From Stigmatella aurantiaca DW4/3-1 (lineage in GTDB: Bacteria; Myxococcota; Myxococcia; Myxococcales; Myxococcaceae): a DNA stretch of 64,000 nt. The DNA lies in contig NC_014623.1 of assembly GCF_000165485.1 (NCBI RefSeq), positions 3,987,501 through 4,051,500 on the forward strand, written 5' to 3'. A program made the position numbers and the translations under genes. The notes beneath the pieces are model-generated. The model was not told the origin of the DNA. It did not search any database and saw nothing but the letters and a program-made list of their open reading frames with translations. Positions 1 to 64,000 of this stretch are shown here, one piece after another. Within the stretch, counting starts at the first letter, position 1, and every line of letters starts with the position of its first letter.

Positions 1-706
1 CGTCCAGCAGCTCCATCACGCCTTTCCGCGCGTCCACGCGGCCGTGGTAGAGCAGGACGGGCGGGTCCTTCAGCGCCCCGGGCGCCGAGTCCTTCCGAGG
101 GTGGAAGCGGCGGGTGTCCGTGGCGCCAGGCACGAAGGTGAAGCGCTCCAGCGGGGTGCCATGGTGGCCCTGGACTTCCTCGGCGAAGGTCCGGCTGCCG
201 ATCAGCAGCGCCCCGGAGTGGCCCAGCACCGCCAGCATGGCCTGCTTGTGGGTGCCGCAGCAGGTGCCCACCCAGTGTCCGTCTCCTCCCTGGATCGACA
301 CGACATTGGGCAGGCCCAGCCGCCGGCTCGCCTCCAGGGCCGCCAGGCCGCACGGGTAGCCGTACTGCGCGTGGATGAGATCAAACGGGCGCTCGCGGTG
401 TTCCCGCTCCACGGTGGCGACCATGTCCTCGACATCCTGCTCGAAGCTGGCCGGCAGACCGGCGTTGATCCGCTGCTCTCCCTGGGACTCACGTCCCAGC
501 ACCCGGGCGCCTGGGATGCCGGGAGGCGGTCCTCCGCCGTAGACCGAGGCGCCCGCGGCGTCGTTCCGGTACTGGCTGACCATCGTCACGTCGTGGCCGC
601 ACGCCACCAGCTCTTTGACCAGGTTGAGGGCGTAGACGCTCATGCCCGAGATGGCCGGGAAGAAGCGCCGGGAGATGAAGCAGATGCGCAGGGCGTTCTG
701 GCTCAT
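1..706 (-). CDS. Glycosyltransferase family 4 protein, 3' part missing
   Basis: Frame is open from ATG at 706 to the window edge, so only the N-terminal 235 residues are visible. The N-terminus (ICFISRRFFPAISGMSVYAL, then KELVACGHDVTMVSQ) is the acceptor-domain signature of GT-B family 4 enzymes. The visible part ends in the interdomain stretch PVLLYHGRVDARKGV, which normally leads into the nucleotide-sugar domain. The start overlaps the stop of the upstream isomerase gene by ATGA, so it is the last visible gene of a six-gene operon that starts with inositol-phosphate synthase. A family 4 enzyme next to an inositol synthase recalls MshA of mycothiol synthesis, but no MshB, MshC or MshD homologue is seen here. 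Donor and acceptor are unknown. Confidence 0.85.
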   Translation of the reverse strand, partial: MSQNALRICFISRRFFPAISGMSVYALNLVKELVACGHDVTMVSQYRNDAAGASVYGGGPPPGIPGARVLGRESQGEQRINAGLPASFEQDVEDMVATVEREHRERPFDLIHAQYGYPCGLAALEASRRLGLPNVVSIQGGDGHWVGTCCGTHKQAMLAVLGHSGALLIGSRTFAEEVQGHHGTPLERFTFVPGATDTRRFHPRKDSAPGALKDPPVLLYHGRVDARKGVMELLD

Positions 707-1572
707 GCCGCTACCCCCGCATCCGAGGGAAGCCGCGCCCGGAGCCACTCGAGCGCTTCGGGAATCATGGTGTGCGCGCGGTGCGCGTCCCGGGAGAGTT
801 CGATGCAGACGAGCTTGTCGTAGCGCGCCTGGATGAGTTCCCGGAGCACCGGGATGACGTCCAGGTCTCCCTCGCCGAAGGGCAGGTGTTCGTGCACCCC
901 TCGCTTCATGTCCTCCAGGGCCACCGTGCCGAGCACGGGGGCGAACTCACGCACGGCGTCCACGGGCTCGCGCTCCTGGGTCACCAGGAGGTGTCCCACG
1001 TCCAGGGCCAGCTTGAAGGGCGCCGCCCCCAGGAGCTTCACCTCTTCCTGGAGCTGACGCCAGGCGTCCACCGTCTCCACCAGCATGCCGGGTTCGGGCT
1101 CCATCGCGAGCACCACGCCCCGGGAGGCGGCATGGTCCGACAGGCGGGCCACGCCATCCACCAGCCAGCGCCAGGTGTCCTTCAGCACCACCTCGCCTCG
1201 CCGGGGGACCCCCGCCCAGAAGGAGACCGCCTCGCCCCGGCAGGTGGCACAGACGTCCACCGCCCGGCGCAGGAAGTCGAGCCTGCGCGCCCGCCCCTCT
1301 GCCTCGGGGCTGATCAGCGTGGGCTCATGTTTGGCCCGGGGGTTGAGCAGGAACCGGGCGCCCGTTTCCACCACCAGGCCGAGCCCAAGCTGCTCCAGCA
1401 ACCCCGCCAGCATTTCCGCGCGGCAGAGCAGGTTGGGAGCCAATGGATCGAAGTGGTGGTGATCCAGCGTGAGGGCCACGCCGTCGTAGCCGCTGTCGGC
1501 GATGAGCCGCAAGGCGTCTCCGAGACGATGGTTGGCGGCTCCGTTCGTGTTGTACGCAAAGCGCAATGTCAT
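703..1572 (-). CDS. Sugar phosphate isomerase/epimerase-like TIM-barrel protein
   Basis: 289 residues from an ATG at 1572 that overlaps the YcaO stop (ATGA). The fold is that of the xylose-isomerase-like/AP-endonuclease 2 family: LTLDHHHFDP near the N-terminus, LVVETGARFL, the metal-ligand Glu in AMEPEPGM, DVGH, a later LEDMKRG and a C-terminal CIELSRDAH. These acidic and His residues are the usual divalent-metal site. Relatives such as IolE, IolH and IolI act on keto-inositols and sugars. Together with the inositol synthase and Gfo/Idh/MocA dehydrogenase in the same operon, isomerisation or dehydration of a cyclitol or keto-sugar is the likeliest role, but the substrate is inferred. An upstream extension of the frame was rejected because it runs through the YcaO gene. 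Confidence 0.85.
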   Translation of the reverse strand: MTLRFAYNTNGAANHRLGDALRLIADSGYDGVALTLDHHHFDPLAPNLLCRAEMLAGLLEQLGLGLVVETGARFLLNPRAKHEPTLISPEAEGRARRLDFLRRAVDVCATCRGEAVSFWAGVPRRGEVVLKDTWRWLVDGVARLSDHAASRGVVLAMEPEPGMLVETVDAWRQLQEEVKLLGAAPFKLALDVGHLLVTQEREPVDAVREFAPVLGTVALEDMKRGVHEHLPFGEGDLDVIPVLRELIQARYDKLVCIELSRDAHRAHTMIPEALEWLRARLPSDAGVAA

Positions 1573-3056
1573 GACCGGCCTCCTCCAAAACGGCGGGTAC
1601 GAAGCACTGTTTGCACGCTGTGACGCCCCGGTTCCCGGTAGAGCGGGTAGAGCGAACCCAGCCGTTGCTCGGCCAGCCGCACGTTGAACCAGGCGGGGCC
1701 CCCCAGGCGCTCCTCGGCCGATGCCGTCAGCCGCACGCGCTGGGCCCCCTCGGGGGGAGGCCCCAGGCCGGCCAGGGGATCCTGGCGCGCCAGCAGACGG
1801 GACAGGTTCCGTTCTCCCAGCCGGGAGTAGGTCATCGTCTCCACCTCGAGCCCTGGGACGAGGGTCTTCACCACGTGGATGGAGTGGTCCGGAGGGGACA
1901 GGTCGATGATCAGGACGTCGAAGCCGGTCAGGAGGAGCCCATCCACCACCTGGGCACAGCGCTCCGAGGGGGCCTCGGCGGTGACGGCCTCGGGCAGGTT
2001 CGCGAAGCGGACCTTGTGGCGGCACTGAAGGGTCTGTGTGGTCAGCTCCCGCAGGGCTGCCACGGGCATGCTGGCCCACTCGACCATGCCCTGGAGCGCC
2101 CGGGGTTCCTCCTGGCGGAGGTCCACCTGGGGCAGGAATCGCTCCAGATAGCCGGAGGGCGCCACCCGGGCCACGGCCTCCAGGGGGCCGTGCATGAAGG
2201 CCTTGCGCGCCCGCGAGCCGGCGTATTCCAGCAGGGCCTTGCGCAGGGCCCGGTTCCGGTCGGGATCGGCCGCCTCGCCGCAGGCGGTCACCATCAGCGG
2301 CTGCTCGCCGGGGGATGGATCGTTGCCCACCACGTACAGGTTGACGAGGCCAAACTCCAGGCTGGCCAGCTTGGGAATGATCTCGATGCCCGCCTGGCGG
2401 TACCGCTCCAGCAACTCCTGGATGTCAGGGGGCAGGTTGGCCTCTTCGAGGTCCAGGACGACGCCTCGATCCATGGCCCTGAATTGCAAGCCATTGCCGT
2501 CTCGCTGTTGCAGTTCCAGCAGGGCGTGGGCCAGGGCTTGGGACTGGCTCAGTCCGGCCCCCTGGCCATTGGTGATGGGCAGGATGAGTGGGGAGTGTCC
2601 CCGGAGCTGGCCCGGGTGAATGGCCACGAACTCCTCGGGCACCAGGACGGGCTCTCCGGTGGACAGCCGCTTCATCTCGAGCCAGGTCAGCGGCATGTCT
2701 GGCTGATAGGGGCTGCCCGCGGGCAGTCCCAGCGTCAGGGGATCCGCCACCCCCCGCGTGCCCCGGAGGCGCACCATCTCGGTGTAGCTGCCATGGAAGC
2801 GTGGCAGACCCGCGAGGGTCTTCTCGGCGAACACCTCCTCGGCCAGCTCGCCAATGGCGCTGACCATCGCTTCTTCTTCGGTGGCGCCGTAGCCGTGGGA
2901 GGTGATCCACGGCCCTTTTTCCATGCGCAGGCTGGAGGCCACCACGGGGATGCCGAGCCGGTCGATGCCGTCGTCCCGGAACAGCAGCAGCTCTCCGGCG
3001 GGCATGGCGCGCGCGTAGGCCTCTCGCGCCTCCGTCAGGCTGGGTTGCTCCTTCAT
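1569..3056 (-). CDS. YcaO-like ATP-dependent cyclodehydratase/amide-activating protein
   Basis: 495 residues, starting at an ATG that overlaps the upstream gene by ATGA. Core YcaO features are present: GIPVVASS (35-42), the first ATP/Mg helix GYGATEEEAMVSAIGELAEE (55-74), TNGQGAG (162-168) followed by LELQQRD (180-186), and ALRKALLEYAGSR (270-282). YcaO enzymes phosphorylate an amide oxygen to make azolines, thioamides or amidines, usually on ribosomal peptides, or act in S12 methylthiolation. The C-terminus ends RRFGGGRS and lacks the PxPxP tail typical of azoline-forming members. No TfuA, E1-like partner, dehydrogenase or precursor peptide is seen nearby. Its setting among inositol and sugar genes is unusual. 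Family assignment is firm; substrate and bond formed are unknown. Confidence 0.85.
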   Translation of the reverse strand: MKEQPSLTEAREAYARAMPAGELLLFRDDGIDRLGIPVVASSLRMEKGPWITSHGYGATEEEAMVSAIGELAEEVFAEKTLAGLPRFHGSYTEMVRLRGTRGVADPLTLGLPAGSPYQPDMPLTWLEMKRLSTGEPVLVPEEFVAIHPGQLRGHSPLILPITNGQGAGLSQSQALAHALLELQQRDGNGLQFRAMDRGVVLDLEEANLPPDIQELLERYRQAGIEIIPKLASLEFGLVNLYVVGNDPSPGEQPLMVTACGEAADPDRNRALRKALLEYAGSRARKAFMHGPLEAVARVAPSGYLERFLPQVDLRQEEPRALQGMVEWASMPVAALRELTTQTLQCRHKVRFANLPEAVTAEAPSERCAQVVDGLLLTGFDVLIIDLSPPDHSIHVVKTLVPGLEVETMTYSRLGERNLSRLLARQDPLAGLGPPPEGAQRVRLTASAEERLGGPAWFNVRLAEQRLGSLYPLYREPGRHSVQTVLRTRRFGGGRS

Positions 3057-3886
3057 GACAGTTCCTCCATGGGCACGGGCTGCGTGTGGGGCATCCCCGC
3101 GAGCAGCCGATCGAACAAGGCCAGCGCATGTGTGCGGGTGACACCCCGGGCAAACTCGAAGGGGGTGAAGACGTTCTCGAACGGAAGTTGTTCGAACACC
3201 TGGCGGTAGTGGCGCAGCTCCCCATGGCTCATGGGAATCGCGTAGTGAAAGCCCTTGTGGCACGAGAGCCCCGTGGGCTTGCCCTGGGCGTTCAGCTCCA
3301 CCTTGAGGGCATCGCCGCAGAAGAGCGAGCGCGTGTGCGCGTCGTACAGCACACACTGGCCTTCGTAGTGGCCGCCCACGGGGTGCAGGGTCAACCCTGG
3401 CGCCACCTCGTGCACGCCGTCCACGGGCCAGCGCACCCGGAATGCCTTGGTGTAAGGGATGGCGTCGCGGTGGAGCACCAGCAGCGGCTCGAACCACTCC
3501 TGGAGTTGCCACAGCGCCCCGAACCCATGCGGGTGCGAGGCGGACAGCACCCGGAGGCCCCCGAGCGAGGCCATGTGCTCCAGCGCCCCCCGCGAGTACC
3601 AGGGGGCGCCCTCGAAGGCGACGTTGCCGTCCAGCCGCCGGATGAGCCAGCCCGTGGAGCCCAGGCCGAAGGCCGGCGTGCAGTGAAAGCCCAGGATGCC
3701 TGGCAGTGCCTCGTACCAGGAGGACGTGAGTGTCTCGCCCACCTGGGAAGCGGAGCGGAAGTTCCAGCCATTCTCGGGCAGGGCGTTGCGCACGTCCGTG
3801 CAAATGGGACAGCCCGGCGGGTGCTCGTGCGAGAACCAGGGCTGCCACCAGCCACAGTGAGAGCAGGCGTAGCGGATCAGCGGCAT
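3053..3886 (-). CDS. Metallo-beta-lactamase-fold protein with N-terminal zinc ribbon
   Basis: 277 residues. It opens with a rubredoxin-like ribbon (C8, C11, C26, C29) before a hydrolase-like core. Metal-ligand candidates are H118 and H120 in SASHPHGFG, H173 in GGHYEGQ and D192 in FCGDALK. The classic HxHxDH motif is altered: the Asp-His pair is replaced by Phe-Gly, so one of the two metal sites may be lost or rebuilt. The gene sits between a Gfo/Idh/MocA gene (10-base overlap) and the YcaO gene (ATGA overlap), so it probably works in the same pathway. Hydrolase, thioesterase-like or redox function cannot be told from sequence. Confidence 0.75.
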   Translation of the reverse strand: MPLIRYACSHCGWWQPWFSHEHPPGCPICTDVRNALPENGWNFRSASQVGETLTSSWYEALPGILGFHCTPAFGLGSTGWLIRRLDGNVAFEGAPWYSRGALEHMASLGGLRVLSASHPHGFGALWQLQEWFEPLLVLHRDAIPYTKAFRVRWPVDGVHEVAPGLTLHPVGGHYEGQCVLYDAHTRSLFCGDALKVELNAQGKPTGLSCHKGFHYAIPMSHGELRHYRQVFEQLPFENVFTPFEFARGVTRTHALALFDRLLAGMPHTQPVPMEELS

Positions 3887-4902
3887 GGTGTCCCGTCTTG
3901 GAGGGGAGGGGTGGCCTGGGCCAGCAGGCGCAGCAGGCGGATGTCCCGGTCAGGGGAGAACGGTTGGGGACGGCCTTCCAGGACACAGGCCGAGAAGGCC
4001 TCAATCTGGTGGAGGAAGGGGCTCCGATCCTCGGCGGGCGAGAGGGGCACGGGGGTCTCCTCTCCAGTCACCGCGTCCGTCAGGGTCAGCGTGCCCCCGG
4101 GCGTCTGTCCCATGCTCTTGTAGGCCAGGGCCCGGGCCTTGGTGCCAATCAGCTCCAGGGTTCGCCGCGGATAGGCATCCGGACAGTTGTAGGCCACCTG
4201 GAGGATCCCCAGGATGCCGCTGCGGAACTGGCCCATGAGCACCGCCCCGTCGTCCACCGGGTAGTCGTGGACGCGCCGCTGCAACAGGGCGGTGAGCGAG
4301 CTCCACTCGTCCTGCAGCAGGACCTCCAGCAGATCCAGCCCGTGAGGGGCCAGATCGATCATCGCCCCACCCCCGGCCTGGCGGGGATCGACCCGCCAGT
4401 TGTGGGGCGCCCAGTCGCGCGGCAGCCAGCACGCATAGTGGATGCGTGCTTGGGTGATGGTGCCCAGCATGCCCTCCTGCACGAGCGTGCGCAGGCGCCG
4501 GTGGATGGCGTGGTGGCGCTGATCGAAGGCGGTGGCGTAGTGGACGCCCGCCCGCCGGCAGGCCTCCACCATGCGCTCGCCCCCCTCGGGCGTGATGGCC
4601 ATGGGCTTCTCGCACAGCACGTGCTTGCCTGCGGCCGCGCAGGCCTCCGTGATGGCCGGGTGCAGGTGGTTGGGGGTGGCGATGTAGACCGCATCCACGC
4701 CGGGATGGGCCAGGGCCTCGGCCAGCGCCGTGTACCGGAGCGCCTCGTTGCCGGAGATGCGCATCAGCATCTCGGCATCCGGGTCGCACAGGGCCACCAG
4801 GCTCGCGTTGTCCGCGGCCTGGATGGCGGGCGCTACGTAGTCCCGGGCCACCCAACCACACCCCACGATGGCCCAACCGAGTCTGCGCGGGTGGGAGGAC
4901 AT
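3877..4902 (-). CDS. Gfo/Idh/MocA family NAD(P)-dependent oxidoreductase
   Basis: 341 residues with an N-terminal Rossmann motif AIVGCGWVARDY (11-22), the acidic ribose-binding end of strand 2 (ALCDPD, 37-42) and the family hallmark CEKP with catalytic Lys99. Length is typical. Members oxidise or reduce a hydroxyl/keto group on sugars and inositols (for example IolG). The ATG at 4902 follows the stop of inositol-phosphate synthase by three bases. Working directly after an inositol synthase, a cyclitol dehydrogenase producing an inosose is the natural guess, but sugar or sugar-phosphate substrates are equally possible by sequence. Confidence 0.9.
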   Translation of the reverse strand: MSSHPRRLGWAIVGCGWVARDYVAPAIQAADNASLVALCDPDAEMLMRISGNEALRYTALAEALAHPGVDAVYIATPNHLHPAITEACAAAGKHVLCEKPMAITPEGGERMVEACRRAGVHYATAFDQRHHAIHRRLRTLVQEGMLGTITQARIHYACWLPRDWAPHNWRVDPRQAGGGAMIDLAPHGLDLLEVLLQDEWSSLTALLQRRVHDYPVDDGAVLMGQFRSGILGILQVAYNCPDAYPRRTLELIGTKARALAYKSMGQTPGGTLTLTDAVTGEETPVPLSPAEDRSPFLHQIEAFSACVLEGRPQPFSPDRDIRLLRLLAQATPPLQDGTPCR

Positions 4903-4905
4903 GGG

Positions 4906-6129
4906 TCAGCCCCGGATGCGCTCTTTGCCGAGGACGGGCTGCACGCCCCCGCCGGACAGCCAGCTCATGAGGCGGCGCTGCTGCTCCGCCATGGCATGCT
5001 CCACCTTGCCCCCGTTCTGCGTCATGGGGGCCTTGAAGAAGCAGCCCAGCGCGTCGATGACTCCGGCCTCGCCGCGGCGCTTGGCCAGGTCCAGCGTGCG
5101 CGCCAGCTCCACCACGAGCGGGGCCGCCAGGATGGAGTCCTTGCAGAGGAAGTTGAGCTTGAGCTGCATGGGCTGGCCCAGGAAGCCCACGACGTCGATG
5201 TTGTCCCAGGCCTCCTTGTTGTCCCCGCGGGGCCGGTAGTACTGGATCTGGACGATGTGGTCCTGGACCTTGTAGCCGAGGATGCTGTCGAGCGCGGCGC
5301 CCTTGGTGTCGATCTTGTTGGCCTTCGAGGCCGGATCATTGAGGGCCTCCCCGTCCCGGTTGCCCAGGATGTTGGTGGAGTACCACCCCTCGACGTGCAG
5401 CGCGCGGTCCCTCAGGGCCGGGGCGATCACCGTCTTGAGCATCGTCTGGCCCGTCTTGCCATCCTTGCCGGCCAGGGGCGAGCCGTTGCGCTGGGCGAGC
5501 AGCAGCAGCGCCGGCACGTCGGCGGCGATGCTCGGCGTGAAGTTGGCGAACGGCGTCCCGTCGGCGATGGCCGCATAGGCGTAGAGCATCGCTGGGCCGA
5601 TGTCCGGATCATCCGCGTCGAGCGCCGCCTCGAAGGCCTCGGGCGTGAGGAACTTGGGCTGCGTCAAGTCCACCGCGCGCTCGGTCGAGGCCAGGTTGAT
5701 GACCACCACCCGGTGGACGCCTTGCTCCTTGCGGAAGCGCGCCAGATCGTCGCGGATGGCCTGTACCTGCTCGCGCAGGCTGCGCGTCTTCTTGCTGGAG
5801 GTGCCCACCACATTCTTGCAGAAGCTCGTGTTGGACACGGCGCTCCAGGGCCGCATCTGGCTCAGCACGGGGGCCACGGCTTCGAGCTGGCTCTCGGTCA
5901 GCACCGCGTGGTTGCGCGCCGCCTGTGCGAGATCATCCTCGAACAGATCCCAACCGCCGAAGGTCAGGGCCTCGTAGTCGATCAGACCCAGATCCCGCGC
6001 GGCCGCCAGGGGCAACCCCTTGGTGTCCACCCGCCCCCGGCGGAGAAGTTCCAGGCCCGCGACCGCCGTCGTCGCTACTGCTCCCCCCAAGCCCACAATC
6101 GCAACACCCAAGCGCTCGTTATTCGCCAT
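4906..6129 (-). CDS. Myo-inositol-1(3)-phosphate synthase
   Basis: 407 residues from ATG 6129; a longer frame to 6246 exists but adds a non-homologous Pro/Arg-rich stretch. Family features in order: the glycine-rich AIVGLGGAVATTAVAG near the N-terminus, the signature YSTNILGNRDGEAL, a KANKIDTKG stretch at the active-site lysine region, and LCKDSILAAPLVVEL near the C-terminus. The enzyme converts glucose-6-phosphate to inositol-phosphate with an internal NAD redox cycle. It is the first gene of the YcaO/glycosyltransferase operon, which suggests it supplies inositol for a dedicated product rather than for phosphatidylinositol. Upstream AGAGGA is 11 bases before the ATG. Confidence 0.9.
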   Translation of the reverse strand: MANNERLGVAIVGLGGAVATTAVAGLELLRRGRVDTKGLPLAAARDLGLIDYEALTFGGWDLFEDDLAQAARNHAVLTESQLEAVAPVLSQMRPWSAVSNTSFCKNVVGTSSKKTRSLREQVQAIRDDLARFRKEQGVHRVVVINLASTERAVDLTQPKFLTPEAFEAALDADDPDIGPAMLYAYAAIADGTPFANFTPSIAADVPALLLLAQRNGSPLAGKDGKTGQTMLKTVIAPALRDRALHVEGWYSTNILGNRDGEALNDPASKANKIDTKGAALDSILGYKVQDHIVQIQYYRPRGDNKEAWDNIDVVGFLGQPMQLKLNFLCKDSILAAPLVVELARTLDLAKRRGEAGVIDALGCFFKAPMTQNGGKVEHAMAEQQRRLMSWLSGGGVQPVLGKERIRG

Positions 6130-6344
6130 GACCCTTGAGATTCCTCTCCCGGACAACGCCATCCCTGACTCGCAGCAGCTCCCATCTCGTGGAGGGAGGG
6201 CAGCTCCAGGATGTGTGGAGCGGCTCCGGGGAATGCGGTCAGGCATCCGCCCGCTGCGAGTACTCCAGAAGAGTCCTCACCCCAGGGCGGGGCTTCAACA
6301 CCGCCTGGAGGAAGAGGGGAGTGTCTGATCGAGGAAGCAAGTGC
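6130..6344. other. Intergenic gap between MATE gene and inositol operon
   Basis: 215 bases of GC-rich sequence. I find no small open frame with a Shine-Dalgarno that could be a YcaO precursor peptide and no clear terminator. A short inverted GAGA-N4-TCTC lies just before the inositol-synthase start. The operon promoter may be here. Confidence 0.3.
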
Positions 6345-7790
6345 TCAGAGGGACCGCGTTTTCCATTTCCCTTGACGGAAGAGGGCCGCGCTGGTGATGC
6401 CCAGGACCGCGTAGGTGATGGCGATGGCCAGAAAGGCGCCTTCGGGACCTAGCCCCGCGGGGCCGGTGAGTGCATAGGCCAACGGAATCTGGAGCCCCCA
6501 GGCGCACAGCAGGTTGATGGCGGTCGGCGTGGTGGTATCCCCCGCGCCGTTGAACGCGTGGGGGATGATTGTGACAAAGGCGTAGAGGAAGAGGCCCCAG
6601 CTGAGGATCCGCAGGCCGCGCGAGGCGTGGAGCACCACGTCGGCTTCGATCGTGAAGGCGCGGATGAGCGGCTCGGAGAGGGTCAGGAACACCAGGCTCA
6701 CCCCGCCCAGAAAGAGAATGGTGAAGAGGCTCGCCCGCCAGGTGACGCGCTCGGCACGCTCCGCGTCCCGGGCCCCCAGGCTCTGGCCCACCAGGGTGCC
6801 GACGGCGTGGCTCATCCCCCAGGAGGGTTGCTGGGCGAAGAGGATGATCCGCATGACGAGGGTGTAGCCGGCCATGGCCGCGCTGCCGAAGCTGGCGACG
6901 ATGCGCATCAGCACCAGCCAGCTCGACAAGCCCAGCACGGACTGGAGGATGGCGCCGCCGGACAGCCGCAGCAGGGAGAGCATCGTGGAGGGCTCGAGCC
7001 GCAGGTGGCGCCGTCCCAGGCCCAGCCGTCCTCCTCCCCGCATCAGGCGATGGAGCTGGTAGACCACCCCCGTGAGGCGCCCGAGGGTGGTGGCGATCGC
7101 CGCGCCCGCCACGCCCAGGCCTGGAACGGGCCCCAGGCCGAAGATGAAGAGCGGGGCCAGCACGATGTTGACGGAGTTGGCCAGGAACAGCGCCCGCATG
7201 GAGGTGGCCGCATCCCCCGCGCCGCGCAGGATGGCGCTGATGAGAAACAACGGCATGACGATGACGAAGCTGCCCAGCATCACCTGGGTGTAGGGAGCGC
7301 CTTGTGCCACCACTGCGGGCGAGGCGCCCAGGGCCGAGAGCAGCGGCCGGGCGAACAGCACGCCCAGCACCGACATGGGCAGGGCCAGCAGCAATCCGAG
7401 CCCCAGGGTCTGCACCGCCGCGCTCGCGGCCCTCTCGGGGTTCTTCTCCCCCATGCGCCGGGAGACCAGCGCGGTGGCGCCGATGGACAGCCCCAAGGGG
7501 ACGGTATAGGCGAGCGTGAGCATCGACTCCGTGAGGCCCACCGTGGCCACGGCCTCCGCCCCCAGGCGCGAGACGAAGAAGACGTCCACCAGGGCGAAGA
7601 CGGACTCCATCACCATCTCCAGCACCATGGGGACGGACAACAGCAGGAGCGCGCGATTCACGGGGCCCGTGCTGAAGTCCTGGTGCGAGCCGCGCACCGC
7701 CTCGGCCAGGGCGGCACGCCAGCCTTGGCCCTCCAAGGCGGCGGAAGGGGCCCCGGGGGCGAGTTCGGCGGAGACGGAGGGAAGGGACAT
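6345..7790 (-). CDS. MATE family multidrug/toxin efflux transporter
   Basis: 481 residues, with the twelve hydrophobic segments expected for MATE arranged as two homologous halves (LLLLSVPMVLEMVMESVFAL in helix 1; LLRLSGGAILQSVLGLSSW starting the second half). MATE proteins export cationic drugs or secondary metabolites with Na+ or H+ gradients. The start at 7790 has no purine-rich Shine-Dalgarno, and the first roughly 45 residues are a hydrophilic extension, so the true start may lie a little downstream. It lies 215 bases upstream of, and on the same strand as, the inositol/YcaO operon and could export its product, but a separate promoter cannot be excluded. Confidence 0.9.
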   Translation of the reverse strand: MSLPSVSAELAPGAPSAALEGQGWRAALAEAVRGSHQDFSTGPVNRALLLLSVPMVLEMVMESVFALVDVFFVSRLGAEAVATVGLTESMLTLAYTVPLGLSIGATALVSRRMGEKNPERAASAAVQTLGLGLLLALPMSVLGVLFARPLLSALGASPAVVAQGAPYTQVMLGSFVIVMPLFLISAILRGAGDAATSMRALFLANSVNIVLAPLFIFGLGPVPGLGVAGAAIATTLGRLTGVVYQLHRLMRGGGRLGLGRRHLRLEPSTMLSLLRLSGGAILQSVLGLSSWLVLMRIVASFGSAAMAGYTLVMRIILFAQQPSWGMSHAVGTLVGQSLGARDAERAERVTWRASLFTILFLGGVSLVFLTLSEPLIRAFTIEADVVLHASRGLRILSWGLFLYAFVTIIPHAFNGAGDTTTPTAINLLCAWGLQIPLAYALTGPAGLGPEGAFLAIAITYAVLGITSAALFRQGKWKTRSL

Positions 7791-8043
7791 GGAGGGGGGA
7801 GGGGAAGGGGAGGGATCGTTGCGCGCGAGGGAACGGCCCCTGTCCCACCCTTCATTCCATGCCGCTCGCAGCCGCTCGAGGGCGGACGAGGCTGCCGGGA
7901 GGATGAGTCCTCGGCAGGGTCGAGACGGTGGACATGCTTTCCCCCGCCCAGCGCCTCACGACGCCACAACCCCTCGGACGCTTCACCGCATTTCCACCGC
8001 CCTCCGGGTTCACGCGCCGCCCGCTGAACCCAGGACGACAGGG

Positions 8044-8074
8044 TTTACAGTTTTAAACTGTTTTGCATTATAAA
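8044..8074 (+). promoter_or_regulatory. Candidate sigma-70 promoter of the GH99-like gene
   Basis: TTTACA (8044-8049, 5 of 6 to consensus) and TATAAA (8069-8074, 5 of 6) are separated by 19 bases, slightly long. The local AT-richness contrasts sharply with the surrounding sequence. The element faces the glycosidase gene. Confidence 0.45.
8047..8061. promoter_or_regulatory. Perfect inverted repeat in promoter spacer, likely operator
   Basis: ACAGTTT-T-AAACTGT is a perfect 7-base inverted repeat around a single T. It starts inside the -35 box and fills most of the spacer up to the -10, the position where repressors normally block polymerase. The regulator is unknown; none is encoded next to it. 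Confidence 0.5.
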
Positions 8075-8215
8075 TTGTTCTTTCAGTTTAATGGTGTGCA
8101 TGTTACTGGGCCCCCACGGCAAGCAGACGTGCCGTTGTTTCATCGTGGCCTCGTTCCCTGTCTTCCCCCGTTTCAGACACGGTGCGTTGAGGCCTCCGAG
8201 CAAAGGAGCAGTCAC

Positions 8216-9931
8216 ATGACGCGTCATCGTTTCATGAATGAAGGAGCGGGCGTGTTCGCCGCGCTCCTGTTGGCGGGATGTGGTTCGGCCTCGACGGAGT
8301 CCGAGGGCCAACCGGGAGCGGAGGCGCCCACCGCCACCATCACGGCGCCGGTGTCCGTGCCCAAGACCTTCACCAAGAAGGTCTATGCCCACGTGATGCC
8401 CTGGTTCGAGACCAATGCCTCTTCGGGCAATGGCTCCTGGGGCATTCACTGGACCATGGCCAACAAGAACCCCAACGTGATCGATGGCTCGGGCAAGCGC
8501 CAGATCGCCTCGTACTACTACCCGCTGATTGGCCCCTACGCGTCGGGCGACAAGGATGTCGTCGAGTACCAGCTGCTGCTCATGAAGTACGCGGGCATCG
8601 ATGGTGTCCTGATCGACTGGCCGGGCACCCTCAACTGCCTGGACTACCCCAAGAACAAGCAGAACGCGGAGGCGATGATCAACAAGACCGCCGCCGTGGG
8701 GCTGGAGTTCGCGGTCGTCTACGAGGACAACAACTTCACGCTGGCGCCCCAGAGTGGCTGCCCGGTCCCCGACAAGCTCGGCGCGGCCCGCAACGACATG
8801 GTCTTCCTGCGGGACAATTACTTCTCCCGTAGCAACCACATCAAGGTCAACAACGCGCCCCTGCTCCTGGACTTCGGCCCGCAGACCTTCAGCTCGCCGT
8901 CGGACTGGACCAACATCTTCTCGCCCCTGTCCACCAAGCCGACCTTCCTGACGCTCTGGTACGAGAGCGGGGACGCGGGCGCCAACGCCAAGGGCGAGTA
9001 CCCGTGGATCTACTCGGATTTCACGACGGGCTTGCAGAACTTCTACAACAACCGTCCGCTGGGCGTGAAGTTCGGCGTGGCCTATCCGGGCTTCAACACC
9101 TTCTACACCGACGGGGGATGGGGCGGTCCGGGGTGGAGCCTCCCCCACAACGGGACGGGCACCTTTGGCCAGACGTTGGACCTGGCCAAGAACAGCGGCG
9201 TGAACTGGATCCAGCTCGCCACCTGGAACGACTACGGCGAGGGCACGATGATCGAGCCCACGCGTGAGTTCGGCTATGGCGCCCTGACCACGCTGCAGCA
9301 GAAGCTGGGCGTGTCGTACAACCAGAGCCACCTGGAGCTCATCGCCAAGCTCTACGCGCAGCGCAAGCAGTACGCGAACGACTCGGCCAAGCAGGCCCAG
9401 CTCAACACCGCCTTCAACCACTTCGTGAACCTGCAGCCGGACCAGGCCGCGGCCATCCTCAACGGGGGCACCACGCCGCCGCCCAACAACAACAACCCCA
9501 CGGTCACCAACGCCGGCTTCGAGTCCGGCATGTCGGGCTGGAACACCTGGTCGCCCAATGGCACCGCTGGGGCCGCGTTCACCGAGACCTACAACGGGGG
9601 CTACAACAGCGCCAACCACCTGACGCACTACAGCCCGGGGGCCTTCGAGACCTGGACGTACCAGACGGTGAGCGGCATCCCCAACGGCAACTACCGGGTG
9701 CGCGCCTGGGTCCGCAAGGGCGGTGACTTCGGCTTCTCCCGGCTCCAGGCGAAGATCTGCGCCTCCTGCACGCCGGCCGCCACGAACCTCGGCACCTACA
9801 GCAGCTGGACGCAGCTGGAGACGCCGACCATCGCGGTGACCGCGGGCTACCTGGAGTTCGGCCTCCACACCCAGGCCTTCAGCGGCAGCAGCTTCGTCCA
9901 CCTGGATGACGTGCAGATCATCCGTCAGTAA
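8216..9931 (+). CDS. Secreted glycoside hydrolase family 71/99-like lipoprotein with C-terminal carbohydrate-binding domain
   Basis: 571 residues from ATG 8216, chosen because AAGGAG lies 9 bases upstream and the new N-terminus is a lipoprotein signal with lipobox LLLAGC (Cys22). The catalytic region begins with YAHVMPWFET, includes GIHWTM and DGVLIDWPG, and has the family acidic motif TWNDYGEGTMIEP about residue 335. GH99 relatives are endo-alpha-mannosidases/mannanases; GH71 are alpha-1,3-glucanases. After a Pro/Asn linker (GGTTPPPNNNNP) there is a jelly-roll domain starting VTNAGFESGMSGWNTW, like CBM4/9-type binding modules, with a CASC pair. It probably degrades an external polysaccharide at the cell surface. 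The upstream operator suggests regulated expression. Confidence 0.85.
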   Translation: MTRHRFMNEGAGVFAALLLAGCGSASTESEGQPGAEAPTATITAPVSVPKTFTKKVYAHVMPWFETNASSGNGSWGIHWTMANKNPNVIDGSGKRQIASYYYPLIGPYASGDKDVVEYQLLLMKYAGIDGVLIDWPGTLNCLDYPKNKQNAEAMINKTAAVGLEFAVVYEDNNFTLAPQSGCPVPDKLGAARNDMVFLRDNYFSRSNHIKVNNAPLLLDFGPQTFSSPSDWTNIFSPLSTKPTFLTLWYESGDAGANAKGEYPWIYSDFTTGLQNFYNNRPLGVKFGVAYPGFNTFYTDGGWGGPGWSLPHNGTGTFGQTLDLAKNSGVNWIQLATWNDYGEGTMIEPTREFGYGALTTLQQKLGVSYNQSHLELIAKLYAQRKQYANDSAKQAQLNTAFNHFVNLQPDQAAAILNGGTTPPPNNNNPTVTNAGFESGMSGWNTWSPNGTAGAAFTETYNGGYNSANHLTHYSPGAFETWTYQTVSGIPNGNYRVRAWVRKGGDFGFSRLQAKICASCTPAATNLGTYSSWTQLETPTIAVTAGYLEFGLHTQAFSGSSFVHLDDVQIIRQ

Positions 9932-9956
9932 TCCATCCGCGGCTTGAGAGGGTCAT

Positions 9957-9996
9957 GGGGGCTTGGGCCTGTCCTTTCGGACGTGCCCAGGCCCCC
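9957..9996. terminator. Strong hairpin between convergent genes
   Basis: Arms GGGGGCTTGGGC (9957-9968) and GCCCAGGCCCCC (9985-9996) pair over 12 bases with one G-T wobble, and the loop contains a second nested stem GTCC-TTTC-GGAC. It lies between the stops of the convergent glycosidase and membrane-protein genes, so it can end transcription from both sides. No long T-run follows. Confidence 0.6.
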
Positions 9997-10012
9997 TGTC
10001 CGTTTCCGCGTG

Positions 10013-11446
10013 TCATGCGGTGGGCTGCGGAAGGTGCTTCTGGGCGAAACGGGCGGCCTCCGTGTGGGGGTACCGGTGCAGGACGTAGCGGTAGATGCTC
10101 TCGGCCCGTGCGGCGTCCTGGAGGCGCTCGGCGTGGACGCGCGCCAGCAGCACGAGCGCGCGCGAGGCCAAGGGCCCATCCGGGGCCACGTCGGCCGCGG
10201 ACTCCAGCGCCTTCACCGCCAGCGGATATTGGGCCCGGGCCGTGGCGGACTGGCCCACGAAGAGGTGCTGCGCGGCCGTCGCCTGTTTCAAGAGGGGGGA
10301 GGCCTGGAGCCCGGAATACAGGGCCAGCGCTTTCTCCACGTCCCGCGCGTCCACGGCCGCGGTCAGGGCCTGGAGCGGTTCGTTCGAGGGGGGCGCGGGT
10401 TCGGGCGGTGCCTCGGCGTCCGTGGGCGCCACCGCGCGTGGTTGGACGGAGCCCAGCGCGGGCATCAGGTAGTCCCGGGGGGCGCCATACCCGAGCGCAT
10501 CTCCCCGGTTGTACAGCAGGAGGCCAAGGGCGTGGGCCATGAGCACCGGGGCGATGCAGGTGACGAACTCCGCCACCCAGGCACAGGCAAATGCCAGGTT
10601 CAGCCAGCGGATCCCCTCGGCCACTTGGTGGCCCAGCACCAGGACACCCAAGAGGAGGGCGAGTGCCCCCAGGAGCAGGGCGTAGTCCTTGCCCAACCGG
10701 GCCGCGGAGCGGAAGACCATCAGGGGGTTGAGCATCTGGAGCAACCCATTCCCTGTCGCCGCGAGCATGAGCACCAGGGGCAGGTAGAGGAAGCCTCCGA
10801 GGAGCAACAGCCCGAGGAAGGGATCTCGCGCCACCTTGTCCCACGCGAGCGTGGGCTGTCCTCCGGTGACGTAGAAGGCGGGCGTGTTGGAGAGCTTGGC
10901 CGCCGGCCCTCGCACATCCCAGTCCGCGAAAAACAGCAGGTAGATGACCGCGGGCAACCACACCACCGAGGTGGCCACGAGGCCCCGGAGCGCGGGCACC
11001 ACACAGTCTTGAAAGAAGTCTGAGTAGTCCGGGACATCCAGCTCCCGGTCTCCTCGGGCCGTGGAGCGGACGATGGAGAAGAAGGCGCTCCAGAAGACGC
11101 CGAGCCAGAGGAGCGCGGGCAGCCACTTGAGGAGCAGGAAGGTCTCCACCACGGCCCAGCGGAGAACCGCCAGGATGGCGCTCAACGCCAGGAGAAAGGG
11201 GAGGCCGGACTGGGAGAAGGGATAGCGCCAGGCCTGGCGCAGCCGCGCAGCCAGCGGCACGCTCGAGCGGTGCAGGAGGATCGGCTCGGCGCGGCCCTGG
11301 CACAGGCCGCAGGAGAGGTACTCCGTGGAGATCGCCCGGCGCACGGTGACGCAATCCGGGCAGAGCAGGGCCTGGCAGTTGTCGCAGCTCCAGCCTGCCA
11401 GGACTTTGGGATGGCGTTGGCAGGGACCGGCGGAAGTGTCGTGCAT
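10013..11446 (-). CDS. Membrane protein with N-terminal B-box-like zinc finger and C-terminal TPR-like region
   Basis: 477 residues. The N-terminus has a Cys/His-rich finger (CQRHP, CDNCQ, CPDC, then CGLCQG) like B-box or zinc-ribbon modules on bacterial membrane proteins. It is followed by several hydrophobic helices (for example LPFLLALSAILAVL, LLLLGGFLYLPLVLML, LLLGALALLLGVLVLG) resembling DUF4013-type membrane domains. A Pro/Ala linker leads to about 130 residues of helical, TPR-like sequence (ALALYSGLQASPLLKQA; ESIYRYVLHRYPHTEAA). I do not recognise a specific function. Such layouts are common in myxobacterial housekeeping of envelope proteins. Its 3' end converges on the glycosidase gene. 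Confidence 0.75.
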   Translation of the reverse strand: MHDTSAGPCQRHPKVLAGWSCDNCQALLCPDCVTVRRAISTEYLSCGLCQGRAEPILLHRSSVPLAARLRQAWRYPFSQSGLPFLLALSAILAVLRWAVVETFLLLKWLPALLWLGVFWSAFFSIVRSTARGDRELDVPDYSDFFQDCVVPALRGLVATSVVWLPAVIYLLFFADWDVRGPAAKLSNTPAFYVTGGQPTLAWDKVARDPFLGLLLLGGFLYLPLVLMLAATGNGLLQMLNPLMVFRSAARLGKDYALLLGALALLLGVLVLGHQVAEGIRWLNLAFACAWVAEFVTCIAPVLMAHALGLLLYNRGDALGYGAPRDYLMPALGSVQPRAVAPTDAEAPPEPAPPSNEPLQALTAAVDARDVEKALALYSGLQASPLLKQATAAQHLFVGQSATARAQYPLAVKALESAADVAPDGPLASRALVLLARVHAERLQDAARAESIYRYVLHRYPHTEAARFAQKHLPQPTA

Positions 11447-11470
11447 GGGCTCCCTCTTCCGCGGAAGAGG

Positions 11471-13240
11471 TTAGCCCAGCGTTTCATCCCATGTCGCTCC
11501 CAGCCAGGACTGGAAGGCGGCCTTCTGGGCGTCGGACAGCTTGTCTACCCGGGTGAGGTAGATCGCGTCCGCGGGCTTCTGGCCCAGGACGACGGAGAAC
11601 TCCATCAGCTTGTCCCGGCGGAACACCGTGAGGCGCACCGTGTCTCCGGGGCGCTTGTCCTCGCACCGGCTCAGCAGGTTGGCCGCATCCACCTTGTAGC
11701 CATCCAGCGCCACGAGTTCGTCCTCGGGGGTCAGGCCCGCCTCCATCGCGGGGGAGTCTTCCAGCACGGTGGCCAGCGTGGCGCTGCCCTTGGTGGTCAG
11801 GCCCAGCCAGCCCCGGGGCTTCACCTCCCCGTTCTTGCGCGGCGGGGGCGTGCCGCCCTTGTCGTTGGCGGACTCGCGCACCCGGTACTCCACCTGGAGG
11901 CCCACGTGGGCGAGGACCGAGTAGTCCAGCTCCCGGGTGGAGCGCACCGCGAGATCGAAGAAGGGGGTGAAGTCCCTGCCGGTGACTTCCTGGACCGCCG
12001 CCTCCATGCCTTCCTCGGGCATGCCCGAGCCGTCGCCGTAACGCCTCCACAGCAAGCGCAGCACGTCGTCCAGGCCCTTGAGGTTGTCGGTGGCGCGGCG
12101 GATCTCCAGGTCCAGCAGCACGCACACCACCTCGCCCTTGAGGTAGTAGGAGATGGCGCTGTTGGGCGAGTTCTCGTCCGGGCGGTAGTGTTTGATCCAG
12201 CTCAACAGCGAGGCATCCGCCAGCGTCTGCGAGCGCCGGCCCGGCGTGCCGTGGAGCTGGGTGAACGTCTCTCCCAGGCGCGTCAGGTAGCGCTGGGCGG
12301 ACATGAGCCCCGCGCGGCGCACGAAGAGGTTGTCGTAGTAGGACGTCATCCCCTCGAAGGCCCACAGCAGGGTGGTGTAGTTCTCCTGGGAGTAATCGAA
12401 GGGCACGAACGCGCGCGGCTTGATGCGCTTGATGTTCCACAGGTGGAAGTACTCGTGCGCCGCGAGCGTGAGGAAGTCCTCCCAGCCGCGGAGGGTCTGC
12501 AAGCCCGCGCGGGGAAACAGCAAGGCCGTGGAGTTCTTGTGCTCCAGGCCTCCTCGCCCTTTGTCCGTGAGGTAGACGAGGAACAAGTAGCGCCGCATGG
12601 GCAGCCCGTTGAACAGCCGTGCCTGGGCCTCGCAGATGCGCTGGAGATCCGCGGTCAGTCTCTCCGCGTCCGGGACCGTGTCGCCCCAGATGACCACCTC
12701 GTGGGGGACCCCCGCGGCGGTGAAGGACAGGGGCGTGTGGGGGCCGATCTCGAAGGGGCTGTCCACCAGCTCGTCATAATCCGGGGCGATGAAGGTCTCG
12801 CCCTCGCCCTCCAGGGCGCAGAAGGTCCGCCACCCCTCCGGCGCCACCACGGTGACGCGGTGCTCGTGGTGCCGCGTGGCTTCCGTGTAGAGAAAGAGCG
12901 TGGCCCCGTTGAAGTAGCCGTGAGAGCCATCCAGGTGGCTGGTCCGCACCGTCAGCTCGTTGGCGTAGACGCGGTAGCGCACCGTCACTGCCTGCCCCCC
13001 CGCCTTCACCCGGAAGGTGCGCTTGTCCACGCGGTGGAGGGGCAGCGCCTCTCCCCTCGGGCCCACCGCCGTCACGTCCTGGAGGTGCCGGGCGTATTCG
13101 CGCACCAGGTAGCTGCCCGGCGTCCACACCGGCAGAACCGCGTCCAGCACGTCCTGCCCCGGGGGAAAGCGCGCCTCCACCTCGAACAGGTGCGAGTGCG
13201 GGCGGGACATGGAGACGCGATAGTGGACCGCTTCCTTCAT
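11471..13240 (-). CDS. M61 family metallopeptidase (glycyl aminopeptidase-like) with PDZ domain
   Basis: 589 residues. The N-terminal beta domain (YRVSMSRPHSHLFEVEARF, PVWTPGSYLVREYARH) is typical of M61. The catalytic zinc motif is HEYFHLWN (His262, Glu263, His266) with the third ligand Glu in AFEGMTSYYDN. A PDZ domain follows (GWLGLTTKG, AGLTPEDELVALDGYKVDA). No signal peptide is visible, so it is predicted to be cytoplasmic. Family members release N-terminal glycine or alanine. GGAG lies about 10 bases before the ATG. The rRNA methyltransferase gene lies just upstream on the same strand (36-base gap), so the two may be cotranscribed. Confidence 0.9.
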   Translation of the reverse strand: MKEAVHYRVSMSRPHSHLFEVEARFPPGQDVLDAVLPVWTPGSYLVREYARHLQDVTAVGPRGEALPLHRVDKRTFRVKAGGQAVTVRYRVYANELTVRTSHLDGSHGYFNGATLFLYTEATRHHEHRVTVVAPEGWRTFCALEGEGETFIAPDYDELVDSPFEIGPHTPLSFTAAGVPHEVVIWGDTVPDAERLTADLQRICEAQARLFNGLPMRRYLFLVYLTDKGRGGLEHKNSTALLFPRAGLQTLRGWEDFLTLAAHEYFHLWNIKRIKPRAFVPFDYSQENYTTLLWAFEGMTSYYDNLFVRRAGLMSAQRYLTRLGETFTQLHGTPGRRSQTLADASLLSWIKHYRPDENSPNSAISYYLKGEVVCVLLDLEIRRATDNLKGLDDVLRLLWRRYGDGSGMPEEGMEAAVQEVTGRDFTPFFDLAVRSTRELDYSVLAHVGLQVEYRVRESANDKGGTPPPRKNGEVKPRGWLGLTTKGSATLATVLEDSPAMEAGLTPEDELVALDGYKVDAANLLSRCEDKRPGDTVRLTVFRRDKLMEFSVVLGQKPADAIYLTRVDKLSDAQKAAFQSWLGATWDETLG

Positions 13241-13276
13241 GGCCAGGGTTCTCCGTGGCGGGGTCGTCCCCCGAGC

Positions 13277-14719
13277 CTACTTCGCCCGGACGAGGATGGC
13301 TCCGAAGAACCCATCGGTGTTGTGCGTATGCGGCGCCAGGCGCAGGAAGGGGCCCCGGCTGACTTTGTCACCCAGCTCCGGGCCCAGCTCCTGGGAGACC
13401 GGACGCACGGTGAAGTCCGGGTGGCGGGAGAGGAAGTCTTCGATCACCGCCTCGTTCTCTTCCCGCAGGATGCTGCAAGTGCCGTAGATGAGCCGGCCCC
13501 CGGGCTTCACCATCGTGGAGAAGCGCTCCAGCAGCGCCTTCTGCCGGGCCGCGTGCTCCTTCAGATCCTCCGGCGTGAGCCGGTAGCGGCCGTCCGGCTT
13601 GCGGCGGTAGGTGCCGGTGCCGCTGCACGGCGCATCCACCAGCACCCGGTCCGCTTTGTCCTTCAAGGCCACCAGGGCCTCGTCCGCGGCGGGGCCCTCG
13701 GCGGGGATGAGCTGGGTCCGCACGTTGTGGACGCCCGCGCGGCGGGCCCGCTTGCGCAGCTCCTCGATGCGGACTTCGTCCACGTCCAGGGCGTGCAGGT
13801 CTCCCCGGTTCTTCATCTGCGCGGCGAGCTGCAAGGTCTTTCCGCCCGCTCCCGCGCAGGCATCCACCACGCGCGTGGGCGGCGAATCCACCAGCATGCC
13901 GAGCAGCTGGCTGCCCTCGTCCTGCAGCTCCAGCAGCCCGTCCTTGAAGCATTGCAGGGAGAAGACGTTGACGCGCGTCTCCAACCACAGTCCCAGGGGC
14001 GAGAGGGGCGTGGGCGTGCTCTCGACTCCCTCCGCGGCCAGCCGCCGCTGGAGCTCCGCCCGGTCCCCCTTGAGCAGGTTGACGCGCGCGGTGAGCGGGG
14101 CGCGCTCGTTCATGGCCTCCGCGGCCTGGCTGGCGTCTTCCCCGAACGTCTCCTGGAACTTCACCGCGAGAAAATCCGGCAGCGAGGCGGCGATGGGGAA
14201 GCGCTTGGCCAGGGGCAGTGCCTCCAGTTCTCCGGCGGCCCGGGGAAGGGCGCCGAGGGAGGTGCTGTCCTCGGAGGGGAGCGAGGAGGAATTCACCACC
14301 GCTTCGAGCGGCTCGCCGTGGAGGATCCGGGAGGCGGCCAGGCGCAGCACGTCCTGGCGTGTGGTTTCCAGGCGGTCGAAGCCGGGCCGCGCGCGCGCCA
14401 GGAGCCAATCCACCGTGCGCTGGCGGCGCAGCAGGGCGTAGACCCGCTCCGCGACGGCCCGGCGCTCGTTGGAGTACAGGTGCGCCTTGCGGCGCAGGGT
14501 GAAGTCCAGGGCCCGGTCGGACAGGCGGCCCTCGTGGCGCACCGAGCCGTACGCCTCCAGGCAGGCCTGCAACACCAGATCCTCGCGCAGGGGGCGCGGG
14601 GCGCGCTCGAGGGGCGTCCCACGGGCGGCGCCGGGGGCGGCCTCCTTCGCGTGGGCGCGCTTCGAGGGGGCTTGCTTCGCGCTCTGCTTCTTCGGTGCCG
14701 GACGGTGGGATCGTTTCAT
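13277..14719 (-). CDS. RsmB/NOP family rRNA (cytosine-C5) methyltransferase
   Basis: 480 residues from ATG 14719; the longer frame upstream adds a low-complexity stretch that overlaps a terminator hairpin. A Lys/Ala-rich tail (1-40) precedes a NusB-like helical domain (about 45-170). The SAM-binding motif I is DACAGAGGK (286-294), motif IV DAPCSGTG has the releasing Cys365, and motif VI YGTCS has the nucleophile Cys415. Two active-site cysteines mark C5-cytosine RNA methyltransferases. RsmB (16S C967) is the closest type because of the NusB-like domain. Target base is inferred. Confidence 0.9.
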   Translation of the reverse strand: MKRSHRPAPKKQSAKQAPSKRAHAKEAAPGAARGTPLERAPRPLREDLVLQACLEAYGSVRHEGRLSDRALDFTLRRKAHLYSNERRAVAERVYALLRRQRTVDWLLARARPGFDRLETTRQDVLRLAASRILHGEPLEAVVNSSSLPSEDSTSLGALPRAAGELEALPLAKRFPIAASLPDFLAVKFQETFGEDASQAAEAMNERAPLTARVNLLKGDRAELQRRLAAEGVESTPTPLSPLGLWLETRVNVFSLQCFKDGLLELQDEGSQLLGMLVDSPPTRVVDACAGAGGKTLQLAAQMKNRGDLHALDVDEVRIEELRKRARRAGVHNVRTQLIPAEGPAADEALVALKDKADRVLVDAPCSGTGTYRRKPDGRYRLTPEDLKEHAARQKALLERFSTMVKPGGRLIYGTCSILREENEAVIEDFLSRHPDFTVRPVSQELGPELGDKVSRGPFLRLAPHTHNTDGFFGAILVRAK

Positions 14720-14811
14720 GGCGAGCTCCAGGGCCCAGGGGAGAAGGGAACCTGCGGGTGCAGGCGCCCATCGCATCCCAGCCGCTTGGTGGCAAGCACG
14801 GAAGCAGGGCA

Positions 14812-14840
14812 GGGGCGCCAGGAGCGGGCTCCTGGCCCCC
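14812..14840 (-). terminator. Hairpin downstream of metallophosphoesterase gene
   Basis: GCCAGGAG (14817-14824) pairs perfectly with CTCCTGGC (14829-14836) around a 4-base loop, extended by GGGG/CCCC across a one-base bulge. It lies between the phosphoesterase stop (14870) and the methyltransferase start. Only weak U-richness follows. Confidence 0.5.
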
Positions 14841-14869
14841 GCCCTGGCGCTCGGCACCGGGGGGCGCGC

Positions 14870-16492
14870 CTACCGCGAGCGGCGGCGTCGCCAGAGTCCG
14901 GCGAGCGCCCAGGCGCCCAAGGGGAACAGGGCCCCGAGGGGAACCGTGGAGCACCCGCCTGCCTGGGCATCGGCGTCGCCCTCTCCTCCCACGGAGGAGC
15001 CTGGCACCCCCGTGGAGGGCCCCGTCGTGGGCGGCTGGGGGATGCCAGGGGAGGGGATGCTCGTTCCCGGGGGCGCGACGGTCACCTGGGCCGTGGCGGT
15101 CTGCTGGGCCGTGCCCGAGGTGGCCGTCGCCGTCACCGTGTACTGCCCTTCCTTCGGGTAGACGTGGGACACCGCGTCGCCCTCGCCCGTCTCCTCGTCT
15201 CCAAAGTCCCAGCGCACCGTGGCGCCCATCAGGGAGGACTCGGCGCGGAAGAGGGCCTGGTGGGGGGCGACGCCTCGCTCGCCTTCGACGATCAAGGTCA
15301 GCGGGTGGGGGGTGGGCTTCTCCTCGGGGGCGAGCTGCTTGGTCAGGGTCAGGGAGTCCGCGGTGGCGCCCGAGGGCGTCACGAGCCGGGCGGTGAGGGT
15401 CCCGTCGATGACCTCGACGTCCAGGAAGCCATAGTCCTTGTTGTTCCGGACGGCGCTCCACGCGGGCTTCGAGACGGGGAAGTCCCGCAGGTTGGCGCCA
15501 CCGCTGCCCACCACCAAGTAGGGGATCCCCGTGCCGGAGGGGGCCACCGCGTCGCCCTTCATCGCGTAGGCGCGCTCGTAGTGGTGGTCATGTCCGGTGA
15601 GGACGAGGTCCACCCCATACTTCTCGAAGAGGGGGCTGAACTCCCGGCGCATGAGGAGCTGGGAGCCGTGGTCTCCGCTCGACCAGGGGGGGTGGTGGAA
15701 GAAGACGATCTTCCACGGCGCCTTGCTGGCGGCGAGATCCTGCTCTGCCCAGGCCTTCTGCGCCGCCAGGGTGCAGCGGTCCTTCGAGGCCAGGCCAATG
15801 GCGCAGTTCGAGTCCAGCCCCACGAAGTGCACATGCCCCCAGTCGAACGAGTAGTAGCGCTCGCCCCCACTGGGGCTGGTGGGCAGGTAGAGGTTGTCCA
15901 GGTAGGGCTGGGCTTGATCCGTGACGTACTCGTGGTTGCCCGCCACCGCGAAGAACGGAACCTCCATCAGCAGGTCCTTCATGGGGACGAACATGTTGTT
16001 CTGGATCTGCTCCTCGGTGCCGGACTCGTAGGCGACATCCCCCATCCCGATGAAGAGTTCAGGCCGGTAGGAGAGCATGCTGGCGGCCACTTCCTTCTGG
16101 CGGGAGCCGCCCGTGCCGAAGTCCCCCATGGCGGCGAAGTGCACCCGGCGCGTGCCGGGGACGGGCGCGGTGTGGAAGCGCTTGGGGCTCGAACTCGCGC
16201 CGCACGTCTCCACCACGTAGGTGTACTCGGCCCCGGGCGACAGGCCATTGAGCACCACGGCGTGGATGCGCCCACTGTCCGTCGAGCGGGCCGTCTGGTT
16301 CGTGGCCCCTCCGGTGCCGTAGCGTACCTCCGGGGTGCAGTTGGCGTTCACGCGGAACGCGACGGTGGCTGTGTCGGGTCCCACCCGTTGCAGGTAGGGG
16401 GAGCGGGTGAGCGTTGCCGCGTGCGCCACCCCCGTGGTCAGCACGAGAGCGGCAGCCAGGGCGCCGAGCGCAGGGACCTTCGCCAAATGCAT
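14870..16492 (-). CDS. Exported purple-acid-phosphatase-like metallophosphoesterase with PKD domain and MYXO-CTERM-like tail
   Basis: 540 residues with signal peptide (LAAALVLTTGVAHAAT), an N-terminal fibronectin-like domain (about 28-110), then a metallophosphoesterase core: GDFGTGG, GMGDVAYESG, GNHEY, HHPPW and GHDHHYER supply the two-metal site. A PKD domain follows (TVRWDFGDEETGEGD to YTVTATATSG), then a Pro/Gly/Thr linker and a C-terminus of GGCSTVP, hydrophobic helix and RRRRSR. This Cys-helix-Arg ending is the MYXO-CTERM pattern used for sorting to the myxobacterial cell surface. The enzyme probably hydrolyses phosphate esters outside the cell. It is flanked by terminator-like hairpins on both sides, so it is likely monocistronic. 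Confidence 0.9.
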   Translation of the reverse strand: MHLAKVPALGALAAALVLTTGVAHAATLTRSPYLQRVGPDTATVAFRVNANCTPEVRYGTGGATNQTARSTDSGRIHAVVLNGLSPGAEYTYVVETCGASSSPKRFHTAPVPGTRRVHFAAMGDFGTGGSRQKEVAASMLSYRPELFIGMGDVAYESGTEEQIQNNMFVPMKDLLMEVPFFAVAGNHEYVTDQAQPYLDNLYLPTSPSGGERYYSFDWGHVHFVGLDSNCAIGLASKDRCTLAAQKAWAEQDLAASKAPWKIVFFHHPPWSSGDHGSQLLMRREFSPLFEKYGVDLVLTGHDHHYERAYAMKGDAVAPSGTGIPYLVVGSGGANLRDFPVSKPAWSAVRNNKDYGFLDVEVIDGTLTARLVTPSGATADSLTLTKQLAPEEKPTPHPLTLIVEGERGVAPHQALFRAESSLMGATVRWDFGDEETGEGDAVSHVYPKEGQYTVTATATSGTAQQTATAQVTVAPPGTSIPSPGIPQPPTTGPSTGVPGSSVGGEGDADAQAGGCSTVPLGALFPLGAWALAGLWRRRRSR

Positions 16493-16593
16493 GGAGCCTC
16501 CGACCCGGTGGATTCCGGGGACGGAGGCTCAACCGTTGGCAACGCGACACCCCATCCTGCCCGCCCCGGATTCCCGCAGGCAGGCAAGGAGGC

Positions 16594-16619
16594 CCTCCAG
16601 GGGCAGACCCCCTTGGAGG
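16594..16619 (-). terminator. Terminator hairpin at end of the polyphosphate-type operon
   Basis: CCTCCA-GGGG (16594-16603) pairs with CCCC (16608-16611) and TGGAGG (16614-16619) around CAGA, with a two-base bulge. It begins five bases after the stop codon of the lipoprotein gene on the minus strand. No long U-tract follows. Confidence 0.5.
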
Positions 16620-16623
16620 CGGG

Positions 16624-17364
16624 CTACTTCTGGACGGTATAGGAGGAGAGTTCCTCGAGCCGCTCGCCGTCCTCCTTCACCTTGCCGACGCCCGGCACGA
16701 GCCAGTAGATGCGCTCCTTGCCATCCTTATCGGGGCGATCCCGCAGGATCTTGAGGGCATTGGTGAAGGTGCCGGCCGGCACGGTGACGGTCTCGTTCAC
16801 GGCCACGACGCGCCAGGTGTACGTCCGCTCCTTCTCCTCCTGGGTGCCATCGTCCAGCCGGGTCAGCTCGCGGATGGTGGAGGCGGTGCTCCAGTTCAGC
16901 GCCTGCGGCCGGGCCAGGGACTTCACCGTGGCCGGAGACCAGGTCGTCACCCGGGCGAGGGCCCCACCCTTGCGGTCCTCCTCGCGCAGGCGCACCACCG
17001 TGCCGTTGTCGAGTTCCACCTGCCAGGACAGCTCTTCCAGGTGCGGTTGGATGCTCCGCATCGCGGTGGCCGTCACATCCATCTCCGGCACGCGCTCGAT
17101 GCCCATCACCTCCACCGTCTTGTCAAAGGTCCCGCGAACGGGGTCCGTGATGCGGTAGGTCCACGAGGAGCCCACCGTGAGGGGCCAGAGGCTCTGACGG
17201 ACGTCCGGGCTCTCCGGCGAATCAGGGTTCGGATTCAAGGGGTCGCCCGGGAGGGCTCCAGGACCGTCCGAGGGACCATTCGCGCCCGCGGGGAGACTGC
17301 CGCCACCGCCACACCCCACCAACCATGCTCCGGCCACCAGGGCCGCCACCACACTGCGCTTCAT
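16624..17364 (-). CDS. Putative lipoprotein, last gene of VTC/DUF4956 operon
   Basis: 246 residues from ATG 17364, which overlaps the upstream stop by ATGA. The N-terminus MKRSVVAALVAGAWLVGCGG is a lipoprotein signal with lipobox LVGC. An Asp/Pro-rich linker leads to a domain starting LWPLTVGSSWTYRITDP, with TYTWRVVAVNETVTVPAGTF and RIYWLVPGVGKVKEDG. This matches a widespread uncharacterised outer-surface domain found in many myxobacterial lipoproteins. No catalytic residues are evident. Coupling to the operon suggests an envelope accessory role. Confidence 0.75.
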   Translation of the reverse strand: MKRSVVAALVAGAWLVGCGGGGSLPAGANGPSDGPGALPGDPLNPNPDSPESPDVRQSLWPLTVGSSWTYRITDPVRGTFDKTVEVMGIERVPEMDVTATAMRSIQPHLEELSWQVELDNGTVVRLREEDRKGGALARVTTWSPATVKSLARPQALNWSTASTIRELTRLDDGTQEEKERTYTWRVVAVNETVTVPAGTFTNALKILRDRPDKDGKERIYWLVPGVGKVKEDGERLEELSSYTVQK

Positions 17365-18062
17365 ACTTGCTCCTCCCGTGCCCCTTTGGGGCTCATCGCC
17401 GCCCATCGCAGTCCCCGAAGGGCTGCTCCCTGCGTCAGGCTCAGCGCCGCGACGAGGGTTCCTGGATCCTTCTCCTCGACTTCCATCTCCAGCCGGTGCC
17501 CGTCGAAGTCGAGCGCGCAGGCCTTCACCATCACATTGCGCTCACCGAGGACCTTGCGCAGCGAGGCCTCCGCGGTGACGAGATCATCCGATTGGGCCGA
17601 GAGCATCACCCGCTGCTTCGGCGCTTTGTCCTCCTTGGTGATCAGGTCCAGCACCATCAGCAGGCCGGCGACGAACAGGGTGCCCATGCCGGCGAGCCCC
17701 AGGCTGCCGTGCCCGCAGGCCATGCCCAGGCCGATCATCAGAAAGAGGATGGCCGCGTCGCGCGGATCCTTGAGGCCCGAGCGGAAGCGCACGAAGCCGC
17801 CCAGTCCCACCAGCCCGAAGGCCTTGGCCACGCTGTCGCCGATGACGGCGGTGATGACCGCCGCGGCGGTGCACAGCAACACCTGCGCCTGGACCATGTC
17901 CGCCTTGGGCAGCGCGCGCCCCATCATCAGCCGCCAGGGCCGCAGGGACAGGAGCGCGCCGATGAGCACTGCGGCCGTCATCCGAGGGATGATCGAGGCC
18001 ATGGGAATCGAGGACAGCTCTTTGCCCAGGTCACTGAAGACTGCCGAGAAGGTGGGCTCCAT
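17361..18062 (-). CDS. DUF4956-like membrane protein
   Basis: 233 residues with about four hydrophobic segments: MTAAVLIGALLSL, a stretch around QAQVLLCTAAAVITAVIGD, AILFLMIGLGMACG and GMGTLFVAGLLMVLDLI. Between the second and third is GLGGFVRFRSGLKDPRDAAI, the most conserved part of DUF4956 proteins, which are distantly MgtC-like. A soluble C-terminal domain of about 75 residues has an ACT-like pattern. DUF4956 genes are commonly paired with VTC polyphosphate-polymerase-domain genes, as here. Its biochemical role is unknown; a membrane partner or channel for polyphosphate production is the usual speculation. Confidence 0.75.
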   Translation of the reverse strand: MEPTFSAVFSDLGKELSSIPMASIIPRMTAAVLIGALLSLRPWRLMMGRALPKADMVQAQVLLCTAAAVITAVIGDSVAKAFGLVGLGGFVRFRSGLKDPRDAAILFLMIGLGMACGHGSLGLAGMGTLFVAGLLMVLDLITKEDKAPKQRVMLSAQSDDLVTAEASLRKVLGERNVMVKACALDFDGHRLEMEVEEKDPGTLVAALSLTQGAALRGLRWAAMSPKGAREEQV

Positions 18063-18071
18063 GGTGTTTCC

Positions 18072-19766
18072 TCAGATGCTGGCGCGGGCTTCGGAGACGG
18101 TGGCCGGACGCACCACGCGGTCCAGGGCCGTTTCGTGGGCGGTGGCGATGACACAGTAGGCGTTGCGCAGCAGCGGCAGCCGCCCCGGGAAGGTGCTCAG
18201 CACGCGGTGGATGAGCGCCTCCGCGCGGTCCGTCAGCGGCAGCCCCCGGAGCGAGGAGAGGACGGTGGCGGGCCAGCGGTCCGCGAAGTCCTCGCGCAGG
18301 CGCCAGGCCCGGAAGTCATCCATGCCGTCGATCGAGTCGATGGCCTCCTTGGTGAGCGCGGCCCCCTGCTCGCGCAGGGCGAAGGCCTCGGCGGTGGCGA
18401 GCCCCGTCAGCGAGCGGAGCACCAGCTTCAGCGCCTTGCCCATGAGCTGCTCGCGCAAGCCGCTGGCGAACGGCGAGTCCTGGCCGGTGACGCTGCGCAG
18501 CACCGCGAGCCGGTCATGCGAGACGAGCGACTCGCGCAGCGCATCCACGCGCTCTCCTTTGAGGCCCGTGAGGCTGCGCGCCACCTCCGAGTACAGCTTC
18601 TTCTGGATGCCCAGCTCGCGCACGGACCAGGCCACCTCGTTCTCCACGCCCGCCAGGCCCAGGAGCACCTGAGGCAGGTGCCGGTCATGCAGCGCGCGCT
18701 CCCGCAGGGCCCACGCCTCCTGGGTGTCATTGCCCTTGAGCCCTGTCACCACTTCCCCCGGGGCGAGCGGGTAGAGCTGCGAGCGCAGCGCCATGGCGCG
18801 GGGGGCCTGGAGGCTACCGAGGCTGGCGGCGACATCCACCGGCACCACCTTGGAGAGCAGCTCCCGCAGCGACCACGAGGCTTCATCCTCCAGGCCCGAG
18901 AGGCTGCGCACCGACAGGCCCGGGAAGCGCTCCACGGACGCGAGCCTGCGCTGGTGGGGCGCCAGGCCCGGCACGCCGCCCAGCAGCCACACCGCCAGGG
19001 CGGGCTCGCGCACCTCCAGCGCATCCAGCCCCTGGAAGAAGCGCTCCTCCACGTGCTCCACCGTCACCGGCTCCGGGGTCACCTGGGCCGAGGGGCTGAT
19101 GCACTGGACCTGGGGCTCGCGCCGCTCCAGCCTCGCGAGCACCGCGTCGACGATGCGCTGCTCCAGCGCCCACAGGGGCTGGTCGTTGTTCTCGATGACG
19201 AGCCAGCGCGCCGGATCCTTGCGCGCCATCTCCAGGAAGGCCTCCCGCACGCGCACGGACAGCCCCGCGCCCGCCAACCCCTTGCGGCTGTCTCCGTCCG
19301 AGTTCCGGCCTTCCTTGACCTTGCCCAGCCGCTTGCGCAGCCGCGCCAGGTCCGGCTCCACGTCCACCAGGATGACCAGGTCCGGCCAGATGCCCTTCGA
19401 GGCCAGCTCGCACGCGGGCGCCAGATCTTCCAGGGGCAGGCCCCGCCCGCCGCCGCTCAGGGCCAGCTGCGAGTAGAGGTAGCGGTCGCTGATGCACACC
19501 TCGCCCCGGCAGAGCGCGGGGGAGATGACTTCCTCGAGCTGCTGAGCGTCCCGCGCCAGGTTGAGGAAGAACTCGGTGCGCGCGCCCATCTCCAGCAGCT
19601 TCGAGTCCCGGGTGAAGTCCCGGACGCGTCTCGCGATGGGAGACTGCAACTCGCCGCCCTCGCGGGCGTGAGCCACCTTGTAGCCCTGACGCCGCAACCG
19701 CGCGGCCAGGAGGTTGGAGAGTGTCGTCTTGCCGCTGCCGTCGATGCCTTCGAAGTCGATAAACAC
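18072..19766 (-). CDS. Thymidylate-kinase-like P-loop protein fused to a helical repeat domain
   Basis: 564 residues with a GTG start at 19766, six bases after the VTC-domain stop. Residues 1-215 resemble thymidylate kinase: P-loop FEGIDGSGKTT (5-15), ISDRYLYSQLALSGGG (92-107, the DR(Y) motif), VILVDVEPDLARLRKR (131-146) and a basic LID-like region 143-162. Residues about 286-524 are roughly nine copies of a 27-28-residue repeat with consensus SLxGLxxxxAWxLRE. No ordinary Tmk carries this tail, so housekeeping dTMP kinase is doubtful. The P-loop fold is shared with PPK2 polyphosphate kinases; with the VTC gene beside it, a polyphosphate- or nucleotide-coupled phosphotransferase is an attractive inference, but TMP kinase activity remains possible. 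Confidence 0.8.
   Translation of the reverse strand: MFIDFEGIDGSGKTTLSNLLAARLRRQGYKVAHAREGGELQSPIARRVRDFTRDSKLLEMGARTEFFLNLARDAQQLEEVISPALCRGEVCISDRYLYSQLALSGGGRGLPLEDLAPACELASKGIWPDLVILVDVEPDLARLRKRLGKVKEGRNSDGDSRKGLAGAGLSVRVREAFLEMARKDPARWLVIENNDQPLWALEQRIVDAVLARLERREPQVQCISPSAQVTPEPVTVEHVEERFFQGLDALEVREPALAVWLLGGVPGLAPHQRRLASVERFPGLSVRSLSGLEDEASWSLRELLSKVVPVDVAASLGSLQAPRAMALRSQLYPLAPGEVVTGLKGNDTQEAWALRERALHDRHLPQVLLGLAGVENEVAWSVRELGIQKKLYSEVARSLTGLKGERVDALRESLVSHDRLAVLRSVTGQDSPFASGLREQLMGKALKLVLRSLTGLATAEAFALREQGAALTKEAIDSIDGMDDFRAWRLREDFADRWPATVLSSLRGLPLTDRAEALIHRVLSTFPGRLPLLRNAYCVIATAHETALDRVVRPATVSEARASI
18195..18911 (-). repeat. About nine 27-28-residue protein repeats within the kinase fusion
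   Basis: Coding repeat. Successive units begin VRSLSGLEDEASWSLREL, AASLGSLQAPRAMALRSQ, VTGLKGNDTQEAWALRER, LLGLAGVENEVAWSVREL, ARSLTGLKGERVDALRES, LRSVTGQDSPFASGLREQ, LRSLTGLATAEAFALREQ, IDSIDGMDDFRAWRLRED and LSSLRGLPLTDRAEALIH. Each unit looks like a pair of short helices, suggesting an elongated solenoid. Confidence 0.8.
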
Positions 19767-19772
19767 GGTGCC

Positions 19773-20489
19773 CTAACCCCCAAGAACCCCATCCGCGGCG
19801 AAGGAGTGAATCCTCGCCATCCCCTCGGCGAACTTGCTGTACGCCGGTTTCCTGCCGCCCGGGTGCATCGCCGCCAGCCACTCTGGCAACTCCTGACCCA
19901 GGTGCTTCACCTCCATCACCACACGGCTGTCCAGGGAGAGCGGTGGCCCGAGCCGCTCCTGGGTCAGGGCCGTCTCCGACAGCGCCAGCCCGGGAGGGAT
20001 GGCGTGGTAGCCAATGGCTCGGTCCACCGTCACCCGCCAGGTGTGCGAGGCCTGGTACACGTGCCGCTGGTACGTCACCCCCAACACGGGAATCAGTCCG
20101 CCCCCGGCAATCAACGGCAGCAGGCCCGTGCCCCCGCGCAGGACGCTCTTCAGCCGCGAGCGCGGTACCCACACCCGGCGCTTCTGCGTCACCCCATTGC
20201 GCTCACGTTTGGCCTCGAGCACCACGCGCTCGACACCGTCGGCCCCCAGGTCCGGCGAGTACTCCTTGGTGCGGACCTTCAGGCAATCCTGCGGGGTGAG
20301 CATGGCCCGCTGGGCCAGCGGGTACCCCGGCTTGTCGAAGTAGACGGACACGATGCGCGTGGGCGGAGGGAGGTAGCCATCCAGCTCCAGGCACAGCCGA
20401 GAGCAGATCGTCGCGGCGGCCTGAGCGTCCAGCACCAGCTTGAATTCGCGGCGCAGCTTGGTGACTTCACCTTCGGCGAACGAGAGCAT
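19773..20489 (-). CDS. VTC-domain polyphosphate polymerase-like protein
   Basis: 238 residues, the length of a stand-alone VTC catalytic domain. The tunnel-lining motifs are in family order: RREFKL (13-18), SVYFD (48-52), LKVRTKEY (70-77), VVLEAKRERN (89-98) with KRR at 103-105, GVTYQRHVY (137-145), VTVDRA (153-158), VVMEVKH (190-196) and AYSKF (216-220). In yeast Vtc4 the equivalent Arg/Lys/Glu residues bind and extend polyphosphate from ATP. The basic residues are well kept, so activity is plausible. Preceded by the porin gene (16-base gap) and followed by the P-loop repeat protein. No signal peptide, so it should be cytoplasmic. Confidence 0.85.
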   Translation of the reverse strand: MLSFAEGEVTKLRREFKLVLDAQAAATICSRLCLELDGYLPPPTRIVSVYFDKPGYPLAQRAMLTPQDCLKVRTKEYSPDLGADGVERVVLEAKRERNGVTQKRRVWVPRSRLKSVLRGGTGLLPLIAGGGLIPVLGVTYQRHVYQASHTWRVTVDRAIGYHAIPPGLALSETALTQERLGPPLSLDSRVVMEVKHLGQELPEWLAAMHPGGRKPAYSKFAEGMARIHSFAADGVLGG

Positions 20490-20505
20490 GATCGTATCCC
20501 CGTTC

Positions 20506-21672
20506 CTAGAATCGGGTGGCCAGCTGCAGGGACAGTTCGGTGCCAGGCACTTCGTCGCCTGGACGAAGGCCGCGCTCGGCCTGTAGCTGTGCCTTGAAGA
20601 AGTCCGAGAAGAGGATGTTGATGCCCCCCACGGTTGTCCAGCCGCGTCCGCTCACATCTCCCCGGAGCTGAAGCGCTTCCACGCCGGCGACCGGCTGGAG
20701 GGCCCACTCCTGGGAGATCGGCAGCTCGTAGCTGAGCAGCCCGAGCTGCGCGGTGAAGGGGCCCAGGGCGAGCTGTCCCCGGACGAACTCACCCGAGACG
20801 TGCAGGGCTCCCAGCTTGACGAGGGCATCGGCCGCCACCGCGTGGCGGGGGATTCCCTCCATCACCTGCACCATGTAGCTGCTGACGCCCACGGTGAGCG
20901 CCTTGAAGGGGCGTACGCTCACGCGCGCGGCCGCGTCCTCGCTGGTGCGCTTGCCCAACTCGTCCTCGGAGCCCTCGAAGAGGCCGCCGGAGATCCTCAG
21001 GTTCCACGCCCCCTTGAGCCGGACCTCGCCCATCATCCCCAGGCGCCGCCCGCCCAACTGGTGCGTCTCCGTCAGGTAGTCCTCGACGAGCCCCCGGCTG
21101 ACCAACGGCAGATCCCAGCTCGACTCGAGGGTGCGCTCCAGGAAGGGGGCCTTGAACTGGCCGGCATAGAGCCGAAGGCTCTTCTGGCCATTCGCGAGCC
21201 GGACGAAGGCGTCCTTCAGGATGTTCTTCGAGGACAAATCGCCGGTCACCTCGGCTTCGAGGTGCTTGAACGAGGCGCCCACGCCCACGCGCGCCGAAGG
21301 GATCGACAGCGTCCGGGCGTAGTCCGTGCGCTCATCGGCCCGGGCCCGGGCGAAGACGCGGCCGAACACGCGCACCTCGCGCTGGGGGGGCCGCTCCTCG
21401 GCCGCGCTCAGGCTCTCGCCCAGCGGTTCGATCTTGGGCTTGGGCTCTTCGGGCGGGGCGTCCGGGCTGCGGGTGCTCGCGGGCCGCGTCACCGCGCCGG
21501 GGTTCACCGGCAGCGCCTCGGCGATGAGGGTGGGCTCGGCAGGGGAGGCGGAGGCTTCCTGGGAAGTCGCCTCCGGGGAGGAGGCCTCTTGTGCCCATGC
21601 GGGCACGCTCACCAGGATCGCGGTGAGAAGGCTCCGCCACGCCGATTCCACCCCGCCACGCCACCCACCCAT
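20506..21672 (-). CDS. Outer-membrane porin, phosphate-selective OprO/OprP-like
   Basis: 388 residues from ATG 21672 with GGGAGG 8 bases upstream. Signal peptide (SLLTAILVSVPAWAQ), then a Pro/Glu/Ala-rich linker of about 90 residues. The barrel portion resembles phosphate-selective porins: KDAFVRLANGQKSLRLYAGQF followed by KAPFLERTLESS is the OprO/P signature, and the end LSLQLATRF has the terminal aromatic needed for outer-membrane insertion. Alternating beta strands fill the rest. As first gene of the VTC operon it could bring phosphate or polyphosphate across the outer membrane; selectivity is inferred only from family. Confidence 0.8.
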   Translation of the reverse strand: MGGWRGGVESAWRSLLTAILVSVPAWAQEASSPEATSQEASASPAEPTLIAEALPVNPGAVTRPASTRSPDAPPEEPKPKIEPLGESLSAAEERPPQREVRVFGRVFARARADERTDYARTLSIPSARVGVGASFKHLEAEVTGDLSSKNILKDAFVRLANGQKSLRLYAGQFKAPFLERTLESSWDLPLVSRGLVEDYLTETHQLGGRRLGMMGEVRLKGAWNLRISGGLFEGSEDELGKRTSEDAAARVSVRPFKALTVGVSSYMVQVMEGIPRHAVAADALVKLGALHVSGEFVRGQLALGPFTAQLGLLSYELPISQEWALQPVAGVEALQLRGDVSGRGWTTVGGINILFSDFFKAQLQAERGLRPGDEVPGTELSLQLATRF

Positions 21673-21756
21673 GAGTCCCGCCTCCCGGTTGCTGCCGCCG
21701 AGGCTTCAGTTGCAACACGGGTGCCCGGGACGGGCTCTGTCGAAAAGAAGACGGGT

Positions 21757-21772
21757 GCGCGGCGATCCGCGC
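21757..21772 (-). terminator. Small hairpin followed by T-rich sequence
   Basis: GCGCGG (21757-21762) and CCGCGC (21767-21772) pair around four bases. Read on the minus strand it is followed by CTTCTTTT within 10 bases. It lies between the single-helix membrane protein gene and the porin gene and might separate them. Confidence 0.3.
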
Positions 21773-21854
21773 GGAAAACAGGTCGAATCGCGCGGTTTTG
21801 CCCCGCAGAAGGGAAAAGGATTTCCCTCAGGGAGAAGAAGGGGCGCCCTCGAAG

Positions 21855-22493
21855 TTACAGGCGCGACGGTTCATCCGGCTGGGGGGCAGAAGAAATTTCG
21901 GTCTCGGCGGCAGGCGGCTCTGTGGGTTTTTCCTTCTGGAGCATGCGGACCCCCCAGATCATCGTGAGGAGCCCGCCCAGCCCCAACAGGCCCCAAAGGA
22001 TGAAGGAGGGCACCTGCGGGGAGCCCACCTCGAACTCCGCGTGGAGCACCTTGAGCCGGGTTGTCCGGAAGCTCACGTCGAGCTGGTGGACGGCGGCGCG
22101 CTCCGGCACGAACTCCGCGTGCCAGTTGACGGCGCCCTTCTGGACGGTTTGGACTTGGCCGTGGGTCGAGCCCCGCTCGCGGAGCGAGAGGGTGATGGGG
22201 CCCTCGAAGGGGGCGCCCTGGAAGCTGCCGACATGAAGGGTGACCTTCACGGGCTCCCCGGCGCGGGGGGCCAAGGGTTGGAGGGAGCCTTGCAGCCGGT
22301 CCTCCGCGTCAGCCCAGGCCAGCTCCAGCACGCCGCCACGCCGGTCCACGGCAATTCGGTCTGGCATGTCCGCGGCCACGGCCAGGGTGGCGATCAGCAG
22401 GCAAGCGCTCGGGAACCCCCGCCCGGACGTGGTAAGACGGTTTTGCCTCCTCTTGCCCTGTCGTCTAAGATGCCCTGTCTCCACACCACCCAC
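21855..22493 (-). CDS. Single-pass membrane protein of unknown function
   Basis: 212 residues using GTG at 22493; another GTG at 22484 is possible and no good Shine-Dalgarno decides. A hydrophobic stretch near residues 27-40 (ACLLIATLAVAAD) looks like a signal peptide. A beta-rich extracytoplasmic domain follows (EPVKVTLHVGSFQGAPFEGP, with WHAEFVPERAAVHQLDVSFR), then one transmembrane helix (FILWGLLGLGGLLTMIWGV) and a short Pro/Glu cytoplasmic tail. It resembles an Ig-like domain anchored to the membrane. Not recognised further. Divergent from the Ser/Thr kinase gene, with only 32 bases between starts. Confidence 0.65.
   Translation of the reverse strand: MGGVETGHLRRQGKRRQNRLTTSGRGFPSACLLIATLAVAADMPDRIAVDRRGGVLELAWADAEDRLQGSLQPLAPRAGEPVKVTLHVGSFQGAPFEGPITLSLRERGSTHGQVQTVQKGAVNWHAEFVPERAAVHQLDVSFRTTRLKVLHAEFEVGSPQVPSFILWGLLGLGGLLTMIWGVRMLQKEKPTEPPAAETEISSAPQPDEPSRL
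22443..22471 (+). promoter_or_regulatory. Candidate promoter of first Ser/Thr kinase
   Basis: TTGCCT (22443-22448) and TAAGAT (22466-22471) lie 17 bases apart, each 4 of 6 to the sigma-70 consensus, giving a leader of about 48 bases. The element would sit inside the 5' end of the divergent gene. Confidence 0.35.
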
Positions 22494-22525
22494 TTCCGCT
22501 TGCTCCCCCCGGCGAGCCCACCGGG

Positions 22526-24829
22526 ATGAATCCTCAGCCTTTCGGGAAATACCAGCTTCTGAAGAAGCTCGCCACGGGCGGCATGGCCGAGGTCTGGCTT
22601 GCGCGCCAGACGGGGATTGAAGGCTTCGCCAAGAACCTGGTCGTCAAGCGCATCCTTCCGCACCTGGCGGAGGATCATGAGTTCGTGGAGATGTTCCGGA
22701 ACGAGGCGCTGATCGCCGCGCGCTTCACCCACCCGAACATCGCCCAGGTGTACGAATTCGGCGAGGCCAACGGCACCTACTACATCGCCATGGAGTTCAT
22801 CCATGGCGAGGACCTGGGCCGGGTGATGCGCAAGGCCTACAGCACGGAGCAATGGATTGCCCGGCCCTTGGCCATCCGCATCGTCGCCAGCGCGTGTGAG
22901 GGGTTGTACTACGCGCACACCCGGACGGATGACGCGGGCCGCCCCCTCAAGGTGGTGCACCGGGACATCTCGCCGCAGAACATCCTCATCAGCTTCGACG
23001 GCTCGGTGAAGCTGGTGGACTTCGGCATCGCCAAGGCCGCGGATCAGGTGGGGCTGACGAAGTCCGGCGCCATCAAGGGCAAGTTTGCCTACATGGCGCC
23101 CGAGCAGGCCTCGGGCAAGGCGCTGGATCACCGCGCGGACATTTTCGCCATCGGGCTGGTGCTGTACGAACTGCTCACGTGCAACCGCCCGCTCAAGCGG
23201 GAGACGGAGCTGGCCACGCTCCAGGCCGCGCTGGAGTGCAGCATCCAGCCCCCCTCCGAGGTGGCCGATGTGCCCCCGGCCCTGGACGATGTGGTGATGC
23301 GGGCGCTGTCGAAGGCGGCGGATGACCGCTACCGGGACGCGCGCCAGTTCCAGCTGGCCCTCGAGGAGGCCCTCGTCCGGGAGCAGGCGGTGGCCAGCTC
23401 GGTGCAGATCTCCGAGTTGATGGAGACGCTTTTCGCGGAGCGGCTCCAGGAGGAGAAGAAGTCAGGCAATCCCGAGCCGAACGGCGAGGAGTCCAGCAGC
23501 TCTTCCAACCTGGCGGCGCCCGCGCCCCCGCCCGAGGAGCCCGCGCAGGCCCGGGGTGGGCGCGCGGCCCCCGCGGTGGCGGACATGCGCTGGGAGGCCC
23601 CTCCGGGGGAGAGCTCCCAGCGTCTCGAGCGGCCACGGACTTCCACGGGCATCCGCCCCGCCACGCGCACCTCGCAGCCTCCGTCGCTGCACGAGGAGAT
23701 GAACGAGTACCTGGCGCCCCAGGGCACCCAGGTGGCGACCCCCCGTCGCGCGGGGGAGACGCCGCGCCGCTCCACCAGCGCCGGGCAGACGGCCGTCGCG
23801 CGGGCCCCCTCGCGCCCAGAGGTGAAAAGCTCGGGGGAGGACACGTTGCCCGTCCGGCGCACCTCCTCCCGGCCGCTGCCGCTGGAGACGGAGCGTCCGG
23901 CCCCCCGGCCCTCGCGTCCGGCCCTGGCCCTGGAGGCCCGGGAGCGGCCCTCGGAGGAGGACGTCGGCGAGGAGGACTCCGAGAACACGCAATTTCCGGA
24001 GCCGGAGCCCATGCCTCCGCCCGCGCCGCGGCGCAGGACCACGGGCCACATCAGCCAGGTGCGTCCGCCGGGCGAGCCGTCCCAACCGCCGCGCCGGCGC
24101 ACGAGCACCTCCGCGAAGAGCCTGGTGGTCAAGGAGCCGCCCCCACCCCGCAAGCCCGTGGTGGTGGAGGATGACGAGCCCTCGTCGCCCCCGGCGCCGG
24201 TCTCGACGGCGCGCAACAAGGTGGGGGCCCTGAGGAACTCGGTCGAGCTCCTCAAGAAGGTGGCCGTGGGGACTGCTGCCGTCGCGGTGGCCGGGGCCAT
24301 CTTCGTCTTCCGCGACAAGCTCAGCATCAAGGGGATCGACGGCCAGCGGATCCTCGTGTCGGTGGACACCTCTCCCAGGACCTTTGTGACGGTGCGGCAC
24401 AGCGACCGGTGTGGCAGCGCCGAGCCGACGACGCCCCTGGGGGAGACGCCGCTCAAGGGCGTGGATGGCGCGCACATCCAGGACACGCTGGTGCTGGAGA
24501 ACGTGCAGCAGGGCATCTACGCCGAGGAGGAGCTGCCCTACGGCGAGCCGGGCGAGACGAAGGTCATCAAGCGGGAGTTCAAGATGGGCTCCGTCCAGCT
24601 CAAGGTCACCCCCAAGAATCCGGGCACCATCACCATCCGGGAGCGGGGCCAGGACATTCAGATCTTCACGCCGGGCATGTCGTTCGATCTGATGGAGGGC
24701 TTGCACACGCTGGAACTCCACGGCGAGAAGATCGAGGTGCCCCTGACGGTGGAGGTTCAAGTCAAGCGGGGGGACACCACCAGCGTGTCGGTGGACCTGA
24801 ACAACAAGACCGTGCGGGTCCTGCCCTAG
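22526..24829 (+). CDS. Transmembrane Ser/Thr protein kinase with C-terminal extracytoplasmic domain
   Basis: 767 residues. The N-terminal Hanks-type kinase domain has the glycine loop [11 protein letters not shown] (16-26), catalytic Lys41, HRD at 145-147 (VHRDISPQN), DFG at 165-167 (VDFGIAKA) and MAPEQ, so it should be active. Residues about 310-560 are a Pro/Arg/Glu-rich linker of low complexity. One hydrophobic helix near 577-596 ([17 protein letters not shown]) is the likely membrane anchor. The remaining 165 residues form a beta-rich domain ([36 protein letters not shown]) like PEGA-type sensor modules. It probably signals from envelope to cytoplasm. The 3' end overlaps the convergent rhodanese gene by 4 bases. 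Confidence 0.9.
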
Positions 24830-25158
24830 TAGCGGGGCAGGAGGGGATCCACCAGGTGGGCATAGAGGTCGATGCCGCCCCGGAGGGAGACGGCCTCGAT
24901 GCCCAGGGATCTCAGGTATGCCGCGCCATCCAGGCTGCGGATGCCGTGGTGGCAGTAGACGACGACGGAGTGGCCCCGGAAACGCTCCAGCTCCGAGGCA
25001 CGCTCCTCCAGGTCGGGCAGGGGAATGAGCACCGAGCCCGGCAGGGCCACCTGCTCGTGCTCCTCGGGAAAACGCACGTCCAGCAAGAGGGGACGCTGGT
25101 CGGGGGGCCCCGCGAGGCGGGCGGCCAACTCAGGGGGAGAGATTTCCGGGATGGGCAT
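24826..25158 (-). CDS. Single-domain rhodanese-like sulfurtransferase
   Basis: 110 residues from ATG 25158; the long upstream extension of the frame crosses the divergent Fe-S gene and was rejected. It is a complete small rhodanese domain: LLLDVRFPEEHEQVALPGSV (24-43) and the active-site loop VYCHHGIRS with Cys69, then LRGGIDLY. Cys69 would carry a persulfide. It is transcribed divergently from an A-type iron-sulfur carrier gene 138 bases away, so sulfur delivery to Fe-S biogenesis is a reasonable guess. Its stop codon overlaps the stop of the convergent kinase gene. Confidence 0.9.
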   Translation of the reverse strand: MPIPEISPPELAARLAGPPDQRPLLLDVRFPEEHEQVALPGSVLIPLPDLEERASELERFRGHSVVVYCHHGIRSLDGAAYLRSLGIEAVSLRGGIDLYAHLVDPLLPRY

Positions 25159-25296
25159 GGAGGGGCCTTTCAGGCGGACAAGCCCTTGCGCAGGGACAGG
25201 CCATGTATGCAGGGGTATAACCCGGCATTCCGGTGCAGGACGGATGGCTTTTGAGATGCCTGGCGTTATAAGGCGCAAGCAAGGAGACTGACGAAC

Positions 25297-25680
25297 ATGG
25301 ATACGACGACCACCCCTGCTCCTGCTTCGCTGGACGTGCAGGCCACCCCCCTCAACCCGGTGAGGCTGTCCAACGCCGCTGTGACGCAGGTGAAGGAAGT
25401 CATCAAGGCCCAGGGCTTCGAGGGCTACTTCTTCTCCATCCGCGTGGTGCCCGCCGGCTGCAGCGGCCTGGGCTACGATCTGAACCTCGTCAAGGAAGCG
25501 AAGCCGAACGATCACGTCTGGGAGCAGGACGGCGTGAAGATCACCACCGACGCGCTGAGCAGCAAGTACCTGCTGGGCACGGTGGTGGACTTCGTCTCGT
25601 CGGTGACGGGCGCGGGCTTCAAGTTCGAGAACCCGAACGCCAAGTCGTCTTGCGGTTGCGGCACCTCGTTCTCCACCTGA
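25297..25680 (+). CDS. A-type iron-sulfur carrier (IscA/ErpA/HesB family)
   Basis: 127 residues, the usual 107-residue domain preceded by a short Thr/Pro/Ala-rich tail. The three ligand cysteines are Cys55 in VVPAGCSGLGYD and Cys119/Cys121 in SSCGCG. These proteins carry Fe-S clusters to target enzymes. AAGGAG lies 9 bases before the ATG. A TTATAA at 25266-25271 might be a -10 box but has no -35 at a good distance. Confidence 0.92.
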   Translation: MDTTTTPAPASLDVQATPLNPVRLSNAAVTQVKEVIKAQGFEGYFFSIRVVPAGCSGLGYDLNLVKEAKPNDHVWEQDGVKITTDALSSKYLLGTVVDFVSSVTGAGFKFENPNAKSSCGCGTSFST

Positions 25681-25695
25681 GCCGTGAGGGGCCGC

Positions 25696-25721
25696 GCCCC
25701 CTTCCCGCGTGAGGAGGGGGC
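25696..25721. terminator. Hairpin between convergent Fe-S carrier and thioesterase genes
   Basis: GCCCCCTTC (25696-25704) pairs with GGAGGGGGC (25713-25721) with one U-G wobble around an 8-base loop. It sits between two convergent stops and could serve both genes. No U-tract. Confidence 0.45.
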
Positions 25722-25733
25722 TTGGCGCTGGCT

Positions 25734-34479: not shown

Positions 34480-34697
34480 GGAGCGCCTTCTACAGCACGC
34501 TCCGGGCCTGGGAAGGCCTGCCCGGCGGAGGCGCTCACTCGCCTACACTCGGCCTGGAGGTTCACCCTATATAAGGAGGTGTTCGAGGTAGGCGAAAGTA
34601 AGACAGCAGCCTTGGCAGCGCGGGAAGGGTGGGGTATAGGCGCTGACGGGCTGGGAGATTCCTGGCACGGTTTCGCGGCTTGTGGAGAGGAGACGTC
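34480..34697. other. Divergent gap before Cys-rich protein gene
   Basis: 218 bases. A TATATAA at 34568-34574 followed by AAGGAGGT stands out in this GC-rich setting and may be part of the promoter and 5' leader for the downstream Cys-rich gene, but no matching -35 is seen at 16-18 bases. Confidence 0.3.
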
Positions 34698-35036
34698 ATG
34701 AAGCGCATCGGCATGGCGGTGGCGGTCCTGGGGCTGACGGGCGGCGTGCTGCTCGCACCGGGTGAGGGACACGCCTGTGAGGGGGGACACGCGACAGCGC
34801 CTCCGGCCCCTTCCGAGCCGCGCCTCAAGGTGCAGCCGCTGAAGGAAGTGGATGAGCTGCTGAGCGCCAAGTGTCAGTGCGGTAGCAAGGCCGACTGCAC
34901 CTGCAAGAAGGGCCAGTGCCAGTGTGCCCGGTGCAAGGGCGGGCGCCACGAGGTGATGGACGCGCTGCGCGAGCAGAACACGGGGCTGAAGCTGGAGGAC
35001 GCGCGCTATGACGCGTCCGCCGGCATCTTCATCTGA
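34698..35036 (+). CDS. Small exported Cys-rich, metallothionein-like protein
   Basis: 112 residues from ATG 34698 with AGAGGAG 6 bases upstream. The N-terminus MKRIGMAVAVLGLTGGVLLA ends in GEGHA-C, a clear signal peptide with cleavage near residue 26. Between residues 59 and 79 there are seven cysteines in CxC, CxC, CxCxxC spacing (CQCGSKADCTC, KKGQCQCARC), dense enough to bind a metal cluster or several soft metal ions. The last 30 residues are acidic and Cys-free. A periplasmic metal-binding role is inferred from spacing only. Confidence 0.75.
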   Translation: MKRIGMAVAVLGLTGGVLLAPGEGHACEGGHATAPPAPSEPRLKVQPLKEVDELLSAKCQCGSKADCTCKKGQCQCARCKGGRHEVMDALREQNTGLKLEDARYDASAGIFI

Positions 35037-35042
35037 CGGGCC

Positions 35043-35711
35043 TTACTGCCGGGCCGGCTCGCCGCCATCCACGGACGGCCGGTCGCCCTCGGCCACCAGC
35101 ACGGGCCAGCCCCGGGCCATCGCCTCACGGAAGAACACCGCCAGCTCCCGGCGGCAGGTGTTCACCACCCCCTGGAACGGATCGATGAGGGACTCTTCGC
35201 CCAGGCTGTGGGGAGCGCTCAGCTCCACGGGGACGCCGCAGCGCTCGCAGCGGATGGACACGGGCCGCACCAGCGACACGGGCACCGCGTAGCGGGCGTT
35301 GCAATCCTTGCACTTCCACACCAGCGCGCGCTCGCCTGCCTCGCGGCGGGCGAGTGCCTCCAGCTCATCGGCCAGGCGCAGCAGCGCCGGCAGATCCTGG
35401 GGCGGTTGGGCAAAGACGGCCGAGGGGCCAAAGCCACTGCCCGGCGAACCCAGCCGGGGGGGCAAGTCCCCTTGGAGGAGGGCGCGGAGCCGGTCCCGGG
35501 CGCGGATGTCCCGGAACTCGGCGCTGGCCAGCGCGCGCTCGACGGCCTCGGGAACGGGGGGAAGTTGCGGCTCAAGACGGTCTTCATCCGGCAGCGACTG
35601 AGGATGATCGACCAGACGGAAAGCGGGAACGGAAAGGAATCGGAAGCCCACGCCGGATCCATCGCACCCCCGCTCGCCCGGCGCAAGGTGAGTGTTTGCG
35701 GTTCGAGGCAT
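35043..35711 (-). CDS. Zinc-ribbon protein of unknown function
   Basis: About 222 residues from ATG 35711; a TTG two codons earlier and a GTG near 35650 are alternatives and no Shine-Dalgarno decides. The N-terminal half is helical and Leu-rich (VPEAVERALASAEFRDIRAR). The C-terminal half has a clear zinc ribbon: WKCKDCNARY and, 17 residues later, RCERCGVPVEL. Such ribbons are common in small nucleic-acid- or protein-binding accessory proteins. It lies 33 bases downstream of nadA on the same strand, so may be cotranscribed. The Cys-rich protein gene converges on it. Confidence 0.65.
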   Translation of the reverse strand: MPRTANTHLAPGERGCDGSGVGFRFLSVPAFRLVDHPQSLPDEDRLEPQLPPVPEAVERALASAEFRDIRARDRLRALLQGDLPPRLGSPGSGFGPSAVFAQPPQDLPALLRLADELEALARREAGERALVWKCKDCNARYAVPVSLVRPVSIRCERCGVPVELSAPHSLGEESLIDPFQGVVNTCRRELAVFFREAMARGWPVLVAEGDRPSVDGGEPARQ

Positions 35712-35744
35712 GGGCAAACAGTGCGGGGTATCCGACGCTTCGCG

Positions 35745-36686
35745 TCAGGACCACTCCAGCATCCGCTGCAAGGGCGCGCGCGCGGCGTTTTGCAGCGGCT
35801 CCGGCAAGCGCAGCTCCGGCGTCCGGTCCCGCATGCACAGGTAGAGCTTCTCCAGCGTGTTGAGCCGCATGTACGGACACTCATTGCACGCACACCCGTT
35901 GTCGGGTGGGGCGGGGATATAGGTCTTCTGCGGCGCCTTGAGCTTCATCTGGTGGAGGATGCCCGCCTCCGTCACGACGATGAAACGCTGCTTCGGGCTG
36001 GCCACCACGTAATCCAGGATGCCCTTGGTCGAGCCGATGAAGTCCGCGTGCCGCAGCACCGGTTGCTCGCATTCGGGGTGTGCCACCACCTCGGCGTCCG
36101 GGTACTCCACCTTCAGCTGCACGAGTTTCTTCTCACTGAAGATTTCGTGGACGATGCAGCTGCCTGGCCAGAGCACCATGTCCCGGCCCGTCTGCTTCAT
36201 GACATGCCGGCCCAGGTGCTGATCCGGGGCGAAGAGGATCTGCCGGTCCTTGGGCACCTGGTTGACGATCTTCACCGCGTTGGAGGACGTGCAGATGACG
36301 TCGCTCATCGCCTTCACCGCCGCGGAGCTGTTCACGTAGCTCACCACGAAGGCACCTGGGTGTTTCTCCTTGAACGCTTGAAAGGCGGCTGGCGGACACC
36401 GGTCCGACAGAGAGCAGCCCGCCTTTAGATCCGGCAGCAGCACTTGCTTCGCCGGGTTGAGGATCTTCGCCGTCTCCGCCATGAAGTGGACACCGCAGAA
36501 GACGATGACATCCGCGTCCGTCTTCGCCGCCGCTTGCGCCAGCGCCAGACTGTCTCCCACAAAATCCGCTACATCCTGGATTTCACTCTCCTGGTAATAG
36601 TGCGCCAGGATGACAGCGTTGAGCGAATGCTTCAGTGCGTTGATCTTCGATTCGTAATCCACGTCGGTGTCGGCTCCGAGGCTCAT
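35745..36686 (-). CDS. nadA: Quinolinate synthase A
   Basis: 313 residues from ATG 36686, with GGAGG 4 bases upstream. NadA condenses iminoaspartate with dihydroxyacetone phosphate to quinolinate in NAD synthesis and needs a [4Fe-4S] cluster. The three ligand cysteines are Cys91 (LKAGCSLSD), Cys177 (WPGSCIVHE) and Cys270 (CNECPYM). Other family motifs are [21 protein letters not shown] and HPEC. nadB and nadC are not in the window. Confidence 0.95.
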
Positions 36687-37023
36687 CCATCCTCCGTTAG
36701 GGAGATTTAACCGGGCATGGCGCACAGGGCCAATCCCTCGGTGAGCGCCTTCCGCGCAGCGCTGTTCTTCCGGGGAAACAGGAAAGCTCCATCCTGATCA
36801 GAACACTTGCTACAGCGTTGACCGTCCAAGCGCGCCGCGGTGAAACGGGACAGGCCTCCTTCTTTTCAGACAGGAAAGCGGTTACGGTTTTGCTTTTGCT
36901 GGCTCCGCCCCCTGGGCCGTGCCGTTGACGGCAAGCCGGGTGCTCCCTGGCGCGCAAGGTGATGGGAATCAGTCCATTAATGGCGCCAAGGACCATCGAA
37001 AGGCGCGTGGCTCGGAGGTGTCG
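36687..37023. other. Divergent intergenic region, nadA versus PilZ operon
   Basis: 337 bases with no supported gene. The nadA side has the candidate promoter described separately. The other side contains TTTTGCTTTTGCT and a TTGACG (36925-36930) but no convincing -10 partner for the signalling operon. Confidence 0.35.
36705..36733 (-). promoter_or_regulatory. Candidate promoter of nadA
   Basis: Read on the minus strand, TTGGCC (36728-36733) and TTAAAT (36705-36710) lie 17 bases apart, each 4 of 6 to consensus. The leader would be about 12 bases and contain the Shine-Dalgarno GGAGG. Confidence 0.35.
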
Positions 37024-39435
37024 ATGGTCTCGCACGAGCAGTCGGTGTTGATCGTCCATCCGGATCCGGTGTTACGGGCGGGATTGGTATCGGCGTTGGC
37101 CCCCCGGAGGATCATCGCGGTCTCATCACGGGATGACGCGGCGCGAACGCTCGCGGAGCGGGTGCCGGACGTGGTGTTGGCGGATGTCGTGGAAGCCCGG
37201 CGGTTCATCCGGGATCTGGATCGGCTGGCGCCCGCCGCCATGCGGGTGTTCCTCTGTCCTCAGTCCCAGTCGCAGGAGCTTCGCGAGTTGGTGGACGTGG
37301 CCGCCGAGGGGCATGAGTTCCACACGGTGGATCCCACCGTCCCCGTGGAGGAGATGGCGCGCAGCCTCCGCGAGCTGATGCGCCAGCGGGCCTCCGTGCG
37401 CGTCACGACGACGGGGCTGGAGGCCGTCTTCCTCGTGGAGGGCAAGCCCCTGCGCGCCCAGTGCTTGAACGTGGGCAACGAGGGCGTGCTGCTGAAGCTG
37501 CCCGTGGATGCGCCCATCGAGCAGCTGCCGCCGGGCACGCGCGTCTTCGACCTGCGCTTGGAACGGGCCGGGCAGGTGATGCTGCGCACCAACGGCTTCG
37601 TGCGGCACCTGGGCCTGGAGCGCGCGCCGGGGGATGCCTGGTTCCGGGTCGGCATCCAGCTGGAGCGGACCGGAACCGGCATCGGCCATGTGGAGCTGGC
37701 CACCCTCAATGACATGGTGCGCGTGCTCGCGGTGTTGCGGCGCGCGCTGCGGCGGCACGGCACGCTGCAATGCACGCTCGTGCAGGGGGTGCGCCGCCGC
37801 GAGGAGTTGCAGGCCTCGCTCGTCGAGGAGACCGCGGACGCCCCCGCCGTGCTGCGCTGTGCGCTGCCGCTGCGGTGGACCGTCGCGGTGGGAGACGTGG
37901 TCCAGCTCGTCTTCGATCTGAGCGGCAAGAGCTACCATGGCTGGGCCGCGGTGGTGCGCACCGAGGCCGACAGCTTCATCCTGTCGATGCCGCGCAGCCT
38001 GTCCATGTACCACCGGCGCAGCAGCATGCGCTTCCGGGCCGGAGAGGATCAGACCTTCTCCGTGTCGTATGTGTCGCCGCTGACGGGCGAGCGCATGGAG
38101 TACCCGGTGATGGACTTGCACCCGCTGGGGCTGTCGTTCGCCTACGACGCGGCGCGGGACGTGCTCCCCGTGGGGCTGATCATCGATGACTTCACCCTGG
38201 TGCTCCCCGATGGCACGCGGGCACCCTGCAGCGCCGAGGTGCGCGACAGCTCCCCGCTGCTCAGCCATGCGGTCGGCGGACTGGCCCGGCCCTTCCGCTG
38301 TGGCATGCGCCTCATCAACGTGCAGCCCGAGGCGCGCCAGGTCGTGATGGACGCCTTCGTCCAGGCCCGCAGCCCCCAGGTGCGCGACGGCCGCGCGGAG
38401 CCGTTCGAGAAGATCTGGGGGTTGGCCCAAGCGGTCCACCTCTTTCACCCCGACTATCCCTTCGAGGAGGGGCCGCACCTGGCCATTCTCGAAGACACGC
38501 ACCGCAAGCTGGCGCACGTGCCCGATGGGCTGTTCCGCACCTTCCTCTATTGTGAGGGTGATGAGCTTTTGGGCCACATCTCGGGCGTGCGGACGCACTC
38601 GCGCACGTGGATGGTGCAGCACCTGATGGTGATGCCCACCGTGCGCCGGGGGGAGAACATCTCCCGCGAACTGCCCGCCCTCAACGTGGACTACGCCGAG
38701 GCGATGGAGGATGTGAACTACATGCGCATCTTCTGGCGCTTGCAGAACAAGTGGCCAGATCGCGTCTTCGGGTGGATTGCCCGCACCATGCACATCGAGG
38801 GGCTCACCGAGCTGCGGACGATGAACTACACGCGGGTGCCCCTCACCCAGCCCATCCGGATGCGGCGAGGGTTGCCCACGGTGCGGCCCGCGACGGCAGA
38901 GGACCTGAAGTGGCTGGAGGCCCACCTGCGCGAGCGCGGGGAGGTGGTGCGGCTGATGGCCGATGATCTGCTGGCCCAGGAGGCGCGCATGCCCACGCTG
39001 GCCGCGCGTTACGCGCCCCACGGCCTGCAACGGGGGCGCTCGCTCTTCGTGGTGGATGGGGAGCATGCGCCGCTGGCGATGGCACTGGCGGAGGAGGCCA
39101 CCCCGGGGCTCAGCTGGGCGGAGATGACGTCGGCTTTCTCCTTCGTCGTGCCCGAGGCCCGCCACCCCCGGGCCGCCGAGGCGCGCGAGGCGCTCGCCGC
39201 CCACTGCGTGGAGCACTACCGGGATCAGGGCAAGCGCTCCGCGCTGGCGCTCGTCCAGGACGAGGAGGTGGAGGGGTTGGTGGCCATGGGGTTCCAGTGG
39301 AACTGCCGCGTGGCCAAGTGGACCTTTCACCGGAGCACGGCGCGCACCTGGCACATGCTCATGGCCGCCGTCTTCGAGCGGCTCAGGAGCCGGTCCCCCC
39401 GGGCCCTGAGTCAAGACGAGGAGCGGACGGATTGA
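37024..39435 (+). CDS. REC-like, PilZ and GNAT-like multidomain regulator
   Basis: 803 residues from ATG 37024. Residues 1-125 form a degenerate receiver domain: Asp54 sits at the phosphoacceptor position (VVLADVVEA), but the usual switch Lys is Asp103. Residues about 125-220 look like a PilZ-type beta barrel, and 235-325 resemble the YcgR N-terminal domain. A second PilZ domain at 325-445 has the c-di-GMP motif RxxxR (R332-R336) and DxHxxG (D364-G369, His in place of Ser). Residues 460-610 (LLGHISGVRTHSRTWMVQHL) and 617-790 (PTVRPATAEDLKWLEAHL; SLFVVDGEHAPLAMALAEEA) have GNAT acetyltransferase patterns. A c-di-GMP-controlled acetyltransferase is the inferred role. First gene of a coupled operon. 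Confidence 0.78.
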   Translation: MVSHEQSVLIVHPDPVLRAGLVSALAPRRIIAVSSRDDAARTLAERVPDVVLADVVEARRFIRDLDRLAPAAMRVFLCPQSQSQELRELVDVAAEGHEFHTVDPTVPVEEMARSLRELMRQRASVRVTTTGLEAVFLVEGKPLRAQCLNVGNEGVLLKLPVDAPIEQLPPGTRVFDLRLERAGQVMLRTNGFVRHLGLERAPGDAWFRVGIQLERTGTGIGHVELATLNDMVRVLAVLRRALRRHGTLQCTLVQGVRRREELQASLVEETADAPAVLRCALPLRWTVAVGDVVQLVFDLSGKSYHGWAAVVRTEADSFILSMPRSLSMYHRRSSMRFRAGEDQTFSVSYVSPLTGERMEYPVMDLHPLGLSFAYDAARDVLPVGLIIDDFTLVLPDGTRAPCSAEVRDSSPLLSHAVGGLARPFRCGMRLINVQPEARQVVMDAFVQARSPQVRDGRAEPFEKIWGLAQAVHLFHPDYPFEEGPHLAILEDTHRKLAHVPDGLFRTFLYCEGDELLGHISGVRTHSRTWMVQHLMVMPTVRRGENISRELPALNVDYAEAMEDVNYMRIFWRLQNKWPDRVFGWIARTMHIEGLTELRTMNYTRVPLTQPIRMRRGLPTVRPATAEDLKWLEAHLRERGEVVRLMADDLLAQEARMPTLAARYAPHGLQRGRSLFVVDGEHAPLAMALAEEATPGLSWAEMTSAFSFVVPEARHPRAAEAREALAAHCVEHYRDQGKRSALALVQDEEVEGLVAMGFQWNCRVAKWTFHRSTARTWHMLMAAVFERLRSRSPRALSQDEERTD

Positions 39436-40223
39436 GTGATTATTTGATGGAGTCCGAGGCGGAAGCCCGGCGGCTCATCGAACAAGCCCGGGCGCTTCCC
39501 GTGCGGCCTCACCTGCTGTCCACGGGGTTGCAGCCGGGAATGAAGGTGTTGGATGCGGGGTGTGGCCCCGGGGTGGTGACCTCCATCCTGGCAGAGCTGG
39601 TGGGCCCCTCCGGGAAGGTGACGGGGGTGGATTTCAACGCGCCCCGGCTCGCCGAAGCCCGCGCCACCTGTGCGAGCCTGCCCCAGTGCCACTTCCTCCA
39701 GGCGGACATCCGGTCCACGGACCTGCCAGGGGACACCTTTGATTACGTCTGGAGCCAGTATGTCCTGGAGTACCTGCCGGACCCGGAGCGGGCGATCGCC
39801 GAGTTCCACCGGGTGGCGCGGCCAGGCGGGCGTGTGGTGGTGGCGGACGTGGATGGCCTGGGGGGGATGAACTGGCCTTGCCCACCCGAGCTGGAGGAGG
39901 GGGTTCAGACGTTCCACCGGGCCGTGCGGGAGGCGGGGGTGGACCTCTATATCGGCCGCAAGCTGTTCCACCTCTTCCGGCAGGCCGGGCTGGAGCAGGT
40001 GCAGGTGCACCTGGCGCCCTTGTGGATCGTCGCCGGGGCGGCGGATGCCCGGCTGCTGAGCGACTGGCAGTTGCGCTTCTCGACGCTGGAGGCCGCGCTG
40101 GCGCCCGCCTTCGGGGGCAAGGCCGCCTACCAGGCTTTCTGTGAGGGGTACCTGCGTCTGCTGTCGAATCCAGACGCCTTGAAGTATTCTGTTCTTCTCA
40201 TCACGGAGGGACGGAAGCGTTGA
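39432..40223 (+). CDS. SAM-dependent class I methyltransferase
   Basis: 263 residues using TTG 39432, which overlaps the preceding stop (TTGA) and has GAGGAG 8 bases upstream; ATG 39447 is the alternative. SAM-binding motif I is VLDAGCGPGVVTSILAEL, with TGVDFNAPRLAEA as the acidic loop, FLQADIRSTDLPGDTFDYVW and VARPGGRVVVADVD. This is a UbiE/Methyltransf_11-type enzyme for a small molecule or protein. The C-terminal 90 residues (LFHLFRQAGLEQVQVHLAPL) match substrate-domain ends of this family. Sandwiched between two signalling genes with stop-start overlaps, it may modify a signal or a signalling protein. Confidence 0.88.
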   Translation: MSDYLMESEAEARRLIEQARALPVRPHLLSTGLQPGMKVLDAGCGPGVVTSILAELVGPSGKVTGVDFNAPRLAEARATCASLPQCHFLQADIRSTDLPGDTFDYVWSQYVLEYLPDPERAIAEFHRVARPGGRVVVADVDGLGGMNWPCPPELEEGVQTFHRAVREAGVDLYIGRKLFHLFRQAGLEQVQVHLAPLWIVAGAADARLLSDWQLRFSTLEAALAPAFGGKAAYQAFCEGYLRLLSNPDALKYSVLLITEGRKR

Positions 40224-43147
40224 CGGAGCCTGTGTTGCCCCCCGCGCCCTCGGAAGGGGCGCGGACATCGGATGATGCGCCCGACTTGAGCGTTCGCGCG
40301 GTCTCCGTGCTGCTGCTCTACTTTCGGCGGGAGTACGGCGAGGAGCGCCTGCGCCGGCTGTGGAGCAAGTACGAACTGGGGCTCTCGCTCGAGTACGTCA
40401 GCACGCTGACGAACTTCATCTCGTTCGACTTCACGGAGCGGCTGATCGACGCGCTCGTGGCCGAGTCGGAGGACCCGCACTTCGCGCGCAAGGCGGGCCG
40501 GCTCTTCGTCACGCCGGATGCGATGGGCTTTCTGTACCACGCCCTGCGCATCTTCGGCTCGGTGAAGGCCGTCTACGCGAAGTTCATCGAGGTGGTGCCC
40601 ACGCTCAACCGGGTGGGCAAGTTCACCATCGAGTCCGCCTCCAGCAACCACATGGTGCTCTCGTACCTGAGCCGCCGGACCGAGCGGAACCGCAACCTGT
40701 GCGAGGGGCGGATGGCGCAGTTCGCCTCGGTGCCCACCATCTGGGACTTGCCGCCCGCTCAAATGGTGGAGTTGCAGTGCCAGGCCCGCGGGGCGGACTG
40801 CTGCCGCTACGAGCTGACGTGGCACGAGCCGGTGCGCGGCTGGCGCTTGGGCGCCGGCATGCTGATGGGCGTGGCGGTCGGCACGGGCATGGGGCTGCTG
40901 AACCTGGGGCCTCTGCCGGTGCTCGTGCCCTCCGTGGCGCTCGGCGCCGCCTTCTTCGGGGCGTGGATGGATGCCCGCCAGGAGGTGCGGCGCAAGGACG
41001 AGTACCTCGCCGCGCAGAACGAAGGGCTCATGCAGTCGCTGACGGACCTCGAGCGGCGCTATGACGAGGTGTACCGCAGCAACCTGGCCTTGGAAGACCG
41101 CGTGGCCGCGCGGACGCAGGAACTCGTGGAGGCCAACTCCAAGCTGGCCGCGGCGCTCGACACCCAGAAGGAGCTGATCCGGCTCAAGAGCGAGTTCTTC
41201 GACAACGTGAGCCATGAGCTGCGCACCCCGCTCACGCTCATCCTGCTGTCGCTCGAGTCGCTGCTGCAGCGGGACCCTTCCGCCTATCCGGACTCCGTGC
41301 GGCAGCACCTGGCGACGATGGAGCGCAGCGCCCACCGCCTGCTCAAGCTCATCAACAACCTGCTGGACCTGGCGCAGATGGAGGCTGGCAAGCTGCGGCT
41401 GCGCTACCAGGCGGTGGAGCTGCACAGCCTGCTGACCTCCCTGTTGTCGCCCTTCCGGGTGATGGCGGAGAAGAAGGGCCTGACGCTCACGTTGGTGGGG
41501 CAGGCGGTGGGCCCCATCCACGGCGACGTGGAGCGCATCGAGGTGGTCTTCCAGAACCTCGTCTCCAACGCCTTGAAGTTCACCCAGCAGGGCTCCGTGC
41601 AGGTGCGCGTCTCCGAGGACTCGTCCTCCGTGTTCGTGGAGGTGGAGGACACGGGGCCGGGCATCGCGCCCCAGGACATTGATGTCATCTTCGATCGCTT
41701 TGCCCAGGCGGACTCCACCGGGACGCGCCGCTTCGGGGGCACTGGCATCGGGCTGGCGCTGGTGAAGGAGACGGTGGATCTGCACTCGGGCAGCATCCGG
41801 GTGTCGAGCGTGGTGGGCAAGGGCGCCACCTTCCGCGTCCAGTTGCCCAAGGGGACGGCCCACATCCGCGAGGACCTGCGGGACCGGCGCGCGATCGACA
41901 TGCCGATCCGCCGCGACCGCCGCTCCATGGCGGCCCTTCCCGTCGTGCGCTCCGGAGGCGCGTCCGCGGAACCCATGCTCGCCGAGGAGTCCGCCCCCGC
42001 GACGGCGCCGCGCATCCTGGTGGTGGAGGACGAGCCGGAGATCCGCGACTTTGTCGTCAGCGTGCTCCGCACGAGCTACCGCGTGATGGAGGCCGTCAAC
42101 GGCGAGGAGGGCCGCCAGCGGGCCCTTCAGTCGGCCCCGGACCTCATCGTCTCGGATGTGATGATGCCGGTGATGTCGGGCCTGCAGATGCTCGCCGCCC
42201 TGCGCGAGCGGCAGGAGACGGCGGACATCCCGGTCATCCTCCTCACGGCCCGGCAGGAAGTGGCCGAGAAGGTGGAAGGGCTGGGCGTTGGCGCCAACGA
42301 CTACATGGGCAAGCCGTTCTCGCCCCGGGAGTTGCTGGCGCGCATCGAGGCCCAGCTGCGCCTGAGGGATGCCGCGGTGCGCGCGGCGGAGAACGAGCGG
42401 CTGGCGGCCACGGGCCTGCTCACCTCCGGCTTCGCCCACGAGGTGCGCAACCCGCTCAACGGGCTGATGAACGCGATGCTCCCCTTGCGCGAGAGCATCC
42501 TGGGCTCGCAGGTGGATCCGGACACCACGCGCGCCATGCTGGACGTCATGGAGGAGTGTGGCACGCGCATTCGCCACCTCGCCGAGTCCCTGTTGTCCTT
42601 CGTGCGCACCAGCGACCGGTTGGTGCCGGTGAACCTGGGCGCCTCGCTGGACTCCACCCTGAGCGTGCTGGCGTGGAAGATTCCCCCGGACGTGCTGGTG
42701 GTGCGCGACTACCAGTGCGATGTCCCCATCACCGGGGATCCGGGCTCGCTCAATCAGGTGTGGGTGAACCTGATCGACAACGCCCTGCGCGCGGTGGGGG
42801 ACAAGGGTCAGCTGAGGATCTCCACCGAGCACGATGGGGCCACGGCGGTGGTGTCCATCACGGACACGGGCACGGGCATCAAGCCCGAGGACATGGAGCG
42901 CCTCTTCCAGCCGTTCTTCTCCACGCGGGCCGCGGGGGAGGGGACGGGGCTGGGCCTGGCGCTCTGCCGGCGCATCGTGCTGCGCCACGGGGGCCTCATC
43001 CAGCTCACCAGCGAGTGGGGCAAGGGCACCCGGTGCGAGGTGCGCCTGCCGGTGCAGGGGGTGGAGAACCTCCAGCCCCGGGGCGGGCGCCCGGCGGACG
43101 CCCCGCTGCCGCGGTTGCCTCCGGGACGAGGCGCCATCAACGGGTGA
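40220..43147 (+). CDS. Hybrid sensor kinase with HK-REC-HK architecture
   Basis: 975 residues starting at TTG 40220, overlapping the methyltransferase stop. Residues 25-205 are a sensor domain resembling heme-NO/V4R-like modules, ending QCQARGADCCRYELTW. Two hydrophobic stretches (about 210-250) are probable membrane helices, then a coiled coil (260-320). The first kinase has SHELRTP (His332) and a full ATPase with N, G1 and G2 boxes (DTGPGI, GGTGIGLALV). A receiver follows (VVEDEPE, Asp646, Lys698), then a second NtrB-like kinase with AHEVRNP (His740) and GTGLGLALC. Both kinase cores look intact. It probably forms a phosphorelay with the REC-PilZ protein of the same operon. Confidence 0.9.
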   Translation: MTEPVLPPAPSEGARTSDDAPDLSVRAVSVLLLYFRREYGEERLRRLWSKYELGLSLEYVSTLTNFISFDFTERLIDALVAESEDPHFARKAGRLFVTPDAMGFLYHALRIFGSVKAVYAKFIEVVPTLNRVGKFTIESASSNHMVLSYLSRRTERNRNLCEGRMAQFASVPTIWDLPPAQMVELQCQARGADCCRYELTWHEPVRGWRLGAGMLMGVAVGTGMGLLNLGPLPVLVPSVALGAAFFGAWMDARQEVRRKDEYLAAQNEGLMQSLTDLERRYDEVYRSNLALEDRVAARTQELVEANSKLAAALDTQKELIRLKSEFFDNVSHELRTPLTLILLSLESLLQRDPSAYPDSVRQHLATMERSAHRLLKLINNLLDLAQMEAGKLRLRYQAVELHSLLTSLLSPFRVMAEKKGLTLTLVGQAVGPIHGDVERIEVVFQNLVSNALKFTQQGSVQVRVSEDSSSVFVEVEDTGPGIAPQDIDVIFDRFAQADSTGTRRFGGTGIGLALVKETVDLHSGSIRVSSVVGKGATFRVQLPKGTAHIREDLRDRRAIDMPIRRDRRSMAALPVVRSGGASAEPMLAEESAPATAPRILVVEDEPEIRDFVVSVLRTSYRVMEAVNGEEGRQRALQSAPDLIVSDVMMPVMSGLQMLAALRERQETADIPVILLTARQEVAEKVEGLGVGANDYMGKPFSPRELLARIEAQLRLRDAAVRAAENERLAATGLLTSGFAHEVRNPLNGLMNAMLPLRESILGSQVDPDTTRAMLDVMEECGTRIRHLAESLLSFVRTSDRLVPVNLGASLDSTLSVLAWKIPPDVLVVRDYQCDVPITGDPGSLNQVWVNLIDNALRAVGDKGQLRISTEHDGATAVVSITDTGTGIKPEDMERLFQPFFSTRAAGEGTGLGLALCRRIVLRHGGLIQLTSEWGKGTRCEVRLPVQGVENLQPRGGRPADAPLPRLPPGRGAING

Positions 43148-43165
43148 CGGCGCCCGGCAGTCCCA

Positions 43166-45193
<2,028 letters not shown>

Positions 45194-45268
45194 TTTGTTC
45201 AGGATCGAACCGAGCAGGTCACACCTTTGTCAAGCGCCCTCCGGAAAAGGGCCCGCTCCCGGGGAGCT

Positions 45269-46732
45269 TCAGGCGCCCTTGGCGGTCAGGCCCGGCGCGG
45301 CGTGCTCTCCCACGGGGATGGGGCCGGACTGCTGGTAGTAGTCGCGGACCTTGTACTTGCGCGCCATGAGGGCCATGCCCACCCCGGCCAGGAACGCCAG
45401 GCCCGAGTAGAAGAAGAACTGGCCCGAGCCCTGGAAGATGTTGAGCGAGGAGGCGATGGCCACCGCGATGTTGGCCAACGTGGTGTTGACCAGCCACAGG
45501 CTCTGCACCACGCCCTTCATCTCGCGGGGCGCCTGGGTATAGGCGAACTCCAGGCCCGTGGTGGACACGAGGATCTCCGCCAGGGTGAGCACGATGTACG
45601 GGAGGATCTGCCAGGCGATGTTCAGCTTCGTGCCGCCTTCGATGAGCACCTGGTAGTAGCCCGCGATGATGTAGGAGAACGCGCCGATGATGAGCCCCAG
45701 CGGCATGCGCCGCAGCGGGGTGAGCTCCCAGCGGGTCTTCTGGAAGGCCGGGTAGATGACGCCGGCGAGCACGGGGATGAGGATCATCACCAGCGCGGGG
45801 TTGACGAACTGCATCTGGCTGGGCTGGAAGGTGAACGAGCCGATCTGCTGATCCATCCCGCGCGCCTGCACCACCCAGGTGGAGGCCTTCTGATCGAAGA
45901 GCATCCAGAAGAAGGGGACGGTGGGCATCAGGAGCAGGTTGATGCGGAAGACGGCCCGCACGCCCTCGATGGCCTCCTCGGGGTGGGCCTTCCGGGCGCC
46001 GGACAGCCAGTCGCCCCCGGCGGGGCGCTCGCGGCGGTTGCCCAGGGCGGAGAAGAGGACCTTCAGGAACGAGTGGGGGTTGTGCCCGGTGGGCGGGACG
46101 ATGACGTAGTGGCGGCGGCCGAGCCAGTAGATGACGGTGGCCATGAACATCAGCACGCCGGGGATGCCGAAGGCCACCGCCGGGCCCAGGCGCTTGAGCG
46201 CCAGCGGGATGAAGAGCGAGGCGAAGAACGAGCCGAAGTTGATGGTCCAGTAGAAGATGGCGAAGACCTTCTTCACCAGGTGCTTGTTCTCCTCGGTGAA
46301 CTGGTCGCCGACCATGGCGGACACGCACGGCTTGATGCCGCCCGAGCCCAGGGCGATGAGGAACAGGCCCGTGTAGAAGCCGGTGGGGCTGTTCTCGAAA
46401 AGGGCCAGGCACGCGTGGCCCACGCAGTACAGCAGGCTCAGCCAGAGGATGACGCGGTACTTGCCCAGGAACCGGTCCGCCAGGTACCCGCCGAACAGCG
46501 GGAAGAAGTAGACCCCGGACATGAACAGGTGGAAGTGCGACTTGGCCATCGCCTCCCGTGCCGCCGTGTCCGGGTTGGCGTTCACCAGCAGGTAGTCGAT
46601 GAGGAACACCGTGAGGATGTTCCGCATCCCGTAGAAGCTGAACCGCTCACAGGCCTCATTGCCGATGATGTAGGGGATTTGCGGCGGAAAGCGGCTGCTC
46701 TTCGCGGGGAGGGGCTCGGCCATGCGCGGCAT
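45269..46732 (-). CDS. POT/PTR2 proton-dependent oligopeptide transporter
   Basis: About 487 residues from ATG 46732 (ATG 46723 is an equally good alternative; no Shine-Dalgarno decides). Helix 1 has EACERFSFYGMRNILTVFL, then GGYLADRFLGKYRVILWLSL and LGSGGIKPCVSAMVGDQF, all POT signatures. It lacks the long insertion of the neighbouring paralogue, and sequence divergence between the two suggests different peptide preferences. Peptide uptake suits a predatory, protein-feeding bacterium. Confidence 0.92.
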   Translation of the reverse strand: MPRMAEPLPAKSSRFPPQIPYIIGNEACERFSFYGMRNILTVFLIDYLLVNANPDTAAREAMAKSHFHLFMSGVYFFPLFGGYLADRFLGKYRVILWLSLLYCVGHACLALFENSPTGFYTGLFLIALGSGGIKPCVSAMVGDQFTEENKHLVKKVFAIFYWTINFGSFFASLFIPLALKRLGPAVAFGIPGVLMFMATVIYWLGRRHYVIVPPTGHNPHSFLKVLFSALGNRRERPAGGDWLSGARKAHPEEAIEGVRAVFRINLLLMPTVPFFWMLFDQKASTWVVQARGMDQQIGSFTFQPSQMQFVNPALVMILIPVLAGVIYPAFQKTRWELTPLRRMPLGLIIGAFSYIIAGYYQVLIEGGTKLNIAWQILPYIVLTLAEILVSTTGLEFAYTQAPREMKGVVQSLWLVNTTLANIAVAIASSLNIFQGSGQFFFYSGLAFLAGVGMALMARKYKVRDYYQQSGPIPVGEHAAPGLTAKGA

Positions 46733-46819
46733 CTCGGCGGAGGAAGGGTGGGGCGCCCAGGAAAATGGCCCTTCGTGCCTACTCCACGGGGCATGCCGAG
46801 ACAATCGGTTATCGCGCGC

Positions 46820-47371
46820 TCAGCTCGGGCTGGGCGTGGCCACCTCGGCGGGGGCAGGGGGCAAGGGCCGGTAGCGGTCGGGGCACGCGTGGCCGGGCTT
46901 GGGCAGGGGGGTGGTCTTGGGCCGGTACTCCCAATGCCAGGGCTCCGAGCGCACCGTGCGCCGGAATCCGAAGCGGCAGGCATTGGCGGACAGCCAGCCG
47001 TAGGCGGCGGAGGAGACGTCCCCCACCGACACGTCCACCGCCGTGCCCCGCTGGTGGTTGGAGCGGCCCGGACGGGCGGCCCGGGGCCCCAGCCCCTTGC
47101 GGTAGAGGCGGTACAGGTAGCGCTGCTCGGCCCGGGAGCGGTGGCCGCTGACGACCCACAGCCAGACGCCTTGCTGGTGGGCCTCGGCGTGCATTTTCTG
47201 GAAGGCCAGCGCCGCGTCGGAGCGCAGACGCTCGCCACCGGGGACCCGCAGGAGCTTGCGCGAGGCACCTGACCGCTTCGCGGGGGCCCGGCGCTCCTCG
47301 GCGAAGGCCACCGGCGCGGCCAGAACCAGCATGAGGAGCACGATGCTCCAGCGAACCAACGAGGGCGGCAT
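46820..47371 (-). CDS. M15 family D-alanyl-D-alanine carboxypeptidase (VanY-like)
   Basis: 183 residues from ATG 47371, giving a good signal peptide (WSIVLLMLVLAAPVAFAEE). Zinc ligands are in SNHQRGTAVDV and EPWHWEY, the two conserved blocks of VanY/M15 peptidases, and SGHRSRAEQRYLY is the family's substrate region. It should trim peptidoglycan stem peptides in the periplasm. A Pro-rich tail ends the protein. It follows uvrA by 96 bases on the same strand. Confidence 0.9.
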   Translation of the reverse strand: MPPSLVRWSIVLLMLVLAAPVAFAEERRAPAKRSGASRKLLRVPGGERLRSDAALAFQKMHAEAHQQGVWLWVVSGHRSRAEQRYLYRLYRKGLGPRAARPGRSNHQRGTAVDVSVGDVSSAAYGWLSANACRFGFRRTVRSEPWHWEYRPKTTPLPKPGHACPDRYRPLPPAPAEVATPSPS

Positions 47372-47467
47372 CTCGAGTCCTGGCACGGGGACCAGACTAG
47401 GCCTTTCCCTCATCTATTCCCGCTTGGGAATGGACGGCCAGGCGGGAGCTCGCCTGGCTGCCTGGTG

Positions 47468-50401
47468 TCACGCCGTCGGGGCCGCTCGGCGGTTGCTCCG
47501 GCCCTCGGGTGCGGGGGGCGGGGGCAGCGTGGCGGAAGTGTCCACCCGTTGACCGACCCGCTGGCGGCGGGCCTTTTGAAGCACGTGGGCCAGGTACCGG
47601 CCGGTGTGGCTCTCGGGGACCTGGGCCACCTGCTCGGGGGTGCCCGCGGCGAGCACCCGGCCTCCGCCCGAGCCCCCCTCGGGGCCGAGATCCAGGACCC
47701 AGTCCGCGCTCTTGATGACGTCCAGGTTGTGCTCGATGCAGAGCACCGAGTTGCCTGCCTCCACCAGCCGGTTGAGCACCAGCAGCAGCTTGCGGATGTC
47801 CTCGAAGTGCAGGCCCGTGGTGGGCTCGTCCAGGATGTAGAGCGTGCGGCCGGTGGCCACCCGCGCCAGCTCCCGCGCCAGCTTGATGCGCTGCGCTTCG
47901 CCGCCCGACAGCGTCGGGGAGCTTTGCCCCAGCCGGATGTAGCCCAGCCCCACGTCCTCCAGCGTCTGGAGCACCCGCATGATGTCCTTGTGGGCCCCGA
48001 AGTGCTGCATCGCCTCGCGCACGCTCATGTCGAGCACCTCGGCGATGTTCTTGCCCTTGTAGCGCACCCTGAGCGTGGCCTCGTTGAAGCGCTTGCCCTG
48101 GCACACCTCGCACGGCACGTACACGTCCGCCAGGAAGTGCATCTCCACCAGCTTCACGCCGTCGCCCTCGCACGCCTCGCAGCGGCCCCCCTTGATGTTG
48201 AAGGAGAAGCGGCCCGGCGTGTACCCGAACGTCCGGGCCTCCTGCGTCAGCGCGAACACCTCGCGGATGGCGTCGAACACCTTCGTGTAGGTGGCCGGGT
48301 TGCTGCGCGGCGTCCGGCCGATGGGCCGCTGATCGATGTCGATGACCTTGTCCAGGTGCTCCATGCCCTGGATGGACTTGTGCCGGCCGGGGACCTCCCG
48401 GCTCTCGTAGAGCTGGCGGGCCAGCGCCGGGTAGAGGATCTCGTTGATGAGCGTGGACTTGCCCGCCCCGGACACCCCGGTGACGGCCACCAGCACGCCC
48501 AGGGGGATCTCCACGTCCACGTCCTTCAGGTTGTTCTCGCGCGCGCCGCGGATGAGGATCTGCGGCTTGCCGGGCTTGCGCCGCTCTTGCGGCACTTCGA
48601 TCTCCTTGCGCCCGGAGAGGTACGCGCCCGTGAGGCTCTCCTCGTCCGCCATCACCTGCTTCGGCGTGCCCTGGGACACCACCTGGCCGCCCAGCTCGCC
48701 CGCGCCCGGTCCGAAGTCGACGATCCAGTCCGCCTCCTCCATCGTCTCCTCGTCGTGCTCCACGACGATGACGGAGTTGCCCAGGTCCCTGAGCCGCTTG
48801 AGCGTGGCCAGCAGCTTGCCGTTGTCGCGCTGGTGCAGGCCGATGGAGGGCTCGTCCAGGATGTAGATGACGCCCGTCAACTCGCTGCCCATCTGCGAGG
48901 CCAGCCGGATGCGCTGGCTCTCCCCTCCAGACAGGGTGGAGGCGGTCCGGTCCAGCGTCAGGTAGCCCAGCCCCACGTCCACCAGGAAGGACAGCCGGCT
49001 GCGGATCTCCTTGAGCAGCTCCGTGGCGATCTTCCGCTCGTTCTCCGTCAGCTCCATGCTGCCCAGGAAGCGCAGCGCCTCGGAGATGGTCTGCTTGCTC
49101 AACTCCACCAGCGAGTGCCCATGCACCTTCACCGCGCGGCTCTCGGGCTTCAGGCGATCGCCCTTGCAGGTGGGGCAGGGCTTGTCGCTGAAGAACTTCT
49201 GGTAGTACGTCCGCATCGCCTCGGAGGTGGTGGTCTTGAAGCTGCGCATCAGCTTATTGACCAGCCCCTCCCACTCCATCTTGTAGCGGCCGCCCTCGCC
49301 CCACTTGACGGTGAACGTCTTGCCCTCCGAGCCGTGCATCAGCAGGTCCTTCTCCCGCTGGCCCATCTTCGCGTAGGGCACGTCCAGGGGGATCTTGAAC
49401 GCCTCCGCCAGGCTCTCGACGAACTCCGCCGTCCAGCCCTCGCCCTTGTTCATGCCGCTGGCCCAGGGCTCGATGGCGCCATCCCTCACGGTGCGCGAGG
49501 GGTCGGGCACGATGCGGTCCGGATCCATCTCCGCCTTGGTGCCCAGCCCGTTGCAGTCGGTGCACATGCCCAAGGGGTTGTTGAAGGAGAACGCGGCGGG
49601 GGTCAGCTCCCCGAAGGACAGGCCGCACGCGTGGCACGCGTTCAGCTCGCTCATGACGCGGTCGGAGGCGAGCGCCCCCGCCTCATCGGTGACGATGAGG
49701 ATGCCCTTGCCCTCGCGCAGCGCCGTCTCCACCGAGTCCGTCAGGCGCGTGCGCACCTCCGGCTTGAGCACCAGCCGGTCGATGATGAGCGCGATGTCGT
49801 GCTTGGACTTCTTGTCCAGGTCGATGCGCTCCTCCAGGCTCTTGAGCTTGCCGTCGATGCGCGCCCGGGAGAAGCCGCGCTTCTGCGCCTCGGTGAGCAG
49901 GTCCTTGTGCTCCCCTTTGCGGTTCGTGACGAGCGGGGCGAGGATCTGCACCTTGGTGCCCGGCGGGGACTTGAGGATCTCATCGACGATCTGCTGCGCG
50001 CTCTGTTTGCCCACCTTGCGGCCGCACTGGGGGCAGTGCTGGAGGCCGATGGAGGCGTAGAGCACGCGCAGGTAGTCATGCACCTCCGTCACCGTGCCCA
50101 CGGTCGAGCGCGGGTTGTTGCTGGCCGCCTTCTGCTCGATGGAGATGGTGGGGGACAGGCCCCGGAGCGTGTCGTACTTGGGCTTCTCCATCTGCCCGAG
50201 AAACTGCCGGGCATAGGCGGAGAGGCTCTCCACATAGCGGCGCTGGCCTTCCGCGTAGAGGGTATCGAAGGCCAGCGAACTCTTTCCGGAGCCAGACACG
50301 CCGGTGAAGACCACGAGCTTCTTTTTCGGGATCTCCAGCGAGACGTTCTTGAGGTTGTGCTCCTTGGCTCCACGAATGGTGATGACGTCGGGCTCGGACA
50401 T
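47468..50401 (-). CDS. uvrA: Excinuclease ABC subunit A
   Basis: 977 residues. Two ABC ATPase modules: Walker [16 protein letters not shown] near the start and [15 protein letters not shown] in the second half, with signature [12 protein letters not shown] and [12 protein letters not shown]. Two zinc modules are intact (CHACG to CTDC; CEACEG to CEVCQG). Length and order match UvrA exactly. It detects DNA lesions with UvrB in nucleotide excision repair. uvrB and uvrC are not in the window. The start lies 119 bases from the divergent EamA gene. Confidence 0.97.
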
Positions 50402-50520
50402 GGTGGCGAGGTCTACACTGAAAAGGTGTTCCGGTGCCCCTGTTTATTGGGTAGGAAGCCGTTGGATGGTCCTGAACGCTTGACGTTTCAATCCGAATCC
50501 CCGGCGGTGGGTGTATTCAC

Positions 50521-51441
50521 ATGAAGGGCTTCACGGTGCCCGAGCGCTGGCGTGGCATGCCATTGCTCATTCTGGCCAGCTTCCTCTTCGCGCTCATGGC
50601 CTTGTTCGCCCGGATGCTTTCAGGCCAGCTGTCCGTGGGGCAGGTGGTTTGCGGCCGGTTCGCCGTGGGGCTCGTCTTCCTGGCGGTCTACTACCCGGCC
50701 GTGCGGCGCCGGCCCCGCTTTGGCAGGCCCTTGCTCTGGGCCCTGCGAGGTGTCTTCGGGGGCATCTCGGTCTACCTTTATTTCGTCTGCATCGACCGGG
50801 TGGCGGTGGGGCCCGCGGTGCTGCTCAACGCCTGCTGGCCCATCTACGGCTCCATCCTGGGCTACTTCTTCCTCAAGGAGCACGTCAGCGGCCCGCTGCT
50901 GGCGGGGCTGGTGATGACCACGGTGGGCGCGGGGCTCGTCATCTGGGGCACGTCGCTGGAGACCTCCAGCCTCTCCTTCGGGTTGGGGGCGTGGGCGGGC
51001 ATGTTCTCGGCCGTCTTCAGCGGCGCGGCCGTCGTCGCCATGCGCGCCCTGCGCAATGACACGGACGCGGCCACCGTCTTCCTGTCCTTCTGTTTCTTCG
51101 GGCTGCTGTTCGGGCTGCCCTTCGCCCTGGCCGACTGGCGTCCGCTCTCGCCGCACACGGTGGGGTTGCTGGTGGGGGTGGGGCTGGCCTCGGCGGTGGC
51201 GCAGATGATCTTCACCTACGCCATGGGGTACGTCACCACGGCCATGGGCGGCGTGGGCTCGCAGCTCACCCCCGTTTTCTCCTGGCTGCTGGGCGCCGTG
51301 TTCCTCGCCGAGCCGCTGGCGCCGCTGGCCCTGCTGGGGGCCGCGCTGTGCGTGGGCGGGGTGCTCTGGGGCACGGGGTTGCTCCACAAGCTCCTGGCCC
51401 CTTCGCCCCTTTCGCCTCCTCCGGGACGGCCGAACGCGTAA
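50521..51441 (+). CDS. EamA/DMT superfamily transporter
   Basis: 306 residues with ten predicted helices in two EamA repeats. Start LLILASFLFALMALFARMLS and the repeat junction LGAWAGMFSAVFSGAAVVAM are typical. C-terminal helix TPVFSWLLGAVFLAEPLAPL matches the conserved EamA ending. Members export metabolites such as amino acids or nucleotides. Substrate unknown. Divergent from uvrA. Confidence 0.9.
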   Translation: MKGFTVPERWRGMPLLILASFLFALMALFARMLSGQLSVGQVVCGRFAVGLVFLAVYYPAVRRRPRFGRPLLWALRGVFGGISVYLYFVCIDRVAVGPAVLLNACWPIYGSILGYFFLKEHVSGPLLAGLVMTTVGAGLVIWGTSLETSSLSFGLGAWAGMFSAVFSGAAVVAMRALRNDTDAATVFLSFCFFGLLFGLPFALADWRPLSPHTVGLLVGVGLASAVAQMIFTYAMGYVTTAMGGVGSQLTPVFSWLLGAVFLAEPLAPLALLGAALCVGGVLWGTGLLHKLLAPSPLSPPPGRPNA

Positions 51442-51475
51442 CGGGAGTGGTTTCTCCTGTCCCTGGGTGGGCACT

Positions 51476-51492
51476 CCTGAAAGAATTTCAGG
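51476..51492. repeat. Perfect 7-base inverted repeat
   Basis: CCTGAAA-GAA-TTTCAGG, 35 bases after the EamA stop and 150 bases before the next gene. It could be part of a terminator, though no T-run follows, or a regulator site for the next gene. Confidence 0.35.
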
Positions 51493-51642
51493 GTGGGGAA
51501 GACCTGGAGACTTCGTTTCCACGGGCATTCCCGCCTTTTTCCCCTGTCAGCCAGGCCGTTTGCCTTGTTGAGCGGCGGCCTTCCCTCACTGGGCATCCCA
51601 GTTGCACACGCTCTCACCGACGGTGTTTGGGAGGCGGTGCCT

Positions 51643-54606
51643 ATGTGGGGACGTCGGTGGGCCTGGGTGGTGGCGTGGGTGTGCGTGGCGGGAGGGCTGG
51701 GAGGGTGTGATCGCCCGAACTCCGGCAACCGAGTGCGCACGGGCTTCGCGGCCCGGCCCCAGGCCCTCGCCTTCGGCCCGGCGGCGCTGGGCTCCACCAA
51801 GACGGTGAAGTTGCGGCTGGCCAACGAAGGCCGGGCCCCGCTGCGCGTGGAGGGGGCTTCCGTCAGCGTTCCCAACGTGGAGATCGCCCCCTTCGAGCCC
51901 TTCTCGCTGAGCGCGGGGGGAGAGTACGAGCTGGAGGTGCGCTTCTCGCCCGCGGTGGAGGGCCCCGTGCAGGGCGTGGTGGAGATCCTCACCGACGCGG
52001 ACTCGGATGGGAGCGCCGGCTCGCGGGTGAACTTCGAGGGCCTGGGCGTCAAGGCCTGGGTCGAGGTGAAGAGCCAGGCGCTGGACTTCGGCAACGTGGC
52101 GCTGGACACCGTGCAGATCCTCGAGCTGCGGCTGCGCAACCCCACCGCCGTGGAGAGCCCGCTGCGGCTGATGATGGCCGGGGCGGACGCGGATCAGTTC
52201 TCCTCCAGCACGGAGGGCCCGGTGCTCATGCTGCCCGCGGGCCGGCAGATGTCGCTGCCCATCGCGTTCAAGCCGCGCCGCCTGGGCGTGGCCTCCGCCG
52301 AGGTGCTCGTGGAAGTGTGCGAGGGGTGCGCGCCGCTGGCCGTTCCCCTCAAGGGCATGGGCATCGCCTCGCAGTTGGAGATCTCTCCGTTGCGGGTGGA
52401 CTTCGGCCAGGTGGCCCTGGGGGCCATGGCCGAGGAGCGCATCATGGTGCGCAACCAGGGCACCGAGCCCATGAGCTACCAGGGGGCGCGCATCCTCGAT
52501 GAGACGGGGACGTTCCGCGTGGTGAGCGCGGTGGTGCCCCCGGGCGGGACCTTGCGGCCGGGCGAGTCGGCGGAGATCCGCGTGGCCTTCTCGCCGGCGG
52601 CGCTGGGCGCGCGGGCCGAGGCGAGGGTGGAGATTGACGTGAGGCCCCCGGGTTCGGCCGCGCCCTCGCCCAAGGTGGCCCTGAGCGGCGAGGGCGGCTC
52701 CACGTGCGTGACGGTGCTGCCCCGGACGCTGGACCTGGGGGTGGTGGCCGAAGGCATGTCCGCCACCCGCCCGGTGAAGGTCATCAACCGCTGCCGCACC
52801 CCGGTGCTGGTGAGCGATCTGCAAATCGACACGCGGCAAGGGGGGTTCTTCTCGCTGGCGCAGGCCCCCGCAAGCACCCCCATCGCCCCGGGGCAGTCGG
52901 CCACCGTGGGCATCACCTTCACGCCCAGGGCGGGGGCGGGGCAGGGCGAGGCTCAGCTGTCCGTGTCCGTGCGCAGCGGCAGCCTCACCTCCACCGAAGG
53001 GGTGGTGCTGAAGGGGCAGGGCGAGGCCTTCGCGCCGTGCAAGTATGAGCTCTCGCCGAAGACGCTCGACTTCGGGAAGGTGCCGGTGGGCGCCGAGGTG
53101 CTGCTGGGCGCCTCCTTGAGCAACACGGGCTCCACGGCGTGCTACCTGGCGGGGTTGCAGCTCGTGGAAGGCTCGGATCCGGTCTTCAGCGCCCAGCCGG
53201 TGCAAAACACCCTGCTGGCCCCGGGCCAGAAAGCCCAGTTGCTCGTCCGGTTCAAACCCGGGGCGGAAGGCACCTACGGTGGCCTGGCCGAGGGCTGGGT
53301 GAACCACCCCTCCGCGGGGCACCCCACCCTGAACGTGGTGGGCGAAGGGGTGCATGGCTGCTTCGCCGTGCAGCCCACGCACCTGGCGTTCGGCACCTCG
53401 CAGCTGACGTGCGAGCCGCGCACGCAGGAGCTCATCGCCTACAACGGTTGCGCCGGGCCCATCACCATCGGCGGCATGCGGCTGGAGCAGGACTCCGTGG
53501 AGTTCACGCTGGCCGATGTGCCCGCCTTCCCGCTGACGCTGGCCGCGGGCGGGCAGTTCCGGCTGTTTGCCACGTACGCGCCGGTGGATGAGGGGACCGA
53601 TGCGGCGGTGCTGCGCTTCGAGCTCGGGCCGGACGCCGTCTACACCGCGAGCCTGCTGGGCGGAGGGGTGAAGAAGGCCGAGCAGACCGACCACTTCATC
53701 CAGGAGTCCGAGGCCAAGGTCGACGTGCTCTTCGTCGTGGACAACTCGGGCTCGATGATGGAGGAGCAGCAGAGCCTGGGCAGCAACTTCGCGGCCTTCC
53801 TGAGCAGCGCCAACGCCGCGGGCGTGGACTACCACATCGGTGTCACCACCACGGGCCTGGAGGCGTCGCCGGGCGGGTGGTCCGCCTGCACGGGAGGCGC
53901 CGAGGGAGGGGAGAACGGCCGGCTCTTCCCCGTGGATGGCTCCTCGCCGCGCATCATCACGCCCATCACCCCGAATGCGCCGGCGGTCTTCGCGCGCAAT
54001 ACCCAGGTGGGTGTGTGCCATTGGAGCGAGCAAGGGTTGGAGGCGGCCTACCGGGCGCTCTCCCAGCCGCTGCTGCACAGCGAGGATGATCCGCGCACGG
54101 CCCCGCCCGCGGATGGCAATGGCGGCTTCCTGCGCGAGGAGGCGCGGCTGGCCCTCATCTTCCTCACCGACGAGGAGGACTTTTCCACCCAGTCGGTGAG
54201 CTTCTACGAGACCTACTTCCGCGCGCTGAAGGACAATGATCCCTCCAAGCTGAGCATCTCGGCCATCGCCGGGCCCGCGAACCTGTCCACCTGTCCTACC
54301 GCGAGCAGCTCGGGCAACCGCTACATCCAACTGGCCGAGGCCACCGGGGGCGTCGTGGAGAGCATCTGCACGCCCAATTGGGCCCAGTCTCTCAAGAAGC
54401 TCTCATCCAATGCCTTCGGTCCCAACCGCTCCTTCCCCTTGTCCGAGGAGCCGGAGGATCCCGCGCAGATCACCGTGACGGTGGATGGAGTGCCGGTGAC
54501 ATCGGGTTGGCAATACAACCCAGACACCCGCACCCTCGTCTTCGATGCGGAGACGGCGCCCTTGCCCGGTGCTTGGGTCGAGGTGACGTATCCCCTGGGG
54601 TGCTGA
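51643..54606 (+). CDS. Large surface lipoprotein with choice-of-anchor-D repeats and a von Willebrand A domain
   Basis: 987 residues from ATG 51643, chosen for GGGAGG 8 bases upstream and a lipoprotein signal with lipobox GLGGC (Cys22). Residues about 35-660 are a series of Ig-like ASPM/SPD-2/Hydin-type (choice-of-anchor D) units, each beginning like LDFGNVALDTVQ, VDFGQVALGAMAEERI, LDLGVVAEGMSA or LDFGKVPVGAEV. From about 690 a von Willebrand A domain has KVDVLFVVDNSGSMMEEQ with the metal-ion-dependent adhesion motif DxSGS. The C-terminus IDPDTRTLVF-like stretch (YNPDTRTLVFDAETAPLPGA) closes a beta domain. Such proteins are thought to act in surface adhesion. Likely exposed on the outer membrane. 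Confidence 0.88.
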   Translation: MWGRRWAWVVAWVCVAGGLGGCDRPNSGNRVRTGFAARPQALAFGPAALGSTKTVKLRLANEGRAPLRVEGASVSVPNVEIAPFEPFSLSAGGEYELEVRFSPAVEGPVQGVVEILTDADSDGSAGSRVNFEGLGVKAWVEVKSQALDFGNVALDTVQILELRLRNPTAVESPLRLMMAGADADQFSSSTEGPVLMLPAGRQMSLPIAFKPRRLGVASAEVLVEVCEGCAPLAVPLKGMGIASQLEISPLRVDFGQVALGAMAEERIMVRNQGTEPMSYQGARILDETGTFRVVSAVVPPGGTLRPGESAEIRVAFSPAALGARAEARVEIDVRPPGSAAPSPKVALSGEGGSTCVTVLPRTLDLGVVAEGMSATRPVKVINRCRTPVLVSDLQIDTRQGGFFSLAQAPASTPIAPGQSATVGITFTPRAGAGQGEAQLSVSVRSGSLTSTEGVVLKGQGEAFAPCKYELSPKTLDFGKVPVGAEVLLGASLSNTGSTACYLAGLQLVEGSDPVFSAQPVQNTLLAPGQKAQLLVRFKPGAEGTYGGLAEGWVNHPSAGHPTLNVVGEGVHGCFAVQPTHLAFGTSQLTCEPRTQELIAYNGCAGPITIGGMRLEQDSVEFTLADVPAFPLTLAAGGQFRLFATYAPVDEGTDAAVLRFELGPDAVYTASLLGGGVKKAEQTDHFIQESEAKVDVLFVVDNSGSMMEEQQSLGSNFAAFLSSANAAGVDYHIGVTTTGLEASPGGWSACTGGAEGGENGRLFPVDGSSPRIITPITPNAPAVFARNTQVGVCHWSEQGLEAAYRALSQPLLHSEDDPRTAPPADGNGGFLREEARLALIFLTDEEDFSTQSVSFYETYFRALKDNDPSKLSISAIAGPANLSTCPTASSSGNRYIQLAEATGGVVESICTPNWAQSLKKLSSNAFGPNRSFPLSEEPEDPAQITVTVDGVPVTSGWQYNPDTRTLVFDAETAPLPGAWVEVTYPLGC

Positions 54607-54692
54607 TCAGGGGAGGAGTCGAGGCATACCCAGGAGATGGGCCCTCCGATCCGGTTTATTGAATTTTCTCTCAGCACTGTTTTCAACGTCTG

Positions 54693-54706
54693 GGGGGAAT
54701 TCCCCC
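54693..54706. repeat. Perfect 14-base palindrome GGGGGAATTCCCCC
   Basis: Located 87 bases after the lipoprotein stop and 41 bases before the metallophosphoesterase start, inside an AT-richer stretch. It has no loop, so it is more likely a protein-binding site than a terminator. Confidence 0.4.
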
Positions 54707-54746
54707 TCGACAGCGGAAAGGGGGCACGGCACTTTCAAGGCTCACA

Positions 54747-55676
54747 ATGCCCACACAAACTCTCCTCATCGCTGGTGTGGGAGACATCCATGGACGCTTC
54801 CACCGGGTGGAAGAATGGATGGATGGGTTGGGCAAGGCCCGCGGCCGGCCGGTGGACATGGTGTTGGCGGTGGGGGATGTGGAAGCGTTCCGGCGCGCGG
54901 ATGATCAGCGCCGCAAGATGACCAAGCGCCTCATGCCGGCCGAGTTCGCCGAGTACGCGGATGGGCAGCGGCAGATGAAGCGGCCGCTGTACTTCATCGG
55001 CGGCAACAACGAGGACTTCGAGGCGCTGCACGACGCGCAGGATGGCTTGGAGCTGGCCCCTCAGGTGTATTACCTGGGGCGGGCAGGGATCCAGACGTTG
55101 CAGGGGTTGCGCGTGGCGTACCTCTCGGGCATCCACGCGCCGCGCTTCTACGAGCAGCCGCTCAAGCGGCCCCGGGCGCTCGATACGGCGAAGCAGGCGG
55201 GGTATTTCCGCGGGCCCGAGGTGGAGCGGGTCATGCACGTGCGGGACGTGGACATCCTGCTGGTGCACGAGTGGCCGCGCGGCATCGTTCAGCGGGCCCG
55301 GGACGAGAATGTTCCCACCGCGCGGGCCCTGCCGTCGTACTGGATTGGCAATCCCATCACCCGAAGGCTGGCGGACACGCTGCGGCCCAAGTGGATGTTG
55401 TGTGGCCATTCCCACAAGGGGTTCGCGGTGTCGCTGGGCGGAGAGGGCGGGCGGCCGGTGACGCGCATTGCCTGTCTGGATCAGGCGACGCGGCCCGACG
55501 AGGCGGTGTTCTGGCTGGAGTTCGAGGATCGCGAGCCGGTGCGCGGCGGCTGGGGCATCTCCGGAGAGGTGGCCTGGCAGTCCGGGGCCCCGTGGAACCT
55601 CCAGTCGCTTCCCGTGACGGGGCCGCCCATGGCCTCCGCGCAGCCGGAAGGGGACGAGGATCGGGAGATGGGGTAG
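54747..55676 (+). CDS. Metallophosphoesterase resembling lariat-debranching enzyme Dbr1
   Basis: 309 residues. The two-metal site is visible: GDIHG (Asp13, His15), VGDVEAF (Asp44), GGNNED (Asn87) with Asn88 where GNHE normally has the catalytic His, VHEWP (His174) and GHSH (His221, His223). Beyond these general motifs, the spacing and wording follow eukaryotic Dbr1: YFIGGNNED, QVYYLGRAGIQTLQGLRVA, LSGIHA, DVDILLVHEWPRGI and LADTLRPKWMLCGHSHKGFA align with Dbr1's FIGGNHE, YYLGLAGV, ISGIFK, LSHDWP and AHLH stretches. Dbr1 cuts 2'-5' branch points in lariat RNA. Whether this protein does is inference. AAGG lies 6 bases before the ATG. Soluble, no signal peptide. Confidence 0.82.
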   Translation: MPTQTLLIAGVGDIHGRFHRVEEWMDGLGKARGRPVDMVLAVGDVEAFRRADDQRRKMTKRLMPAEFAEYADGQRQMKRPLYFIGGNNEDFEALHDAQDGLELAPQVYYLGRAGIQTLQGLRVAYLSGIHAPRFYEQPLKRPRALDTAKQAGYFRGPEVERVMHVRDVDILLVHEWPRGIVQRARDENVPTARALPSYWIGNPITRRLADTLRPKWMLCGHSHKGFAVSLGGEGGRPVTRIACLDQATRPDEAVFWLEFEDREPVRGGWGISGEVAWQSGAPWNLQSLPVTGPPMASAQPEGDEDREMG

Positions 55677-56105
55677 TCAGTGGGGCGCCGCGAGCAGCTC
55701 CTCCAAGGAGGTGTCCGTGCGGGAGGGCATGGCCGGCTCCTCGCGCGAGACATCCTTGAGTGACACCATGCCCACGAGGTTCTGGTGGCGGTCGAGGACC
55801 GGGAGCCGGGGCAGCCCGTGCTCGGTCATGAGGCGGGCCGCGGTGGCCAACTCGTCGTCCTCGAATGCGTAGCGCGGGGGCCCTTCGCTCAGGATGTCAC
55901 TCACGGGCGTCTGCTGGGGATCGAGCCGCTCCGCGATGGCTTGAAACACGATGTCACGGTCCGTGAGCAGGCCAATCATCTTCTGGACGTGACAGACGGG
56001 AAGGAGTCCAAAGCCCTGTTGCCGCATGTGTTTGGCGGCGTCGGTCAGCGTCTGATCTGGGCGGATGGATGTCACATCCCGGTTCATCACCATGCTCAGT
56101 TTCAT
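55677..56105 (-). CDS. CBS-domain pair protein
   Basis: 142 residues from ATG 56105; the longer frame upstream is non-homologous Pro/Ser-rich sequence. Two CBS repeats: VTSIRPDQTLTDAAKHMRQQ with LPVCHVQKMIGLLTDRDI, and RYAFEDDELATAARLMTEHG with LPVLDRHQNLVGMVSLKDV. CBS pairs bind adenine nucleotides and control partner enzymes. There is no attached output domain. Its stop lies next to the stop of the convergent metallophosphoesterase gene. Confidence 0.92.
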   Translation of the reverse strand: MKLSMVMNRDVTSIRPDQTLTDAAKHMRQQGFGLLPVCHVQKMIGLLTDRDIVFQAIAERLDPQQTPVSDILSEGPPRYAFEDDELATAARLMTEHGLPRLPVLDRHQNLVGMVSLKDVSREEPAMPSRTDTSLEELLAAPH

Positions 56106-56265
56106 CGCGCTGCCCCCCGGAAATGACGATGGCATGAGACAATGGCCACCCAGCCGTGCTGGGACAAGCAGCCATGAAACAAATACACCCCGGCTGTCAG
56201 AGGGAATCCTGTAGGCAACACCGGCCGGCCCCTCGGTCGAGGGGCAGCCTGAGGAGCGACAGGAC

Positions 56266-57147
56266 CTAGAACCGCCCGGAGAGCGCCGCGCCGCGGGGTC
56301 CCCCGGTGACCTGGAGGGACAGCGAGGAGGGGGCCGGGCGGGTCCGCCCGTGGAGCAGCCAGGGCAACGCGATGCCGGAGGCGGTTCCGAGGGCGGCACC
56401 CACGGCCACGTCGGTGAGGTAGTGCTTGCCGGCCCCCATGCGCAGCAGCCCCACGGAAGTGGCCATGGGCAGGCCCACCGCCCAGATCCATTGCCGGTGG
56501 GGATAGCCGCGCAGATGGGCCACGGTGCCCGCGGACACCACCAGCGAGAAGGCCATGCTGGTGTGGCCGCTGTAGAACGAGAGGTTGTTGTCGGCAGGGT
56601 GGTCCGTGAGGGGTTTCTGAGCCTCGGGCAGGACGTGGACGAAGGGCCGCTCCCGGCCCGCGATGAACTTCGTGGTCTGGTTGACCAAGGAGCTCAGCAG
56701 CACCGTCTCGACGAGGATGCCCGCGTCCTGAAAGAAGATGTCCGGGGATGCTCCCGCATTCCGGGAGAGGGCGTATTGCGCGCCCAACGTCCCCAGGGGC
56801 AGCACGCCGAAGCCCACGAGGTTGCTCCAGGTGCCCGCGGTGCCACGCCGTTTTCCGGTGGAGCCCGTGATGCCTCGGCCCCAGCGATCCAGCCGGTTGA
56901 GCGTTTCCGTGCCATCCGGCGCCCGGTCGCACCAGCGGCACGTCGCGGGGGCCAGGTCTTCCTTGAAGAACACCTCGCTGCCCACCAGCAGCACCGCGGC
57001 CGTGCCGATGAGGGCCCCGTCCCGTTTCCCGTCGAAGCGCAGCGCGTGAAATCGCGGCGCCTGCTCGGCTGGGGCCCGGGCTTCCTGCGCCATGGGGAGC
57101 GCGGTAAGCAGGGGAACGGCCACCAGAATGAAATGTGGGAAGGACAC
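56266..57147 (-). CDS. PAP2-family membrane phosphatase
   Basis: 293 residues with signal peptide (FILVAVPLLTALPMAQ) and four to five later helices. The tripartite acid-phosphatase motif is complete: KFIAGRERPF, SFYSGHTSMAFSL and LRMGAGKHYLTDV, with His nucleophile and acid/base His. It has a CRWC pair in an early loop. PAP2 enzymes remove phosphate from lipid phosphates such as undecaprenyl pyrophosphate or phosphatidate. Specific substrate unknown. Confidence 0.9.
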   Translation of the reverse strand: MSFPHFILVAVPLLTALPMAQEARAPAEQAPRFHALRFDGKRDGALIGTAAVLLVGSEVFFKEDLAPATCRWCDRAPDGTETLNRLDRWGRGITGSTGKRRGTAGTWSNLVGFGVLPLGTLGAQYALSRNAGASPDIFFQDAGILVETVLLSSLVNQTTKFIAGRERPFVHVLPEAQKPLTDHPADNNLSFYSGHTSMAFSLVVSAGTVAHLRGYPHRQWIWAVGLPMATSVGLLRMGAGKHYLTDVAVGAALGTASGIALPWLLHGRTRPAPSSLSLQVTGGPRGAALSGRF

Positions 57148-57196
57148 GAACAGAGCATAAACGGGGGCCTTCCGAGCGTTCTACACTCCACTCCGA

Positions 57197-60100
57197 ATGA
57201 CCCGTTCCGGCCGCACCCTCCAGGTCTTCCCCGACGCCCACCGGCGCCAGCAAGTGCTGCGCGCCACACGGGAAAGCCACGGCTTCGTGCTGGGAACGGG
57301 TTGTCTCACCTGGGACGAATTCGTGGACGCGCTGGGTGGCGCGCGGGCGCTGAAGCGCCGGCCGTGTCCGCCCTTGGCCGCGCGCGCGGTGATGGCCGCG
57401 TTGGCCCAGGGGCTGGGGGAAACGCCCTTTGGCGGCTTCATTCAGGAGCCGGCCTTCGCCCGCGCCGCGCTGGAGCTCGTGCTCGACATGAAGGCGGGCC
57501 GGTTGACGCCGCGGGAACTTCAGGACGCCGCGGAGGTCCTTCCGCAAGAGCGCCGTTCCCGGCTCCGGGTGCTCGCCCGGCTGTATGACGCGTACGCCAA
57601 GCGCATGGAGGCGTTGGGGCTCGCGGACCGGGAGGATGTGCTGCGCGGCTCGCTTCAGGCGCTGAAGGCGGGCCGGTGGCCCTCGGCCTGGGAGGGGGTG
57701 GACACGCTCGTGCTGCACGGGCTGTACGATGTCCGGCCCTCCGTGCTGGAGCTGCTCCTGGCGCTGGCGGAGCTCTGCGAGAAGCGCCAGGTGGCCCTGC
57801 GCGTGGAGACGCCCGTGGGCGGTTCTCCCGTGGCGGACGCGGCGCTGGCGGCCCTCTTCCGGGCCTTCGAGAACCGGGGGGAGACCCTGGGGCACGTGGA
57901 CCTCTTCAAGGCGGATCTGACCTTCGAGGCCCGTCCTTTGGCCGAGCTGGGGCGGCACCTCTTCTCGGAGGAGGTGGCCCGGGGGGCGCTGGAGACCCCG
58001 GTGGAGGCCTTGCGGATGTGGAGCGTGGGCTCGGCCCAGGACGAGGCCCGGCAGATTGCCCGGGACGTGCGGCGGCTGGTGGCCGAAGGGGTTGAGCCGG
58101 GCCGGATCGCCGTGGCCTGGCGGGAGCCGGGCCCGGAGGCGCGGTGGCTGGCCGAGGCGCTGGGTGAGCTGGGCGTTCCGGTGCGGCTGCCTTCGGGCGA
58201 GCCGCTCGCGCTGGCGGGCCCGGTGCGCCTGGCGCTGGACCTGCCGTTGCTGGCTGAGGATGGGTTTCCCGCGGAGCGCGTGGCGGAGCTGGTGGCGAGC
58301 CGGTATGCGCCTACCCTGTCTCGCGGCGCGCCCGAGGCCCCCGCGACGCTCTTGACCCTGGCGGCGGTGCGGGATGACCGGCTGGGCGCTTCCCGGGGAC
58401 GCGGTGCCTATGACGTGCGGCTGGAGGGGCTGGCCCGGCGCATGGTGGCGGCCCGCGATGAGAAGGCGAACGCCGTGCGGCTGCTGCGAGAGCGCTGCCT
58501 GCGGCTGATGGAGGAGTGCCGCCGCATTCCGGAGACGGGCAGCGCGCTGGAGCTGCTCGGTGCGTGGTGGCAGGCCGTGAGGCAGCTCGGCCTGATGGAT
58601 TCAGAAGGGGAGCTGGAGCCCCTGCGGGATGGCGCCCTGGGCTTGCTGGGGCTGAAGGCCCGGGCGAGGGACGATGCCGCGCGCCAGGCCCTCGGCCTTC
58701 GGGTGGCGGAGCTGGAGCGGGGGCTGCGCCGGGTGGAGGGAGGGCCGAGGCTCTCGCGGCGCACCTTTGGCCGGTGGCTCGTGGACGCGATGCGGGATGT
58801 CTCCCTGCCGCCGGGAGGGCCTTCCTCTGGGGCCGTGGAGGTGCTGGACATCCGCGAGTTGGCGGGGCGGACGTTCGGCCACCTCTTCCTGGCGGGGATG
58901 ACGGAGGGCCGCTTCCCGGGGCACGAGGCGCCCAACCCCCTGCTCGGGGACGCCGACCGCGTGGAGCTCAACAAACACCTGGAGCGGGACGTCTTCCGGC
59001 TCACCGGCGGTGAGTTCGAGGAGCGCGCGCCCTGGCGCCTCACCGAGGACCGGCTGCTCTTCGCCAGCGTGCTGGTGGCGGCGGAGGAGCAGGTGAGCCT
59101 GTCGTTCGCGGTGGCGGGGGTGGGCGGGCAGGAGCAGGTGCCATCCGCCTTTCTGGAGGAGGTGCGGCGGCTCACGGGCAGGAACTGGGAGGCCCGCGCG
59201 CTGATGGCCGTGCCGCCGCTCGACGACGTGCTCACGGAGCCAGAGCTTCGCCAGCGCGTGGCCCTGGAGACGATGGCGTCCGCGCGGCTGCGCGTCACCG
59301 AGCCGGACATGGCGGAGCCCTTGTTGCGCCGCCACTTCGCGGGGGAGGCGTGGTACGCCGAAGCGCGGGAGCTGGCGCGCGTGGAGCTCGAACGCCTGCA
59401 CTTCTTCAGCGATCCGGCCCACCGCGTGGGGCCTCACACGGGACACGTCGTGGGCCCGGGCCTGCCCGAGGCGCTTCGGGAGACCTTCCGCTTCGACGAG
59501 ACCCGGCCGCTGTCGGCGTCGGCGCTGGCCCGCTTCGGCAACTGTGGCTTCCAGGGCTTCTTGACGTATGGGCTGAAGGTGGCCGAGCCGGAGCAGCCGG
59601 GCGAGGAATTCGACGCGCGGGGGCGCGGCACTTTCTGGCACCGCGTGGTGGAGGAGGTGTTCCGGCGGCTCCGGGAGAAGGGGCTGCTCGGCAAGGGCCT
59701 GGAGGAGATCCCCGAGGAGGTGCTCACCGCCGCGGTCGCCGAGGCGGTGCGCTCCTTCGAGCAGCGCCACCACGTGGGGCATCCCGAACTGTGGAAGCTC
59801 GCGAAGGAGCGCGCCCGGGCCATGGCGCGGCGCATCCTCGCGGACGAGCGCCGGGGGCTGCCCTTCGAGCGCTACATGCCGGAGGACTTCGAGCTGAAGT
59901 TCGGCCCCGAGGCGCTCCGGGACACGTGGAAGCAGGTGTCGCTGGCGGCGGGCCAGGAGGCCATCCACTTCGAGGGGAAGATCGACCGGCTGGATCAGCG
60001 CGCGGGCGACGTGGGCGTCATCGACTACAAGTCCGGGCGCCTGGACAAGCGGGAGCTGAAGGAGAAGCTGCTGTCATCGGATTTCCAGCTCCCGCTCTAC

Positions 60101-60412
60101 CTCTATGCGGCGCGTGCCAGCGGCCACCGGGAGGCCCGGAACGCGGCGTGGTTCTCGCTGCGCACGGGGACGACGCTGCACCTGTCCGAGCTGCTGTCCC
60201 CGGAAGAGATCGACGACATGCTGGCCACGGAGCCGTCCGTCCGGGCCCGGCTGGCGCAGGAGGAGAAGCCCAACCTGGCGAACGCGGTGGAGCGCCTGGT
60301 GACCACGGCCCGTGAGGGCCAGTTCGCGATGCGCCCGAAGGACTGTGGCAGCTGCGGGTTTCGCGCGGTCTGCCGCATCACCGAGCGGCGGCTGGTGGAG
60401 GAGAGCGCGTGA
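57197..60412 (+). CDS. AddB-like PD-(D/E)XK exonuclease subunit
   Basis: 1071 residues. The N-terminal two-thirds are a UvrD-like fold that lacks a Walker A, as in AddB/RexB proteins. The C-terminal nuclease begins SASALARFGNCGFQGFLTYG and has FEGKIDRLD (Asp930) and VIDYKSGR (Asp943, Lys945), so its catalytic residues are intact. Four cysteines (one in FGNCGF, three in DCGSCGFRAVC near the end) match the AddB-type [4Fe-4S] staple. It pairs with the helicase gene that overlaps it by 4 bases to resect double-strand breaks for RecA. The start is the ATG at 57197, 49 bases from the divergent PAP2 gene. Confidence 0.88.
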   Translation: MTRSGRTLQVFPDAHRRQQVLRATRESHGFVLGTGCLTWDEFVDALGGARALKRRPCPPLAARAVMAALAQGLGETPFGGFIQEPAFARAALELVLDMKAGRLTPRELQDAAEVLPQERRSRLRVLARLYDAYAKRMEALGLADREDVLRGSLQALKAGRWPSAWEGVDTLVLHGLYDVRPSVLELLLALAELCEKRQVALRVETPVGGSPVADAALAALFRAFENRGETLGHVDLFKADLTFEARPLAELGRHLFSEEVARGALETPVEALRMWSVGSAQDEARQIARDVRRLVAEGVEPGRIAVAWREPGPEARWLAEALGELGVPVRLPSGEPLALAGPVRLALDLPLLAEDGFPAERVAELVASRYAPTLSRGAPEAPATLLTLAAVRDDRLGASRGRGAYDVRLEGLARRMVAARDEKANAVRLLRERCLRLMEECRRIPETGSALELLGAWWQAVRQLGLMDSEGELEPLRDGALGLLGLKARARDDAARQALGLRVAELERGLRRVEGGPRLSRRTFGRWLVDAMRDVSLPPGGPSSGAVEVLDIRELAGRTFGHLFLAGMTEGRFPGHEAPNPLLGDADRVELNKHLERDVFRLTGGEFEERAPWRLTEDRLLFASVLVAAEEQVSLSFAVAGVGGQEQVPSAFLEEVRRLTGRNWEARALMAVPPLDDVLTEPELRQRVALETMASARLRVTEPDMAEPLLRRHFAGEAWYAEARELARVELERLHFFSDPAHRVGPHTGHVVGPGLPEALRETFRFDETRPLSASALARFGNCGFQGFLTYGLKVAEPEQPGEEFDARGRGTFWHRVVEEVFRRLREKGLLGKGLEEIPEEVLTAAVAEAVRSFEQRHHVGHPELWKLAKERARAMARRILADERRGLPFERYMPEDFELKFGPEALRDTWKQVSLAAGQEAIHFEGKIDRLDQRAGDVGVIDYKSGRLDKRELKEKLLSSDFQLPLYLYAARASGHREARNAAWFSLRTGTTLHLSELLSPEEIDDMLATEPSVRARLAQEEKPNLANAVERLVTTAREGQFAMRPKDCGSCGFRAVCRITERRLVEESA

Positions 60413-63400
60413 GCGACGCGTCTCCGCTGGCCCTGGAGCGAAACCTCGCCCTGCTGGCGGGCGCGGGCGCGGGCAAGACGTACAGCCTGGTGACGATGGT
60501 GCTGCACCTGCTGGCGGGGGCGCGGGAAGCCGCCCCGGCGCTCCGGCCCGCGAAGCTGTGCATGTTGACCTTCACCGACAAGGCGGCGGCGGAGATGCGG
60601 GCCCGCACCCGCTCGCGCCTGGACGCACTGGCCCAGGCCGAGGCGAAGGAGCCGGAGCTGCGCGCCTCGCTGGAGCGGCTGGACCGCCCCTTTCCCGCCC
60701 AGGATGCCTGGCGGGCGATGCGCGAGGAGCTGGGCTCGGCCACGCTGGGCACCTTCCACTCGCTTTGTGGACAGCTCTTGCGCCGTGCGCCCCCGGGCCT
60801 GGGGATCGATCCGTCCTTCGAGGTGCTCGACGAGTTGGAGGCGAGCAATCTGGTGCAGGACGTGTGCGAGCGCGTGGTGCTGGACGCGCTGGAGGCGGGC
60901 GATGCGCGGGTGAGCGAGCTGTGCCAGGAGCTGACCTTCTCGGGCTCTGGCTTCGCCGACGGCCTCGTGGCCTCGCTGCGGCAGGTGTACGCCAAGCTGC
61001 GCGAGGAGGGGCTCCGGGCCGAGACCGCGGCCGTCTCGAACATCGAGGAGGCCCGCGCCGGACTGGAAGCCCTCTTCGCCGAGAGCCTGACGCTGTGTGC
61101 GTCGGCGAGGGAGCTGGATGCCAAGGGCGAGTGGCGCCTGCTGCGCGAGGCCTGCGAGCGGGCGCTGGAGGGGATGACGCCGGAGAACCTCTTCACGGCG
61201 GACCGGTTGCCCGCGCTCAAGGCCGCGTTCATGGCGGATGGCCGCAACTTCGCGCGGCTGAGCAAGGGGGCGGCGAGCCCCATCCGGGCGCTGTACTGGC
61301 GGATCTTCGGCAAGAGCGATGGCTCGGTGATACGGCTGGAGGACGCGTTCGCGGCCTGGCGCACGGCGCCCTTTGAAGTCACCTTCCGGAATCTGCTCGG
61401 CCAGGTCGAGGTGCGCCACGAGACCGAGTTCACCCGCCGCAACGTCTTCGACTTCACCGCGCTGCTCGTGAAGGCGAGGGATCTGTTGAGGGACCACCCC
61501 GCCTTCCGCCGTCAGGTGCAGGAGCGGATGGGGGCGCTGCTGGTGGACGAGTTCCAGGACACCAACCGGCTTCAGCTCGAGCTGGTGCTGCTGCTGTCCG
61601 AGCAGCGCGAGGGAGGGCCCCGGGCCCTGCGTCCGGACGAGGATCTCCGCGCCACGCTTCCGCTGGAGCCCGCGTTCCTGTGCGCGGTGGGCGATCGCAA
61701 GCAGTCCATCTACGAGTTCCGGGGCGCCGATGTCTCTGTCTTCGCGCTGCTGGCGGAGAAGATGGTCGCCGAGGGAGGAGCGAAGGGCTTTCTCCAGGAC
61801 AACCGCCGCTCCGTGCCGGCGCTGCTGGACTTCTTCAACCGGGCCTTCGCGGGCGTGCTGGTGGCGAGTGATCCGCCCCGTCCCTACGAGGTGGAGTACG
61901 TCCCGAAGGAAGACGACCTGTCGCCGGTGCGACCCGCGCTCTCCGAGGAGCCCGCGGTGGAGCGGCTGCTCATTGGAGAGGCGGAGACCGCGGCGGAGGC
62001 GCGGGAGCGCGATGCCAACGCGGTGGCCCATCGGCTGCGCCTGATGTTGGCTCCGGGCGCGGCCCCTTGCGTGGCGCATGAGGATGGTCAGCGCCTGCGC
62101 CCCGCGCGAGGCGGGGACGTGGCCATTCTCCTGCGAACCTTCACCCACCTGGAGGTGTACCGGCAGGCGCTCATCCGCCATGGCGTGCCGCACCGGGTGC
62201 TGCGCGGGCGCGGCTTCTACGGGGCCCAGGAGGTGCTGGATCTGGCCTCGTTGCTGGCGCTGCTGGCCGATCCAGACGACTCCCTCGCACTGGCGGCGGT
62301 CCTGCGTTCGCCCTTGGTAGGGCTGTCGGACGCCTCCCTGTTCCGATTGTCGTCGGGCGATCAGGGCTTGTCGCTGGCTGGGGTGTTGCAAAAGGATCTG
62401 GCCGCGTGCGAGTTGGCCCCCAACGAGCGGTTGCGGCTGGAACGGTTCCTGACGGCGCTCCCTTCGCTGCGGCGTGAGCGGGACCGGCTCGGCGTGAAGG
62501 CCTTGCTTCAAGTGGCCATGAACATCACGGGCTACCGCGAGGCCATGGCGGGCACCCCGTACGCGGAGCAGGCCAGCGCCAACATCGACAAGTTGCTGGC
62601 GCTCGCGGGCCGGCGCGACGAACGGGGCACGGGCGGGTGCGTGGCGTTCGCCCGGGAACTGCGGATGCTCGTCGAGTCGGAGCCCACCGAGGCGCAAGCG
62701 GACTTGCTGGACGCAGGGGACCCTCGCGCGGTGCAGTTGCTCACCATTCACCGGGCCAAGGGGCTCGAGTGGCCCGTGGTGGTGGTACCGGGGCTCGGCG
62801 GAAAGCGGCGCTCCGAGAGCGCCCGGGTCCACTTCGAGCGGATCCACGGGCTGGTTTTGCGGCCGTGGTTGCCGGACACCCTGGAGAGCTTCAGCTCAGG
62901 CCGCTTCGAGGCGGTGAAGGACGAACTGGATGCGCGAGGGTTGGCGGAATACCGGCGCTTGCTCTACGTGGCGCTGACCCGGGCCCGGGACGTGTTGCTG
63001 CTGTCGGGCACGGCGGAGAAGCGGGTCCCCTTGTCCTGGTGGACGATGATCGATGGGCGCCTGGGAACGGACGCGGCGCTGCGGGCCCGTGTCCGGGACG
63101 TGGAGGCCGCGGCCTTGCCCCCACCTGCGGATCCACTGCCCCCGGACGCAAAGGCGCTCGTGGAGGCGGAAGCACGGGTAGAGGCCGCCCTCCAGCGCGT
63201 TCGCGGGAGCACGGCCGTCCGGGAGCCGGTGTCCGCCGTGGCCTCGGCCGAGGCACTCCAGGACTTCATCATCTGCCCGAGGCGCTACCGTTACATCCAC
63301 CAGCTCGGGCTGACCGGCCATCGCCCTTGGGAGCTCCCGGCGAAGAGCAGGCCGATTTGGGTGGAAGCCGGGGCTTGGGTGGAAACCCAGGGAGCGCCCC

Positions 63401-64000
63401 AAATGGCGCGCTTGCTGCTCCGGGAGCTGGACTTCCGCTGGGCGAGTGTCCCCGTGCCGGAGCGCCGTGCGCACCTGACGGCCCTGCTTCAGGACCTGGG
63501 CCATCTGCCGGAGGAGGAGGGGATGGAGGCCGCGCTGAAGATGGCCGAGCGCTTCCTGGGCACGCCCTTCGCCCGGATCCTGGCGGCAAGCCCTTCGTCG
63601 GCCCTTCACCGGGCGTTGCCCTTCGGGCTGGAGCTGTCTTCGCCGGGGGCGCGGGGCAGGGTGGCCGTGGAGGGCGAGCTGGACCTGTTGTGGGAGACGC
63701 CAGAAGGGGAGGCGTGGGGGGTGGCATACCGGCCGGGAAAACGCCACCCCTTGGGACCCGTGGCCTTCGCGCACGAACTGGTGGTGCAGGGGCTTGCCGC
63801 GAAGCGCCTGGTCAAGGAAGGCGTTCCTGTCCGGGTGGGGGTGGCTTTCCTCGGAGAGCCCTCTCCGGAGCCGGAGTTTCTGACCCTGCCAGGGGGGCTG
63901 ACGGAGGCCGCCGAGCCGCTGGAGCAGGCGGTACGCGCCCTGGCCCAGTCCGGCATGCAAGATGAATGGCCTTCCCGGGAGGCCGCGACGTGCCAGGCTT
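60409..64000 (+). CDS. AddA-like UvrD-family helicase, 3' end beyond window
   Basis: GTG start overlapping the AddB-like stop (GTGA); open to the window end, 1197 residues visible. SF1 helicase motifs: Walker A AGAGAGKT (17-24), LTFTDKAAAEMRAR, LVDEFQDTNRLQ (378-389), GDRKQSIYEFRGADV, LTIHRAKGLEWPVV and LYVALTRARD. The region from about residue 950 starts like an AddA nuclease (ICPRRYRYIHQLGL) and has EGELDLL (1088-1094), but where active enzymes have V(I)DYKT it reads GVAYRPGK (1104-1111). The catalytic Asp and Lys are Ala1106 and Arg1108, so this nuclease domain looks dead. With AddB it would form a single-nuclease, one-motor complex. Confidence 0.88.
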   Translation, partial: MSDASPLALERNLALLAGAGAGKTYSLVTMVLHLLAGAREAAPALRPAKLCMLTFTDKAAAEMRARTRSRLDALAQAEAKEPELRASLERLDRPFPAQDAWRAMREELGSATLGTFHSLCGQLLRRAPPGLGIDPSFEVLDELEASNLVQDVCERVVLDALEAGDARVSELCQELTFSGSGFADGLVASLRQVYAKLREEGLRAETAAVSNIEEARAGLEALFAESLTLCASARELDAKGEWRLLREACERALEGMTPENLFTADRLPALKAAFMADGRNFARLSKGAASPIRALYWRIFGKSDGSVIRLEDAFAAWRTAPFEVTFRNLLGQVEVRHETEFTRRNVFDFTALLVKARDLLRDHPAFRRQVQERMGALLVDEFQDTNRLQLELVLLLSEQREGGPRALRPDEDLRATLPLEPAFLCAVGDRKQSIYEFRGADVSVFALLAEKMVAEGGAKGFLQDNRRSVPALLDFFNRAFAGVLVASDPPRPYEVEYVPKEDDLSPVRPALSEEPAVERLLIGEAETAAEARERDANAVAHRLRLMLAPGAAPCVAHEDGQRLRPARGGDVAILLRTFTHLEVYRQALIRHGVPHRVLRGRGFYGAQEVLDLASLLALLADPDDSLALAAVLRSPLVGLSDASLFRLSSGDQGLSLAGVLQKDLAACELAPNERLRLERFLTALPSLRRERDRLGVKALLQVAMNITGYREAMAGTPYAEQASANIDKLLALAGRRDERGTGGCVAFARELRMLVESEPTEAQADLLDAGDPRAVQLLTIHRAKGLEWPVVVVPGLGGKRRSESARVHFERIHGLVLRPWLPDTLESFSSGRFEAVKDELDARGLAEYRRLLYVALTRARDVLLLSGTAEKRVPLSWWTMIDGRLGTDAALRARVRDVEAAALPPPADPLPPDAKALVEAEARVEAALQRVRGSTAVREPVSAVASAEALQDFIICPRRYRYIHQLGLTGHRPWELPAKSRPIWVEAGAWVETQGAPQMARLLLRELDFRWASVPVPERRAHLTALLQDLGHLPEEEGMEAALKMAERFLGTPFARILAASPSSALHRALPFGLELSSPGARGRVAVEGELDLLWETPEGEAWGVAYRPGKRHPLGPVAFAHELVVQGLAAKRLVKEGVPVRVGVAFLGEPSPEPEFLTLPGGLTEAAEPLEQAVRALAQSGMQDEWPSREAATCQA

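Follow-up and report, generated by a model that had tools for sequence, protein, structure and literature searches.

A Myxococcaceae operon for a VTC-type polymerase, a DUF4956 protein and a kinase-solenoid fusion as a possible form of an envelope phosphate module

The window analysed here, a stretch of 64,000 nucleotides from the genome of Stigmatella aurantiaca DW4/3-1, contains a compact gene set in which a VTC-type polyphosphate polymerase is encoded together with a DUF4956 membrane protein, and thereby raises the question of what such a pair does in a bacterial cell; in a literature search we found neither biochemical evidence on bacterial VTC or on DUF4956, nor a paper naming the two together. 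The reading that we prefer, with a probability of roughly 0.4, is that the operon is the version, found in Myxococcaceae, of an envelope phosphate module built on VTC, DUF4956 and CotH, in which polyphosphate would be made, moved across the inner membrane and used by surface CotH kinases. The genes concerned are as follows.

21855..22493, minus strand: UP, possible first gene, for a protein with a predicted periplasmic domain and a membrane segment at its C terminus (only match Filamin, 0.068)
20506..21672, minus strand: porin, with a signal peptide, a low-confidence linker of ~75 residues and a 16-strand barrel (AlphaFold2, Foldseek, paralogue homology)
19773..20489, minus strand: VTC, a lone polyphosphate polymerase domain of 238 aa (PF09359, E=5.8e-15)
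18072..19766, minus strand: TMKrep, a thymidylate-kinase-like domain followed by an alpha solenoid, 564 residues (PF02223, E=8.6e-25; AlphaFold2)
17361..18062, minus strand: DUF4956, inner-membrane protein (PF16316, E=2.9e-11; hydropathy; alignment)
16624..17364, minus strand: predicted lipoprotein, DUF3108-like (lipobox LVGC, start overlapping the DUF4956 stop, conserved place)
14870..16492, minus strand: PAP, secreted purple-acid-phosphatase-like protein with a PKD domain, probable associated gene (Metallophos 6.8e-18, PKD_4 5.4e-13)

In agreement with the earlier note, the central five genes are present in the order porin, VTC, TMKrep, DUF4956 and lipoprotein, with intergenic gaps of -4 to +16 nt (porin-VTC 16 nt, VTC-TMKrep 6 nt, TMKrep-DUF4956 9 nt, and a 4-nt overlap between DUF4956 and the lipoprotein gene), and their predicted locations support the proposal that the set spans cytosol, inner membrane and outer membrane. 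The start of the lipoprotein gene is more likely to be at 17364 (MKRSVVAALVAGAWLVGC) than at 17406, where it had been placed; the match of its product to DUF3108_like (E=0.001) falls below the Pfam cut-off, and its place is kept in most Myxococcaceae loci. The conserved block is longer than five genes, as UP upstream and PAP downstream hold their places in most relatives. UP, which lies 182 nt upstream of the porin gene and has a hydrophobic segment near residue 164, is retained in place at 38-56% identity in those relatives whose contig reaches that far, while PAP is a neighbour in most Myxococcaceae and is also found at the more distant locus L079, where it is divergent and adjoins CotH. A scan for promoters and terminators returned nothing above chance.

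Gene sets of this kind are carried by myxobacteria of the soil and by some planctomycetes. Conservation of gene order, which had been named as a check, held in the Myxococcaceae loci examined, and VTC directly precedes TMKrep in 39/39 family loci, ten of these being Planctomycetota-type. The strongest co-occurring partner was overlooked in the earlier note: among the 195 Myxococcota genomes searched, VTC is present in 94, and each of these has both DUF4956 and CotH (Fisher p=3e-39 for the full 195 and ~1e-16 within the family, with related genomes treated as independent), and CotH is likewise present in 10/10 Planctomycetota-type genomes with TMKrep. That VTC was never found without CotH-type surface kinases in the genomes searched suggests that the polyphosphate is destined for extracellular use. 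CotH was not found within or beside the window operon; six CotH matches lie elsewhere in the Stigmatella genome, one of them in a second cluster, termed cluster B, with the order CotH-VTC-porin-TMKrep-DUF4956. Another Myxococcota lineage has the order Porin_O_P-CotH-VTC-DUF4956, and at two further loci (L123 and L124) VTC, TMKrep and DUF4956 occur together with several CotH genes.

The description of the locus as a possibly undescribed system was overstated, as cotH, polyphosphate polymerase and DUF4956 genes have been reported to adjoin pelDEADAFG in streptococci, clostridia and bifidobacteria (PMC7112168). This Gram-positive accessory set, cotH-PPP-DUF4956(-DUF4832), resembles the window in grouping a VTC-type polymerase with DUF4956 and in involving CotH (PMC7112168). 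The window operon differs in that CotH is unlinked, in its additional TMK-solenoid kinase, 16-strand porin and lipoprotein, and in that no Pel genes were found nearby. The cotH-polymerase-DUF4956 kind is thus already known, if functionally unexplained, and the myxobacterial operon with TMKrep, porin and lipoprotein is a new form of it.

The VTC protein matches PF09359 at 55.9 bits (cut-off 23), and its profile retrieves yeast Vtc4 at E=5.6e-19; a search of the PDB with the single sequence gave no match, the profile search did. By sequence alignment, K17, R73, K75, K94, K103, R142, R152, E193, S218 and K219 of the window VTC correspond to K200, R264, R266, K281, K294, R361, R373, E426, S457 and K458 of Vtc4, so that the basic tunnel, whose residues had been set beforehand as a refutation test, and the metal-site glutamate are kept at 10/10 positions checked, R266 as K. 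Vtc4 is inactivated by changes at R264, R266 and E426 (PMC9911596), and we infer, with good support from these residues, that the predicted VTC polymerase would synthesise polyphosphate. As the genome already has two matches to PPK1, a dedicated rather than a bulk pool is the more plausible product. The yeast VTC complex (Vtc1/Vtc3/Vtc4), in which synthesis of polyphosphate is coupled to translocation (PMC9911596), shares with the window protein the catalytic domain, in which the active-site residues are retained, and in the window too a membrane partner is encoded close by; unlike the yeast complex, the 238-aa window protein gave a VTC match alone in Pfam, with neither an SPX domain nor a fused Vtc1-type membrane domain, and the partner, DUF4956, is from a different family. 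The latter (43.8 bits against PF16316, cut-off 30.6) has ~4-5 hydrophobic segments by hydropathy and a conserved motif, AFxLVGLGxFxRF...K, in alignment. A channel role for it is a guess, since its resemblance to MgtC is weak (E=0.008) and no solved structural relative was found.

The same gene set could be read as a system for matrix modification, in which the module would add phosphate to an exopolysaccharide or surface protein. VTC and DUF4956 would then supply an activated carrier of phosphate, not necessarily long-chain polyphosphate, and CotH would be the transferase. The contiguity with pelDEADAFG (PMC7112168) and the LTD-domain secreted proteins of the same clusters speak for this, but no polysaccharide synthase was identified among the genes scanned beside the window operon and the VTC residues fit chain synthesis of the Vtc4 type, and we regard it as doubtful, though not far-fetched.

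TMKrep had been described as a thymidylate-kinase-like fusion, and the fold and the P-loop bear this out, but by its pocket residues it is not a plain thymidylate kinase. The PF02223 match spans residues 5-196 of 564, and the AlphaFold2 model (pLDDT 90.1, pTM 0.88) comprises a kinase-like domain (~1-213) and a solenoid (~255-525) of ~9-10 two-helix repeats of roughly 27 residues, for which no Pfam family was matched. The P-loop and the DRY arginine are invariant in 22 sequences and the phosphate-binding arginines are kept as in thymidylate kinase; in contrast to the latter, TMKrep carries the long C-terminal solenoid and has N, D and S at the positions of the thymine-binding F66, R70 and Q101 of the Staphylococcus aureus enzyme (PMC9553184), the D being nearly invariant in the family. 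With the thymine pocket lost, the substrate is probably other than dTMP. The fusion is common to Myxococcota and Planctomycetota, and we found no published description of the architecture. As a rival view, TMKrep could be a nucleotide kinase of the ordinary kind in a row of neighbours with no joint function. This might be argued from the intact P-loop and from one genome (G157) in which TMKrep is present while VTC, DUF4956 and CotH were not detected; it is highly improbable given that VTC directly precedes TMKrep in 39/39 loci of apparently two phyla, that the base pocket is lost and that the intergenic gaps are just a few nucleotides, the gene order in particular disfavouring a chance neighbourhood. 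Matches in PADLOC were limited to the generic P-loop kinase part, and an antiphage role was rejected.

Of the claim of a phosphate-porin-like barrel, the 16-strand model and homology to a Porin_O_P paralogue stand, while the window porin itself stays below the Pfam cut-off for Porin_O_P (PF07396; E=0.086, 12.5 bits, cut-off 20.9; best orthologue E=9.4e-5). Relatives were traced in fetched loci with tblastn and with profiles. The porin is homologous to a paralogue in the same genome that passes the cut-off (E=6.6e-9, 35.9 bits; hhalign 98.4%) and to a Porin_O_P protein encoded next to CotH-VTC-DUF4956 in other Myxococcota. The AlphaFold2 model, of medium confidence (pLDDT 70.7), places a helix between the fifth and sixth strands, at the same point as in OprO and OprP, which are 16-strand barrels too; Foldseek returned OprO (2.8e-10) and OprP (5.2e-10) ranked among general porins, which match about as well. 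Net charge of the barrel is low, from ~-4 to +8 across orthologues, and so does not establish anion selectivity; a crude estimate from strand alternation gives 16 inward K/R against 12 D/E. The outer-membrane proteins that take the porin's place in planctomycete loci have no detectable homology to it, and an apparent porin loss in one genome (G066) was a gene-calling artefact.

The Porin_O_P members OprP and OprO take up phosphate and pyrophosphate (PMC9769906), and this kinship, together with the conserved PAP neighbour, is what a scavenging and storage system would explain: the secreted phosphatase would free phosphate, the porin would import phosphate or pyrophosphate, VTC would store it as polyphosphate and DUF4956 would sense or regulate. 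Such a role is unlikely, however, as it leaves unexplained why the link with CotH and DUF4956 is so strict, and why the set also stands beside Pel loci (PMC7112168) of Gram-positive bacteria, which lack an outer membrane; moreover, bulk storage is already served by the two PPK1, and cluster B has no recognised phosphatase among its neighbours.

Under the preferred reading of an envelope phosphate module, the soluble VTC domain would polymerise phosphate from ATP on the cytosolic side and pass the polyphosphate to DUF4956, which, by analogy with the membrane part of the yeast Vtc complex, may be the inner-membrane conduit, and the porin would let polyphosphate or its products through the outer membrane. 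TMKrep may act as a cytosolic kinase on a solenoid scaffold, with a phosphate-bearing acceptor other than dTMP, and would probably tune or prime VTC. Surface CotH lipoprotein kinases, encoded elsewhere in the genome, could then draw on the polyphosphate, either as a source of phosphate or as a ligand, in an extracellular space poor in ATP. The published kinase activity of CotH uses ATP, which counts against this reading, as do the absence of CotH from the operon and its surroundings, the G157 genome with TMKrep but no partner detected, and the planctomycete proteins without detectable homology to the porin. A rather improbable extension is that VTC and DUF4956 together make up a bacterial machine for the synthesis and export of polyphosphate, the product of which would donate phosphate to CotH surface kinases outside the cell; the solenoid kinase and the outer-membrane pore would complete the Myxococcota route. 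Extracellular and periplasmic kinases lack an obvious ATP supply, and if VTC-DUF4956 does export polyphosphate, CotH-type kinases would gain a phosphate source and the pair would parallel, in bacteria, the yeast machine of synthesis-coupled translocation.

Pfam confirmed, as the earlier note had claimed, a five-gene minus-strand operon in the window (3,987,501-4,051,500 of one 10,260,756-base contig), with intergenic gaps, from porin to lipoprotein, of 16, 6, 9 and -4 nt.

Genes of the operon (Pfam scan) and its neighbours
22493-21855, minus strand: upstream gene, its place kept in most relatives
21672-20506, minus strand: porin
20489-19773, minus strand: VTC (polyphosphate polymerase domain)
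19766-18072, minus strand: TMKrep (thymidylate-kinase-like domain fused to alpha-solenoid repeats)
18062-17361, minus strand: DUF4956
17364-16624, minus strand: lipoprotein
16492-14870, minus strand: purple-acid-phosphatase-like gene, its place kept in most relatives
10013-14857, minus strand: three more genes, one uncharacterised, one RsmB/F methyltransferase (Pfam) and one that we read as M61-peptidase-like, their linkage retained in many relatives

A VTC profile of 19 relatives found yeast Vtc4 at 5.6e-19, ahead of Vtc2 and Vtc3, and on full-length Vtc4 residues K200, R264, R266, K281 and K294 corresponded to K17, R73, K75, K94 and K103 of the window VTC, and R361, R373, E426, S457 and K458 to R142, R152, E193, S218 and K219. 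Besides R264, R266 and E426, we take the mapped positions, from the Vtc4 literature, to be active-site residues. All ten were matched at the sequence level, and because these active residues map onto the window VTC, the absence of tunnel residues that would have counted against a polymerase was not seen. Changing R264, R266 and E426 inactivates Vtc4 (PMC9911596). VTC thus probably synthesises polyphosphate, and the presence of two PPK1 matches in this genome favours a specialised pool.

The earlier gene set was incomplete, as it overlooked CotH, with which VTC always occurred in the Myxococcota genomes searched. VTC was present in 94 of 195 such genomes, all 94 of which had DUF4956 and CotH (Fisher p=3e-39), as did all 71 VTC genomes within the family (p about 1e-16); these p-values exaggerate the association because related genomes are not independent, and the lack of a single exception is informative. 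A paralogous cluster in the same genome (L071:10576-16452; C1 about 811,500-817,500), of a kind carried by only part of the family, comprised CotH (2.6e-58), VTC (1.1e-18), Porin_O_P (6.6e-9), TMKrep and DUF4956. At L079, presumably Anaeromyxobacter, the orthologous operon was adjoined by a divergent phosphatase and CotH (1.4e-80), while two loci from other Myxococcota families (L144, L145) united porin, CotH, VTC and DUF4956 without TMKrep.

The named relatives covered were Hyalangium, Archangium, Myxococcus, Pyxidicoccus, Corallococcus and Citreicoccus; outside the window, genes were called with tblastn and a simple script. A genome-contig scan using TMKrep returned the true family in 39 of 40 loci (L129 was rejected as a plain archaeal kinase match), and VTC lay immediately upstream of TMKrep in all 39, in Myxococcaceae mostly across an identical gap of 6 nt. 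Porin sequence preceded VTC in 29/29 Myxococcota loci, some ending at a contig edge and several being short contigs with flanking genes beyond the visible sequence; the lipoprotein was undetected by tblastn in a few of these. Ten Planctomycetota-type loci, some from records titled merely 'uncultured bacterium' or 'bacterium', shared VTC-TMKrep, and CotH occurred in 10/10 such genomes with TMKrep (6 to 62 matches each). The order was VTC-TMKrep-DUF4956-CotH x4 and a predicted outer-membrane protein in L123, and DUF4956-CotH-VTC-TMKrep-CotH x4 with the same kind of protein in L124, this protein having no detectable homology to the window porin; one L123 CotH gene was confirmed directly by Pfam and the rest by whole-genome search. 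The one exception was genome G157, where TMKrep was present, genome searches detected no VTC, DUF4956 or CotH, and a profile search found no VTC relative near TMKrep. At L084:7609-9723 a TMKrep homologue, an orphan of its family, adjoins an RsmB-type methyltransferase in a genome without detected VTC, DUF4956 or CotH.

In streptococci and clostridia cotH, a polyphosphate polymerase gene and DUF4956 are contiguous with pelDEADAFG, and CotH has been suggested to regulate Pel (PMC7112168); one Clostridium perfringens locus carries two VTC-domain genes and CotH (PMC2879425). No paper naming DUF4956 and VTC together was found among the open-access papers searched. Because such sets are already published, the window system is a variant of a known, functionally unexplained gene set, to which it adds TMKrep, porin and lipoprotein; the 'undescribed system' suggested earlier is an overstatement.

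The TMKrep model (pLDDT 90.1, pTM 0.88) comprised a thymidylate-kinase domain, with thymidylate kinases as its Foldseek matches, and a solenoid that matched no Pfam family, in which a two-helix unit of some 27 residues is repeated about 9-10 times. Its P-loop (FEGIDGSGKTT), R35, R49, R53 and DRY arginine were invariant in 22 sequences. Positions aligned with S. aureus F66, R70 and Q101, which we take to contact the base, are N, D and S, the D being nearly invariant across the family; in this genome's housekeeping thymidylate kinase the Arg and Gln are retained. The three S. aureus residues belong to the base site (PMC9553184). These residues suggest that TMKrep is probably an active kinase on a phosphate-bearing acceptor, dTMP probably being excluded, and it may prime or tune VTC. 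The genome's only other thymidylate-kinase match, L140 (C1:4730800-4732200), has the P-loop GLDGAGTTT, with T replacing the expected Walker A lysine, although the Arg and Gln of its base pocket are canonical.

DUF4956 has about 4-5 hydrophobic segments, conserved residues including an AFxLVGLGxFxRF stretch and K98, and a weak MgtC likeness, which reaches E=7e-6 in a planctomycete relative. Because it is always paired with VTC, and by analogy with the yeast complex, it is a plausible, if tentative, conduit for polyphosphate across the inner membrane. The porin model (medium confidence, pLDDT 70.7) has 16 strands, with a helix after strand 5 and before strand 6, and its top Foldseek matches include OprO and OprP, but also general porins; barrel net charge ranges from -4 to +8 across 23 orthologues, which does not prove anion selectivity, and passage of polyphosphate or its products is a rather doubtful role. 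That polyphosphate would be the phosphate donor for CotH outside the cell is unlikely. Polyphosphate synthesis, export and extracytoplasmic use are given, as an overall picture, a probability of about 0.4, since use as ligand or as phosphate source are both allowed, and individual steps may fail. Large secreted proteins adjoin VTC genes at L122:2014-5814, L118:1528-5508 and L143:5364-6557, with lamin-tail domains in the two that were scanned, L122 and L143, the former also ending in a dockerin-like stretch; these are possible CotH substrates or anchors.

Follow-up and report, generated by a model that had tools for sequence, protein, structure and literature searches.

The window, that is, the whole 64,000-nucleotide stretch of Stigmatella aurantiaca DW4/3-1 DNA considered here, comes from a genome assembled as a single contig of 10,260,756 bases. 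On its minus strand, a single open reading frame of 564 amino acids (18072..19766) encodes a thymidylate kinase (TMK)-like kinase fused to a helical repeat solenoid. We call this protein, and its relatives of the same type, TMKrep. The start codon is GTG, and GTG or ATG occupies the equivalent place in all orthologues.

The TMKrep gene sits in an operon, all on the minus strand, with the order porin-like gene, VTC gene, TMKrep, DUF4956 gene, and lipoprotein-like gene; the first four are separated by gaps of 16, 6, and 9 bases, and the last two overlap. Specifically, the operon is headed by a porin-like outer-membrane protein (20506..21672), homologous (E 1.2e-12) to the porin of a second operon described below, which is itself a PF07396 Porin_O_P protein (6.6e-9). 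The gene for a VTC-domain polyphosphate polymerase (19773..20489; PF09359, 5.8e-15) ends 6 bases before TMKrep. A DUF4956 membrane protein (17361..18062; PF16316, 2.9e-11), with about four hydrophobic segments by hydropathy, begins 9 bases after TMKrep, and its end is overlapped by a lipoprotein-like, DUF3108-like gene (16624..17406; PF21347, 0.0011, under the cut-off) whose position is conserved. Myxobacteria also conserve, next to this operon, a gene for a secreted purple-acid-phosphatase-like protein with a PKD domain (14870-16492, minus strand).

The VTC protein is a homolog of yeast Vtc4 (profile match to 3g3q, E 6.5e-20). The catalytic residues of Vtc4 include R264/R266 and E426 (PMC9911596, PMC8749416). 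Their equivalents in the VTC neighbors of TMKrep are R73 (R264) and E193 (E426), both invariant, and position 75 (R266), which is Lys or Arg. The yeast VTC complex comprises Vtc4 and the membrane protein Vtc1; here, the gene for the Vtc4 homolog is likewise accompanied by that of a small multi-pass membrane protein. The two systems differ in that no SPX domain was found on the window VTC protein, and in that the yeast complex has neither a TMK-like partner nor a porin.

A thymidylate kinase fold with a changed thymine pocket

The kinase domain spans residues 1-215 (19122..19766, minus strand). PF02223 matches residues 5-196 with 87.9 bits (cut-off 27), TIGR00041 scores 97.4 bits (cut-off 83.25), and VIA-align superposes the domain on Staphylococcus aureus TMK (4hdc; Z 21.6, rmsd 2.1, 193 residues). 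The domain carries the P-loop GIDGSGKTT (residues 7-15; 19722..19748) and a DRY motif. A preliminary description, made from the sequence alone, had proposed a thymidylate-kinase fold with exactly these motifs, and both family profiles and the structural alignment bear it out. The AlphaFold2 model has a mean pLDDT of 83.3 for the whole protein, with values below 50 for the P-loop (6-11) and the lid (156-165). We therefore judged the active site by sequence alignment.

That alignment comprised 57 TMKreps from myxobacteria and Planctomycetota and 44 canonical TMKs. The TMKrep sample is mostly Myxococcaceae, and an 18-member diverse subset agreed. The TMKreps form one group apart from the canonical enzymes, with support of 100/100. 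They share with TMKs the P-loop, in which Lys13 is present in 57/57, the DR of the DR[YF] motif (57/57), and R49 (56/57). The residues that recognize the base are another matter. The TMK of S. aureus contacts a thymine-based inhibitor through Arg70, Ser97, and Gln101 (PMC10610096), and docking to Mycobacterium tuberculosis TMK sets the inhibitor thymine against Arg74 and Asn100 (PMC6920704). Profile alignment to Thermus TMK places the thymine-contacting Arg (Thermus R69, S. aureus R70, M. tuberculosis R74) at Asp73 of TMKrep (19548..19550) and the thymine-contacting Gln (S. aureus Q101) at Ser104 (19455..19457). The first site is Asp in 47 and Glu in 10 of the 57 TMKreps, versus Arg in 44/44 canonical TMKs; the second is Ser, Ala, Thr, or Cys in all 57, versus Gln in 44/44. 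Moreover, the usual TMK lid is exchanged for a near-invariant RKGLxGxG loop, which reads RKGLAGAG in the window protein (residues 161-168; 19263..19286). Near-invariant basic residues also mark the group (R53, R72, R108, R142, K145, K146, R161, K162). Judged from sequence, phosphate binding is kept and base recognition is rebuilt.

Because all 57 TMKreps have other residues at the thymine contacts, and a near-invariant new loop stands in for the usual lid, the label "dTMP kinase" that automatic annotation assigns is probably incorrect. TIGR00041 nonetheless calls the window TMKrep and two of three other TMKreps tested dTMP kinases, and genome annotation would give the protein that name, which looks mistaken. 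A 350-residue repeat tail, linkage to VTC, and the existence of a distinct housekeeping copy further separate TMKrep from thymidylate kinase. Four genes of the genome match PF02223: the housekeeping tmk (148.5 bits; L001, G000:C1:4731120-4731686), TMKrep, a TMKrep paralogue 39-41% identical to it over nearly the full length, and one weak match. The preliminary description had asked whether TMKrep might be the only tmk in the genome; the normal gene at G000:C1:4731120 shows that it is not. Together with the changed thymine pocket, that separate gene led us to reject a housekeeping tmk that has acquired an appendage. Across the order, a PF02223 gene is present in 60/60 sampled genomes, several of which carry the housekeeping type only. 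In one divergent TMKrep (L054, 8062-9726, genome G139), the RKGL lid has been lost along with several basic residues, and the gene has no VTC neighbor.

The repeat tail

Residues 236-549 (18120..19061, minus strand) form the solenoid, in which nine repeats of 26-28 amino acids are flanked by N- and C-terminal capping helix pairs. Autocorrelation of the tail gives z 5.1 at lag 27 and z 5.9 at lag 110 (about 4 x 27.5), where the 95% shuffle maximum is 3.5; the kinase half gives no repeat signal. The predicted structure is a confident solenoid with two helices per repeat (mean pLDDT 93.4 for the tail alone). The repeats have in common the motif x-A-W-x-L-R-E and are counted by its nine Arg residues, R274, 301, 328, 355, 383, 411, 438, 465, and 491 (codons within 18294..18947). 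These residues are present in 57/57 TMKreps at eight sites and in 55/57 at R328, in both phyla and in both paralogues. Among the acidic columns of the repeats, only E474 is as invariant.

A conserved Arg in each repeat is typical of HEAT repeats. The TMKrep Arg occupies the hydrophobic side of the first helix, and thus the ladder may be structural, as in HEAT. For that reason, we do not claim it as a proven polyphosphate track.

Searches for known relatives of the tail returned little. No PC, HEAT, ARM, or other repeat-type Pfam family matched any of nine tails at E <= 1, a search in which HMMER filters may miss divergent repeats, and Foldseek found no match with E <= 0.001. Resemblance to HEAT/ARM proteins is limited to the two-helix repeats and the conserved Arg; the TMKrep unit is shorter, there is no family match, and the rmsd to importin-alpha is 16-18. 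In VIA-align, the top 40 places go to Rpn1/Rpn2 chains, with Z 12.6-15.4 and rmsd about 4.4-5.3 over about 300-319 of the 326 residues; below them come open solenoids, mostly with rmsd 10-19. The alignment to Rpn2 covers 306/326 residues at Z 15.4, a value helical repeats often reach, with rmsd 4.7 and 10% identity; both solenoids are tightly curved and built of two-helix repeats, although the TMKrep unit is shorter and the PC family is not matched by Pfam. We read these results as indicating a tightly curved, toroid-like shape rather than kinship with Rpn1/Rpn2, with which the tail probably shares geometry only.

The repeat architecture is fixed. Tail length is nearly constant among TMKreps, and a tail without a kinase was never found in 195 Myxococcota genomes. 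Tail-only matches in 392 planctomycete genomes are fragments in short frames, and the same genomes also contain kinase fragments. On this basis, a stand-alone repeat was rejected for the genomes searched. The helical repeats of the tail seem to constitute a family that has not been described; the preliminary description had likewise been unable to assign the solenoid, and the autocorrelation, the structure prediction, and the lack of a Pfam family on the tail agree with it. A mobile or phage origin was also considered and rejected: in phage and viral contigs, matches are confined to the kinase half, and plasmids give no tail match.

A conserved gene pair with VTC polymerases

TMKrep and VTC travel together. 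Among 147 genomes of the class, TMKrep occurs in 75, VTC in 75, and both in 70 (Fisher p 2e-29, a test that ignores relatedness). At each of the 69 measured myxobacterial loci, VTC lies upstream, and its match stops 39-52 bases short of TMKrep. Of the five genomes in which TMKrep is present but Pfam detects no VTC, at least one (G013, L056) does carry a VTC gene adjoining TMKrep, as phmmer reveals. In planctomycetes, VTC lies directly upstream of TMKrep in 14/14 loci fetched and in L042, 15 in total, and DUF4956 and CotH accompany the pair in several. A DUF4956 membrane gene usually follows TMKrep. Exceptions exist: L054 has no VTC nearby, and the myxobacterial paralogue loci L064 and L065 have none next door. 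Beyond Myxococcota and Planctomycetota, the search consisted of a single pattern scan. The Stigmatella genome itself has a second operon (L053 8576-14452, minus strand; G000:C1 ~811575-817452) containing CotH, VTC, a Porin_O_P porin, the TMKrep paralogue, and DUF4956. Each of the genome's two VTC genes is in an operon with one of the two TMKreps.

In two planctomycete loci (L197 3533-4900, L203 2052-3665), an outer-membrane-barrel-like reading frame with no Pfam match stands just upstream of VTC. A Myxococcaceae-type operon also appears in a record titled Comamonas sp. KCTC 72670 (L037, BNCN01000003.1), which is probably mislabelled.

The conservation of the gene pair in two phyla backs the functional link to the neighboring polymerase proposed in the preliminary description. 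Our literature search found no paper joining "thymidylate kinase" and "VTC domain". Given the loss of the thymine residues, the repeat tail, and the almost constant adjacency to VTC in two phyla, TMKrep probably belongs, as a dedicated component, to a machinery for phosphate polymers. We are confident in the narrower claim, namely, that TMKrep acts together with VTC and is something other than a dTMP kinase.

The fuller hypothesis is that TMKrep, a cytosolic P-loop kinase descended from a TMK, no longer recognizes thymine and has come to serve a VTC-type polyphosphate polymerase as its dedicated partner. The kinase would still bind ATP and the phosphate of an acceptor. It probably phosphorylates a non-thymidine phosphorylated acceptor, such as another nucleotide, a primer, or another phosphate-rich small molecule, with phosphate transfer presumably running toward that acceptor. 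The product could feed, prime, or gate polymer synthesis or export. The tail would curve tightly into a toroid-like scaffold and dock the kinase onto a VTC/DUF4956 membrane complex; a docking role had been suggested before, and the conserved adjacency to VTC leads us to find it plausible and to favor it. Taken as a whole, this account is the one toward which we lean, by a modest degree. Regulation, priming, and export coupling of bacterial VTC polymerases are little described in the literature we found, and TMKrep offers a concrete, testable conserved partner for these enzymes.

Other readings give TMKrep a different chemistry. It could be a PPK2-like enzyme that uses VTC-made polyphosphate to phosphorylate a nucleotide, or that makes polyphosphate from an NTP. 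PPK2 and TMK have the P-loop kinase fold in common, VTC is the constant neighbor and supplies a polyphosphate context, and the lost base recognition together with the new basic residues would suit a polyanionic ligand. However, PF03976 (PPK2) does not match TMKrep at E <= 1, the motifs are TMK-type, and a PPK2 is encoded elsewhere in the genome (268.7 bits). Membership in PPK2, an analogy raised in the preliminary description, is not supported by sequence and was rejected for lack of a match, and PPK2-like activity seems unlikely. PPK2 is also missing from the structure-search lists for the kinase domain; since TMKs fill those lists, we draw nothing from its absence. A related and rather doubtful idea is that a TMK-derived enzyme uses polyphosphate itself as acceptor or donor, its Arg-bearing helical ring holding the growing chain beside VTC. 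If so, TMKrep would join PPK1 and PPK2 as a third kinase that handles polyphosphate, one of independent evolutionary origin.

Similarly doubtful is a non-catalytic role, in which TMKrep would bind ATP at its P-loop as an energy sensor and thereby gate the VTC/DUF4956 complex, without phosphorylating any small molecule. The lost thymine site, the rebuilt lid, and the scaffold-like tail fit such a regulatory ATPase, but 56-57 of 57 TMKreps retain the P-loop Lys, the DR, and R49, the Arg for the acceptor phosphate, a set that a pure sensor would not require. We think it very improbable that TMKrep acts, for example alongside CotH kinases, on some unrelated small molecule or protein and meets VTC only through a shared cell-surface phosphorylation pathway: CotH genes do occur in the paralogue operon and at several planctomycete loci, yet the main myxobacterial operon has none, and VTC is the constant partner. 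Least credible is the view that TMKrep is a true dTMP kinase, additional to the housekeeping one and extended by an appendage. The TMK fold and the above-threshold TIGR00041 score speak for it; against it stand the replaced thymine contacts, the separate tmk in TMKrep genomes, and the many relatives that have only that tmk and no TMKrep.

We note a feature of the housekeeping enzymes themselves. In the Stigmatella housekeeping TMK and in those of the myxobacterial order (30 of the 44 sampled canonical TMKs), the P-loop reads GLDGAGTTTQ, with Thr in place of the Walker-A Lys, and in some near-complete genomes this Thr-bearing enzyme is the sole PF02223 copy.

Follow-up and report, generated by a model that had tools for sequence, protein, structure and literature searches.

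The gene at 54747-55676 of the window (the whole 64,000-nt stretch of Stigmatella aurantiaca DW4/3-1 DNA analyzed here) encodes a protein with a genuine family relationship to the debranching enzyme Dbr1 and its relative CWF19L1/Drn1. It is a bacterial branch of the Dbr1 family and not a proven debranching enzyme. As judged from sequence comparison and modeling, the best reading is that of a two-metal phosphoesterase or nucleic-acid binder from a prokaryotic Dbr1/Drn1 lineage. The fuller form of this reading, to which we give about even chances, is that the protein belongs to the metallophosphoesterase clade from which eukaryotes obtained Dbr1 and Drn1/CWF19L1, and that it acts as a predicted two-metal hydrolase, expressed from its own promoter and unconnected to retrons.

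The open reading frame was confirmed on the forward strand, where it runs from the ATG at 54747 to the stop codon at 55674-55676, and the host genome consists of one contig of 10,260,756 bp. The 309-aa product contains the motifs GDIHG (D13, H15), GD (D44), GGNNED (N87, N88) and YYLGRAG, together with LSGI, LVHEWPRGI (H174) and LRPKW..CGHSH (H221, H223). In Pfam it matches the calcineurin-like phosphoesterase family PF00149 (7e-12; 46.5 bits against a curated cut-off of 21.5), and no NCBIfam family is matched either by this protein or by its GNH paralog (see below). The features are listed here with residues mapped onto the Dbr1 of Entamoeba histolytica (EhDbr1), the numbering of which was checked against the literature (PMC4176325).

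54707..54735, forward strand: probable own promoter, TCGACA (54707-54712), 17 bp, CACTTT (54730-54735), based on conservation
54747..55676, forward strand: gene for the 309-aa Dbr1/CWF19L1-like metallophosphoesterase, based on PF00149, the Entamoeba Dbr1 match, orthologs and the AF2 model
54783..54791, forward strand: motif I, D13-I-H15, with D13 standing where Dbr1 has Cys14 (alignment of 20 sequences, residue table)
54876..54878, forward strand: D44, bridging metal ligand, EhDbr1 Asp45 (alignment, residue table)
55005..55010, forward strand: metal ligand N87, EhDbr1 Asn90, and N88, which replaces the general-acid His91 (alignment, residue table, motif search)
55125..55211, forward strand: residues 127-155, equivalent of the lariat-recognition loop, ending in R155, EhDbr1 Arg158 (residue table, invariant QAGYFR)
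55266..55268, forward strand: H174, metal ligand, EhDbr1 His180 (alignment, residue table)
55407..55415, forward strand: H221-S-H223, EhDbr1 His230 and His232 (alignment, residue table)

Orthologs with 49–91% identity were recovered from 70 other myxobacterial genomes by a search of a same-phylum sample. The ortholog of one complete genome is broken over two frames (G118:C1:5535189-5536045) by a frameshift or a sequencing error. Furthermore, a record titled Comamonas sp. KCTC 72670 (L018) has a 73% identical copy of the gene within the gene order of myxobacteria, and is therefore probably a mislabeled Myxococcus. A phage collection contained no relative of the protein, and a plasmid search returned nothing beyond distant haloarchaeal and actinobacterial phosphoesterases. 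The haloarchaeal plasmid proteins (L081 2905-3543, L082 2905-3537) likewise read AGNNED, and the copy from Halorubrum has Asn for a metal His (VNESPHG vs THEAPHG). A weak PADLOC match to PDC-S10 (4e-4, 17.6 bits) was judged to reflect general fold similarity. The window also includes a second calcineurin-like phosphoesterase at 15578-16072 on the reverse strand (L085); no other protein of the genome matches PF00149 as strongly.

A reading made from the sequence only had claimed that the resemblance to Dbr1 extends beyond the metal motifs, and this is borne out by the presence of the motifs it named and by database searches. The similarity is much greater than chance would produce: a single-sequence phmmer search of 177,635 PDB sequences gives Entamoeba Dbr1 at 3.3e-21 and CWF19L1/Drn1 at 3e-8, while a family profile finds Entamoeba Dbr1 at 1.7e-26, CWF19L1 at 8e-11 and nothing else up to an E-value of 0.01. 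Conversely, the best bacterial matches of CWF19L1 are members of the window family, and those of Dbr1 are the GNH paralogs. The structure prediction and the tree that the same reading had proposed as checks both side with the kinship. The AlphaFold (AF2) model (pLDDT 86, pTM 0.87) lies nearest to Dbr1 (Z 28.7–29.1, 2.3–2.8 Å over about 250 residues, 2.3 Å for the best chain) and then to CWF19L1 (Z 24.1 and 22.0), followed by aq_1956 (Z 18.0) and MPPED2 (Z 14.4); Foldseek returns the same ranking, its E-values jumping from 5e-12 to 1.5e-7. In a maximum-likelihood tree, for which, as for the searches, the eukaryotic sequences were PDB chains (human CWF19L1 from 8ro2), the window family forms a clade with the GNH paralogs, G222, G305, Dbr1 and CWF19L1 (support 98/94). 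A second tree to which ordinary phosphoesterases of the same genome were added retains the clade at 97/95, with two haloarchaeal proteins inside it. Within the clade, AU tests reject neither a union of the window family with CWF19L1 (p 0.54) nor one of the GNH paralogs with Dbr1 (p 0.42).

The residues D13, H15, D44, N87, H174, H221 and H223 are invariant across 20 aligned sequences, the others of which are 52–75% identical to the window protein, and this invariance of the catalytic set argues for a working metal center. Among the ligands of both Dbr1 metal pockets, all except Cys14 are kept (H15, D44, N87, H174, H221, H223). The replacement of the GNH histidine by Asn88, which the sequence-only reading had singled out, is genuine: the codons read 'aacaac' at 55005-55010, a motif search finds GNNE in 61 of 62 ortholog loci, the locus missed by the search (L071) reads GGNNEDF, and Asn88 is present in every ortholog examined. 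Human CWF19L1 has an Asn here too, and the residue is no chance peculiarity. In Dbr1, this position is held by His91, the general acid that donates a proton to the 2'-O. The loop from S127 to R155 comprises 29 aa, exactly the length of the lariat-recognition loop of EhDbr1 (residues 130-158), and R155, which falls at the invariant Arg158 of EhDbr1, is part of the invariant block QAGYFR. The EhDbr1 loop residues that contact RNA (Lys134, Phe136, Phe155, His156) correspond to A131, R133, G152 and Y153, and Arg61 takes the place of Tyr64, the Dbr1 residue that stacks against the base at the branch. Since the RNA-touching loop residues and Tyr64 are mostly not conserved, the nucleic-acid substrate is itself something that we infer.

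The TCGACA box upstream of the gene is invariant in 15 of 15 orthologs, at -35 to -43, and in 13 of the 15 a CAnnnT follows after 17–18 bp. Among orthologs this TCGACA-N17-CAnnnT element sits 9–13 bp before the ATG, the CACTTT box in the window ending 11 bp before it, and this spacing suggests a very short mRNA leader. A scan with the plain sigma-70 consensus did not call the TCGACA/CACTTT element. Just ahead of the promoter lies a near-palindrome, GGGGGGAATTCCCCC, at 54690-54712, whose GGAATTC core also occurs in the closest relatives (L001, L002). The order uvrA, EamA, anchorD (choice-of-anchor-D), Dbr1-like gene, PAP2, addB, where the names of the neighbors are our own reading of the open reading frames, is largely kept in Myxococcaceae and Archangiaceae. 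The conserved gene order and the shared upstream element therefore point to a chromosomal gene that is old and probably expressed on its own.

Three other readings of the protein have to be weighed. It could be a phosphodiesterase or phosphatase of the ordinary bacterial kind that resembles Dbr1 only through the metallophosphoesterase fold common to both, as would fit the Pfam matches, which are limited to the general families PF00149 and PF12850. However, the structures of aq_1956, MPPED2, Rv0805, Mre11 and LpxH fall far behind Dbr1 and CWF19L1 in fold; CWF19L1 and EhDbr1 used as queries recover the window family, but 19 ordinary phosphoesterases of the genome yielded no more than one match, at chance level; and the AU test rejects (p 0.007) a union of the window family with KGNH, the closest of the ordinary bacterial groups. 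This reading is already largely refuted and very improbable. A Drn1-like role, that of a mostly non-catalytic binder which, in the manner of H91A Dbr1 or CWF19L1, holds branched or structured nucleic acid and leaves it uncut, perhaps for the GNH paralog or another nuclease, would agree with residues 85-130, which are nearer to CWF19L1 (E 3e-4) than to Dbr1 (0.64) and include the Asn-Asn pair, YLGR-GI and YLSG, as well as with CWF19L1 finding its best bacterial matches here and with the joint clade that the AU test leaves standing. Drn1 alone has no debranching activity (PMC10470207). Such a role appears rather unlikely, given that all metal ligands are kept and invariant, that the loop has its full length, that the C-terminal domains of CWF19L1 are absent, and that the host genome contains no GNH paralog to serve as a partner.

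The third reading is that of a true debranching enzyme that opens the 2',5' linkages at the branch points of msDNA or of group II intron lariats, with two metals replacing the Cys/His chemistry. Clade, metal ligands and loop length fit this reading, and because the host genome has one type XIII retron reverse transcriptase (C1:197145-198485) and six group II intron reverse transcriptase matches, branched molecules are available in the host. DBR1 can debranch retron DNA in vitro (PMC8989520), so that this chemistry lies within reach of the fold. Of the two species that yielded the first msDNA, S. aurantiaca is one, and its msDNA is isolated as a branched RNA-DNA molecule (PMC6868368; reportedly also Furuichi 1987, cited in PMC8989520), from which it follows that no enzyme removes the branch wholesale in this organism. 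Nevertheless, Cys14 and the C-terminal domain, both needed by Entamoeba Dbr1 (PMC4176325), are missing, as is His91, and the Dbr1 entries crystallized with branched RNA (5k77, 5k78) show the motif GGNAE, in which this histidine is replaced by Ala. The function is doubted further because the His91 change is also found in the non-catalytic CWF19L1. At the genus level, the gene co-occurs with type XIII retrons (9/4/3/10, Fisher p 0.047) in a count that is uncorrected for phylogeny, covers this retron type and no other, and includes many draft genomes; co-occurrence with group II introns is not significant (p 0.24). In five genomes that have the gene, no type XIII retron and no group II reverse transcriptase match was found, and 17 genomes have a type XIII retron and lack the gene. 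We consider a debranching enzyme clearly unlikely.

The proposal of the sequence-only reading that the protein is a Dbr1-like debranching enzyme thus holds for the kinship, in sequence, fold and tree, but the function has evidence against it, with Cys14, His91 and the C-terminal domain absent. Its suggested role on msDNA or group II lariats did not find support: the gene, at C1:4042247, lies megabases from the retron, co-occurrence with retrons and group II introns is loose, and a link of the gene to msDNA is not supported. In another locus (L080), a strong hairpin at 2839-2934 lies beside a type XIII retron reverse transcriptase and is probably the retron msd stem; Rfam made weak calls on it, to unrelated microRNA families.

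Under the preferred reading of a two-metal phosphoesterase, the protein would be an active hydrolase whose target is a phosphoester in a nucleotide, in RNA or in DNA. The phosphate would be attacked by a water bound to metal, with no proton donor of the His91 type, a reaction that would suit a good leaving group, such as that of a phosphomonoester or an activated linkage, over the routine cutting of 2',5' branches. The loop would probably still help to hold a nucleic-acid arm, and the gene would have a housekeeping role on the chromosome in the Myxococcus/Stigmatella lineage, being expressed from a conserved promoter of its own and outside any retron. Against this, a protein with Asn88 could merely bind its ligand.

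Many relatives of the same family (Myxococcus and others) carry a GNH paralog, which was not found in the window's own genome. Five such loci (L065-L069; for example L065 5947-6774, reverse strand) and 30 more (L115-L144) all read GNHE (35/35), and their neighborhoods have no common partner gene except in two close genomes. The paralog belongs to the same clade, is about 37% identical to the window protein and shares with it the motif I Asp and the long loop, but unlike the window protein it keeps the general-acid His91 and Tyr64. Its match to Dbr1 (6e-31) is stronger than that of the window protein, and it is the better candidate for a bacterial debranching enzyme, as far as sequence can tell. 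The family is rare outside the myxobacterial group: a sample of 386 genomes around G222, drawn mostly from elsewhere in the bacteria, gave four matches, two of which were new (G305, 1e-36; G326, 1e-23). Dbr1-like proteins with GNHD occur in two other bacterial groups (L146 of G222; L150 4990-5817 of G305) and contain Dbr1-like stretches such as PAKYRRVKSFPAYWSGEKE.

Eukaryotic Dbr1 has changed the ancestral motif I Asp to Cys. Because the GNN and GNH groups of bacteria both keep the Asp, a late acquisition from a eukaryotic Dbr1 is unlikely for them. The Cys14 site and the lariat-recognition loop are described in the literature as unique to Dbr1, and a literature search of incomplete coverage found no paper on a bacterial Dbr1 or placing kin of Dbr1/Drn1 in bacteria. 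A small bacterial clade with the loop, the ancestral Asp, and both GNH and GNN versions would show the fold as it was before eukaryotic Dbr1 gained its Cys. The two versions are also two candidates for the first bacterial enzyme to open 2',5' branches, and they come from the very group of bacteria that yielded the first msDNA. It is conceivable, though we regard it as quite improbable, that a catalytic Dbr1 and a Drn1 lacking the His had already diverged before eukaryotes arose, that a myxobacterial GNH and GNN pair jointly handles 2',5'-branched msDNA or lariats, and that eukaryotes inherited such a pair.

Among the named systems, the KGNH metallophosphoesterases of other Myxococcota (L058-L063) share the general fold and the metal motifs with the window protein, but lie outside the Dbr1 clade, keep GNH and have a shorter loop of 25 aa. 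EhDbr1 (4pef/5k73/5k78) is about 27% identical over 226 aa (fold Z 29) and has in common with the window protein the ligands D45, N90, H180, H230 and H232 together with H16 (EhDbr1 numbering), the 29-aa loop with Arg158 and the HxWPxGI motif. In contrast, Cys14, His91 and Tyr64 of EhDbr1 are Asp13, Asn88 and Arg61 in the window protein, and most of the RNA-contacting loop residues are replaced. The motif I Cys, in place of Asp, has been called invariant and essential (PMC4176325; PMC10470207), and in EhDbr1 the C14S exchange, deletion of the loop or deletion of the C-terminal domain each abolishes debranching (PMC4176325). This four-helix C-terminal domain, which packs on the loop, is missing from the window protein: the AF2 model has no helix of at least 4 residues past residue 253, and the structural match to Dbr1 stops at 263-265. 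The Pfam family of the Dbr1 C-terminal domain (PF05011) has no match in the own genome, but it gave none in the controls either and so says nothing on this point. CWF19L1/Drn1 (8ro2, 8ro1), a non-catalytic Dbr1 paralog whose human form has no debranching activity, matches the fold at Z 24. Human CWF19L1 (GANNQE..ELAENITYLGRKGI..IVYLSG) and the window protein both have Asn-Asn at the GNH site, YLGR-GI and YLSG, and the C. elegans counterpart reads GPAN at that site. The window protein, 309 aa in all, has no CWF19 C-terminal domains, its Pfam matches being to metallophosphoesterases only. Furthermore, CWF19L1 has lost most of the metal ligands and has a loop of 16 aa, whereas the window protein retains all ligands and a loop of 29 aa.
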